Shown here one piece after another: positions 1-64,000 of a DNA stretch of 64,000 nucleotides. A program made the translations under genes and the position numbers. The notes beneath the pieces were generated by a model. The model did not search any database. It had not been told where the DNA came from and worked only from the letters and a program-made list of their open reading frames with translations. This DNA comes from Dioscorea cayenensis subsp. rotundata. Lineage: Eukaryota > Streptophyta > Magnoliopsida > Dioscoreales > Dioscoreaceae. The stretch lies in contig NC_052480.1 of assembly GCF_009730915.1 (NCBI RefSeq), forward strand, positions 1,736,001-1,800,000, in the 5' to 3' direction. Each line of letters opens with the position of its first letter. Within the stretch, counting starts at the first letter, position 1.

Positions 1-168
1 TGTTTGAGTCTTTTTTTCTAAATAAACATAAACGAGCAAATTATTACATAATGATCGAGTTGCTTGAGCATGAGGCTTGATCTGTTCAAGCTTGCTTTGA
101 ATAACTTGGTTTATTGCAAATTATTATATTAAAAATAAAGCAGAAAATTCAATAAGGTCTTTGGGTTG
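1..168. other. AT-rich spacer left of the TRIM element
   Basis: AT-rich sequence with no open frame or RNA gene that I can recognise. It ends in the 5-bp word ggttg (164–168), which is repeated directly after the TRIM element at 530–534. Confidence 0.6.
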
Positions 169-529
169 TGTTACAAGCTTGGTTTAATCTCACATCGCCT
201 AATTAAAAGGGAGTTCATATGCATATATGTAGTAACAACCCCACTCTATCATATCTGGTCTTTTGGGATTGTGGGTCCTCTATTGTGTGCAACATTAGTG
301 GTCTTTTGTGCTAGGTGAAGGTTTTGACCAGTAGAGGGGCTGATCCAGGGAGGGTTTTGACCTGCAATAAACCTTGAGAACATCGGATCATCGACGAAGC
401 AATGTTGCAAGTTTGGTTAAATTCCATATCACTTAATTAAAAGAGAGTCCATGGATATATATATATATGGAGGGTAATCGCCCTATCAGGCCGATTTTGT
501 GGGGTTGTGAATCCCCACTGTGTGCAACA
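169..529. mobile_element. Old TRIM-like LTR element, about 361 bp
   Basis: Two direct repeats, 169–294 and 403–529, each start TGTT and end GCAACA. They share the words taattaaaag and tgtgcaaca and enclose only about 108 bp. The whole is flanked by a perfect 5-bp target duplication (ggttg at 164–168 and 530–534). Small size, short terminal repeats and lack of coding space fit a terminal-repeat retrotransposon in miniature. The two LTRs look only about 70% alike by eye, so the insertion is old. It is a non-coding fossil. No clear primer-binding site was recognised after the first LTR. Confidence 0.7.
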
Positions 530-534
530 GGTTG

Positions 535-2725
535 TTTGGGTTTCTCAACTCAAAATGAGTCATCATTTGTGTTCTTCATCAAAGTGCACCATTGGTCACT
601 ATTGGTACTCATCCATCATATTATGACATCAAATATGTGGCAATAAATAATTAAGGGTTCTAATTATGTTGAGCTAAAGCTAGGTTTTCTTAGGTAAATT
701 AAACTCGAACTGGATTGGTTTTCTGTAGAATTTGGGAAATCTGATGAAGAGGGTAATTTCGAATTTTAGTAAAATCTATGTTAAGGCCTCCCTGAAAAAT
801 TATATCAAGCTCTATCAATGTGGAAGGTTAGTAAATACTTATTTGAAATTTGTCAACAATGAATGTAAAAATAGTTATATTACTTGTCCTCATTTTTTTA
901 AAATATTTTTAAAAAGTTATTTGATTTTGTTTTAATTTTGTTTTACTTGTCATACTTGATGTTTTAATTTGGGTTAAATGACTGCTATAAGAATAAGACG
1001 CACTCTAGGCCCTTGTAACAACCGAAGCGCAAGATATTAATAAAAAAAAAAGTGCTCATTCAAATGAAATATGACGCATATGAATAAATAAATAAAATTA
1101 TGTATAACATAATATATATATAATATTTTATGATTAAATATCCTATTAGTTTTAAGTTCTAACGCCTACTTGGATGGATGATATTCAAAGCACTTAATTA
1201 AATATTGGTAGTTGGTTAATTAAAATTCTTAGAAATGGTTGACTTTTAAATGCCATCAAATTTGAAACAATTAAAATAAAATCCTAATTAAATATGGGTG
1301 GTTGGTTGGCACTTTTTCTAAAAAGTCTATTATTCACTAAAATAACATTAAACGTGTCTTTTAATTTCTACTCTAAAAACTACTCTTTTTTGAAATACTA
1401 GTTATTTTTTTAAAAAAAATTATTCCCAAATAATTGTAGGTGTTATTTTTTTTTTTTCAATTTTACTTTAATTTAATTTTCTAAGTTATATAAATAAAAA
1501 TAATTATATTCATAATCCCAAGATAGATTATGATTCTAAAAATAGAATAATTTAATAATTTGGTCCATTTTTATGTTAAATTTTGAAAAAATAAATGTTA
1601 CTTTTAATTCTTGTACAAAATCCTTAATCCTTAATCAACATATATTTTCAAAGAGTAATTAAAAAAAACAATCAACAATCAATTTCAAATTAAACATTTT
1701 ACAATTAAACACTTTTTTTAAGCATACTTCTCTAAATCGATTGGACAAGCTTAAGATGCCTATATTAAAAAACGCTAAGGCACAGTTCGATCTAAATTCT
1801 AAAGATGCTGATTACGTTATATCAAATTTAACGGCCATTGTGCAACCACCTCTTGTTCACATCTCTTTTATTTACTCCTCCCGAGTCTCAATTTTTTGAT
1901 AAAGCACCAAACTATAACTTCTTTTTTTTTAATTTTAAGATCCAAACTTCAATTTGAATTAAAATAGTTACTCAATTTCAATTTTGTTTACCAAATAATT
2001 ACTATAAAGATTAAAGATTTTTTTTTTTTATGTAAAAGCCAAAAATTCTATGTCATAACGTACATGATGCATATGCACCCAACTAATTTGTTTACAGAGA
2101 ATTTTTAAATATAAGATCATAAAAAATAAATCGGATTCACTCAGATAACCACCAAGTGAAATAAAATCAAACTTGAAAAATTATATTGATTCAAATTGAA
2201 ATTTGGATTTCAAAATGAAGAAAAAAAACATGTTCTATTAAAAAATTTATCAGTCCCTACTTCAACAACTCCACAACAATTCTATCCTACTGATCTCTAG
2301 CATTGCGCTACTTAACTTCCAACTTTTTTATGAGATATTTTACGCGGTTAGGGCGTGCAAACAGCTCATGAAATTTAGTTTGTCTTTAAATGAAGTAGGC
2401 TGCCAAACTTTTTCAATTTTAGAAAAAAGTTCAGGTAAGCTGGAGATTGGTTTATTTATTTAATAAAATTAATACGCTTTAACTCAAACAAAAGAGAGAG
2501 TTGGGTCCAAACGAACGCATGTCGAGCACACATGGCTCATCCCGGCCTAGGCTTAAGCTTTGTTTTGAGTACACCTATTGATGGCTGGCTGGCTGGCCAT
2601 CTTCTAGACATACCTTCAGTGGCTCTCGCATATGGGACAGCAGGCCATCCATACCTCTTGGATGTTTTTCACCAGTGCCATTCCTTCCTTTCTCTGTTTT
2701 CTCTATTTAATATTACAATTACAAA

Positions 2726-2757
<32 letters not shown>

Positions 2758-3717
2758 CGTTTACACGTTACTTGGCCATTCTCAGGTCCTTATTTTTAAA
2801 ATAGTGGAGTAGATGCGTTCACTTCAGCGCAACCATGGACTGCACACAAAAAGTAATAATAATGTCATGAATGGAGAGCAGCGTATATCACTCAGATGAT
2901 TGCAGAGATGAGTCACCAAAACAAGAAGCCATAGTGCTGCCGTGCAAGTAGATCTCCTGGTAAATTAGAAGCATGGGCATGGTTCCTCCCATTTTGTGGC
3001 CTTCCTGTACTCTGTTTTGAAGTACATGTTGCCACTTGCCATCAATAAATTGTAGATAATGTTAAATTATAAGTGAACCATTTATTGTACACCTAATAAG
3101 CTATACAGCACTGCAAAAATTCTTATTGAAAACATAAATGATTTTCATCTTATTTGTAAGGATGCCATCTAAAGGAGTTGCTTGTCACATGAAACAAAAC
3201 TTGTACTATCAAAGACCAAGCTAATAATTAACAAGAAACTAACAGAGTGTTGAAAACTATTTCCTTTCCTGATTGTTTATCCGATGGTAAGTTCATTATT
3301 ATTCCTTCACGAAACTACTTGTGACAGAGATCAAAACACTGTCACAAAACACTCTATATTCAATCAACTGAAGAATAATATGCATTATATATATATATAT
3401 ATATATTTGTGCATAATGATTTATTAAACCTCTACAATTAATGAGTCCACACCTTGATAGTTTCATTAGAGCAAGAGTTGCGTCTAAAAGCTTGTATGTC
3501 AATAGACGCCCATCCGTGCCTTTCCTTACCTCTTGAAGATGATAAATCCCATGAAGCATGGATCGAGCATCTTCCTTTTATTTCCTCTTCAAGTCCTCTT
3601 TAAAGATAAATGAAAACATAAAAGAAAGTAAGGCAGACAAGAAAAAAATGGTTAAGCTACATTACGGAAGCAGAGAACACAATAACCTAACAGTACCTAT
3701 CAAACCAAAGAAACACA
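535..3717. other. Intergenic, no gene recognised
   Basis: AT-rich spacer with many homopolymer runs. A slightly GC-richer patch at 2520–2700 contains a (GGCT) run that can pair with a nearby GGCCATC, but no open frame in it looks coding. (AT)n tracts lie at about 2731–2757 and 3384–3406. A short inverted repeat, ttgtgacag/ctgtcacaa, lies near 3330–3360. Nothing here supports a protein gene. Confidence 0.5.
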
Positions 3718-4402
3718 TTGGTCCTAATTATGCTAAATTGTCCCTTTAATACCCCCGATATGAATTGTCTGTAGAAAGTCCCTCAATTCAATCGGGAAAT
3801 TCAAGTCTAATCCTTAGTGTTCGGTTTTCAATCAGGCAATGCTGAGTTGGTATTTTCACCCAATAAAATTCTTGAAAAAAATAAAAACTAACGCTAACCC
3901 TAATCCATCGGGAAATACTACAGTGTGCTCACTCCCAAAGACCCTTCCATAGGGATCTCAAAATCCTTCCCTAATAACAGTAGTAGGAGGGATTCTGAGC
4001 TTGGATCGCAGTCCTCCGCCCCAACGGCCTGATCTCCATGAGGTTCCTCGCAGGGAACCAGACCATTCTGGTTGTCAGTAAGGGCAGTGGTGGTGGGTCG
4101 GGGGTGAGCGACGCTGATGTGGCAGCAGGATTAACCACTGGGGAGAGGGCAAACTTCAGGTTTGGATCCAATTTGGATCTGGATCCGAATAGTTTCATTA
4201 TAGTTTACTTGTTGGTAAACAACTTAACCAAGTTTATTTTATTTTTTATTTTTTCTTCATTCTCAAATTTTAATTGGTAAGAATACGTTAGCGGAAAATT
4301 CAACGTGTGAATTTCTCTATTGAAAAAATTGAGGGATCTGCTACGAACAATTTATATTAAGGGGATAAAAAGAAAACAATATGACATAATTAGGAAGACC
4401 AA
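3718..4402. mobile_element. MULE-like element with long TIRs and a GC-rich interior (Pack-MULE candidate)
   Basis: The left end (3718–~3806) and the reverse complement of the right end (~4310–4402) match over about 90 bp. They share, in the same order, ctaattatg, attgt, aattgt, gtag, ccctcaatt and gaaattca. These AT-rich ends enclose a distinctly GC-rich segment (about 3990–4170) with open frames on both strands (3971–4198 minus, 4038–4280 plus). That structure is typical of a non-autonomous Mutator-like element that has picked up gene sequence. I could not name the captured sequence, and no 9-bp target duplication is visible, so the exact ends are uncertain by a few bases. Confidence 0.55.
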
Positions 4403-5086
4403 ATAGAATATTCTACTTAAATAATAAATCCTTGGCCACTCAACCCTAATATATTATCGAGGCACCTAATCTTAACCTCCTAATAACAGGAATTGATGGT
4501 TCATAAGTCAGGAAAGTTGCATAAAATGGTTGCGCACCACACCACACACAACACATACACACATGCATGTACATATAAAACAAAATTTTATGAATATATG
4601 TTTGGTGCACCCTTGCTGGAGAACCTTCCATTAACATAAAATCTACTGACACAAATTGAGGATAAAAACCTTAAAATAACAAGCCCTGACGAGAAGAAAA
4701 GATCTTTTGTTTAAATAGAAATATTTTGCTAAAACCAATCTTTAAAATGAGCTGAACAAACAAATGCGACATTTTTTTTTTTAAGAACAGGACCCATGTT
4801 GGACGTGAAAATGAATAATATTAAGCCCAAAGCTGATATGTTTTCAAGACTAATCACAAAAGAAATCTAATATGCAAAGTGAGATAGACAAATGTCATCA
4901 CCTATGTCACCATAATGCAATTATTTAATCTACCCATCATAATAAGCCCACTATCAGTATAAAATGCATCGCAAGCAGCACATTGATCTTGAATTGAAAT
5001 CATTAATTTTCCCAACATGACTTTGATCAATGTACCAAGAGACTCCAGGTGAAATTTTAGTAGTTAAATGAAAAAAGAATACTTAC
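4403..5086. other. Spacer, possible downstream part of a minus-strand transcript
   Basis: AT-rich sequence with a short (CA)-rich patch near 4545–4565. Open frames here are short and unlike any family I know. If the minus-strand unit starting near 6.85 kb is real, this may be intron or 3' exon. Confidence 0.35.
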
Positions 5087-6257
5087 AATAGATCAATCCC
5101 GCCAAAATTCTGGTGGTGATCTCTGCTCAAATTAGAGACAAATGGTCATCAGAAATAAAACAACAGCCAAGCCATTAGCCAATCAAGATATAACTATCAT
5201 CAAGTTGGGTATAAACTGCAGACTACCGCTAAATGCATGCCAATCATCAAATTCATAACTGTACATTTAAAAGTTACAAAAAACAGATAAAATAATTTCT
5301 TTTTTCTCAACACCATGAAGCAAAAATTCAGCTGCAGTGCTTCTAAAATTTTAAAATTCAGAAAAGACTGCCATCATTGACCATATCTTTAGCATGCTTT
5401 CTAACTAAAACTACTGACTAGACAAACAGACGGACACACTATTATCAATGTAACTGGCATTCACAAATAACCCATACCAAGGATTTTCACAAAAATTACA
5501 TGAAATTCCATTGAAATAATTACTTGAGACTCTTTTCTCCAATTATATACGAGAACAATGGAGCGCATTTTTCATAAAACAGAATTACACCAACTAAGAA
5601 GTTTCCAAATTCTTTTGAAACATATTTCTAAAAATTTTAAGAAATATTTTGCTGAATACACCACGTATAGGTAGTGTAACAAATAAAAACATTTGCATTT
5701 AAATATCAAACAGTCTTCTGAAAATCGCACGCGCACACACACACATATGGTTATCTACACCATCATGATATCACATATGCACACACAGTAATCACTGTCT
5801 AAATAACTGGAATTATCTACAATTTGTAAATAAATAATAGAAAGAAACAAAGATTAATGATAAGGAAAACGTGATCCACATGTCTAATTGAGAGTGGGCT
5901 ATTCATAAAACTCTCATAAATTAAGGAGGCAAGAAATACAGATTCACGATCAAGGACAACACAGATCCATGTCTAATAAGGGCGGGTTATTAACAATACA
6001 CTCATAAAATAAGTTTTAAAAAAACAAAGATTCATGATCAAGGACGTTAAAAATACACACAGAAAGACCAACAAAACTAAAAAGCAGGGCATTGGCATCA
6101 GCAAATTTCTCAACTCTTGATTCTTGAGTTAAGGTAAAACAAAAATTAAAGACATGATAAAATCACGAACCTGTACACTGTTGTTAACTTGAATGCCATA
6201 AAAGTATCCAGACCTCGTGTGGTTATTGAAGAAGGGAAACCTAACCTCCTTCTTGCC
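5087..6257 (-). other. Putative spliced exons of an unidentified minus-strand transcript
   Basis: Two short segments have good splice borders on the minus strand: 6171–6257 (acceptor ctgaatag, donor CAG|gttcgtg) and 5087–5122 (acceptor gagcag, donor ATT|gtaagt). A donor, AAAAG|gttgaat, at 6366 could feed them from the 5' exon. Two reading frames survive the joins. In one, exon 6171–6257 reads GKKEVRFPFFNNHTRSGYFY and onward and would stop in the next exon at EFWRD. In the other it continues through ITTRGLDTFMAFK. Neither resembles a family I know, so the unit may be non-coding or a small orphan gene. Confidence 0.35.
5845..6055. repeat. About 2.3 tandem copies of an 89-bp unit
   Basis: Units begin at about 5845, 5933 and 6021, each with a version of aaacaaagatt followed by gatc/gata, aagga and atgtctaat. 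They are clearly diverged. The repeat lies in the presumed intron between the two putative minus-strand exons. Confidence 0.6.
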
Positions 6258-6828
6258 CTATTCAGTGGGCAATGGCCAGTTAACAAATCAAGAACCAAGG
6301 TTCCGAAAAATAAATCAAGGAAAAACGTAGATAAATAGTAGAAAAGAAGGGTGAAATGATTCAACCTTTTAGAAGGCATCCAGACCAAGTGCAGGGAAAG
6401 CCGGTTCCGTGATATGAAAAGGAACGCTGTCAATCGTGAGAGCTCCTCCTCCGCTCCATGTCTCCCTGAACCCACTCCTTCTCCTTAAGAAATCACACAG
6501 ATCTTGATAAAAATTCGAAGATGAACACCAGAACATTGCAAGAAAACCAAAAATAAATCCAGAAATCAACAAAATGGGTTCAAGAAAACCCTTGAAATCT
6601 GAAAAACCAGAAATCTAGCGACAAAACCCTGTTTCTGAGATGACATATGACCTGACCTGATTTTCGAAGAAGAAGGAACCCGTGAAGATGGAAATCGAAA
6701 TCCTCGGAAGCGGAGAAGTAGTTGTAGCACCACCACCACCACCACCACTACTAGGGTTTGGCGTCGGAGCAAAGAGACGAAGCGAGGGAGCGGGAAAGAA
6801 AGAAAAGAAGGTTTGGTGACTGAAATGA

Positions 6829-6878
6829 AGAGAGAGAGAGAGAGAGAGAGAATGAAGCAACATGGAGACTATTTATAG
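6829..6878 (-). promoter_or_regulatory. TATA box and GA/CT-rich start region, minus strand
   Basis: On the minus strand, CTATAAATAG (6878–6869) is followed about 20–40 bases downstream by a (CT)n run (about 6851–6829) and then CT-rich leader sequence containing a (GGT)n run. This is the usual layout of a plant core promoter. It would drive the unidentified transcript running towards 5 kb. The ATG at 6863 lies between TATA box and expected start site and is therefore probably not used. Confidence 0.5.
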
Positions 6879-7130
6879 TGGTCCATAGTTTCTGAAATAG
6901 CAGTGCTAAATGACGTGATTACCCCCATGTTACTTTATGAGAAATTTGAATTACAAATGGGATTAATTTTGAGCATCGTTTATTAATTAACATGCTTTTC
7001 TTTTTCAGTCTAGTGAACGGTAATTATGCTTTTGGACTTCGTTTTCTAAAGCAACCGCACCGGTAAAATCTAAAAGCCAATGATGAACACTCTCAATCAC
7101 TTTGGCATATATTCCCAAAATATCTTCACC

Positions 7131-7132
<2 letters not shown>

Positions 7133-7161
<29 letters not shown>
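7133..7161. repeat. (AAT)n microsatellite
   Basis: About ten AAT units in spacer downstream of the phosphatidylserine decarboxylase gene. Confidence 0.85.
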
Positions 7162-7497
7162 GTAAGTTAGTAACACAAAAAATTCCAAACCTAAATTATT
7201 AAAACCGTTAACTTTATTTTATTTTATTTTTTTTAATAAAATAGATTAACCGTATACATTAAATAAAACAGAAAAAAAAAAAACATATAAACTTATCAAT
7301 TTAAACTTATTAAATAAATAAATAAATTTTTTGAAAAAACAAAAAACCAAAAATACAAACTTATCAATATATAAAAATAATGGCATCTTCAATAGGATAT
7401 TTGTATTTGAGTGTTTCATCCCTCTTCTTGCTCTTCCTGCTCTCAATATTCAAGATTGTTGAGAGTTCGAATCCTAAGCTAGTCCATAATTGTGAAA

Positions 7498-7590
7498 TAT
7501 ACAAAATTAAAATAATAAATATAAATATAACACATATTATCATATACAAAATTAAAATAATAAATATAAATATAACACATATTATCATAT
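7498..7590. repeat. Perfect 45-bp tandem duplication
   Basis: The 45-base unit beginning tatacaaaattaaaataat occurs twice in a row without a visible mismatch. It lies in the expected 3' flank of the minus-strand phosphatidylserine decarboxylase gene. Perfect identity in AT-rich non-coding DNA suggests a recent slippage or duplication. Confidence 0.85.
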
Positions 7591-7794
7591 GCAAAAAGAT
7601 TTCTGAAAGTTCCTCAGCCATTAAGCCATTAATAAATTTTTTTTTAGTAAAGTACAATAACTACTGCACAAAAAGCAAACAAGCAAGCAAAGGAGAGCTA
7701 CGTTCTTATTATGTATGTTCCACCTTTTGCGAGAAACTAGACTTACAAAAATACTATGAATCTCACAGCTTGAACTCCTTCTGGGTCTATTGAA

Positions 7795-10700
7795 TTATGC
7801 TTCTATGCTGCATTTCTCCAGGCTTGGCAACTCTTCTTGTGTTTCTTTCCTTGTTGAGATTCCCAGTTTCATACCCACTGAAACCAGAGTTTCCAGTGAT
7901 CTCTCACTGTTTGCAACAAGATCTTCATCAATCTGAATAGCATCCTGTGAATAACATTATGAAATATGAGTAAAATATAGTCAGTTGCATTTCTAACAAA
8001 GTTGAACATGGATGATGATGATGATGATGATGAACAAAGAGAAACCTTTTCAAAGATACAAATTACAGTGCTTCCGCCAAATGAAAAATAGCCGAACTGC
8101 AAAATGTGAGAACATTTATTGTGATTAATGGGATGTATATGATGTAATGCAATGTGGAATTGAAGCAATTTGGTGGTATATTTCAATGTAAAGAAGAACC
8201 TCATCTCCTTTATGGACATAATCACCCTGCTTTCTTACAAAAGTCATGCTTCCTACCATTGTGGCTCCAATGGCAACAAATGCAACCTGCGACAAATAAT
8301 GGAAAAACACAGTAGCCTCATTACATGATATAAATGCGATGGATTGAAACTCAATAAATAACGCGTGCAAACCTTTCCGAACTCTTTAGTTGAAATGATG
8401 GATACAGTGCGTTTATTCTCAGTGAAAACATTACAATACTTGCTGTTTACAGCAATTGGATTGACCTGGAAATAACCGATAAATGATTTAATTCGATTGA
8501 AAATTATTTTATGCATAGATTAATTATATGTACATACTGTGTATAGGCATCCTGGAATCTCCAGAAAACTTTCTATTACTCCTGAAACTGGAAGATGAAA
8601 TCGATGATAATCCTGCAAGCATTAAGTAGGCAAGCAACTGGTGGCGAACAGCATCTGGCAGATATAAACAGCAAGTATTGAATGTAGGAATGAGTGGAAC
8701 CTGTGGTGCCAGTCGAAAAATCACCAATGATCCATGCATAAAGGCCTCAGAGCTCAAACCCACACCTAGAAGACCTTGAATTGAGAATTTGCGACCCTAG
8801 CGATAAAAAGATGGCAATTAGTATTATGTCACCCGGAAATCATTTATAGTACTGTGAGAGAAGAACTGCATATGCTACTCCAATTGACTCCCAGAAGCAT
8901 GTCAAACGCTAGTATCACTCTTTCAAATTCTTATCTAAATGGAGAAGAAATTTCACCTTAATCCAAAGCCTCAAACTATCATCAACTGATTTAAATGCCA
9001 TTAAACGGCTGTCAGCAGCGCAAACAGCAATATTGCCATCATCCTCATGGGCAATAGGTCTTGCCCCTGGCTTCAACTCTCTTATAAAAAATTCATTAAA
9101 CGTCTGCAACTCACAAGAAGAAAATTTGTAACAGAAAACCCGTACATATGTGCTACTACAATTACATGCATATTCATGTAAGTATGCATCTCAAATGGGC
9201 CACCATGGTACCTTAAAGTGCTCGATGGGATACTTAATCTCATCCAATCTAATTTGATCCTGCAGCAGTAAAAATTGTATTAATGGATTGCTTGTGAAAA
9301 TACAAAGTATCTGAATGGAAAACAGTACATGAAAATCCTGTGGAGATCCGGTTAAAACACTTGCAAAGGACAAATGAAGACGCTTATATAATGCACAAGA
9401 AAACAAAGTACGATTTCATGTTCTGAAGAACTAACTGTTTTGGTTTCATTTTCATATCAAAGGTGTGATCTAGATATGCCTTAACATATTATTATATCAT
9501 TCAGAATGATAATTTGTGATGACCATGTATCCTTCACAAGTTCATAGACAATAGTTATGTAATGCAACTATAAATAAGATAAACTGATAACAAGGACTAA
9601 ATCCTTCTATAGCCAAAAAAGTAACTAATCCAGAAATATTTGGGGAACTAATAAGCACGACATATAAGAATAGAGATAAACCAGAACTAATCACATTTAA
9701 CAGCCTAATTGATTCTTTAATGTTCCACAACACATGAATGGACAATATACAAGCCAGAATACGCTACGAAACTTGTCTAAATTTGTATTGAATATAGCAA
9801 AATGCACAAAATACCCTTGAAGGTAATTTTTCAGGACTTCTTGGAAATTATTCCATGAATATATTGGATTTCCTATCGTGTTTATGATTAAAATGATTTC
9901 CTGAATAATCAGATTTCAACAATGCTGTACTGTGCCATCCTTGTACCAAGTGACTATTTGATTTCAGAGTTGATTATATTATAATGCTTTGGCAATTGAT
10001 TGGAGACAGAGAAGCACATGCCTTAAAAAACTCAAGGAATTTGGGTATATCTTTAGCAGATTCAAGTGAATTCATCTGCCTCCCTTGCTTCTCAGAGAGG
10101 TTCTGCAAGATCTCTTTAGCACCTGCATCAAGAAAAAACAAATATCCTGTGAGCATGCGTGGAAGTTTACCAGTGTTGGTTGCCAAAAGCTTGCCATTGC
10201 ACGGATATATGTTTAAGGTCTTTAAACAGATGGAAATTATATACAAAATGAACAACAGACGTACTTCTACTTAATTGGGATATCTGATTCTCATAGTAAG
10301 AGAAATCATGTTAGCAGCACAGACCAAAAAATAATAATAATAATAATAACTTAAACATGACAGTAGATGAGGCCATAATATACAATATCTAATGAATGAC
10401 CAATACCTGTGTCAATAAGAATCAGCCCTACTTTTGATTGATATATAGCTCTCATTGACATTACAATCTTTCCATCTATGAGTTCTTCCACTAGCCTCTT
10501 TGTTCTTCGATCAATAACCTTGTCATGAAATTTGAGAAAACAGCATTTATACCAAGAACTGAGTTTCACAAAAATTATATAAAGCAATAGTAATGAACCT
10601 AACATTACACTTGCCATTCTACAAACACTACAGCAAGCATTGAGAAACGAAAGATAATTGTTCCTTTTTTTTTTGTGTGTGCAATAAGAGTTGAGAAATA

Positions 10701-13700
10701 AGGGATAGGTTTCAGATATGATTTAGATGCCATATGATTAATTAAAGGATAACAAATTTCATATGAATCATATCTTCTGCTTTTCCAATTTAACAATGAA
10801 AATGATTTCAAGGGCCCTATACATGATCTTGTAATATTAAAATCTGATCAGGATGATACCAGCATAACCTCTATATAGGGTTGTAGCATTATGTAACCGG
10901 CATTACTTTAAAAGCATAGACAGATTGAGAATGAAAGACGCCATACCAAAATGTGTGAAGCGCTTGATCCAGAATTCAGACCAACATCATATGATGAAAA
11001 GTGTGCCCATTCACTTAATTTAAACATCCACCTAGAGGATCAACAGAGAACAAGATTTGAGTATTACCTTATATGTGTAAATCAATATAAGTATTGATGT
11101 AATTAAGGAAAATGAAGAAACTCACAGGGCTAACTAAAAAAAATGAGGAAAGGTATCAATTGTTGCATATATCAACTTGTATTGATAACCAGAACATAAT
11201 GAAAGAATGAACTGAAGCATAATGCACATAAAAGCAAAATAAGTTCTCACCCATATGAAGCCTGCTTATCAGTTAGAAATCCTCCAGTCATAATCTGATT
11301 TCCAGTTCCCTCATCAAAACATAATGTCAAATGAATTACAGCATTGATCCTGTTCAACTTTTCAAGAGTCTCACCACAAACAGGGCAACTACTAATGAGT
11401 GATTCTCTGCAGTAATACAATAACATCATACTAAGTTGTGCTGAGAGCATAAAGAAGGTTTATTAATTAATCAAACTAACATAAAATTATACTTGATGGA
11501 TAAGTACATATGTTAAATGAAAATAATGTTTAACAAAATTAAGAGATAATAAATACTTCTCTTGTTGAATAGCAAGAAGGGTTGCCAATTCATCCATGTC
11601 GACTACACCATCCCCATTTTTGTCAGCTTGATTGAAAAGCTCTTCTTTCTAAACATAAATTGATTTAGTAATAATTAAACAACGTTAATATATGAGTATT
11701 CTACTGTCATCAGACATCTAAGAAAAAGCCAATACCTTTCTAGCCGCCACTCGATTGCCAAATGCATTGATCAAGTCAGAGAACTCAGAATATGAAAGCT
11801 TTCCGTCTTCATTGTAATCCTGTTCATTTAAGGGTTCATAATAAAGCACAAAAAGAGCTAACACTTCAAACTGGTTAAAAGCAAAAGATGGATTTTATGC
11901 AAAATAATAAATAAATAAATAAAAGAACATCTTCTCTTTTGTGAAATTAGAGCTCATTGTCAATATCATTGTATCATGCAGTACTTTAATTGTATACCCA
12001 TAAGTTTAGATGATTTCATTAAGATAAAGCTCTTTGCCATAACCAGAAGAATGTTTAAAATAGTTTCTAAGGTTGCTGGAACTATTGCATATGTAAGCAT
12101 GAGTGAAATAAGATACCACTACAGCCAAGACACGGCGTGCAAAGGATTTTTCAGTTTCTATTGGGTCCTGCAAAAACATTGGCATGCATAGTCACAAACA
12201 ATGGCTATAAAAAGAAACTCACTATAAGTTCAGCATAATGAACAAAGAGAGAGGAGAGAGAGCGAGAGAATATGGTACCTCAACATAACAAGAAATAGTT
12301 AAGCTGCCTACAGTTTTATCTGACGAGGACGGATCCAACAAGTGAATCACCTCAATATTATCTTCTGAATCCTACAGGAATTTGAACTTTTATGGAATGC
12401 TTCCAAAAGCAAAACACAAAAAGAAAAAATGATTGAGAATGCACTACTGAGCAAAGTCTTGGAAGGAAAGTAAATCAACTCATTTTCAAGGTAAATACTT
12501 GATATGCAAGTAATATTAAATGACCTGTCAGCTATTTCAAGTAAAGGGAGTGTGTAAGTTATATACCAATCTAGTTGATAGTCATGATAAATGAAGAATT
12601 ATGAACAGATATCTGAAATCCATATTAAATACCTCTATGGCAAGTATAGAGCAGCAATTGAAGTTAAACTTAACAGGATGGAGGTTTCATGAGGCTTGAT
12701 TAGTAGAAATTTTTATCTGATAATAAAGTAATGCTTAGGGACAAAAAAACTAAAGAAGATACAATAATTGCAAAAATAAAACCCAGGGAAAAATTTTCAA
12801 GTCTTGAAAAGAAAAAGGAAAGAATGGAAAAATCTTGAACAATTAACACTTGAAGGAAAATCTTACCTTATTAAGAACCTCCAGGAGGTCAATTTCACAG
12901 TATCCAACAAAATTGTTCTTGGATAATCTGTTTGTCTGCGGTATTCAAACAAATGAGAGTGAAGGGGAAAACATTTCCATTTATCTGATGTCTATGTGTT
13001 CAATCAAAGTATGCTATATCTAAGTATGACAGGTTTAGGCTCTGCATTTTTCTATGACTCCATAGCCCCAATCCAGCCAGCTACCCCGGAAACGCCTAGA
13101 CTTATAGAAACCAAAATTCAAGAAATATAGCATAAGAAAAAGGAAAATGTGATAAAGTTAACCCAAAGAGCCATATCTGTGACCTATTTTGCGGTTATGA
13201 TCACCTACTGAGTCAAATTTCATGCATTTCAAGTACTGAACCCACACTACACTATTATATCTCATCAATAGCTATAGTGAATCACTATTTAAGAAACTTA
13301 ATTCAAATATACCTAAAAATTCAAAGCAGATAGCATACCTCAAACACAGATATGCGTGCAATATGAGGTCCATGCTTTTCCAACAGAACTTTCTTTTCCT
13401 GTGATAAATTCAAAGGAGCTAATTTAATTGCTTTCCATATATATGCTAAGAAAACAGTCCAGATCTCCAGAAGATGAAATTATAACCACAAAAACACAAA
13501 CAACTTTACAGTTATTGCTAGTCTTTAACCATCAACGAGACATTAAGACTTAGTATCAGACATAAAGAAGATAACAAAGCCCGCCAGAAGGCCTTTAATC
13601 ACTGCTTAGAAAAATAAACAAACACTAAATTGCACCATTGTCTTTATGCTCAAAGAACATAAGAAAAGCAAGTGAAAAAAATTTACTCACTGATTTCCAC

Positions 13701-14606
13701 TCAGGCTTGTCCGTCCTGCAGCAAATTCATGCATTGTCACATGAAAGAAGTCAGGGAAAAAAGGGTTAAATAGAAGGATAAATAATTCATAAAACTATAT
13801 AAAAAGTATATAAATACACTTGGCAAAGGAAGTCATGAAAAAGGAACGCTTTCCGAACAAACCAACCACTCCATAAATCCCAATAGCCCGGTAAAGAAGA
13901 AAAAAAGAAGCTTTTTTTTCACAACCAAGATATAAAACAGTAACCTCTACAACAGGAGAGTGGGATTTCATTCCCGTCCCAAGCCCAGTGTAGAGGGTTT
14001 GAATCCCTCCCAACTCAATGGTTGAGGTTAGATGGCTTCACCACATCTATCAAATATATGTATATAAACAGTACCAGAATCAAAACAACAAGGTAATAAT
14101 GTTACTAAATTAATAGCAAAACAACCAGCATGAGTTCACCTTCAGGCCAAAAATCACCAAATGTGGAATCAATAAACCTCGCAAGAACCACAGAACCAAG
14201 CCATGGACACAGATATCCAAATCATTCAATCAAAAAGAATCAAGAAAAGAAAACAAATAAGATCAGATGCTCAACTGATCCGAGATCACAGTCTTGTAAG
14301 TCCTCTCCCCGAGAGACAAACAAGCAAGCCACCGGTCCTTGAACTGCATCTCCGCCTGCGATTGAGTTCCTTCCAAGCATAAAAACACCATCGAAAACCG
14401 AAACAAGACAAGAGAAACAAAGGGGCAAAACTCACAGATATGATCTCAATACGGGCGATGCCGGCGAAGTCCAAAGGTGCATCGACTGTCAGTGAGCCAG
14501 GGTTCCGGCGACGGTGGAGTCGTCGGCGAAACCGGGAGAGAAACGAAGGCTCCGGCGCGTCGTCGTCGCCGCCGCCGGAGCCGGCTCTCGAGCTCTCGTT
14601 CCCCAT
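7795..14606 (-). CDS. PSD2/PSD3-like: Phosphatidylserine decarboxylase, PSD2/PSD3 type (C2 + EF-hand)
   Basis: Converts phosphatidylserine to phosphatidylethanolamine; relatives of this type act in endomembranes. The 641-residue protein comes from 21 exons (minus, 5'→3'): 14436–14606, 14276–14355, 13691–13715, 13339–13398, 12867–12935, 12279–12371, 12117–12167, 11736–11819, 11557–11648, 11251–11406, 10947–11031, 10407–10518, 10022–10122, 9212–9259, 8957–9103, 8701–8796, 8538–8612, 8373–8465, 8200–8286, 8046–8096, 7795–7944. It has an N-terminal MGN start (possible myristoylation), a C2-like domain (about 46–166), EF-hand loops at 184–195 (DYNEDGKLSYSE) and 220–231 (DKNGDGVVDMDE), a CPVC motif at 249–252, and the decarboxylase domain with DYHRFH (491–496). 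The GGST self-cleavage motif is at 582–585, with Ser584 the expected pyruvoyl residue. Length matches Arabidopsis PSD2/PSD3 (about 635). The intron after exon 13 needs a GC donor. My base count of exon 9 is uncertain by one at its 3' edge; 92 bases keep the frame. Confidence 0.95.
13900..14060. repeat. SINE-like or other short repeat in intron 2 of the decarboxylase gene
   Basis: The phrase gggtttgaatccctcccaac (from about 13987) contains a pol III box-B-like word, and nearby text (tggttgaggttagatggc) has the flavour of tRNA-derived repeats. No clear box A or target duplication was found, so this is a weak call. Confidence 0.25.
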
Positions 14607-17600
14607 TGCTCGGAATTCGAGTGAGAGCTCTCCTCGACGACCACGGCTCTGGTCTTAAACCAACAACCATGCTATGCACTATCTGCCCGACACGTGGCAT
14701 CAAGATTCACCCTCGATGTGATGATCACGACATGGGAATTATAAAGCACTGCGTGTCATTACTTCAACTGTAGTTTAAACTGCATTTGTGCATTGTGCTA
14801 TGTAGCGAATCCGCGACTGGGATCGTCCACTAGTGGTTAGTTGGCCAATGGCAAAGCGGGTAAGTGGATCTTGAATTCGGGTTTGGGACCCGTTAAGCCA
14901 CGTGGATTTTAAAATTAAAAAATAATAATTTTTTTTTAAGATTTAAATAACTTTTTGACATTTAATTGCCTTTATTCAATAACTTTCATGCCTGTCATGA
15001 TGGAGTCAAGTGCCATCAACTTTATAAAAGTTGGTCTCCATCTTGTTAGTGTCTAGATATAAACTATAAAGTATAAACAATTAAACACAACACATCTCCG
15101 GACAATCCTAAAAACGTAGAGAAAGAAAAAAAGATCTTTAAAAGAGAGAGAGAGACAGAAAGAGAGATGAGAGAGACAGGGACAAAGGTCATCTGGGACA
15201 TGAGAAATGTTGGATGAACAGTAATATAAACAGTACTCGAAACATTATCTCAAATATGAAGTTGTATCTAGTTTAAATATAAACTGTAGATATAGAAAAA
15301 AATGTGATTAATTTAATTACTATTACAATTATGCTCATACGGTTCAAATCAAAATATTATACATCTCATTTTTTATTGTATTGTTATACTGTTGAATGAA
15401 TAATGCACAACCATTGAATTAAAATATAATAGTTGATATGAATATTAGTAGATGACACCTACTCGTATCTATCTAAAAAATATTGATGATTTTAAAAATT
15501 AGCCAAATATAAAAAATGTCATTGAAATATAAACTTTAATTAATCGTATATTTTATTAGAGGGGTTGTATTGTAACAACATAAAATTATTTGTTATTTAT
15601 TTCTAAATTAATTACAAATTATTAAAGATATTGTCTTTCTAAATCATGAAAATATTTGTAATTTAGTCCTAAATTAATTATGATTTATTGAAAAAAGTAA
15701 ATTATAAATAATATGTAGTATGAGTTCGTCTTTTATATAGGATTTTACTGTAGTGTTTTTTATTAATTTACAAAGGAAAAATACTTTTGTTATCATTTTA
15801 ATTTCATTTAACTAAAAACGAAGCCAGAGAATGATTCATAATAATCAAAGAATCTATAAATAATTTTTAAACTTTAAATTAAGTGTGTTGTTTTAAAAAG
15901 TTTGAGTAACAATAAATTTAACTAAGTTTTAAATATTATTATCAAAATCATGATAATTATGTCAGCTATAAATATTAATTTTAATATATGTGTTATCTCT
16001 CTCGTAAATAGCTCAGGTATAACACCTATATAAATATATATAGAAATAGCAATTTTCCTCTTGAACTATACTCTTGGCAGTATGTTTGTTGAAGCATATT
16101 CTCTCGCCAATATATATATATATATATATATTTTTAGAACGATTTAAAAAGATAAATATCGTTTTAAGTGTTTCGGTCTATATCTCATGAAAACAGACAA
16201 GAATCACTGATTTTTATCTTGCTCACATGTGACCATTTATTTGATGTTTTTTAAATACAATATAGAAATAAAATTTAACCCTTTATATATATATATATAT
16301 ATAATTACTCCTGTAATAAAATATTGCTATTTTATTTTTCACCCTACTCAAAAGAGTTCGAATGTGAAGAATGAGTTATATGTTTAGTTATATTTTGTGG
16401 TTCTCTTTTTTATTGTATTAGTTTTTTTTTTAATGGTTAATTTTTATCTTTGAAAAATCATGATTTCTTCTTTTTGAAAAATGTCAATAAGCCAAGGTGA
16501 GGTGATACCATAATTAAATTCACTCAATATTATAAAAATATAGTTTATTTTTTACAATATATTTTTTTATTTAAACATAAATTATGACGTTAAAAAAATA
16601 TAATCTGTTTATAATTTATTCTTGAGATATTATTATTATATTTATAAAGCCACCATAAACTTTTATACACCTGTGTGTTTGCCCATGAAAATATCAATGC
16701 TAGTGATTAGAAGTCTAGAAAAGTCCATCTTTAATTCCTTTGGCTCCCTTTTTTCCCCAAGTTTTATCCTCAATATGAAATTGTATAAATCAGAATCATA
16801 TATTTAACTTTATTTTTATATTTCAATATTATCCCTAATTTCCAAATATAAGAAAATAATTCAAAATATCTTAACTTTCATATTTCAATAATTTTCCAAA
16901 CTGGGCCCAGGACCAAATCATGTGTTAATAGGCTTTAGTTTTAGCCCAATAGCCACACTTATTGAATTTGAACTAGAAAAAGGTATGAATAACGGTAATT
17001 TTTAATTTATAAATAAATAAATAAATATATATATATATGTAGCTATTCATCAATGTTTGGATCGTGATCCAACGGCAGATAATTGGACGTCTATAGATTT
17101 CTTATTTATGAACGTCCATAAAGTATGTAAATTCATATATATTAATATATATATAGTTGTAAGAATTGGTAAAATAATTATTAGATTGGAATGCAGAGAT
17201 ATAATATTAAGAAAGAAAATTGCAATAACATTTGGAATATTTAAATCCATTGATTTAATGCTTATGTCTATATAACATCAATATTCATCGATAATATATA
17301 TCCATATGTATATACACACACATATAGATATTAATATATACAAAGAGACCATACAAATTGTTATAAAGTTATATCATTTATGTTTACCAATTATTATTTA
17401 TTTATTTATTTATTAAAATGTTTACCAATTGAACTTATCGCTCTTAAAGTCCATCCAAATAATTCTAAATCATATAAGGCAAGACAAAAAATAAATAACT
17501 ACTTTAATCTTGCTTAATTACCATGTAATCCATTTTTAAACTCAACTAATGTTTGTTTGTGGTTGTAATAAACAACATAACTCAAAGCTAAAATATGTCA

Positions 17601-20600
17601 AGCAAGTGTTTGCGTGCCAAGTTGCAGTTCTTAATCCTTGGTTTGCAATGTTATTAATTTGTCTTGCTTGGTTTAATAATAATAATAATAGTTTAATGGC
17701 TAATCTTCATTGATTAGCTTCGATTAAAATGTTAATTTTATGTGTTCCTTGGAAAATGCACATCAATAAAAACCAAAGTTTGATGTGATTTCATGTGAAT
17801 TAATAATAATTAACATTTTATTCATTGTTATTACTTAAATATCTTCTTTAAAGATTTTTAATTGTTAATTGAGGTTGTTTTCCTTTCTTAAGTTCTTAAC
17901 TAATAAAAGCATAATGATACAAAGCATGTAGTACAAGGGATTGATTTATTTAATCTTTATTCATAAATTAACAATTAACATGATTAAAATGATTGTACAG
18001 GACCAAGCTTTAGTTTTAATAAACCATGATAATGATTAAAAATATTAATTATATTTTTAAACAATAATTAAAGTGAGTTCATAAAAGATATTGCTGAAAC
18101 CTTGTTCTTCTGTGATAGATCCATTCTAAAATTTATATTGTTAGTTCATAACATGAGCCTTAATTTTAAAACACACACACACACACACATTTAATATTTG
18201 AGTTAAGTTAAATTTATAAAAACAATCTTTTAGGCACTATATATGTATAAACATTGAAACAATGATTATTTATCATGAGTTAGGTGATGTTAATTATAAA
18301 TAAACTATAAATAAAAATTTATATTTGCACATGAGAGAAGATGATTAGGACCAACACTTATCTAATCAAATTAATTAATAGATTTGAGGATTTAAAGATG
18401 AACACAAGATTGAATAGAATGGAACCTAACCTTTACATTACAATATGAAATTTAGATAGATTTAATTGAACCAACTAATTTTATATCAACTACATGAGTG
18501 AACATTACTCAACTAAACAATCCACTCCTCTCACACCAATTATATTTGTTGTATTAAATTCCACCCCCTTTTCACATCATACTTAATAAGTAAGTACAGC
18601 ATGATTTCTTTTAGCTTTTTATTTAATTATTTATTAAATATTTGATAAATATAAAGGGCACTTAAATTAATCCAAACTAAATCAAATTAATTATTAAAAA
18701 AAAAATTGATACTCATAATTAAAAGGGTGGAAAACATATAAAGTAGTTGAAAGACATTGAACAACCTCTTGGACAAGGCAAGAACATTAATTAATTGGGT
18801 AGGTGTCCATATTTGAGGGGTGGTGGATTCCTTGAACCTAACTAACATTCCAATTCCATTTCATCACATGGACCTCAAATGTCTATTATGAGGCTCATCT
18901 TATTGTGGTCCTTACTTACAAGGGTCTTTTTGTCAATTTCTTATTTATTTATTATTTACTATTAATTATTTTTTAATCATGGAGTTTCACCCAAGTTTTC
19001 TTGTAGTTTCTCACCCATTATTTCACCAAAGATGAACTCTATGTTTTTAATGTATTTTAATATGAATTGTGTTATTATATTTAAATCTTGAAATTTCACC
19101 TCAGTTTGTTTTTAATTTCTCAAGTATTATTTCACGGAACGAGCTTGGTATTTTTAATTATTTTGATATGAACTGTATAATTGTATTTGGATCTTAAAAT
19201 TTCACCTTATATTCCTTATAGTTTCTCAACTGTTATTTGGCTAAAAATGAACTCTATGTTATTAATTTATTTTAATATGAATTTTGTAATTATATATTTG
19301 AACTTTGGAGTGTAAACTCAGTTTCTTATACTTTTTTAAATATTTTTTATTTAATTATTTTTGATAAATGTGACAAACACGGTATAGTCGGAGAAATATG
19401 CCCGTGTTAGAAAATTTGATCGTCCAACCTGTGCATCCTCATCAGACAGCATAAGGTCTTATATTACCACCACTGTATCTAGTAGAACTTGAATTTGAAG
19501 CTCTTAAATCTCCACAATTATATTTTTTATAATAGGACCAATGCTGTTGGGCTTTATGTTTTTTCCTTATATTATTACATCCAAAGAGATCTATATTAGC
19601 AATTTATTATAATTTCAACTCTATATTCTCAATTTATTTTAATTTCAATTATAATAATTTATTAGGATATTTTTTACCTTTGGAATTTTATATTTGAACA
19701 AAATCCAAATTTGAAACTTGGAATTAATGATTAGATGAGAGCAAACTAAAAAGTTCATAAACTGACTTTTCCTAATGAATTATAGCTCCATAATAAAGAA
19801 AAATGTTAAAGTGTAAAAAATAGCAAAACAATTACTGATTTCGATTTAAAACCCTCGTAAGAGTTTGTATGATCTTTTATCAAAATTTATCTTGAATTAA
19901 TTAATATTTGTCATCCAAATCCACAATATGTTTTTTTAATAAAATTCATATATATATTTTAAATTTTATTTATTTATTTTATATTTTTTATAAATATATA
20001 AAAACCATGTCAGTGTTTGATACGTGTGAAAAGTTAAGCTCAATAACACATGTATTCACTATTTGTGTGAACTGAAATTTGAACTTTTCTCAACAAGACA
20101 AATATCTACATAAAGAATTCTATGTTAATAAATTAAATAGTCATTAATAATTTAAAATTGATGATAATTAACAATTTAAGAATTGAATGGGAATCTATTT
20201 GGATATTTCACCACCATAACTATAGTGAAGGTCAACACGACCGCTTTAGAAACCGAGTTTGGAATCCTCAACTCTTGACCCCAACTTGGACTTCTTAAAA
20301 ACAAAGTAAACAATATAAATTGTATAAAATTTTATATAAATCACCCAAAAAAAAAAAAGGCTAGAAAAAAATTGACACGCATGTTGATAGACAACAACCA
20401 TATACAATGACTATTAAATCTAAAAAAAAAAACCATTTAATATAAATACAAAAAATAACATCTTGATATATTTACCATCTATATATATTTTTTGATAATA
20501 TTCAGGAATTGAGGGTTAGTGATTTATACACATTTATTAAATTTAACATATTTAATATTTTCATAAATTTAAGTTCATAAGAGTCTAATAAAAAATTTGA

Positions 20601-21515
20601 GTTCTAGATGGAGATATATTTGTATAAAAAACGTCTTAAAATAAAAAAAAAAAATTAAAGAGCAAAGGTCCCAATAGAAAGCAATTAAGCCGTTATTAAG
20701 CTCCAATTTTTTTTTTTTTGGGGAATATTCATTATGCCATTTAAATATAAAAATATTTATTTTAATATTTAAACTTTGTTAAAATTCCCTCTAATCCTTA
20801 TGCACAATCTTTTTTATTTGTTAAAAAAACATAAAGATTAAATAATAGTTATTGGCTCACAAATACTAAGACATTTAACTTTTTGTGAATGGTTTAACTT
20901 TTCCCATGATAACTGAAATTAAATAATAAAAAATTATGTTTAAGATAGTTTTTTTTATATTGTTAAAATAAAACTTGAAAAATATTAAATAATAAAATAT
21001 AAAAAAATAAAGAACACTTTCAGAATAATAAACTAGTTTATTAAATATGCGTGGGGATCTTACCCACAACATTTAAATGGGGATAGGAATGAAATCAAAT
21101 TTAAAGTGAAATGTATTTTAATATAATATAAAATATAAATTAACCCGATAATAATATGGATAATTTTTTTTTAATGCTAATTACTTTCATATGTAGAACT
21201 ACTTCAACAACCAAACTACAATTGTAATAAATCATTAATCTCAGTTTTGTAAAATCAAGAAGTCCATCCCTCAATTTTCGAATAAAAGAGTAATATTATT
21301 TAGGTCTAATAGATAAATGTTAAGTTGATATCATCATTTGTCTTATTTTTATTTTTTTATTTTTATAAATTTTAATTCCGCACTGTATAATTTTAAAATT
21401 ATAAAACATCATAAAACTTTATCTGAAACCCGAAAACCTTAAATCTAATTATTACAAAAATCTTGTTTAAAAAACTTAAACTTTAAATCCCAACTCCAAA
21501 CTCTAAAGAGTAAAC
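14607..21515. other. Long AT-rich spacer between the decarboxylase and the MAPKKK gene
   Basis: The first ~200 bases hold the decarboxylase leader and promoter. After that the DNA is very AT-rich, with GA runs (about 15140–15175), (AT)n tracts (about 16111–16132 and 16281–16303), a (CA)n tract near 18170–18188 and the 108-bp repeat listed separately. A GATCC palindrome with CGGC lies near 17057–17076. No coding frame or RNA gene was recognised. Some stretches, such as 19370–19560, look like decayed transposon sequence but could not be assigned. Confidence 0.5.
18981..19350. repeat. Degenerate tandem repeat, about 108-bp unit, 3.5 copies
   Basis: Successive units starting near 18981, 19090, 19198 and 19306 repeat, in order, the words tttcacc, agtttctca, ttatttcac, atgaactctatg, ttaat and ttttaatatgaa. 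Divergence between units is substantial, so the array is old. Confidence 0.65.
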
Positions 21516-22350
21516 CACAATTTACAAAATTTCCGGTTTACCATATAGTGCAAATAATAAAATGTTTTTATTTAAATAAAAAAAAGGAATGATATGGATA
21601 CTGACATTTATAACTGCATCCACGTCATTAAACCTATCGACTAAATATGATTACTCAAGAGAAAAAAAAATATAATTATTCTAAAAGAAAGGGCTTCGTC
21701 TTTTTCACATTATCACGTTAAAAACCTAAAATGGCTTGAAAAATGTAATTACACAAAGTTCAAGCACAATTTACAAAATTTCCGGTTTACCGTTTAGTGC
21801 AGATAATAAAATATTTTTCTTTAAATAAAAAAAATAATGTGGATAATAACACGGATACCCGAATTTACATTATTAGACCTATTAACTAAATATAATCACT
21901 ATGAAGGAAAAAAAATTATCATTATTTTGAACGAAAGGTCTTCGTCTTTTTCACATTATCACGCGCCCGTTTGGTTCGCGGTAACATAGAAAAATTACCA
22001 TGTGTTATGTGGCAATATGAAAATATTATTATGTTTGACATTGCACCGGTGGTAATTTGGATAGTCATATTACCAACTTATAAATATTACCAAGAACTTG
22101 GATTACCATAGTAATCTTATAATTTTTTATATTTTAGCAAATTGATTATCATGACAATAAACACAACAATGAACTATTCCCGCTAATAAGAGTTTCTAAC
22201 CAAACATTGTTATATCAAATAACCTCAATATTTTCATTCATATTACCATGGTAATCTTGTTATGTGGTAATATGTCATTATCAAGAATCAAACGGGGTTA
22301 CAAAGCTAAAAAAAAAATTTGTAATCACACGAAGTTTTACACGCAAAACA
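21516..22350. repeat. 249-bp tandem duplication, second copy interrupted by a MITE
   Basis: Copy 1 (21516–21764) and copy 2 (from 21765) share cacaatttacaaaatttccg, the block ttcgtctttttcacattatc and other words. Copy 1 reads atcacgttaaaaacctaaaa. In copy 2 the same site is split: atcacg (to 21963), then about 330 bp of MITE, then gttacaaagctaaaa (from 22297). Copy 1 is therefore a natural empty site for the insertion. Confidence 0.75.
21966..22297. mobile_element. MITE with CCCGTTTGRTTC ends (hAT- or Harbinger-like)
   Basis: The left end reads cccgtttggttc and the right end is its inverted partner gaatcaaacgggg. Inside, ttaccatg/catggtaa words make long imperfect inverted arms. Length about 330 bp, no coding capacity. 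Comparison with the empty site in the upstream repeat copy fixes the insertion between 21963 and 22297, but no clean target duplication is evident, so the superfamily stays open. Confidence 0.7.
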
Positions 22351-22686
22351 CTTTGCAAAACATATACATCAACTACCAAATTATCCCAAAATCAATTATC
22401 AAACAATTAAAAAAAAAAGAAAAAAAAAAGAAAAATAGAAAAAGCAAAGCAAAGCAATGAGGTGAGAAGAAAGATCCAAGGTCCCCACAGAAAGCAAAAG
22501 AAACATAACCATGAGTATATATATATCAGATTCTATCAAACCTCATGCCACGTCACCGGCCGCCGGCCTCCTGCTGAGCTGTCACCCACCACCAAATCCC
22601 CCATTCTCCATCTTCATCTCCATCTCCATCTCCTCTTCCTCTTTCTCCTCATCCAAAAACCCTACCTTTCTTCCAATCCTCTCGAG

Positions 22687-25600
22687 ATGCCCGCATGGTG
22701 GCGCGCCAAATCCAAGCCTAAGGGCTCTAAGCTTCCTATCTCCGATGACCACCACCCTCGCCGCTCCGTTTCCGACCATATCCCCACGCCTAGAACCCTT
22801 GACTCTCCGGTCACTCCCAAAAGCGCTCCCGCCTCTGGTGGTGGTGGTGGTGGTGGTGGTGCTGATTTGTTTGACTTCGCCCACCCTCAACCGCTTCCGC
22901 TCCCTTCCCTCTCGGTGCCGCTGCTGGTGGCTTCGGTTCCTGGCTCGGCGTCGGCGTCCAGTGGGAGCTCCTCCGTTTCATCCGATGAGAATCCAGAACT
23001 CGCTTTCTTTCGGTATGTTGTCTTAATTTGATCACTGATTTTTTTTTTTATAATTTTTTTTCTTCTGAAATTTTCGGTTTTTATTTACTTTTATTTTGTT
23101 TAGGTTGAATGTTGATTTTTAGACTCGCGCGTGAGGTTTGGATTCTGTGAACTTCTTGTCTTTGAACAATTCTTTGCTTTAAATGAGATTTGAATGCTTA
23201 AATTTGTGGGTTCATGCTCACAAATGCTTAATTTGTTGTGTGTGAAGAAAATTTTTTTATTGCAGATGAGATCAGAGTCCTTAGATTTGCTTTTTTTTGG
23301 TGGGTTTGTTCTTTGAATTTGTAAATTTTCCAAGTATATGGATTTATTGCAGTTCCTTTATAGGTTTACTCACGGGCTAGTAGCTGGTTCCTTTGTTGGT
23401 CGAGTGGGGAAAAAAATCATCCACTCATTTTGCTTTCTAGTGTACTTCGGTTGATATGGATAATCTAATCCGCTTTTTATTGATTAGTTATTCAGAGGAT
23501 CCTTTCCTTGATATGATTGTCCATTATTTTCATTAAAAATGTTATTTTGATAGTTGAACATTTTTCTTCTGTTTGTTATATGAGGTTTTTCTGTTTGTTC
23601 CTCTTTGGAACCATGAGTTCTTATCTTTCTTTGCTGCTTTCTTTCTGCTTGCATTTAAGTTATCACCAAAAAGCAGAGCATATTTAAGTGCATGATCATG
23701 GCTCTGAATATGTCTTTGGTTTTTCTTTTTCTTTCTTGCTTGTGTATACCAGACCTTTGGAGCCCAGTAACATTCCACGGGACAGAAATGTGAAATTTGA
23801 TTCCCAAAGGCTGCAAAATGTGATAGAAGAAAACCGGGCATTCACTTATGCTCCAGTTTTAGAGCCTGTTGGAGGCTCTGATACTTCTTCCAGTAGAAGC
23901 ACCCTTTCTCATGGCAGGACCTCAAATGAGACCATTTATCATCGAAGATCAGCCAATGGTACCACTGGCCCGAGGGAACATCCATTTCATGCACCACCAA
24001 CTTCACCTATACACCAAAGAGCATTCACTGTAAGCCCAGAATCTGTGAAACTGAGGCAAGATGATCTTAAGAGTCCACCGCATCCACTTCCCCTACCTCC
24101 AGGCTCTCCCAGCTCGCCGCCCATCTCTTCGGCTTCGCGTTCTCTTCAATCACATTGGAAAAAGGGAAAACTTCTTGGCAGGGGAACCTTTGGCCATGTC
24201 TATCAAGGATTTAACAGGTGCTTGCACTTATTCTTCCTAATTCGTCAACCTCCATGAGATGTCTGTAAGTTAAGATGCTCATTTTAAAAAGTTTTATTTA
24301 GACAATATAACAAGAAGCTTAACTGAGCCGGGTGTTGATTGAAAAAAAGCATTTGCAAACTTTATATTGGATAGGTTCACACACACACATATATATTTTA
24401 TGTTTATCCCAAAGTATCTGAACTGTAAAGATTCTGTTCACATCCAAAAACAGAAAACTGTTTGCTGATTATTCTTGCATGTATAATTCAGTGAAAGTGG
24501 GCAGATGTGTGCAATTAAAGAGGTTAAAATCATCTCTGATGATGCAAATTCAGCTGAATGCCTCAGGCAATTAAACCAGGTAATTCTTTGACTTCTGTTG
24601 TCTCTTAATTTTTGTTTCTGGTATAATTGAATTGATGAAATTTAAAAACTAATTCCACTGATACTATCATTTGCACAGGAAATTGCTTTGCTCAGTCAAC
24701 TTTCACACCCCAACATTGTCCAGTACTATGGCAGTGAACTGGTAATTCTTTGTCTTGTGACTGTCTGTTTCTTAAAATGTGAGGCCTTTGAGAAACTTCT
24801 ATCATACTGCTCCAGTGGTTGTCATTTGTGGTGATTTATCGTGCAAGTTTCATATATATATATATATATTTATTTTTATTTTTTGAATAAATAATATCTT
24901 CTTCTATCATGAATGATTTTATAAATAGTTGATGACCATTTATCAAGGTGATAGTTCTTACACTTTTTATAATACACATGTGCTCTTAAACATATTGAAT
25001 TCAAAATAGAATTCTGTCTGCCTTTTATTTATTTTATTCAGTTCATGTTGTGCCAAGTCATTGTACCTTGATTTTTATTAGTTGGTTCACAAATTTCTTT
25101 TAACATTAGTCAAACCCATCTTTCTAAAAGTGTGAGGGCTTCATCTCTCAAATTTATGATTTTTCTAAATATTTATTATCAAACCATATCTGGTCCATAA
25201 ATTGATTTAGAAATTTCTTCCCACATACCATTTAAATGAAGTACAATATGAAAACTGCACACTCAAGTTGAACTTTGCACTTGTACAGGTGGATGGCTCA
25301 CTGTCTGTGTATCTTGAGTATGTTTCTGGAGGATCAATCCATAAGTTACTTCAGGAATATGGTCCTTTTGGGGAGCCTGTGATACGCAGTTATGCCGGAC
25401 AGATTCTTTCTGGGCTTGCCTACTTGCATGGCAGAAATACTGTACATAGGTATATTATGCTACTTTTATTTTCAAGTTCATTACCTGTTAGATGCTGATA
25501 ATGTTTGTGGATGGTCTGGCAGGGATATTAAAGGGGCTAACATACTTGTGGGTCCTAATGGTGAAATCAAGCTTGCTGACTTCGGCATGGCTAAACATGT

Positions 25601-27603
25601 AAGTAGTTACAAAAATAGATGTTGTTTCAACTTTATAACGAACCAAATTATATTCTTTCAATTCTATAGAAGTATCTTGGCTGTCAGTCAATTGGTTGTA
25701 ATTTGTATATTCTTATGTCTGATCCCTGTTGGTTGGTTATGTGCTTTTAATCTACAATTTTTTATTTATCAAAGTGCTGGCTTCTATCAATTTAGTTTTA
25801 ATTCTCACAATTTTCAACCCATTACAATGCCTTTGTAAAGTATGTATGTATATTTTATGTTTGCAAAATGTACCCGGCTTAGATTTTTGTCTAAATTTGA
25901 GTTTGACAATGCATGATGTACCTTATGATTTGTTTACTTATTTATATATTTAGTCCTGTCATGCACTTTATTTTGCCAGTTGGCATACTAGTATTCCTAA
26001 TATTTGGTACCAATCAATAGATTAGTGTTGGTTATTAGTCTGAACCCATTCTTACAGGCTAGTGCAGTCTGCTAATCCATAATAGGTTTTTTTCTCTATA
26101 GCTTTATTCAAATAAATGCTCCGGCTAGCCCTTGTCATCGTTAGGGAATAGAAGAAAAATCACCATTTCTAGTACTCTTTTGTCCGTGATGATGTAAAAA
26201 TCAAATAAATAAAAATAATGTTATCGTTAAGCAATTCTGAAAATGAAACATATTGATGTTGGAAGCAGCACCTTGTATGTTACAAGTCTACCAAGATGCT
26301 ATGTAGGTATTTTTCCCAGACTGTGATTGACTAAAAGATAGTTAAGCTTCTAATTTCTGTCAACTTGCAGATATCATGAGTTACTATGAGAATTTATATG
26401 ATATTCCTTTCCATCACTTGGTTTTTTATTATTTTTTTCTTCCTGACGTGTCAGATATCAGCATTTACTTCAATACGTTCTTTCAAAGGAAGTCCATACT
26501 GGATGGCGCCTGAGGTTAGCATCCTCATTTGTCACTCCTAGAGAATTTTCTTCAGAACATTACCGATACATTATATATGTAATATTTGTTTTTATGTAGG
26601 TCATCATGAATGGATCTGGCTACAACCTATCAGTTGATATTTGGAGCCTTGGATGTACCATCCTTGAGATGGCGACTTCCAAGCCTCCCTGGAGTCAATA
26701 TGAAGGGGTAGGCTATTTTCTTAATCTTGGAATATACTTCTCATAAAAAATAGATTTTCTACAAACCACTGAGATGCATGCTATTTATAGGTTGCGGCAA
26801 TATTTAAAATTGGAAATAGCAAAGATATACCTGAGATACCAGAACATCTCTCTCCTGATGCAAAGAATTTTCTGAAACTTTGTTTCCAACGGAACCCATC
26901 TGCCCGGCCTACAGCAGCTGAATTGTTGGGCCACCCATTTGTTCGAGATCAAGCAACAGCAAAAGCTGGTAAATTTAGTATTGCCGGCGACACACTCAAA
27001 TCTCCAGATAGAAGCCATGCATTGGTACAAACGTTGATATTGCTTGTGTCACTATCACCATTTTTGTTTTATCTTAGCACGTCGTAACTTACTGATAATG
27101 CATATTCAGGCCACCTTGGATTTTTCTTCCAAAAGAAGTGTATCTCCTCTCCGTGATGTAGACTATGGGATAAGACATACGGTTGGATTTCCTTCGTCTT
27201 CGCACACCAGGTATAATGATAAACTTTTTTATCACTGTTTGACATTTGCACTCCTAACTTCAGAAATTTTTTTTTTCCTTCTTTCAGTGATTTAGCTGGC
27301 TTGAGAATGAACATGTCACTGCCGGTCTCACCGTGTTCAAGTCCTTTACGACAATACAGACAGTCAAACAGAAGTTGCTTGCCGTCTCCCCCGCATCCAG
27401 CATACTCCACTGGCATAATCAATCATGGTCCGAGCAATCACTCACTCTACCCAACAAGACTGAACATCAACTTTTCGGATCCATGGCCTGATTTTCATCA
27501 ATTGAAGTTACCAACACCCTTCGACTCTCCGCTGAAGTCAGCAACCCCTTACGACTCCCCCTTGAGGTCAACACCGTATGGATCTCCACGGAAGTGTTTG
27601 TAG
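22687..27603 (+). CDS. MAPKKK3: MAP kinase kinase kinase, MAPKKK3/YODA family
   Basis: Top tier of a MAP kinase cascade: a Ser/Thr kinase that phosphorylates MAPKKs. Eleven exons (22687–23012, 23753–24217, 24492–24579, 24679–24741, 25289–25449, 25523–25598, 26455–26514, 26600–26707, 26791–27024, 27110–27210, 27288–27603) give 665 residues. The start is chosen at MPAWW, which matches the MPTWW start of Arabidopsis MAPKKK3; upstream in-frame codons lie in the leader. A Ser/Pro-rich regulatory N-terminus includes an eight-Gly run. The kinase shows the G-loop GRGTFG (251–256), Lys273 in CAIKEVK, HRDIKGAN (Asp369), DFG (387–389) and APE (411–413). The C-terminal tail carries MSLPVSPCSSPLRQ and repeated (T/S)PYDSPL/PYGSP motifs, likely proline-directed phosphorylation sites. 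The leader is CT-rich. No defect is seen. Confidence 0.95.
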
Positions 27604-28149
27604 CACAAACTTGTTCGTCCGAAACAGCAATGGAAGAGGTCCGACAGCGAATTCTGGTGAAAATTTTGAATCAAAACCAGAAACAAAAAAATCGACACAG
27701 GCGAAAAAATATGGCTGTTAAGGTAAAAAAGTGTTGTTGTAACTGGGAAGTGAGTTTCACCAGTCTCTGTTGTATGTTTGTAAGATCAAATCTCAACATG
27801 ATGTACATAAGCTGTATGTTTGTTTCAGTTCATAAATCTGGTGAAAATAAAGATACAGATGAACCAGTGATCTTCAAAACCAGGAACATGTAAATTTTTT
27901 ATTTAACTCTATAGCATTGTAAAGGCGATGACTTTTTTTTGTCAGATTCCCTGGGCCAGTCTGGTTCAAACTCTGAAAAGGTTTTTCTTGTATTATATTA
28001 ATTGTATATATTTAAAAACCAGCAAATTTCAATTGGTATCAATTTCCTTTATGTTGTTCCTCCAGTGTTTTCTGGTTTAGTTGAATTTTGTTAGACAAAT
28101 AAGCCTTTTCTTTGCTAAGAAAATGCCTTTAATTTTTCCATCCAACCAA

Positions 28150-28273
28150 ACATTTATTTAGATAGACAATAATTAGATATCCTAGTGGAAGTCATATGTG
28201 ATGGGGTTATAACATTTCTTTAGATAGACAATAATTAAATATCCTCGTGGAAGTCATATGTGGTGGGGTTATA
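28150..28273. repeat. 62-bp tandem duplication
   Basis: The unit acatttNtttagatagacaa, ending ggggttata, occurs at 28150–28211 and 28212–28273 with only a few differences. Confidence 0.8.
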
Positions 28274-29033
28274 TAGAGAGTTATGTGGTGCAAAGTTGAA
28301 TTTTTTTGTGCCGCAATACTATACAGGATTATTGTAGATATATTATAGAAATATTATATTAATACTGTTTATTCATTATTCATTGGTCCTCGGTGGGAGG
28401 TGCTATATTCTCCACCTTTTTAAAGTTGCAAGACAAGGAGATTTATCATTACCTCGTGTGTTGGGTCATCTCACATGATAATCTCTAAGAATCATTAAGT
28501 CATCAAAATTAATGCACTACTGTATATATATGTTTCTTTGACACCTGACGGTGTTTGTCGTCATTTGTAAGAAAATGATAAATCATAATTCCATTAAGAG
28601 AGAACCATTACATAAAATAAATTAATATTTAATAAAAATCTTTTATTTCTACTTTCATTGTGTTACTATCAGTAAATTATTTTTCATTGAACATACATTT
28701 ATGAACTATAATCATCTTAAACGCATAAAAAATTTAGTCACACTATCATTATCTTCTTCATCATTAAAAAAATCTACAAAAGAAACATATTTAAAAATCT
28801 TTAAACAGATAAAAATTTAAAAAAAAAATCACTAAAAAAACTTAGGAAAAAGATTATATTATGTACGGGTGGTCCCAGCACTTATATGTGCGTGGGTCTT
28901 ACTCCCACTTGCTCCGTCAAGATTTATGCACACCCCTATTTTTCTTAGCGGCTTTAGCGTGCATCTTGGCAAAATTTTTTTTTTTTTTTTAAATTCCATT
29001 ATTTTCGCAAGGTGACTCCGGGTACGGATCCAA

Positions 29034-29119
29034 CCCGTTAAGAGTTCGGGTTGATAGATCCGAATCCGTACCCATTAAGAATTCGGGTTTATAGATCCGA
29101 ATCCGAACCCGTTAAGAAT
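29034..29119. repeat. 37-bp tandem repeat in the ndhO promoter/leader
   Basis: Units 29034–29070 and 29071–29107, plus a partial third, read cccRttaagaRttcgggttN and then atagatccgaatccg. The array ends about 70 bases before the ndhO start codon, so it lies in the core promoter or 5' UTR. The unit contains near-palindromic gaattc/gatccga words. Confidence 0.75.
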
Positions 29120-29187
29120 CCAAGTCCATCTTTCTCTCCCGCCTTATCTGGAACGAAGAGAGAACGAAGCAAAAGAAAACCCCTCCA

Positions 29188-31158
29188 ATGGCCTCCTTCG
29201 TTCATCTCCCGCTCCACTCCACCATCCGCTTCCTCTCCTTCTCTCCTTCCAGAGCCCAAGCTCTCAATCCCCCTTCCCGCACTCCATCGATCAAGGCCTC
29301 CACCTCTGCCGAGCCGGAGAAAGAGAGTAAGCTCGTTCAAACCGCCGGAGACGCTTCACCTCCGTCATCTCAGTCCTCTCCCCCGCCGCGGTCGCCGCCG
29401 AAGAAGACCGTCTACTCTAGTGAGTCCTATCCCCCCTCTCTCAATCATCTCTGAATGTTCTGAAACCCTAATTCCTGTTATCACTCTTTTTCAGTGAAGA
29501 AAGGGCAAATTGTTAGGGTGGACAAGGAGAAGTATCTCAATAGCATCAATGTTAGTATGATCTCGTTCTTTTCTCACAAAAAATTCGTTTTTGAGTGGTT
29601 TGGAATGAGTCCTTTGCCATTGCAGTACTTGTCTGTTGGTCATCCGCCTTATTACAAAGGTTTAGATTACATCTATGAAGACCGTGGTGAGGTGAGTGAA
29701 CATTGATGAACTTTTTGTTCTTATTCTCATTGTTTGTTAGTGTATGTTGATTTCACTGGCTTTATGATTTCTTATTGATCTTCATTTTCACTTTTGGGGC
29801 TTTGTTGTTTGCTTGGTTTAGATATTGGATTTGAAGATCTTCGAGACTGGTGAATATGCACTTGTGAGTTGTTTGTCATTTTGTTTAAGAGCTTTAATTT
29901 TTGTTCTTTTCTTTTTTGGGAAGTAAAATGGATATGAAGATCCTGCTTTGCTCTTTTTGGTTCTTTTATTTATTAGTGCTCATGAATTGCTATATGGGGA
30001 TTTGTTCTTTAATTGGTTTTTAGTTCACTTGTTATTTTTCCCCATTTAAGTGGCTTTTAATTGTTCTTGCTGTTGGCTACTGCGTGCCTGAATGAGAATC
30101 AGGATTATATGCATTGCCGTCTTACATTTGTTCGTGTATAATAACAGGTCGCTTGGGTTGGGATCCCAACTGCGCCTGCATGGCTGCCGACGGACATGCT
30201 TATTAAGGTAAAATTATGATTATTTTCTGTTTGATTTTAGAGAAATTTTAATATTACAATTTGGATTTTGAAATGTGACTTAAATATATGTTAGCCAGGT
30301 GAGCTCTTACACCTTGATTAATCTCACTCACTTGGTCTTGCTTGTTGATGTTTAATGAACAAATAACATGCAATAGAAAATGTTTGTGTTAAAAAACTTA
30401 AAAAAAAGTCATGAAATTGTTGTCTGGAGAATGTGTCCTTTTTGACTTTTGAACCTCCACATCTGATATCACCTGGAAATTAGGCAATTCTTTGCTAGCA
30501 ATCTTGGTAACACACAGTCATAGATGCAAAATCTTGTGCTATATGGTCAATTTGATCAAGTCCTGGAGATTATGTCTTGTTTGAGATCAAGTCCTGGAGT
30601 AGTAGACACAAAATCTTGTTTGAGATCAAGTTGTATTTTTAATAATCGAATATCCAAGACCAAGTGAGGAATAACATATGATATATTATATCAAGTTGTT
30701 TTCATATAGATACTCTTACTTCTTTTTCATTTGACTAGTTTTCGCTGCTAATGGTAGACTTGTTTCTTGAGTTTTTCAAAGTGCACATACTTGTTTCTTT
30801 AGTATTTCAAGTAACATATGATATATTAAATCAAGTTTTAGAATGACTTTTTTTTTTAAACTTTTTATTATTTAGTTAGAACTGCTCAAGATAAGAATAT
30901 GAAAAATCTTAACATGTTGCCGTAAGTAGATAATTCTCAACCAATATGCCTTTAAGTTCACAGTTTATTGCATTGTGATTTGCTGCTATAACCTTAGTAA
31001 ATAGCATTAACCATCCTGTAACCTAAACTACTCAGTTTCGCTCGATTAGTTCGAGGGTGCATTTGAGTAAGCCTACCTTTGTTCTTGGTAATATTCATTG
31101 TTGAACCTTTGCTTTTGGTTTGTGGCAGTCGGACAAGCTTGACTATGAGAGACTCTAA
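29188..31158 (+). CDS. ndhO: NAD(P)H-quinone oxidoreductase subunit O, chloroplastic
   Basis: Nuclear-encoded stroma-side subunit of the chloroplast NDH complex, which carries out cyclic electron flow around photosystem I. Six exons (29188–29419, 29495–29550, 29626–29691, 29822–29863, 30148–30207, 31129–31158) encode 161 residues, close to the 158 of Arabidopsis NdhO. The first ~70 residues are a Ser/Pro-rich, acid-poor chloroplast transit peptide. The mature part holds the family blocks MKKGQIVRVDKEKYLNS, YLSVGHPPYYKGLDYIYEDR, FETGEYALVAWVGIPTAPAW and the C-terminal DKLDYERL. All introns are GT–AG. The gene stands alone; a 37-bp repeat lies in its leader region. Confidence 0.95.
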
Positions 31159-32120
31159 TATCGGCAAGCGGTTCAAATTATATCCCACTGATCAGCTTGC
31201 ACATTTCAATGCTTGAAATGAAATACATAGTGAATAGTTCTCATGGATGAAAGCAATCAAGAATGCCTTCTCTTCTTGTCAAGATGCCTAAGCCTTACCC
31301 TTTTGCTTGTTTATGCTTCATTTGTTTTATATTGGTGTAGATATATGTGGGAATGTTGCAATATATATGCAAATTTTAAATTATCCCAATTTTGGGATTG
31401 AAGCAGCCATTTTACAGTGCCCTTTTTATGAAATAGCCCTTCTGTTTTGTTGGAAGTTAAATGGGTAGGAAGTGAACAGGTTAATGAGGCTTATTTCTTG
31501 TGCATGAGAAAATCAAGGACCATTTTTGTCCAAAAAGAAATTGAATCCAAGTATTTTTTATAAACTCTTAAAATTGACTTATCAGAAATTATTTAATTAT
31601 ATATATATATATATTAGAAGCTAATCCAAACACTCTCAACTCACAAATATTTATTTAATGTAACATAAATGTTTAATTAGGGAAAGAACCAATCCAAACA
31701 AATTACCCAACCAAATTTTGTTGAAAGTCTCTATTGAGTGGTAATATTCTCCATTTATTATTTTAATTAACTTTCACTTTCACATTGTTATAAATTCTAA
31801 AAAAAAAAAGTTAGTTATGGTTTTTTTATTTTAATCTTTATAACTGTTAACAAGTCAGAGGATGAAATACCAACTATTGCTAAGTGTAATTGTAAGTTAA
31901 TTATAATTAAAAAAATTTATATAATTAATTTCGTACTCATTTTTTAGTTGCCGCTAAAATATAAATTAACAAACTTGCCACGTGTTAATAGATCACGCCG
32001 TCATCATCGATCAATCAGGTGGATTGCGCGCTAATCTCAAAGGCCGTGGTGTATCTATCCATATATAAAGAGCGATTTCAGCCCTACTTGATCTATTTCT
32101 TAACTTCAAAAAAGGAAGCA
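31159..32120. other. ndhO 3' region and spacer before the SDN5-like gene
   Basis: Probable ndhO 3' UTR to about 31.4 kb, then AT-rich spacer with an (AT)n run near 31595–31615. An in-frame ATG at 32019 lies upstream of the chosen SDN5 start and probably belongs to its leader. Confidence 0.5.
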
Positions 32121-35100
32121 ATGGGGTCGTCTTCCCGCAAAACCTCAGAAAACCCTAACGAGGAGCAAGAGGTGAAGGAGAAGGAGAAGGAGAAGCATAG
32201 CACGCCCTTCTTCGATGTCTACGGCCCCGATGTACTTCTTTTTCCTTTCTCTCTCGCTGTTGTTTTATTGCCTCATTGTTTTGCCTTCGATCTCCACTCT
32301 TTCGTTGTTCGGTGTGATTTTCGTTTTGTTGCTTGTTTGGGAATATCTTGTATCTAATAAGGCGCCTTCTTCTTATCTTATCTGCTGATTGGATGAAAAG
32401 ATGTGAGACTGTGTTTGTTGGATTGGCAAGGCATTGCTGCCGAAATGAGATTTTTTTAGGCTCTTGGATGAATTGTGAGGTTGGGATTCTTGTTCTGATT
32501 TTTTTGATTAAATTTGTAGTATAAGATGTAAATGAACAAACTTTGTTTGGGAGTATGTTGTATGCAAGGGAACGTCTTCTTCTTTATTTTATTAGCTGAT
32601 GAGATGAAAAGATGTGAGAGTGCGTTTGTTGGATTGACAATGCATTGTTTCTGGAATGAGAAATTTTAGGTTTTCGGTTGAATTTTAAAGTTTGGATACT
32701 TTTTCCAATTTTTCATGCTTTAATTTGTAGTGTAAGGTGTAAATGAACAACCTTTGTTTGGAAGCATCTTGTGCCTGAGAAGTATTCGTTTTTCTTTTCT
32801 TATTTTCTGGTAGGATGAAATATTTGAGAGTGTGTTTGTTGGATTGCCAATGTATTGCTTGTGCAAGGTGATTTTTAGGTTTTGAATTGTAATGTCGGGA
32901 TTCTTATTTTGATTTTTTATACTTTGATTCATGCTATTAGATGCAAATGATCGAGCTTTTATTTACTCATTTATGATTTTGATTTGCATGTGCTGCTATT
33001 TGCATTATTTTTATCACTATTTTTCTTCTTTAATTATGCAGGCAAAGGCAGATGTTGTTTTCAAGGATTCTTCAGCCGCTTCCTCATTAAATTTTCAGGT
33101 ACACTTGTAAGTGCCTTTTTGATTTGTTTAATCTAAATTAGTTTCTTAGTAATTTGGCTGTGAGACTTTGTTTGGAACAGGATGTTCAAGGACTTGTTAC
33201 CTGGGTGATTGGTGATGGTGTTATGCCATCATGGGCTTTTGTTAAAGTATGTTCTGCTTCCCTACTGCTTTTAATCTGATATGTTCCTTGAGAGTTTGGT
33301 GGGGTTTGTTAGGGGATCATATAATTTTTCTCGTGGTTCTATATGTTGAATAAACTGTTAATTATATTTTTTTTATCTGTATTTCTGAGGATTTGATTTT
33401 ATGAACTCTGATAAGTCTATTTACAATCTGCAGAACAAGCCCCTTATACCCAAAGTCGTACTTCTTTATGTTCCAGGCCTAGATGCGGCTCTCTATATGT
33501 CACATTTGAGTTTGCTGACTGGCATAAGAGAAAGTTGTGGCAACCCAAAACCCGTGTTAGGTCTGAGGTGTGTGTTGTATATGTGAATTATACATCTGTT
33601 CTCATTGCATAGCTTTTCTAACTTTGTGTTGCCTTGTTGTCAGTTAAGGATATGATGTCTTTCAAGTTCATGTTATATTTGCATATGCCATGGTAATTAT
33701 GGTTGGTGTCTGCCCTGTGACAGCTGTGTCTCAGATGATATGCAAACAATTGATGCGCTCTTAACATGTAAAGTGAAAAGAAAACGTGAGGATTTTAATT
33801 CAGGTTCTCAAATGCCAAATCTACGAGGTCTGTTACAGAGCTTAAGAGTGTGAATATTTACTTTAAAGGGAATGGATTGATTCAGGTTTGAAGTTTCTTA
33901 TCATTTTAAATTTTATCCATGTCTTAAGTCTATAGAGATTTGTTTCATTTCTTGCAGAAAAGTTTTGTTTGGAAAATCTGAAGGATATACCTTTTCCTCC
34001 TTCCTACTACACACTAACTGGAAAGCAACTTGAGGATAATGGATATTGTTTCAGTCAATCAGGTGGTGAAAGGTTTACATTACCTTTTATCCTAATTATA
34101 TTTTGTTCAGTTCTTTTATGCCTTGTCTTTCTTTGTAGGCTTTATATCAACTGTTCCTGCTCCTTCCGGGTCTCCACCATATGAGCTTCTTGCACTGGAT
34201 TGTGAGATGGTAAGGCCATGATGCCACAAAATGGAGCCATGCGAGTGTAAACTTTTTATTGCTTTTTTTCATACTTTATGTGGATCCTGTCCATTATTTT
34301 ACCTCAATTTAAGCATAGTTTTGCTATTCAAAGCAGTAATTTACATTCATTCGTGATAAGTCATCACCATGGTATTATAATTTCCATTGAGATATTATTA
34401 TGGATGAATTTATTTGTGTGAATATAACACTGGTGGCATGGTTACTGATTAAAACTTTATTGCCAGTGTGTGACAGGTAATGGGTTTGAACTTACGAGAG
34501 TAACACTTGTCAATACTACAGGAACGGTAAATATTACCATAGCTTCTCTCTATTTCTGCAAGTTAGAATGTTTCATTGCTATACGTGGCCTTGTAAAATC
34601 ATTAAGGATTTTCTGATAATTATCCTTGTTTTTAATCTGTCAAAAATTTGGCTTCAAGTTAGAATGAAGAATTATCCTTATAATACCCCTTTAGTGACAT
34701 TGAAGCCATCACCTTATGAACTGGGCCCAGAAAGAATTTGTCTTTAAGGAGGCTTATTTCTCTGCTTAGTTGTTTTCTTATTATGAGTTTAGACTCATAA
34801 CATAACTCTATTCTCATTGGCAAACATCTTCTCAGTCACCACTTGTTTAGCAGATAGTCTATAAGATACCGGATCAGTTGATTGTTTTTTGGTATATAAA
34901 ATGAGTAAATGAATTGCAGCTAGTATTTATTCTCCACCTGCTTGATGGAGAGTGTTTCACTTGGGTAAGTTAATAATGCTAGGATGTCTCAGAATATGTA
35001 ATCTCTAGTTGGGAAATCAATTTATGTTTATCAAAGTTAGGACACAAAAATCTGCTTTCCCACTCGATGTTATGCGCGGCTATTTATATTAGATTTACTT

Positions 35101-36246
35101 GAGCATGGAATTCCTGTAACTTTGGGGTGATCTTGTGTTCCTTTGGATTGGTGTACCATTTTTGCATATTCAACTACTTATAATTGTTATGTTTGTACAA
35201 AACTGATGGTGCTTCTTTTTTCTAGGTGGTGCTAGACAAATTGGTCAAGCCTTCCAATCCTATTATTGACTACAATACCAGGTCCTGAACATATTTAACT
35301 TAGCAGGATTCTAACAAATGAAAACCATCATTTTCCTGTCTGAAATTTAATAAAGATAAATCAATTGACAGAAAATTTTCAATTTTCAATATGTTAAAGA
35401 ACATATTATGATCAAAATAATATTGTAGTGTCATGATGAATGACTTCTGCAGTGAAACGTTCAATATCAAAGTCTGAATTGACATGTTATTTCTATTCAA
35501 TATATAAGACTTTTTTTTCCACAAGCCAGCAAATGACCATGACACAGGTTCTAAAGATTAAAAATATTAGCAGGCTTTCAATTGTTGCTTTAATCAGTTC
35601 TGCTGATTTTCCTTTTACATAGTCAGGCTTATGGTGGTTGATAGATCTGGAACTAATGTTTAGGGTTAGGGTGCTGCAGGTATAGCGGAATCACATCCGA
35701 GATGCTAAATGGTGTGACAACAACACTCGAGGATATTCAGGTTTGTTGGGTTGGTCTTTGTTCCTTCGTCATATTCAGCATAGGTCAAAGTGAATTATAT
35801 GGTTGATTATGCTTTTTGTAATGATTCTATCCTTTTTACAAGCACTTTTGTATGACATATGCTGGATGCCTGATGATAGTTCTGATTTGTTTTCAGGAAG
35901 AGTTCCTCAAGATTGTCTATGAAGAAACAATTCTTGTGGGTCATTCTCTTGAGAATGACCTCTTAGCATTGAAGATATCTCATAGTTTGGTAATCGACAC
36001 TGCTGTTCTCTACAAGAGTCCTCGTGGTTACAAGATAGCTTTACGAGTTCTATCAGAGAAATTCCTTTCCCGGTCGATCCAAGTGTCAGGAAATGGGCAT
36101 GATAGTACAGAAGATGCTAAAGCTGCAATGGAATTGGCATTGTTGAAGATAAGGCATGGTAAATTGCCTCATCTATCATTATCTTTGGGCTTGGGATGGT
36201 TAAATGAAGGGTTGATCTAACTGCTTTTGATGTAGGTGCCATGTGT

Positions 36247-36295
<49 letters not shown>

Positions 36296-38317
36296 TAAAT
36301 GATAGTGATGCCATCTCATCCTGCATGACTACTAAAAAAAAATGTTTTAATGACACATGGCCTACCACATGTCAATGTTGGTTAGTTGGCATGCCATGTA
36401 AGCAACCACACTGGCCTTTCAGCAGTTCCTGCCACATGGTTCACAGAAACTGCTAGAGGAATCAAATTGAACATGAGTTATTCAGTTGGATAACCTAAGT
36501 GAGCGTTTTTTGATTCAAGGGAGAACAAATTAAACAATCACTTTAACTTAAGGAACAAATAGGTTGTGGCTTTCATCTCCTGCGTCAATCAAAACACATG
36601 CACTTACACACAATTCACTTTCATGATATATCTTGTAACATGTTGGTCATCATCCTGCTCATGCATCAGACATCATTCCTCTCGAGAGTCTCACATCACT
36701 CAGAAGAACCTCAAGTAAAGAAGGCAGCAACTTTGGCAATTTCTGAGATTTCTTCTGTTTATCATAATGTTTGTATTTTTGAGTTATAGTAACTTAGATA
36801 AAAAATAATGCAATGTCACGTTAACTATGTTGTGTGTGGGGAATGCCATATACCCAAAACATGAGGCAGTCTCCTTTTATTTTCTTTTCTTGTTTTTTCT
36901 TTTTTAGAACTTATTCCAATCTGCTTTGCCAGGGCCACATTTTGGTTCACCTCCATCATTCATGCGTGGGAAACTAGTTTCTATTTTACACGAGAAAGGA
37001 AAAAACTGCTCTCTTATTGATGATATTTCGATCGTAAAGAGATATTCTGATGGATCATGCAACTCTATCCCAGTGTCTTCAGACGATGAGGCTCTTTCTA
37101 GAGCTGTGAAAGAGGTATGTCATATGCTGGTTCCTTTTGAACTTTGTTTCAGTATTACATTTCACAGTAATGGTATTCAATGTGTTTGATTTGTCATTCT
37201 AGGTAAAAAATGAAAGGGTAGGCTTTATTTGGACTCGGTTTTCAGCATTGGATTCTTATTTTAAAGAACAAGCACAAGATGCACAGAAGTTTGGGTGTCG
37301 AGTTGCAGAGGTGATTTCATTGCAGACATGTAATAAGAAATCAGACAGGAAAGATAAAAAACATGGCATGAGAAACTCAGAATTGAAGAACATTCTGAGC
37401 TGTGTGGATGCTAGAATCCAGAGATTGTATGATGCATTACCAAATAATACTATGTTTGTAGTCTGCACTGGCCATGGAGATACTGCCATCGTTCAAAGGT
37501 TAGTGCCATCATAGCATGCTTATAGAATCCAATTTTCTTGTTATTACTGTGTTACCATTCTTTCTTCATTTGCATATCATTTCTCTTTTCCAAAACCAGG
37601 GTTGAGAGAGTCTGACCCAACCAATATCTGGCCTATTAGATGATTTATTAGCATGTCCAGGGCTAAATGAGGCATTGCTGGTCCTAAATTGTTGTGGTTA
37701 GAACCTAGTTCAATTCTTTATCGAGAATGTTACATCAGGTTTGAACCAACCAAATATGTTTTGTAAGATTCAAGCCAATATCAGTTTTGTCTTACTCCCA
37801 TGAGTACTTCGTAAAATGCAATGCATGTTGAGATGATACCAAATAATGTCGAGAGGTGCATGTGTACCTTTTGCGCTTATGCCAATGATTGTCACCGACA
37901 AAAAGATGGTTGAAGCTATTTCAAATTCCTTGCTATGTCATTTATTACCACCCACTACTTTGATAGGCCATCAAGGTATTTATCTTTCATCTGGCTGTAT
38001 GCAAAATTTGGTGAATTAGCACAAGGATGAAAAATCATGCACTCATCTACTTGGAACTGGTGGCTGCTAGTCTGATATGTTTCTGACTAAAACTAGTTAG
38101 TACCATGCATGTGAAATCAGTGAGTTAACTTAAATTTTCACGTTAAGTTGTCATTCTTCTATTGATCAATAATCTGTATTCGGTTTGAAGTTTGAGGAAG
38201 GTTCTCAAAAGCGGCACTGAGACAACAACAATCAGCCGCGAACATCTTGTAAAAGCCTTGGAGGAACTTCAAGCCCAAGCAGAAGTGGCTCTGTGCTTTG
38301 CTTGTGTCAAACATTGA
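32121..38317 (+). CDS. SDN5: DEDDh 3'-5' exoribonuclease, SMALL RNA DEGRADING NUCLEASE 5-like
   Basis: SDN proteins trim 2'-O-methylated small RNAs from the 3' end; this member belongs to the REX1-like exonuclease family. Fourteen exons: 32121–32231, 33042–33098, 33181–33246, 33434–33567, 33724–33803, 33958–34062, 34139–34209, 34467–34526, 35226–35281, 35680–35740, 35897–36158, 36933–37114, 37203–37498, 38191–38317; 555 residues. An N-terminal region ([20 protein letters not shown] and a cysteine-poor linker) precedes the nuclease domain. Catalytic residues are Asp205/Glu207 in LLALDCEM, Asp288 in [13 protein letters not shown], and His335/Asp340 in GHDSTED. The C-terminal half contains [11 protein letters not shown] and ends [15 protein letters not shown], as in Arabidopsis SDN5. 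The start is set at MGSSS; MDCAL at 32019 is in frame but less conserved-looking. The exon 12 acceptor is the CAG at 36930–36932, not the nearer TAG, because only this keeps the frame. Confidence 0.93.
32331..32960. repeat. Three tandem copies of a ~210-bp unit inside SDN5 intron 1
   Basis: Copies aligned at 32341, 32551 and 32761 repeat, in the same order, tttgtttgg, gaNNatcttg, gatgaaaagatgtgaga, gtttgttggattg, gcattg, gattttt and gtaaatgaac. They are 75–85% alike by eye. Intron expansion by local duplication is the simplest reading. Confidence 0.8.
36250..36290. repeat. (CT)n microsatellite in SDN5 intron 11
   Basis: About 20 uninterrupted CT units. Confidence 0.95.
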
Positions 38318-41175
38318 TGTTGTTTCACTGATGCTAGCTTTTCATAGACAGGATCTGATAGAGCTACCAATTGGTTAGTTTTCTGATTTCTCCCCATGAT
38401 TTCCTGCTACTTGGTTTCTATATACATACAGAAGCCTTCACTGATGTTAGCTTCTCTTATACAGGAACTGATAATGCTAAAGCTGCTGCTTTAAACATGT
38501 ACACTAAGTTCTTTCCATTTCTCATTGATCACAGTAGAGCTTTCAACTTCAAAGATCTGTGTATGAATATGAGACCGTTGCTCGGCAACATTGAGATTGA
38601 TACAAGCAATAATCATTCGATAATTATTAGCGGATCCATGATTTTTTATTCAAAGGAAGTTGAACTCATGTGTCTGTAAAAGTTCACCTCCTTCGCAGAG
38701 CCGGAATGTTGTTATACATATTAACTTGTTTATGTGCTTGCACTTTTGTTCATGGTCTCATTCAAATAAGTTACATTGTCAAGATTAGGGTGCTAATGTG
38801 CTGGTTTACCAGTAAATATTTTTTTGTTGTGTGTAAATCTCAAACATATTCAATCAGGTGGACTGTTGGAAGAATTTTTGGTTCTAGCTCTGTAATTTTA
38901 ATGGGTTATACAATTTAGGATAATTATTTTTATTTTTTATTTTATTTTTTGAATAAAATGGATAAATCACGAATTTATTGAGAAAAAAAGATTTAGGACA
39001 ATTATTACTCAGTGGTATGCATGCTTTTGGTTTAAATATTATATATATATATATATATTTATATTAAATGAAGAGACCACCAATTAAAGAAAATATTGAA
39101 AAAGAGAAGAATTTAAAATTTTATCTTTTCAAGGTGTCAATTCTGTCCCTGATCAAAAATAAACTTTAACAAACTATTATTTTATTACCGGAGTGAATAA
39201 AAGGAATTTAAAATTCTCAATTATTTAAAATTTTATAATATTTATTTTAAACCAATAAAATTGCATTTGACAGAGTTACCAGTGGTCAAAGTGGATTGTG
39301 CCATGCCTTCATTATATAGGCTGCCCAGCCTTTTTTTATATATATTATATGATTTGTAGAAGAAAAAAATCCAAAAATTTTAAATTTAAACTATTATTGG
39401 AAGTATGTATAAACAAATTTTTTTTTTATAAAATAAAAGGTTGATATTTTATGCTTTATATATAATTATGTGTAAAAAAATTCAAAAATTTAAACTCTAT
39501 ATAAATATTCAAACTATCTTGCGTAATATAACTAAATTCTCACTTGTATAAATTAAAGTATACACTAACATCAAAAATAATTTTTATATATTTCTATATA
39601 AATAGTAATACAAGCATTATCCTCCTGCTTTCGTTAATGTATTTTGACCCATTTATTCAAAGGGTGACGTTGAGATCAAATATCAACCCAAAGGGAATAA
39701 AACCTAGATAAAGTCAACTACAGTCCATCAACCCTAAAGTGACACATCTTCACAAACTTTTAAAAGGATTAACTCAACCCAATTCAAACAAGACCAAATC
39801 CACAGCACCTTTTTAGCCATGCACAACAACCATCTATAGATTCTAGAACTCTACCATGCATGCTTACAAACAAGCCAAGAAGATAAGTCATAACTTTGTT
39901 CTTCTCTTCCTTCTCTTCTCCTCTTTATCTCCTCAATCCAAACTCAACCAGAGTTAGAGTCAGGGTTTGCCAATGCATGCATTCCATGCACACCAGCCAT
40001 GCATGAACCACCTATTCCTTTTATTGCCACGTTTCCTCCTCATTACATATACAGACATATATATCCTTACGCTAGATTATATTCCAAGTTTTTACTTTTT
40101 CGCCAATCAACTCTTGATGTATTGGCAATAGGTCTCCCGCTTAAGGTATTCATATCCTTGCCCAAAAAACATGTTCGAATCTTAGCTCATGTAGGATGAG
40201 GGCCAGATGTATTGAGGTATTAATTATATATTTGTGTATGGCCTGACCTAATTTGTCAACTTTATATATCAAAGAAAAAAAAACTTTTTAACTTTTGCGC
40301 CCATATTTAGTTAAAAGTATTTATCTTGTTTATCTATGCTATATAATTATTTATTCTCCTAATTCTTTGCCTTCTTGCTTAGAATTTAATCTATTCTTTT
40401 TATTTTTATTTTATTAGACTACTCAAACATATTTACATGTCAAATATATTCTAATGTTTTTTACATTTTATAGCCTACTCACGTAGTTCCTTTAATTATT
40501 ATGCCACTTCGACTTATTATAAAAACAATGACATATTATTATTGAATTTTATCTTATATATATACATATCTTAATGGTTCTATGTTTAATAGCATATATT
40601 ATCTTGTATTTTACCAAGTAAAGTTATTATTAAAAAAAAATCTATGTTTGTTTAGAAATTAAATCTGAATTTGTCTTATCTTGTAATATCAAATTCACAT
40701 TCTATTTTATTCAAGAAGTTAAACGTTACAAGGAGACAAAATTGTTTGACTATTTTATGAACCATGCCGTATTAGTTGTCATGTTATAAATGAACAATAT
40801 ATTTTGTCGTTTTATATATATAGTTTGTCGAACAATCTAACTAAAAGTAGTTTTCTATCATTACATTAATGATCAAATTAATATTTACTGATTGATTGAT
40901 TCAACTGGTCAAATTTTGTCATTAGAGCATACTATAATTTTGCATTGACGTTTTTCTATGCTTGATTGGGTAAAACAAATTAATACTCATAAAGAGAGTA
41001 TAGTGATGAAATTTATTTTATCGACATTATATTATTACAGTATTATACATAAACACTTTTCATCTTATTTAATTACCAAAATATAATTATTTAAAAAATA
41101 AGTCATTACTTAAATTCCAAAATATATAAAATGAATTAGGTGACAAACTTTACTCCATATCTACAATTACCAAAA

Positions 41176-41176
41176 C

Positions 41177-41233
<57 letters not shown>

Positions 41234-41237
41234 CAAA

Positions 41238-41283
<46 letters not shown>

Positions 41284-41288
41284 ACACA
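41176..41288. repeat. Compound microsatellite (AAT)n then (CA)n
   Basis: About 19 AAT units (41176–41232) run almost directly into about 24 CA units (41238–41288), 400 bp upstream of the first YUCCA-like gene. Confidence 0.95.
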
Positions 41289-41562
41289 GAGAGACAGAAA
41301 TTCACTGTGACAATGAAAGGGTTCCAAGAGTCTCTTGAAAATCACTTGAAACCATGCACAAGATATGCATGCAAGAATATATATATATATTTATAAATCT
41401 CCATTTCCTTATATTACTTTTTTTTTAAAACATTTCCTTATATTCTCAAGTCAATAATAATGCAAAAGATTTATTATAATGCTCATGATATTCTAATCTG
41501 TTCAAATAATTAAGTGAATCTCATTATATGTAATAATAAATAATTGATTCCCTCAACCCTGG

Positions 41563-41575
41563 CCTCTATAAATTA
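41563..41575 (+). promoter_or_regulatory. TATA box of the first YUCCA-like gene
   Basis: cctctataaatta lies about 120 bases before the start codon and about 30 bases before a CT/AC-rich probable start site (ccttcaccacc). Confidence 0.6.
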
Positions 41576-41691
41576 AGGCCTCCCTTCACCACCTTCTACC
41601 ATACATCCTTGCATAGATTGTAAGATCATAGTGTTGTAAGAGATAAAATAAGAGCTTTATCTTAATTATATAAGATCATTAAGGCTTATCA

Positions 41692-42738
41692 ATGGGTGAA
41701 TTAGAAAAGGAAGTGATCATTGTTGGTGGAGGACCAGCAGGGCTTGCCACAGCTGCATGTCTCAAGAAACAATATATATCAAGCATGATAATATTGGAAA
41801 GAGAAGCATGCACTTGCTCAACATGGAAGTTGAAGACATATGATAGAGTTAACCTTCATTTAGGTAAGGATTTTTGCACCCTCCCTCACTTCCCTCACAA
41901 GAAGGGCACCCCAGTTTTCATCTCCAAATCTTGCTTTATCGATTACCTTGATGAGTACGTCGAGTTTTTCAATTTAAAGACTATGTTTAACATGAATGTG
42001 ATCTCTGCTACTTTTGATGCTGATGATGGAAAGTGGCACTTAGTATCTAAAAATACCTTTACCGAAGAAATTTACATGTATAAAAGCAAGTTTGTAGTTG
42101 TAGCCACTGGTGAAAATGCTATGAAGATGATACCGGAAATTTTTGGATTAAGTACATTTCCTGGTGAGTTCATCCACTCTTCTGAGTACAAGTCCCCGAT
42201 GAAGTTTGCCGGAAAGGATGTGCTTGTTGTCGGGAATGGTAATTCTGGTATGGAAATTGCTTATGATCTTGCAAATTCCGGTGTCAAGACCTCCATCCTT
42301 ATTCGTTCCCCGGTAATTAGTTTGATTTTTGTAATCAAACATCAATAATTAGAGATGATCAATGTTGATAGTTTTACTGCAGTTCTTGTTTGTACATGTG
42401 CAGTTTCATGTAATGACCAGGGAAATGGTACATGCTGGGATGCTTCTTTTGAAGTTCTTGCCAATAGAGTTTGTCGATAAGGTGATGATCGGTCTTTCGA
42501 AAGATTACTTTGGAGAGTTATCGAAGTATGGTATCATCATGCCGGAGAAGGGCCCTTTCATCATCAAAGCAACCACGGGCCGGTCTGCGGTAATCGATGT
42601 TGGGACAATAGGCAGTATCAAAGATGGACTTATTAAGGTATATATTTCCTTCAAATTCAAAGACTTTTGGAGGATCTTAAAAGATTCAAAGATTATTTCA
42701 CTAATTTATTCAATCAAAGTTTTCATTATTTGATGATC

Positions 42739-42774
<36 letters not shown>

Positions 42775-43177
42775 GTGTTCAAGACCACAATTGAAAAGAT
42801 TGAAGGAGATGAAGTTGTGTTCTCTGATGGAAGATCTAAGTGTTTTGATGCAATAATATTTGCTACTGGTTACAAGAGCACAGCACACAAGTGGCTCAAA
42901 GTAAAATATAAAAATGCATAAGATTATTTAATTAATTTATTATTCCCTTATTATGTTATTAATTATTAATTTTTAATTTTTAAACTAATTAGTGATTAAT
43001 TTGCAGGATGGTGAACTCTTGAATGAAGAGGGATTTCCTAAACAAAGTTTTCCAAACCATTGGAAGGGAAAGAATGGAGTTTATTGTGCTGGTCTTTCAA
43101 AGAGAGGACTTGCTGGGATAGCTGCTGATGCTCAGAACATTGCAAAGGATATCAGCACCATATTGTTGTCAAACTAA
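41692..43177 (+). CDS. YUC11-like: Flavin monooxygenase, YUCCA10/11 type (copy 1)
   Basis: YUCCA enzymes oxidatively decarboxylate indole-3-pyruvate to the auxin indole-3-acetic acid, using FAD and NADPH. Four exons (41692–42312, 42404–42637, 42775–42900, 43007–43177) encode 383 residues, the length of the short YUC10/YUC11 clade. Motifs: FAD site VGGGPAGLA (about 12–20), ATG motif VVATGEN, FMO signature [17 protein letters not shown] site [11 protein letters not shown]-terminal FATGYKS and YCAGL. All introns are GT–AG. It is the most diverged member of a local three-gene cluster and stands head-to-tail with the next copy. Arabidopsis YUC10/11 are seed-expressed; the RY-like words upstream would fit that, by inference. 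Confidence 0.93.
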
Positions 43178-43904
43178 TAATAGATCATTATATTAATTCA
43201 TATGCGGCTAGCTGCATGTTTTTAAAAAATAAGTTTCGATGTTATATACATATATATGTAAATATGATAAAGTAAGACAAATTAAAGTGTGTGTTCTTAA
43301 TTTGATCAAATATATAGATTTTTGAAATGCTATACATAAATAATATATATATTTAGCTCATCTGTTCTCAATTTTGGTATATTATTTATGGTTGATATAT
43401 AAATGCTAATGAAGTTGATGGGGCATATAGTATCTGATTGTGTGTTAATTAAGTAATGTGTTTGCAAATTATCCATTTATATATATAATCTGATTTTTTT
43501 TGTCAAGATTTTAAAAAAAATATATAATTATTTAATTAAGTATATAATTACAAATAAAAGCACATTAGTGCTTATCTATGAAAGTTTTTAGTGTGTGTAT
43601 ATATATATGATTCCATTCACTAGAAGATTTGAAGGTCTTTGAGTTTTTTCTTTTTTTTTAAAAAAAAAAATAGATAAATTACAATCATTCAGTCTTTGAA
43701 TAATTTCACAGGAGAGTTAAAAAGAAAAAAAAAAGATAAGCTTTTCCAAGTCAGATTATCCAAATAACTTGTTTTAAGATTCAAACATATCCAAAGTCCT
43801 AAAAAAATGGTAACTAAAAAATGATAAAGACAATGTACATTGCATGCATTGCACTTGCACTTCATTCAAATCATATGTACTTGTACTAACGGATAAGTAC
43901 ACAA
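43178..43904. other. Spacer between YUCCA-like copies 1 and 2
   Basis: Copy 1 3' UTR and AT-rich promoter of copy 2. A CATGCA word lies near 43846. No gene seen. Confidence 0.5.
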
Positions 43905-45075
43905 ATGAAGAAGGAGGTGGTGATCATCGGAGCCGGTCCGGCAGGGCTCGCCGTGGCGGCATGTCTCAATAGCTTCTCCATACCAAACATCATATTTGAG
44001 AAAGAAGATTGCATTGCTTCTCTTTGGAAGAAGAAGGCATATGATAGACTCAAGCTTCATCTTGCCAAAGATTTCTGTTCACTGCCATTGATGCCACATT
44101 CAAAGACCACACCTACTTTCATTCCCAAGGATCAATTCATCCAATACTTAGATCATTATGCAAAGCATTTCATGATTAATCCTGTATTTTGCACTGAGGT
44201 GGAGTCTGCAAGATGTGTGATGAATGAGAGATCACACAAATGGGTTATAATGACCAGGAATAAGATCACAGGTGAGGTGCATGAACACATGTCTAACTTC
44301 TTGGTTGTTGCCACCGGAGAGAACTCTGAGGGTATCATTCCGGAGGTTGTTGGGCTTGAGAGCTTCGCCGGAGAAGTCATGCACTCATCGGAGTATAAGT
44401 CCGGTGCCGGCTTTGAAGGGAAGAGAGTTCTTGTTGTTGGGAGTGGTAATTCTGGCATGGAGGTTGCTTATGATCTCTCAAATTTTGGAGCCATGACTTC
44501 CATTTCCATACGTAGTCCGGTGTGCTTTAATTTCTTATATATTGATATAAAGTCATTAATTGAATTAGTTTAATTAATATACTATGTTGTTTATGCATAT
44601 GATACACGTATCGTTGCATGCATGCATGCATGCAGGTCCACGTGATGAGCAAAGAGATGATATATTTAGGGATGGTGCTTGTGAAGTACTTACCAGTTAA
44701 AGTGGTGGATGGTCTTCTTGTCATGCTTGCAAAATTAAAGTACGGAGATTTATCCAAATATGGGATTGTTAGACCAAAGAACGGGCCATTAACCATCAAG
44801 ATTTCAACTGGTAAATCTGCTGTTATTGACGTTGGTACTGTTCACAAGATTAAAACAGGAGAGATTAAGGTACGTGAATAGATTGATTGATTAACTAATT
44901 AAATGGTCTATAATATATATATATACTGAATATATAAACAGGTTGTGAAAGGGTTGTTGAGTATTAGAGGGAATGAGGTATTGTTCACTGATGGCAAATC
45001 ATACCATTTTGATGCTATAATATTTGCAACTGGTTATAAAAGCACTGCAAACACTTGGTTGAAGGTGATTCATAG

Positions 45076-45109
<34 letters not shown>

Positions 45110-45362
45110 TAAATGTTTTATTTATGATCAAATTGGGATATTAAATTAATATGTGGACATGCATGTATATCAAATATAGGATGGTGGCTGCTTATTAAAT
45201 GAAGAAGGATTGCCAAAGCAGAGCTTTCCAAAACATTGGAAAGGAATGAATGGAGTATACTGTGCAGGGCTTGCAAGAAGAGGATTGGATGGAGTCTCCA
45301 TGGATGCTCAAAACATTGCTAATGATATCAAGGAGCAAATTAATACAATAGCTAATGAATGA
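43905..45362 (+). CDS. YUC10/11-like: Flavin monooxygenase, YUCCA10/11 type (copy 2)
   Basis: Same predicted activity as copy 1. Four exons (43905–44519, 44636–44869, 44942–45064, 45180–45362) encode 384 residues. Motifs: FAD site [33 protein letters not shown] site [22 protein letters not shown]. It has intron positions and phases identical to copy 1 and is about 95% identical in protein to copy 3 on the other strand, with introns also alignable. Homology to copy 3 begins at the start codon region and ends just before the stop codon: here the tail is NTIANE, in copy 3 KCS. Intron 1 ends in a (GCAT)n run directly before the acceptor. A Stowaway-like MITE sits 90 bp downstream. Confidence 0.93.
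45076..45106. repeat. (TA)n microsatellite in intron 3 of YUCCA-like copy 2
   Basis: About 15 TA units directly after the exon 3 donor. Confidence 0.9.
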
Positions 45363-45451
45363 TTCATGTCTTTGTTCTGTATATATGATGTACTTGCATG
45401 TCCATAATATATATATGATCCCTAAATTTAATGTCATAAATATAATATAAA

Positions 45452-45701
45452 CTCCTTCTATTCCCAAATACTTGTTGTTAAATGATTTTATACAAAAATT
45501 AAAGATAATATTAAATTTTTTTTTCAAAATTTAGAATAAAAATGAATGATTACTAAACTATTCCATTCTTAAAAACTCCTTATTTATATAACTTAAAAAA
45601 TTAAAAAAAATAAAATTTTAAAAAATAAATAAATATGACTTTGGTACTATACAATGACAATTATTTTGAAATATAATTTTTCTTAAATAAAAATAGAAGG
45701 A

Positions 45702-45702
<1 letters not shown>
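45452..45702. mobile_element. Stowaway-like MITE (Tc1/mariner), 251 bp
   Basis: The left end ctccttctattcccaaatac and the right end aaatagaaggag are inverted matches of the Stowaway consensus terminus (CTCCCTCCGT…). The interior (acttgttgttaaatgatttt, tacaaaaattaa) also follows the family. A TA follows the right end, the expected target dinucleotide; the left side reads AA, probably mutated. No coding capacity. Confidence 0.8.

Positions 45703-45763
<61 letters not shown>
45702..45763. repeat. (TA)n microsatellite
   Basis: About 30 TA units that begin exactly at the right end of the Stowaway-like MITE, so the run probably grew from its TA target duplication. Confidence 0.95.
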
Positions 45764-45766
<3 letters not shown>

Positions 45767-45785
45767 CATCGATCCTATACACATG

Positions 45786-45900
45786 TTCACAGATTCGTAA
45801 TCTGTGAACTTTGCTCTGGGCCGTTGGATTTCAATCCAACGGTTTTGCACTTTTCAATGAACGGTAACACTGTGCTTATGAACAGTGTACAATAAAAAAG
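45786..45900. repeat. Cluster of three palindromes
   Basis: GTTCACAGATT-cgt-AATCTGTGAAC (about 45786–45810) has 11-base perfect arms. CCGTTGGATT-tc-AATCCAACGG (about 45831–45852) has 10-base perfect arms. ACACTG…CAGTGT follows near 45868–45890. The group lies between copy 2 of the YUCCA-like genes and psaN and may be the remnant of a hairpin-rich transposon end. Confidence 0.75.
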
Positions 45901-46060
45901 TGAGATAAATAGTATTTTCACAAGATTAACTCTCACTGTGCATTATCTTAATTCTACTATTGTTGTCTGTAGACGTCTGTGTAAGTCCACATAAACCCTT
46001 TTCTATATATATATATATATATATATACATATATATTTGTGGATGAGAACTGAGCAGGGG

Positions 46061-46260
46061 TATATATATGGTGCCCACCAATCTTTGGAAAATCTAAATC
46101 CCACCATTGAGAAAAGTTCTCACCTTATCCACACTCCAACCACAATCTTCTCCATTTCATCCACAACCTCAAAACTTTTTTTTCAAACAACCTCCTTCCT
46201 CTCTTTCTTTTTCCCTTTCACAAACACACTCAAATTTCTAAGTGTTCTCAAGCTAGAGAC
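46061..46260 (+). promoter_or_regulatory. psaN promoter/leader region
   Basis: tatatatatgg (46061–46071) could serve as TATA box. caccttatcc (46121–46130) contains the I-box core GATAAGG on the other strand, an element typical of light-regulated photosynthesis genes, though it would lie downstream of that TATA. The rest is CT/CA-rich leader up to the ATG. Confidence 0.4.
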
Positions 46261-46943
46261 ATGGCTGCAATGAACTCTAGTGTCTTAGCTTGCAACTATG
46301 TGCTATCTAGTGGTTCAGACATGAGTTTGAAGCTTGCTTCAATATCATCTCCTCCAGTTACTACTAAGCTGCTCGTTATCAAAGCTCAACAAGCTCACAC
46401 CGTCGTCGAGACAAAGAAAACCAAAGGAAGTGAAGGAAGAAGAGTGGCACTTCTATTCCTGGCTGGTGCTCTCTTTTCGGCCTCGACTTCGTCGGCAAAT
46501 GCTAGCATCTTCGATGAATATCTTGAGAAAAGCAAAGCTAATAAGGTAAGTTCTATTTGCATGCTTTCATTAGAAATGGTATTAGAGCTTGAATCTTTGT
46601 GAATTTTTTTTATGAAGGAATTGAATGATAAGAAGAGGTTGGCTACTACTGGAGCAAACTTCGCACGTGCATATACTGTGGAGTTTGGCACGTGCAAGTT
46701 CCCGGAGAATTTCACTGGATGTCAAGATCTTGCTAAACAGAAGGTATGAGATAATTAATCAACTTTATAATTAATATGCATTTAAATGATGTAATTAGTG
46801 TTGAAGATCTCGCTAATTATCATGTTTTTTTTCTTTGTTTTTTGGTGTTGTAGAAAGTGCCATTCATCAGTGATGATTTGGAGATTGAATGTGAAGGAAA
46901 GGATAAGTTCAAGTGTGGATCAAATGTTTTCTGGAAATGGTGA
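46261..46943 (+). CDS. psaN: Photosystem I reaction centre subunit N, chloroplastic
   Basis: PsaN is a small lumenal subunit of photosystem I that helps plastocyanin dock to the core. Three exons (46261–46545, 46618–46743, 46854–46943) encode 166 residues, near the 171 of Arabidopsis. The first ~80 residues form a bipartite transit peptide: MAAMNSSVL start, basic stretch EGRR, hydrophobic VALLFLAGALFSAS and a processing site near SANA. The mature protein starts about SIFDEYLEKS and contains ELNDKKRLATTGANFARAYT, FGTCKFPENFTGCQDL and ends CGSNVFWKW, with four conserved cysteines. It sits between two inverted YUCCA-like genes, which has no functional logic and reflects duplication around it. 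Confidence 0.96.
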
Positions 46944-47279
46944 TCAACAACTTAATTTACTTTAATGTAATGTAATGTAATCAATTTTATTTTCTTGTTG
47001 TAATAAATTAATTTACTCTCAATTTGAATCTTCATGCATAGGCTGTGAGTAAAAAATTTTCTATCATTTATCTATGAATTAATTTGCATGTTAAGCACCT
47101 GTTGAATTTAATGGATTACCTTGTACGTACATAACTGACTAAACAAATTAATTATGGTAAAATCTATGATGAGGAAGGTGATATTCAAACTCAATTTTGT
47201 TAAGATGTAAAGGAACACCATTTATTTAATTTGATTCCATAACGAAATTAAGCTTCAAACACATCACACCACAAAAAGC
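46944..47279. other. psaN 3' region facing YUCCA-like copy 3
   Basis: Tail-to-tail spacer holding both 3' UTRs. A short atgtaatgtaatgtaat run lies near 46964. Nothing else seen. Confidence 0.5.
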
Positions 47280-47660
47280 TTAGGAACACTTAATTTGCTC
47301 CTTGATATCATTAGCAATATTTTGAGCATCCATGGAGACTCCATCCAATCCTCTTCTTGCAAGCCCTGCACAGTATACTCCATTCATTCCTTTCCAATGT
47401 TTTGGAAAGCTCTGTTTTGGAAATCCTTCTTCATTTAATAGGTAGCCACCATCCTATGATGTACATGTCCACATTTTAATATCCCAATTTGATCATAATA
47501 AAGCATTTAATTAAGTATATAAAAACTATGAATCACCTTCAACCAAGTGTTTGCAGTGCTTTTGTAACCAGTTGCAAACACTATAGCATCAAAATGGTAT
47601 GACTTGTCATCTGTGAACACCACCTCATTCCCTCTAATGCTCAACAACCCTTTCACAACC

Positions 47661-47692
<32 letters not shown>

Positions 47693-48711
47693 GTGTATAA
47701 ACATAAGCACATTTAATTAATCAATTAATCAATCTATTTATCCATGCACGTACCTTAATCTCTCCTGTTTTGATATTGTGAACAGTACCAACATCAATGA
47801 CTGCAGATTTACCAGTTGATATCTTATTGGTTAATGGCCCATTCTTTGGTCTGACAATCCCATACTTAGATAAATCTCCATACTTCAATCTTGCAAGTAT
47901 GACAAGAAGGACATCCACCAGCTTAACTGGCAAGTATTTCACAAGCACCATCCCTAAATATATCATCTCTTTGGTCATCACGTGGACCTGCATGCATGCA
48001 TGCATGCATGCGATACGTGTATTATATATATGCATAAACATCATAATTTAACTAATTCAATTAATGACTTTTTATCAATATATAAGAAAAGCACACCGGA
48101 CTACGTATGGAAATGGAAGTCATGGCTCCAAAGTTTGAGAGATCATAAGCAATCTCCATGCCAGAGTTACCACTCCCAACAACAAGAACTCTCTTCCCTT
48201 CAAAGCCGGCGCCGGACTTATACTCCGATGAGTGCATGACTTCTCCGGCGAAGCTCTCAAGCCCAGCAACCTCCGGGATGATACCCTCAGAGTTCTCTCC
48301 GGTGGCAACAACCAAGAAGTTGGACATGTGTTCATGCACCTCACCTGTGATCTTATTCCTGGTCATTATAACCCATTTGTGTGATCTCTCATTCATCACA
48401 CATCTTGCAGACTCCACCTCAGTGCAAAATACAGGATTAATCATGAAATGCTTTGCATAATGATCTAAGTATTGGATGAATTGATCCTTGGGAATGAAAG
48501 TAGGTGTGGTCTTTGAATGTGGCATCAATGGCAGTGAACAGAAATCTTTGGCAAGATGAAGCTTGAGTCTATCATATGCCTTCTTCTTCCAAAGAGAAGC
48601 AATGCAATCTTCTTTCTCAAATATGATGTTTGGTATGGAGAAGCTATTGAGACATGCCGCCACGGCGAGCCCTGCCGGACCGGCTCCGACGATCACCACC
48701 TCCTTCATCAT
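47280..48711 (-). CDS. YUC10/11-like: Flavin monooxygenase, YUCCA10/11 type (copy 3, inverted)
   Basis: Same predicted activity as copies 1 and 2. Four exons on the minus strand (48097–48711, 47754–47987, 47537–47659, 47280–47453) encode 381 residues. Motifs: [50 protein letters not shown]. Exon lengths equal those of copy 2 except the last. Against copy 2 the protein differs at about 4 of 205 residues in exon 1, 7 of 78 in exon 2 and 3 of 41 in exon 3. The first ~370 coding bases show no difference by eye. The gene is open and looks functional. Its upstream flank does not resemble that of copy 2, so promoters differ. Confidence 0.93.
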
Positions 48712-49870
48712 TTGTTTTCTATGAAAGAGAGTAAGCTTTCTTCATCTCATGTTTATTAATTGCATGGTTATGTTATATTAACATCTTGTTTTTTTAGTTA
48801 TTGATTTAGCAAGGTACTATAAATATATATTGGCTCAAGATAGTGTGTTGTTGTAACTGGTTAGGTTGCCATGTTTAGGTTTTGAAAGCACTGTGACATA
48901 ACAATGCCAGCTTTAATGCTCAAGAGATTGTTTGATGTTTTCCTAAAATTAGGGTTGTTTTATTAATTTGATGTATGAACATATTGAAGTTAGAGAAGTT
49001 CATGATGAAGTTGGAATAACTGCTTGGCCATCTCAATGTTTGGGTGTTACTTTAATTTGATATTAATTTTGATTTGAATATTATGTATTGATATGCATTT
49101 GTTTTGCATTTCATTGCTCTCAATGTGACATTGTGACCTTATGAATGCTTCACTTAAAAATTTTGATTTAATGGAACTATTTTGGTTATTTATAAATTAA
49201 AATTAAATCTTTCAATATATATATATTTAAAATACACCAATGGCCGCCTCAAAGAGTTGTCATAAAAATAAACATGTACAGTATGACACCAGTTATGATA
49301 ATTTAATGATCATTAAAGATTTATTAGCTGTCTAATACCCTGGGCAATGATGACATGTGCCAGAAATAATATATTAATGCTAAAAATGATATATCATGAA
49401 TCACAATTCAGCAACAATAATAAATCTATGTTCTTGGCAACTCTGCAGGAATAGAGCATATGGTATAATACTACAACACTAGAGATTCAGCCATGCATCA
49501 CTCATCAACCATTCAAATGACTTACCACTAGACCATACAGTGATTGTCCAGAATCCTTCAATATTAACTGATTAAATTAAAAAATTTTGCCGAATGATTA
49601 ATTTGACCTATATATCTACTACCAAAATAAATAAACAAGTAATATAATCACGGTATATATATAAATTTCCAAAACTAATAAACATGAATTTATAAATACA
49701 AAAAATATACTCCCATATATATATATATATATTAAAGTAACGAAACAATTAATGGTAACAATTATTGTAGACCCAACCGGAGTTGGTTCAACCAAATCAG
49801 TTCGCAGTTGGGTCCGAACCCAAAAATATAAGGCCAGAAACTTCGAACGATCCCAAGCCCGCGATGAGCC
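48712..49870. other. Spacer between YUCCA-like copy 3 and the TPR gene
   Basis: AT-rich divergent promoter region shared by the minus-strand YUCCA-like gene and the plus-strand TPR gene. An (AT)n tract lies near 49714–49733. No other gene recognised. Confidence 0.5.
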
Positions 49871-50705
49871 ATGAGCACCACGAACCTCCATCGTCCTCTC
49901 CTCTGTTCTTCTCTCTCCCCTCCCGGCCGCCCTTCCCGGCGCCGCCGGAGCCTCCTCCTCCTCCTCTCCTCCCCCTTCCTCCCTCTTCCAACCTCCCTCG
50001 CCGCCTCCCCTCCGCCGCCCTTCAACCCTGTCTCGGAGTCCGAGAAGAATGCCAGCGCCGAGCTCTCCCTCCGCGTCGCCGAGGCCGTCAGCCTCCTCGA
50101 CCTCGCCCGAGATTTCCAGGCTCACGGTGACTTCTCCCGAGCTCTTGATTCCTTCTCTCTGGTGCTCACTCACACTCAATCCCAATTCCTCTTCTTTTTT
50201 CTTTTGATGGAGTTTTCCAAGTTGCGATTTTTAGGGTTTGGATTTTCAATTTCGTCCTCTCTCTAGGTGATAAAAGATTACAAGGACTTGGCTTTTACGG
50301 AGTACGCTAGAGTTGGAAGGGCTTTAGCGTTGTATGAAGTCGGTGATCGAGATGAAGCCATTGCTGAGATGGAGGATGTTTCCATATCTCTGAAGGGCTA
50401 TCCAGGTATAGCTTTCTATCTGTTGAATTTGAATTTGTGTAGAGTGGCATGGCATCAAGTAAAATCTCTGTTTGTTTGAATTGGTTCATGTTATTGTTGT
50501 TGTTGTTGTTGTTCCTGCAGAGATTCATGCAGCTCTTGCTGCTGCATTGTATGCTGACAAGCATTCACCATTGCTTGCTGAAAACCAGTTCACAATTGCC
50601 ACTCTTTTGGATCCTCATTACACTGACATCTCATATGTGAGAGAGACCAGGCACTGGCCTCCCAGCTTGGTTAGTTCATTGCAACACTTCATCACACTCA
50701 CATAA
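49871..50705 (+). CDS. TPR-like chloroplast (probably thylakoid lumen) protein
   Basis: Function unknown; plant proteins of this type are annotated as tetratricopeptide-like. Three exons (49871–50161, 50267–50405, 50521–50705) encode 204 residues. The N-terminus is a transit peptide in which RRRR is followed by the hydrophobic run SLLLLLSSPFLPLPTSLAAS, the pattern of a twin-arginine lumen signal with a likely cut near SLAAS. The mature part is helical: ELSLRVAEAVSLLDLARDFQ, then a TPR-like pair (FTEYARVGRALALYEVGDRD and EIHAALAAALYADK) and a C-terminal block with FTIATLLDPHYTD and HWPPSL. The first exon is GC-rich, unlike its AT-rich surroundings, as in many monocot genes. The ATG at 49871 is the first in good context and matches the targeting signal. 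Confidence 0.8.
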
Positions 50706-52282
50706 GCCCTTTTTGTCTTCAGTTCTGTATCTCTACTCTTCTTGTTCATACTCCTGCTGCATTTCTTATGCATAAAAATTTCTGTCATGTATCTCACTGT
50801 GGAGATCTTCAATACAAATGTTTATAGTCATGTGTATATATATATACATGCATAATATAAACAGTTTGCTCCTTCTGCCTGGAGTGTTTGGAAATTGCTG
50901 CCTTTTATCCTTCTCTTTTATTGGTAGCTTTATGTGTGGATGGAGTAATATATGACATCAATAAATGAAGCAACCATTGCTTGGAAGAGCTTATAAACTT
51001 TAGTTGATCTTGTTCAATGCCAACCAGACTCTCCTCTATTCTGTTTCTTGCTCATGTGTTTACAACAAGTTGATTTGTGCTGTCTGGGAATGATTTTGTT
51101 TATAGCTATCAAGCAATTGGCACAACTTCTGATGTATCCACTCCTAGCTATTGGAGGTATGTCCTTGATCATGTTGCTTGATGTCTGTTTCTACTATGCA
51201 TTCAGTGGCAGATAGTAAATAATTACATTGTGTTTATGCTCTGTGCTCTGTTTTTCCATTGTATCCATGCTCTTGCTTACAAGGAAATAAACTATGCATT
51301 GTGTAGATGCTCATGCATGTGATATGAACCAATTGTTATTAGTAAGTACCTTAGTCTCTAACAGATCACCGCATCTCTTGGTGCATCCATCCTTGTTGGT
51401 GGTATGATGTTATTATGTTTGGAGTTTATATGCAGTGTATCTGTACCCCAAGTTGAAGGCTTGAAGCCATATATCAGCAGTATCTTGTTTATTAAATCCA
51501 ACTACTTAGACTCTTTACATTAAAGCAATGTTATTAGGCAGTGTATTTGCAGTCCAGTGATTGACCCATGTGATATCATCTATATCACATGGTTGTCATT
51601 CTTGCTCAAATTTCTTATGATGACTTTAAATAATAGCTCTAATGCTAATAAGTCAAACAACATGAATTGAAAAATCAAGAGATAATTTTTATGATATCTT
51701 ATATTTATTGACGAAAGACATGGGGGCTCAAAATCAAGCGCATGAACTCGAATTACAAAACTTTGATTACAATCATATTTTTATATTCCCAAAACCTGTT
51801 TGAATTTTTACAGAAAAAAGTTATAAAATGGTTTGTTTAATAATATCCATATATAAGTTAGCTAAAATTTTTTATTTGATTTTAAAATTAAATTATAATA
51901 TTTTAAGTGTATACAAATTACCCACTTTATAAGCAAAAATTATTTTTACATGGGGGTGTGTAAGTATTGCCAATCACCATAATAAAAATATAAACTTTGT
52001 AATTATTATAATAAATTTCAAGGGGGAATTTTTAAAATGAAATAAAAAAAAAAAACATATCTGAAGACTGAAAAGATTAGAAAAAGCGCGTTGCCAGATG
52101 ATGCATCATCGTTTCCTATCTCCAGCTCCAACGGCGAGAAGCAAAACGAAAAAAAAATCCTTCTTTTACGCGTTTGCCAGGCTCTCACAGGGATCCAGAT
52201 TGGGTTCCGGCCGCCGTCATCCGCCGCCGCCTGGTACTGACTTTCTTTGGCCGCTGCTGTCGCCGATGAGGAGGTCCAACTG
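50706..52282. other. TPR gene 3' region and spacer before the PP2C gene
   Basis: Probable 3' UTR followed by sequence without a recognised gene. GC rises from about 52090, which is the probable promoter/leader of the PP2C gene; a short frame starting at 52098 there ends before the PP2C ATG and is treated as leader. Confidence 0.5.
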
Positions 52283-55200
52283 ATGATGCTGAAACCGGAT
52301 CCTGACGCGCTCTTCAGTGGTGGAGGAATCAGGTCTTCTTTCTTTTGCCTTCCCTGATCTCTTGTTCTTTGATTTCTTGTAATCCTCTGCTATCTGTTCT
52401 AGCTCAATCTTTATTTGAATTTCGTAGGAGTTTGATGTTTTTGTTTTAGATGAGGAATTTGTGGATTAGCGCCTTGGAATGAATTATTCTGATGTTGAAA
52501 TCGATGTTTGATATGTAAAAGACTGAATGGATTTTGAGAAATGGAATAATTGCGGTGGAAGATGGAAGGAATCAAACTGTGGTTTATTTTTCGCTGTGAA
52601 ATTTGATCTCCACAGTATGTGAACCTTTGTAGCACATTGGAAATGGGGTGCTTTTCATGCAAAAGCTTGAACTTTTTGACAAGATGAGTAGGAAAATTGA
52701 ATGTTAATGGGCTCAAGAGATGGAAGAGAGAGTGGCAGTGGAGGTTTTTCTGAGTTAGGGATCAGTTTATTGCTGTTATAACCTCCCGAATATTTGCGAG
52801 GGCTTGAGCTTATATCTGATTATTGTGTGTTTGCTTGGAAAATGTATGGAGTTGATATTGTGTGCACTGTTTTTTTTTTAATCTTTTTTGGGTCTATGGA
52901 GGTTTACCAAGTTTGGGTTAAGTTTACTGCAGTAATAATCCTCTTTGTATTGTTGTGTTGCAAAGGCTGGAGCTTATGCCCGATTTTTGTGTGTTTGCTT
53001 GGAAAAATATATGAATTCAATATGGTCTAAGTTGTGTTTTTGGTTTTATAGCTTCCTTGCTGGAAATAAAACCGGAAGATTCAGCTATGGATATTCCTCC
53101 TTCAAGGGTAAAAGATCATCAATGGAGGATTTCTATGAAACAAGGATATCTGAAGTTGATGGTCAGATGGTTGCATTTTTTGGTGTTTTTGATGGTATGC
53201 TCATTTTCCTTCGACTTATTTTTGCTACATTAGCTTGCCCTGCTTTGTTTCTCTACTGTACTTGTATTGTATAATGGGTTCTCTACTGTATTTGTATAAT
53301 GGGATTATAAGTTGAGTAGTATTTCCATGTTGAGACCTATAATGTTCTGAGAATTACTTTGCAGTTTTTATTTAATTTTGAGTCCATATATTATGGCAGT
53401 GGTATGTGGATTCTAGGTACCTTTTCTTTATAATCTTTTATGATCTTCTGTCTACATAATATGTAGGCCATGGAGGTTCTCAAGTGGCAGAATATCTTAA
53501 AAGTAACCTTTTCAAAAATGTGAGCAATCATCCAGATTTTGTTAAAGACACAAAGTCAGCTATCGGTATGTTGTTTTTGTATTTGAGTCCTGTTTCTAGT
53601 TTCCTATCTGTTTTTGTAGGTTTGTTTTTTTTGTTTTTTTTTAATGTTATCTAAGTTTTCTACCTTTTTTGGTTTCAGTTGAAGTGTTTAAACAGACAGA
53701 TATTGATTATCTCAATGAAGACAAAGGGCAGCTTAAAGATGCTGGTTCTACAGCATCAACAGTTGTTTTGTTAGGCAATCGCCTTTATGTCGCAAATGTC
53801 GGGGATTCCAGAGTTGTTGCTTGTAGGTCTGGTTCAGGTTAGCCATTCTCCTTCACATACCCTGAGAAATAACTTGTGGCTGTCGTTATGGTAATAAATG
53901 TAGAATGAATACTTCTCTTTGTTAGATAGGAACCTCATCTTAAGCTTATAGGATGAGAGACCTAGGCTTACATATTTAGATCAATATTTACCAAATTAAT
54001 CGATGTGGGACTATTGGTTAGTCTAATACTCTCTGTCTTTTCTTAAATAAATAGCTCATATGATGTTTGAATTTTGCAGTATTCAATATTAGATTTCAGT
54101 TTGCAAAATGGCAATCTTGAGATATTGACTTCTGCTTGCCCTAGGAATTGATTTCTTAGATTGGGCAGATATGTTGTAGGGCCATAAGTAAAATTTTCAG
54201 TATTTTTATCCAGAATATCTGAAGCAAGATATCCTTTTTTTCATCATTCCAGTTTCCAGCTTAACATGGAAATATATTTCCAACTTCATTTTCTATTCCC
54301 AGAGTGTTAAAGTTATTACAGATGAAAGGTTCACAATAAAAGCTGTGAGCTGATTCCTGTCCTGAAATTTGTTTAAAATGTTTTTCTTATTTTGTTTCAG
54401 CTTTGCTACATTTGTTTTGATTTACAATCTCCCTATATCTCTTCTCTTGGTTGTTTGATGCTTATTGTTCTATACTGCAGCAATTCCATTATCTAATGAC
54501 CACAAACCTGATAGATCGGATGAACGTGAAAGAATTGAAAATGCTGGTGGATTTGTAATTTGGGCTGGTAAAGCATGCAATATTTTTGACAATTTTGTAT
54601 AATCTGCACTTTCTCTGTGTATCTCAAATTCTAATTAACGTCTGAAGGGACTTGGCGTGTTGGTGGTGTTCTTGCGGTTTCTCGCGCATTTGGAGATAAG
54701 ATGCTTAAGCCATATGTTGTTGCTGAACCAGAAATTCAGGTCAGTGTGCATTTGATTTTTGTTTTTAAATATTAAGACTGAAGTCCTTGGAGTGTGTTGA
54801 AATTTTATTAAATTAGCCGTTGAGATTCAGATTTAATTGAGGGATGTGTGCTGCAATATTAAATATTAATATCTTTCACTACTATATCTACTTTACATCA
54901 TCAAGTGTAATTGTCTATCATGAACCAGTAGGTTTGTAAAGGTCCATGCCCTTGTAACCCAGAGACCGAGGAAGCACTTGACGCAATATCGTGTGAATTA
55001 TTTTCTTTGGATCATCATATTGCTAAAGCAGTGTTCTAACATACTCCTTTTCCCTTCAGGAGGAGGAGATTGAAGGTGTTGAATTTTTTATCATTGCCAG
55101 TGACGGACTTTGGAATGTTGTCTCTAATAAGGTAATATATTAGTGTTTTGCCCTATCATACTTGTGGTATTCTAAAATGGTATTTTGGATTAACTTCATT

Positions 55201-55450
55201 CATTGCCAAAGTAATATCTTGTGTGATTGAAAGGATAAGAATTAGTATTTTCTCTATTAAAAATTATCTACTCTAGAATTTGAAGACTTGAAACAACATT
55301 AACATTTCGTTTGTTCAATAGGAAGCTGTGGAGATGGTTCGGGCAATATCCGATGCCGAGACAGCTTCCAGAAATCTTATACAAGAGGCTTACAACAGAG
55401 GAAGCAGTGATAATATTACATGCATTGTGGTTCGCTTCAACAATCCATGA
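52283..55450 (+). CDS. Protein phosphatase 2C, clade of Arabidopsis At1g43900 (PP2C 11)
   Basis: A metal-dependent Ser/Thr phosphatase. Eight exons (52283–52332, 53052–53194, 53467–53565, 53679–53837, 54481–54567, 54648–54739, 55060–55131, 55322–55450) encode 276 residues. The protein is almost all catalytic domain: [20 protein letters not shown], metal site FGVFDGHGG (about 60–68), [69 protein letters not shown] and [12 protein letters not shown]. The start at [15 protein letters not shown] is the first ATG in frame after a TGA; relatives have a slightly longer variable N-terminus. Close relatives suggest a general signalling role; the substrate cannot be read from sequence. Confidence 0.93.
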
Positions 55451-56182
55451 CTTATTAACCTCTGCTTGAGCCGATCCTCTGAATTACAGCAAGGTCCGTA
55501 GGGGCAAAAGGGACCAACTGCACAAGTTTTTCTCTTCTTGATCAGGCAGGAAAGACTCGGCCTCGCAAAGAATTCTCGAGTAACAAGTTTCGCTCTTTTA
55601 ACGATGAACGTATTCTCACTACCTAGAGTACTCATGCATTTTGTATGGCCTCTGCCCCATTAATTGGTGTTGTCTAGAATGTGCAGTAGCATCAGATCTT
55701 CAGGTTTTAAGTTCTGTATCAACTGGAGTTACAGTGCTGCAGTATCTTGCAATTGTTGCCATAATTGTTGTTTATGATAGAGCAAAGTCTTTCATAATTT
55801 ATTTTGTCCTAATCTTATAATGGTGATCTGTTCATTCCTTCATGCATGATTTAGCCATGTTATCATCTTCAGGGAATTAATTCTTAAAAAATAATAATAA
55901 TAATAATAAAACAATTTACAGCATCTCTGGGAGATACTGTTACATTTATTCTCTCAAGTCTCAAACATAAAATAAATAAATAAATAAGCATCAGAAAAGC
56001 TAGTTTTTAATTTAGAATTTCATATATATATTTGTGGTTGTTGATGATGAAAATCATTCATTCCAACTTTTTTCTGCACAAAAATCAGTGACCATCCTAT
56101 GTACTTTTCATATTGATGATATCTAAACAAGATTCACAAACACAAAACACAGTATATATTCAGTATTTTCACTTCAAAACAA
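55451..56182. other. Convergent 3' regions of PP2C and U-box genes
   Basis: Probable 3' UTRs of both neighbours, with (AAT)n near 55890–55908 and (AAAT)n near 55968–55986. Nothing else seen. Confidence 0.5.
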
Positions 56183-57388
56183 CTACATTGCATTATAGAA
56201 ATTACAAACCCCTGGATCTTCAGCCCACACACTCCTCAGCAACTTCAACAAAGCTCTAGCCTTTGCCTTAGCCTTAACACCACACTGGCTTTGCAGCAGC
56301 AACAGCAATTGCTTCAACACTCCGGCATTCACCGCTTCTGCTCGCACACCCATTGTCTCACAACACATGATCAGCAGCGCTCCAACCGCGTGCTCGCTCG
56401 CCTCATGATCAGAATTCACCACAAAAACCATCTTCACCAATACCCTGACCGCATTCACGTTCATCAACAATGACTTCCTTCCGGCATCCACTACTAACAA
56501 AGCCTCAATACTAGCCAATGCTTGTGAGGCATTTCGTTGAACGCTGCATGATAAATATGAAAAAAGCCCGTCGATCGCTCCTTCTTCTACTAAATTGCTA
56601 CGGTTGGCTTCTAACATACATATACCGTATACGGCTCTCACCGCAGCCTCCATTGCCCAGATACCAGTACTTGAACACAGAAGGGAAACCAACACTTGCA
56701 AAACCTTTTGTGATTGTCCCATGGCTAGACACACTTGTCTGGTCACTGGACTTGAAGCTATTGTCTCTATAAGAGTACACAAACAAGTCTTGATCTTCAC
56801 ATTGCCTTGATCCAACATAATTCCCAATGAAGCCAAACAAGACTCATTCTTGAGTATGTTCAAGAACTCTGAATGCTTTTCAGGTGATAAACTCAAGATA
56901 CAATCAAGAGCTACTTCAATGAACAACTCTGGATATGTAGTAGTAGTTGTTGTTGTTAATTGAGGTGTTTGAAACAAGAAGTCTAGTAACAATGGAAAGA
57001 AGCCTAATTGAATGAGAGAAGCTTGTCCATTGTCAGACTCCATTGACAAGATCCTCACTTTCTTGAGAGCCTCAAGCTTTGTCTCAATGCTGGTTTCTGC
57101 AGATTGAATGTTCAGTTTCAATGCAGCCAATGAGTTGATGAAGTTGATGGGTTTTGATTTTGTTTCATGACCGGTGAGGAGCCACCGGTCGATGAGATGC
57201 CGGAGAGTGTGGTTGGGCACAAGAGAGGTGTCATTCAGCCTCTGCATTGTCACCGGGCAAGTGTAGTGGCCTTCGGCGAGCCACCGCTCAATGCTCGGCC
57301 GATCATATGTTTGCCCAGTGCTCAAAGTCACAGGGTCTGTGAACAAGTCTAGACTAATTGGACATCTGAAGAACCAAGGAATGCTCAT
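56183..57388 (-). CDS. U-box/ARM-repeat E3 ubiquitin ligase (PUB class, intronless)
   Basis: Intronless gene of 401 residues. The U-box (about 5–78) reads FRCPISLDLFTDPVTLSTGQ, TYDRPSIERWLAEGHYTCPV and PNHTLRHLIDRWLLTG, which recruits an E2 enzyme. The remainder is an armadillo-like helical array (for example FIEVALDCILSLSP, AMEAAVRAVYGICMLEANRS and SEHAVGALLIMCCETMGVRA) that binds substrate. Size and layout match the plant PUB20–PUB31 single-exon group of about 400–450 residues, many of which respond to stress or pathogens. The exact orthologue is not clear from memory. MSIPWFF at the start is normal for the group. It converges with the PP2C gene. Confidence 0.93.
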   Translation of the reverse strand: MSIPWFFRCPISLDLFTDPVTLSTGQTYDRPSIERWLAEGHYTCPVTMQRLNDTSLVPNHTLRHLIDRWLLTGHETKSKPINFINSLAALKLNIQSAETSIETKLEALKKVRILSMESDNGQASLIQLGFFPLLLDFLFQTPQLTTTTTTTYPELFIEVALDCILSLSPEKHSEFLNILKNESCLASLGIMLDQGNVKIKTCLCTLIETIASSPVTRQVCLAMGQSQKVLQVLVSLLCSSTGIWAMEAAVRAVYGICMLEANRSNLVEEGAIDGLFSYLSCSVQRNASQALASIEALLVVDAGRKSLLMNVNAVRVLVKMVFVVNSDHEASEHAVGALLIMCCETMGVRAEAVNAGVLKQLLLLLQSQCGVKAKAKARALLKLLRSVWAEDPGVCNFYNAM

Positions 57389-60224
57389 TTAACTCTTTCT
57401 CAATCTAACAACATTCAAACATGAATTCTCATGAGTATTTAAAATGCAGTATGTACTGAAGACTAATGATGCACACAAAGATATTGAAAAGGAAAACAAT
57501 GATTCAGTGGATGAAAGAAGTGAATAGTACCATAACAATGCATGCCAATGAAGTGTTGTTTTCAGCAAAAGAAATGTACCTAATTGGTCTAATATTTGTC
57601 AGAAATCAACAGAAATCATTTAAAGATCTCACTCTTTTTTTTCTGCTGATGATAATGAAACTTCAAAACAAGTGCAAGAAACCATGAAATTGCTGCATGA
57701 TGTTAGTGGAGAAGAATAAGAAGAAGAGCAGAAGAAAACAAACAAAAAAGATGAGCTTTTTGATTTGTCCTTGTGCTTTTGAGAACCATTTGAATAACTG
57801 TTGATATAATTGGGCATACAAATCATCAGTTTTGATAGTCCTCAGTCTATTTTTTTGGCAGTCAAACTTATCAATCTTAAGACTGTTTCTCAAAGGAAAT
57901 TTGGTAGTAATATTTGGATGTTTGAATGAGAAAGGCCAAATATACCGAATATATTGAATACTTTTTGGTGACTTTTTGATGGAACTTTGAGCCATTAAAC
58001 TTTGGTTTAGAAAGTCTATTATTGGCTTAATAAATTTAGATTAGGCCGGTTGGTTAAGTTATGTTTAGTGGATTATGATTGCTAAAAATGTTAGTATATG
58101 TATCATATCATGGATAGCCATTATATTAATTTGTTTAGCCTTTTTGAAAATGTTTGTATTTATTCATTTCATGGACTAAGTTGCATCTTTTTTTTTAAAA
58201 AAAAAAATTTAAATTTCACATCGACTGAACTAACTGAATAAAATATTCATATATGTCATATTATTATATATTAAATGGCATCCAAAGTCACTTAAAAAAA
58301 TAACTATTAAGTTCTTATTCATATATATATATATATATATTATTTTATCAAATTTTATCAAGTGAACTTCTATTTGTTTAAGCTTAATTTACCTACTCTA
58401 ATATAAAATTTTGGTGTAAATTTTTTTTTAATTAAACAAGTTTGAACAAATTAAAACATTGATTATAATTATATGATTCAACTGATATAACACTAATAAC
58501 ATCCATAAATGACATTAGAGCAATGATTTTCTATCATCACAATGTATTTTTATTCAATGGTCTAAGTCATTGTGATTAATTATCATGAATAAACAATAAT
58601 TAAATCCCAACCATTCAGATGAGTATTACTAATGTAATCAAATCCACAAAAAAACAAGCTCAATTATTCAAATCACAACTAGTCTTCAAAACTACACCAC
58701 TAAAACTATAATTGAGTAAGAAATTTCATAGAAATCTTAAAAATGTGATGTCTTTGAATTCAAATGGCAGACAAGATAGTGTTCAAAAGGGCCTATATAG
58801 TTTTATGACAACTCTTTCATAATGTTAGTGTTCATTATTGCGCCTCCTTCCTTCAAAACCAATGGGTCCATTTCAATTTCACACAATTACATGCTAATGT
58901 TCTCTCCTTCAACTTGCATGAGACTTCATTTATTTTCGGTCAAAATCATCACATATTTTATAAAAATATGAAGTTTCTAAATTTATTTATTTTTTTGAAG
59001 AAAAATATTTTTATAAATGTGCAAATAATCTTATTGAAAAATAAAATAAAAATAAAATTGTATGCAATACTCCATAGTGATTTGTCAATATTTAGAAGAC
59101 ACATACCTAGACAAAAATCAATGCAAGTTGGCACATAGATTGGATTTGATAGCATTCAAGTCGTTCACTTTCTTACAAAGTGGTGGTCCTTTATTTATTA
59201 TATTTTATTGGAAAGAAAGTGGTAAACTCTTTGAATGGAGAATTTTTGGAAAGTGTAGTATAGATTAGTCTTTGAAAACTATTTATTTACATTTTTTGTG
59301 AGTGTTTGGATTAAATGTGTATAAATGAAAAAATGAAAGATATGTTTACTTGACAACAACTTTGTTTCCATCTTTTTCTAAATGTAATTGAGATCATATA
59401 GGTAATTACACATTTATTAAAAGATTGATTTGATCTCTCTTTGTAAGACTTCATTGTTTTTGGTTTTTGATTGGGTTTTTCCACTTTCTTAGTTTTTTGA
59501 TCAAACAAGCATTCTTGTAGACTCGTGTTTTTGAAGAAAAGTAAGAAAATGAAACTTAGGAAATTTTTTTAATTGAATATGATAGAGACTCAAGTTGAAC
59601 TAGAGATAATTTATGTTTATCAAGTTACATATTAGACAATGATATGCTATGAATCACCTTAGTTTCGTATATTAGAAATATTGTTTGACGGACAAAAAAC
59701 GTCACAATTTTTTTTTTTAAATAGTATTAAGATCAGTCAAATTTATTGTTTTATGGTGTAACTGTGAGCTTAAAATCACCAAAAATATAAATTTAATTAT
59801 AAAATAAAGTCATAGAATATAACACCAGAAGATTCACCTATTATAAATATATAAAATAATAATTCAATTCACCTAAAACTCAATCGAAAAGAATTTAATA
59901 ACTCCAAAAGTGATGCAGGTACATATGAGATAATATTATAAAATAAATGATTTGTCTTAGCATGATAAAGCAAACATAAACGCAAAATTTCACATGATAT
60001 ATGTATAATAATAATCTAATATTAAGATAAAATAAAAATCAAAAACAACTATTTAAGTTGGATTTACCATAAAACCACATTTAAGTTGAAAGTTATTATT
60101 TTTTTAAAAAAAGTCAAATCATGAACATCAATTATATACTATAAAAGTGGAGACATTTACCATAAAAAAACCAAGAAACTTTTAGTTGGTCCAACAGTGT
60201 GATGGGCTTGTTAAAAATCCAAGG
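57389..60224. other. Spacer between the U-box gene and SAL1
   Basis: U-box gene leader and promoter (to about 58.0 kb), then AT-rich spacer. An (AT)n tract lies near 58322–58340. No further gene, RNA or repeat family recognised. Confidence 0.5.
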
Positions 60225-60425
60225 CCCAATTAGAAAAGAACAATGCCCACTATATTTAGAAAGCCCAAAAATTCAAAGGCCCATTAAAAAGCCTAAGATT
60301 CATTAGGATTCTGGGGCTGAGATTTAGGCCCATTAAATATGGACCGCATATGTACAGTGCCAGCCCAAATTTTTAAAGCCCAAAAATTCAGGACCGCTGG
60401 ATTAAGATCCAACGGCTGAGATTAC
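60225..60425 (+). promoter_or_regulatory. Site II (GGCCCA/GCCCA) cluster and CCGNTGGAT palindrome upstream of SAL1
   Basis: Within about 200 bases GCCCA occurs at least seven times, three of them as GGCCCA. These are TGGGCY site II elements read on the other strand, which TCP factors bind in many housekeeping and organelle-protein genes. Close to the start codon, ccgctggat-taag-atccaacgg forms a near-perfect palindrome. Confidence 0.6.
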
Positions 60426-60457
60426 GAATCTAAGATGGAAAGCTCGAAGTAGGAACA

Positions 60458-63443
60458 ATGGCAATAATGGCGCTGAATCCACTCGCCAGAGTACCCAAAC
60501 CTCATCTCCACTTCTCTCTCTCGATCCCTCACCGCTCCTCCTCCTCCTTCTCTCGCCAATCCCTCCTTAATCCATCGAGAAGACGACGAGCAGCATCATT
60601 CATGGCATCCGCTTCGCTTTACCACAAAGAGCTCGCTGCTGCCAAGAGGGCCGCATCACTCGCCGCTCGTCTCTGCCAGGTAGCCTCTCAGTTCATTGGT
60701 TGTGCTTCTTCTGATGATTGAATTATGGGGAAATTCGAGATCTTGTGTGAATTAGGGCTATTATGGTTTTGGAATGCGTGTATTGCAATGCTTAGCTTTC
60801 AGTGAATGTTATACTTGCTTGCAGGCTGTACAAAAGGCGATTTTGATTTCAGATGTGCAATCAAAAGCTGATAAAAGCCCTGTAACAGTTGCAGATTATG
60901 GTATGTTCTCTTTGATGTATGTTTGTTATGAAAAAAGAAGAAATTTTGCTTATATATCTTTGTGAGTGAATGTTGTAGTTGTGTTTATATGTTGTGATCA
61001 TTGAAATTTGTGTGTTTGTGTGTTTGTGTGTTTGTGTGTTCATTCATTTGAGCAACTGATACCTTTAGAAGGATTTCAACTATAGGAAAGACTTTTTAAG
61101 TGAACTTGCTGATGTGTGACTTTGTTGAGGGAAAGCCCTTTTTCTTTTGTTGAAGAAAAACTTGTTTTTTATTTTTTTTTCTGAAACTAAATGAGTAGAT
61201 CCTTGGAGTTCTTGATGAGATATGCAAAATACAATGAGCTGTGTACATTTGTAGTTTCACTATTTTCTTGATTTTAGAAAAATGATTCGTCTGGTTTTAG
61301 TATTATTATATCTTGTTTGCGGTGTTTTTTTTTTGTTTTTATTAAACTTTTAGGAAAAAAACCTTTATTATCAGTGTATCCCTTCACTTTTTTGAGGACT
61401 TGGATACTTGAACTTTATTCCACAGTTGGAAGGTTGATCCGATGGTTGTTATTATATTTCTCTTAGAGATTATGATCAAATCTTTCATTATAATAAGCAA
61501 TGCAAAAACATTAATGAAATGATCCCCACGTTACACTGTTTGAGAATTTCATTTTGAAACCTGAAATAACCCCAAGGTCTTTGCTTGAAAATGTTGGTGC
61601 CAAGAAAACAAGCCTGACTTATTTTGGTTTCTCCATAACTTGTATACAGATGTTAAGCTCCTTTTATATCTTACCTTTTGGGTTCATATTGTTTATTTTC
61701 GCAAAGCATTCTGCGCAAAGAAAGAATCAGAAATTGACTCTCACAGACATTTCTTTTTAATTTACAGGCTCACAAGCAGTAGTTAGCCTAGTCCTAAAGA
61801 TGGAACTTCCTTCTGAATCCTTTTCATTAGTGGCTGAGGAGGTGTTGACACTTGATTCCTGTTGTAACAAAATTCTTGATATGTATGTCTGTTTTGCTTG
61901 ATCGCATGTTTCTGTAGGATTCTGGAGACCTACGTAATGATGGTGGCCAAGACACTTTAAAGCGCATTACCAAACTTGTTAATGATACACTTTCTATGGA
62001 TGGTACATATAACATTACAGTATCTGAGGAAGATGTGCTTGCTGCAATTGACAGTGGCAAATCTGAAGGTGGCCCTTCTGGCCAGCATTGGGTGTTGGAT
62101 CCTATTGATGGCACTAAAGGGTGAGCATCATTATATTTCTCATATTCATAGCATGTGCTTCTGCCAAATTTTTATTGACTCCATAATTTCAGGTCCAGAA
62201 ATATCTGATTGATGAATAAATCGTCTCTTATAGAGTTGCGTATTACTGTGACATAAAAGTTTAATTCTAATTGTTTGTGTATAATTGTTTTCTCATTCCA
62301 CTAGATGATAAAGCTTGCCATCATATCTTGGAGGCATAAAAGAAAAGTCACAGTTTGCTACTAGTTTTTTAGCTATTATTGTGAGGTTGATATTAGCCAT
62401 GCATATATATCATATTCATAGGAACTTTACTTTGTTATGAATTGCATAAAATTTTAAGGGGGATTGTATGTTGTACCGAGGATATATTTCACATTGATCA
62501 AACATGTTTTTAACGGCGGGATGTATTTCTTTTGTGTAATTATGCATTAGGTTTCTTCGGGGAGATCAATATGCGATTGCGTTAGCATTGCTTGATGAAG
62601 GAAAAGTGGTTCTAGGTGTTTTAGCTTGTCCAAATCTTCCATTGGGCTCAATTGGTAACCCTGATAAAGACACTTCACAAAACCAAACTGGTTGTCTTTT
62701 CTCCGCAAAAATTGGTTGTGGAACAGACATGCAATTGTTAAATGGCTCTACAGCAAACAGAGTTGATATCTTTACTCCCTCTTATTGATTTCATATCTGT
62801 CAATTATACCTGCTTAATCTCCATTTTTCTTTACTTCAGATACATGTGACTTCCATTGAGAATCCAGCTGATGCATCAATCTTTGAATCATATGAAGCAG
62901 CGCATTCCCAGCATGATTTATCGAGCTCCATTGCACAGGTTCAGATTTATGCTATCAATTACCTTTTGCTGCATTCTACATGATGCACGATAAATTCCAT
63001 GCCTTAAGCTTCTCATATCTATCAGAAACTTGGCGTTAGAGCTCCACCTGTTAGAATTGATAGCCAGGCGAAATACGGGGCTCTTGCCCGAGGAGACGGA
63101 GCGATATACCTGCGTTTTCCACGCCCAGGTTATCGTGAGAAGATATGGGACCATGCTGCTGGCTGCATTGTGGTATCAGGTATATGTGATGCTACTTCTT
63201 AGCTTCTACTGGCATCTTAAATAATCATGGTTGGATAACTTAAAATTTTGATCGGGTTATGGTATTACAGAAGCAGGAGGTGTAGCGACCGATGCTGCAG
63301 GAAATGATTTGGATTTCTCCAAGGGAAGATACCTTGATCTTGACACAGGCATTGTAGTCACAAATAAGAAACTCATGCCATCACTCTTAAATGCAGTACA
63401 ACATGCTCTTAAAGAACAAATTCAGAATGCAGCTTTACTATAG
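60458..63443 (+). CDS. SAL1: 3'(2'),5'-bisphosphate nucleotidase / inositol polyphosphate 1-phosphatase
   Basis: SAL1/FRY1 hydrolyses 3'-phosphoadenosine 5'-phosphate to AMP in chloroplasts and mitochondria and so controls a retrograde stress signal and sulphate assimilation by-products. Eight exons (60458–60679, 60825–60900, 61768–61841, 61918–62120, 62551–62761, 62840–62938, 63026–63179, 63271–63443) encode 403 residues. An Arg/Ser-rich targeting peptide precedes an internal Met at 60602 (MASASLYHKELAAAKRAASL) equivalent to the Arabidopsis short form. Metal and substrate motifs: SPVTVADYG, LVAEEDSGD, WVLDPIDGTKGFLRG and EKIWDHAAG. The C-terminus keeps FSKGRYLDLDTGIVV. A (TGTGTTTG)4 minisatellite lies in intron 2 (61007–61040). 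Confidence 0.95.
61007..61040. repeat. (TGTGTTTG)n minisatellite in SAL1 intron 2
   Basis: Four copies of the octamer. Confidence 0.9.
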
Positions 63444-63723
63444 TAATCTCTTTATTACATGCTCATTATCATTGTCTGACATTGTATCATTTTTATTTTT
63501 ATTTTTATTTTTGAGTTCTTCTCTTCCAAACCAAATTCATCTCTATGGTCAATTGACAAAATGTGGACCTGTGGATGAACAGACTTGATGTTCTATCACA
63601 AGGGAGAAACTACTTCAACCCTAACAGATTGTTGAAAACTAGTGTATGCCTTCGTATGAAGCCATGCAAGACTATAATGAATCAAACCTGAAATTATAGA
63701 TGGCCAATTGTATTGCATTTTGA
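63444..63723. other. Convergent 3' regions of SAL1 and the E1-alpha gene
   Basis: Tail-to-tail spacer with a (TTTTTA)-rich patch near 63490–63512. No feature beyond 3' UTRs. Confidence 0.5.
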
Positions 63724-64000
63724 TTAAACAGGTACATCAGATGGGTAATCCTCTGGGTGTTTCTTGACCATCTCTCTCAGTGATTTCTCTTGCTCAACAA
63801 GGTTTGAAGGAGCCTCATCATATACATCTGTGAACAATTCATTTATTGCTGGTTTCTCTAATCTCTCCGCAATTTGAATAGCTTTCAATAACTGCAGAAC
63901 AAGTTGGAATTGTTAGCATGGTTGAATAAAATGTAGATGTGTTTGAACTTGAGCAGGAAAATATATTTATGGCTGTTGAACATCACCTCCTTCTTCACAT
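63724..64000 (-). CDS. 2-oxoisovalerate (branched-chain 2-oxoacid) dehydrogenase E1-alpha, C-terminal end, cut by the window edge
   Basis: Mitochondrial E1-alpha decarboxylates branched-chain 2-oxoacids (Leu, Ile, Val breakdown) with thiamine diphosphate. The last exon (63724–63891) and the end of the one before it (63987–64000+) are visible on the minus strand. The last exon reads LLKAIQIAERLEKPAINELF, then TDVYDEAPSNLVEQEKSLRE, and ends HPEDYPSDVPV. That matches the plant E1-alpha C-terminus with its LFTDVYD and HPEDYP motifs. The short upstream piece ends VKKE before a GT donor, in frame. The rest of the gene lies beyond position 64000. It is convergent with SAL1. Confidence 0.85.

Follow-up and report, generated by a model that had tools for sequence, protein, structure and literature searches.

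Run-length tests of the Sawyer type detect interlocus gene conversion between close duplicates. One of the closest described systems is the primate red/green opsin pair, in which, according to the sections of PMC3924837 drawn on here, conversion has affected parts of the gene and a divergence peak is left in one exon. Clustered ARF genes (cARFs) of Brassicaceae show concerted evolution, for which conversion has been proposed (as given in extracts of PMC11208147). Conversion among YUCCA genes is not described in the literature that we searched, as far as the available portions of these texts go, and the term 'gene conversion' is absent from the main texts of both PMC9960948 and PMC11046709. Here we describe two YUCCA-like genes in inverted orientation which, based on our analysis, are a candidate for such an exchange.

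The inverted pair, its spacer and its outgroup

All positions refer to the window, that is, the whole stretch of 64,000 nucleotides that was analysed. Three genes for YUCCA-like flavin monooxygenases are predicted in it. Copy 2 (43905..45362, + strand, 384 aa; exons 43905-44519, 44636-44869, 44942-45064 and 45180-45362) and copy 3 (47280..48711, - strand, 381 aa; exons 48711-48097, 47987-47754, 47659-47537 and 47453-47280) form the inverted pair, and copy 1 (41692..43177, + strand, 383 aa; exons 41692-42312, 42404-42637, 42775-42900 and 43007-43177) serves as the outgroup. The frame is open in all three. The FMO-like domain (Pfam PF00743) scores above its curated cut-off in each copy (E-values of 7.4e-25, 8.6e-30 and 2.5e-29 for copies 1, 2 and 3). 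Each product also carries the GxGxxG motifs for FAD and NADPH binding, the FMO-identifying FxGxxxHxxxY and the ATG-containing motif (ATGY), as these YUCCA motifs are defined in parts of PMC4746583 and PMC9960948.

The first-pass annotation had proposed a common exon layout and alignable introns for copies 2 and 3, and both proposals hold. There are four exons in each gene, the first three of equal length (615, 234 and 123 bp) and the last of 183 bp in copy 2 and 174 bp in copy 3, and the introns align with 12-17% difference. Judged from these models, the two genes are intact, four-exon YUCCA-like duplicates that face in opposite directions on either side of psaN. From this layout the first-pass annotation suggested that the psaN segment may be prone to inversion.

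The gene between them, psaN (photosystem I subunit N; 46261..46943, + strand), is modelled with exons at 46261-46545, 46618-46743 and 46854-46943. An acceptor for its second exon at 46615 would keep the frame equally well, and an AG is present at 46618. Residues 1-166 of the product match residues 1-170 of PDB chain 2wsc_N over the full length (E 4.4e-71).

An identical tract in exon 1 and what could explain it

A first part of exon 1 free of any difference, silent sites included, had been noticed by eye and is borne out by global alignment, the list of differences and BLAST. Positions 43927..44293 of copy 2 (+ strand) and 48323..48689 of copy 3 (- strand; 48689-48323 in reading order) are identical over 367 bp, corresponding to codons 8-130 in the FAD-binding half of the enzyme. 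None of the 74 synonymous and none of the 289 nonsynonymous sites in the tract has changed between the two copies. At the rate of all downstream codons, the tract would be expected to carry about 13 changes at synonymous and 7 at nonsynonymous sites, and at the rate of the rest of exon 1 the expectation is 7 and 3. The homology 5' of the tract amounts to just 26 bp with 2 differences; 3' of the tract it continues for about 1 kb and is diverged, with 18% of synonymous sites differing.

An even spread of silent differences over the duplicate had been named beforehand as the observation that would speak against an exchange. We checked this point and the spread is uneven: the tract has 0 differences over its 74.8 silent sites, whereas the 429 silent sites downstream have 67.5 (Fisher p 1.1e-5). 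Run-length permutations point the same way. The run of 121 identical codons was reached in 0 of 200,000 codon permutations, the 129-codon run seen when only synonymous changes are counted in 32 of 200,000, and a run as long as observed in 0 of 100,000 permutations of the gene body. Within exon 1 alone, the 367-bp run was reached 282 times in 100,000 permutations. The tract also differs from the remainder of exon 1 at silent sites (Fisher p 0.012) and at all sites (p 0.001), a contrast that rests on few differences and on a border at 44293 picked post hoc.

In our opinion, it is quite likely that a recent ectopic (interlocus) conversion replaced an early part of exon 1 in one of the two copies with the sequence of the other. 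What one looks for in interlocus conversion was indeed found: a run beyond chance with silent sites included, divergent homology on both sides, and an identity that constraint does not explain. Such an event would start from a DNA break at the 5' end of copy 2 or copy 3, or close to it, proceed through resection and invasion of the inverted homologue, and finish with synthesis and return of the strand, the flanks not being exchanged. Copy 1 does not tell which copy was the donor, because copies 2 and 3 are identical in the tract. We infer that the conversion took place in the plant rather than in the assembly, and its direction, the repair pathway and any earlier conversions are likewise inferred.

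The strongest competitor is an artefact of assembly, in which the 367 bp of one locus would have been filled or polished from the other through bubble collapse, gap filling or mis-mapped polishing reads. Such a route is conceivable, but we consider it unlikely. The assembly contains both loci, their flanks cannot be aligned to each other, and the copies differ at the base immediately beyond either end of the tract (43926 on the 5' side, 44294 on the 3' side) and once more 18 bp before its 5' end (43909). Such differences on either side, together with the unrelated flanks, show that these are two loci and not one locus counted twice. The seven sparse differences retained just downstream would further suggest that reads this similar could be told apart in that region.

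A third copy, lost or unseen, that donated to both genes, or a recent second duplication of part of exon 1, would formally leave the same pattern in two sequences. Either needs an extra player, and a BLAST search of the window with the tract finds, besides the tract, copy 3 at 100% and copy 1 at 70% over 147 bp and nothing else, which makes this scenario quite improbable.

Finally, the 5' half of exon 1 could be under constraint at silent sites or mutate more slowly than its surroundings, with no exchange at all, and the FAD-binding role of the encoded part could be cited for this. Such a reading is very unlikely, because the silent sites of copy 1, measured against copies 2 and 3, are at or close to saturation: between copies 1 and 2, pS is 0.72 in the tract (0.62-0.76 in later segments), 13 of 21 fourfold sites in the tract differ, and protein identity is lower there (48%) than in exon 4 (70%).

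A layered divergence profile

Recent conversion is thus our preferred reading of the tract, and the remainder of the gene body suggests that it may not have been the only event. Synonymous divergence by segment along the gene runs 0, 0.10, 0.38, 0.25 and 0.10. Behind the tract lies an intermediate zone (44294..44571, + strand), comprising the rest of exon 1 and early intron 1, where 7 of 102 silent sites differ. The end of exon 1 had been credited with about eight differences in some 225 bp; the actual count is 7 in 226 bp. The intermediate zone is followed by a diverged middle (44572..45218, + strand) from later intron 1 to the start of exon 4, and the corresponding fitted segment, 44571-45218, differs at 11.9% of all sites. 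Exon 2 has seven amino-acid changes in its 78 codons, exactly as first counted, with dS of 0.38 and dN/dS of about 0.1. Its silent change exceeds that of the introns (p 0.010; p 0.052 against the diverged intron parts), and we make no claim on this excess because the alignment of AT-rich introns leans towards fewer differences.

The proposal of a sharp step in identity holds in part. For coding silent sites (exons only), the best break of a change-point fit is indeed at 44293 (BIC 182 vs 191 without a break). Once introns are counted, the strongest break lies at about 44571, and an extra one near 44293 is unsupported (BIC 403 for one break at 44571 vs 411); fits to all sites with as many as four segments contain no break at 44293. 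The break at 44571 itself leans on the poorly aligned stretch 44572-44614 and moves to 44685/44686 once that stretch is dropped. A single sharp step thus fails with introns counted.

The three-segment fit to all sites yields a second block of low divergence at the end of the homology (45219..45343, + strand; 45219-45341 by the fit), with 1 difference in 125 bp and an identical run of 95 bp (45219-45313). With the main tract removed, a run of this length was reached in 1805 of 100,000 permutations. The silent sites of exon 4 do not differ significantly from those of the diverged middle (p 0.23), and the longest codon run after the tract was reached in 2092 of 20,000 permutations. When exon 4 is pooled with the part of exon 1 behind the tract and this pool is compared with exons 2 and 3, p is 0.0025, for a grouping made post hoc. 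A second conversion tract at the 3' end is possible but weak: the all-sites fit and the 95-bp run speak for it, the exon 4 silent sites and the later codon run against it.

The profile is layered and suggests several events. With at least two levels of divergence, the pair has probably been through more than one exchange, or else a longer tract of about 640 bp has a more recent one within it. Beneath the latest tract there would then lie earlier conversions, from 43905 to about 44571 and perhaps at 45219-45343. Accordingly, the claim of a conversion tract stands as the best explanation of the silent-site contrast, given that copy 1 shows no conservation of silent sites there, and does not stand as a claim of one single event.

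Homology between copies 2 and 3 begins 4 bp upstream of the ATG and ends shortly ahead of the stop codon, with none beyond. The flanks (500 bp on the 5' side, 330 bp on the 3' side, same strand) are unalignable, the best scores being 21.1 and 22.0 bits. Among the matches listed for longer flanks, the highest 5' scores are 25.6 bits for the same strand and 32.8 bits for the opposite strand, and the highest 3' score is 22.0 bits over both strands. We take these short matches to be chance in AT-rich sequence. Since the flanks cannot be aligned yet the introns differ by so little, the gene body may have undergone several rounds of conversion. One could speculate, tentatively and with considerable doubt, that conversion starting from the gene ends (strongest from the 5' end, weaker from the 3' end, least in exons 2-3) has kept the gene body alike, while promoters and UTRs, beyond its reach, diverged past recognition. 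If true, the plant would have two differently controlled auxin-type enzymes with one common, self-correcting N-terminal half.

The introns of copy 1, compared with those of copies 2 and 3, score no better than the best of 200 shuffles in 4 of 6 comparisons. Its intron 2 beats its shuffles against both copies, perhaps by way of common AT repeats.

Comparison with known systems

Dating of the pair by dS depends on the segment chosen (from 0 to 0.38), and trees built from exon 1 would mislead. As a candidate for conversion between inverted duplicates in a plant, the pair is a clean one, and because the flanks do not match, the borders of the tract are easily tested by PCR or long reads.

The predicted proteins resemble flavin monooxygenases of the YUCCA10/11 type in their domain, GxGxxG, the FMO-identifying sequence and ATGY, the clade name being that of the first-pass annotation. 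Cucumber YUC genes have three to five exons in the part of PMC4746583 concerned, and the four exons found here fall inside this range.

Clustered ARF genes are, like copies 2 and 3, auxin-related plant tandem genes with proposed conversion. They differ in being another gene family, in lying in pericentromeric tandem arrays and in that the evidence comes from cross-species trees (same extracts of PMC11208147). The red/green opsins are likewise close paralogues with conversion of part of the gene; there, as the cited sections of PMC3924837 describe, introns were homogenised and an exon was held apart by selection on known residues, whereas here it is exon 1 that was homogenised. Known interlocus conversion in general is alike in its long run of identity with silent sites included, in divergent bounds and in intact neighbouring paralogues. 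Nothing fundamental is different, apart from the layered profile of copies 2 and 3, and the tract is a new instance of a known process, an ordinary kind of event.

The flavin monooxygenase genes and their neighbours

The window contains a cluster of three genes for YUCCA-like flavin monooxygenases, all of them four-exon genes with an open reading frame: copy 1 (41692-43177) and copy 2 (43905-45362) on the forward strand, and copy 3 (48711-47280) on the reverse strand. Between copies 2 and 3 sits psaN (photosystem I subunit N; 46261-46943, +), which gives a full-length match to solved PsaN chains. Each of the three proteins scores above the Pfam FMO-like cut-off and has both GxGxxG binding motifs, together with the FMO-identifying sequence FxGxxxHxxxY and ATGY, as these are defined for YUCCA proteins in passages of PMC4746583 and PMC9960948. 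The solved structures matched by copy 2 are flavin-dependent monooxygenases (best 8z12_A, E 2.7e-30); none among the best 60 of the 69 matches bears a YUCCA name. Four collinear arm pairs (I1-I4), found by an inverted-repeat search of 30001-64000, join copies 2 and 3, and recombination between the inverted arms could in principle invert the 4-kb segment holding psaN.

Elsewhere, an open frame at 56183-57388 (-), one of two with a Pfam match among the ten frames scanned, encodes a plant U-box/ARM-repeat protein (ARM_PUB and U-box), probably an E3 ligase. Another open frame, at 25383-25838 (+), contains a protein kinase fragment (Pkinase E 4e-7, narrowly missing the curated cut-off) and is probably a single exon of a larger kinase gene.

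The identical tract in exon 1

The first-pass annotation described a difference-free stretch of about 367 bp in exon 1, and the alignment and difference list bear this out almost exactly: 43927-44293 of copy 2 and 48689-48323 of copy 3 show zero differences over 367 bases, the nearest ones being at 43909 and 43926 on the 5' side and at 44294 on the 3' side. The rest of exon 1 does contain differences, seven in 226 bp rather than the roughly eight in about 225 bp first counted by eye. There are 23 more over the 234 bp of exon 2, nine over the 123 bp of exon 3 and five over the alignable 164 bp of exon 4; in the three introns 12-17% of aligned sites differ, with ten gaps. The proteins are identical at 362 of 378 aligned residues.

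Chance accounts poorly for this tract. When the 378 codon pairs (43 differing) were permuted, its 121-codon identical run was reached in 0 of 200,000 trials (longest 117), and when only synonymous changes were considered (27 codons) the observed 129-codon run was met in 32 of 200,000. The gene body has 1399 bases aligned without gaps, 84 of them different; permuting these matched the tract in 0 of 100,000 trials, and permuting exon 1 only did so in 282 of 100,000. Downstream rates predict about 13 synonymous changes and about 7 nonsynonymous ones in the tract, and the rates of the exon 1 remainder about 7 and 3; none is observed.

Two oddities lie outside the tract. In the exon 1 remainder (44294-44483) all but one of the seven differences pair a T in copy 2 with a C in copy 3; with copy 1 as reference, three of these six look derived in copy 3 and one in copy 2, with two left undecided, and the skew may be chance. 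Silent divergence in exon 2 (44636-44869; 16/54) exceeds that of the introns (38/263, p 0.010), opposite to expectation, which intron alignment bias may explain.

A layered profile and abrupt ends

Divergence along the pair is uneven, as the first-pass annotation had anticipated: synonymous divergence is 0 in the tract, 0.10 in the exon 1 remainder, 0.38 in exon 2, 0.25 in exon 3 and 0.10 in exon 4. The single sharp step that it saw holds for coding silent sites, where the best break is 44293, the border that it had drawn (rates 0 then 0.18). With introns added, however, the best break moves to 44571 in intron 1 (0.033 then 0.188), or to 44685/44686 if the badly aligned 44572-44614 is dropped, and BIC does not favour an extra break near 44293. 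The fit to all sites favours three segments (1.5% up to 44570, 11.9% up to 45218, 0.8% up to 45341), with 44293 not among the breaks. At the 3' end of the homology (about 45219-45343) lies a 95-bp identical run, which 1805 of 100,000 permutations reach once the main tract is taken out, a moderately unusual result; silent sites of exon 4 show no difference from the diverged middle (p 0.23), and a codon-run test downstream of the tract falls short of significance (2092 of 20,000). With such mixed support, this block is perhaps a separate low-divergence tract.

This profile fits a history in which an older conversion would have covered the gene start into intron 1, a newer one would have fallen inside that stretch, and perhaps a further one touched the 3' end. 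It is also possible that a single event plus chance lies behind the layers.

The homology starts about 4 bp upstream of the ATG and falls short of the stop codon by 16 bp in copy 2 and by 7 bp in copy 3. No flank homology was found in 500 bp of 5' and 330 bp of 3' sequence (best same-strand scores 21.1 and 22.0 bits), and longer flanks gave same-strand matches of at most 25.6 bits, 16-21 bp long. Flanks simulated with indel rates of our choosing scored at least 145 bits in 60/60 trials at a divergence of 0.16 per site and at least 24.7 bits in 60/60 at 0.4; the lowest trials at 0.5 and the median trial at 0.7 fell below the observed score. Either the breakpoints of the duplication fall practically on the ends of the coding sequence, or the two genes are old enough to have lost similarity in their flanks while conversion preserved it in exons and introns. 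The latter would fit the location of plant crossover hotspots at gene promoters and terminators, as stated in part of PMC5880242, if identity truly peaks at both gene ends.

Some short repeats were seen here as well. In the 3' flank of copy 2, 45481-45629 resembles 1447-1625 at the window start (inverted, about 180 bp, 65% identity, E 1e-10); both may be ancient copies of some small repeat or MITE. In the interval from copy 2 to psaN, two (AT)n tracts enclose about 240 bp (45704-46036) with short palindromes, found by eye, at 45785-45809 and 45821-45842; this looks like a TA microsatellite into which a small element has inserted. In intron 3 of copy 2, 40 bp (45076-45115) match 39032-39070 upstream at 90%, probably as shared AT-repeat sequence.

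The origin of the tract

It is possible that an assembly artefact made the tract identical. Constraint was judged with copy 1 as outgroup, leaving out the 8-codon 5' stub as too short. Compared with copy 1, both copy 2 and copy 3 have reached saturation at the silent sites of the tract (pS 0.72), much like the exon 1 remainder and exons 2-4 (0.62-0.76); 13 of 21 fourfold sites in the tract differ from copy 1, and protein identity between copies 1 and 2 is lowest there (48%, against 54-70% in other segments). On these figures neither a mutation-cold spot nor selection on silent sites explains the tract well.

Recent exchange is a good reading of the tract. Silent divergence within it has an upper 95% bound of about 4%, against a dS of 0.38 in the most diverged exon, so the last exchange was recent relative to the pair. 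Gene conversion is the best explanation for the identity, and quite likely the true one. The recent conversion tract of the first-pass annotation is supported in part: the silent identity is beyond chance and poorly explained by constraint, but the profile around it is layered. The pair is a new example of a process that is already well known.
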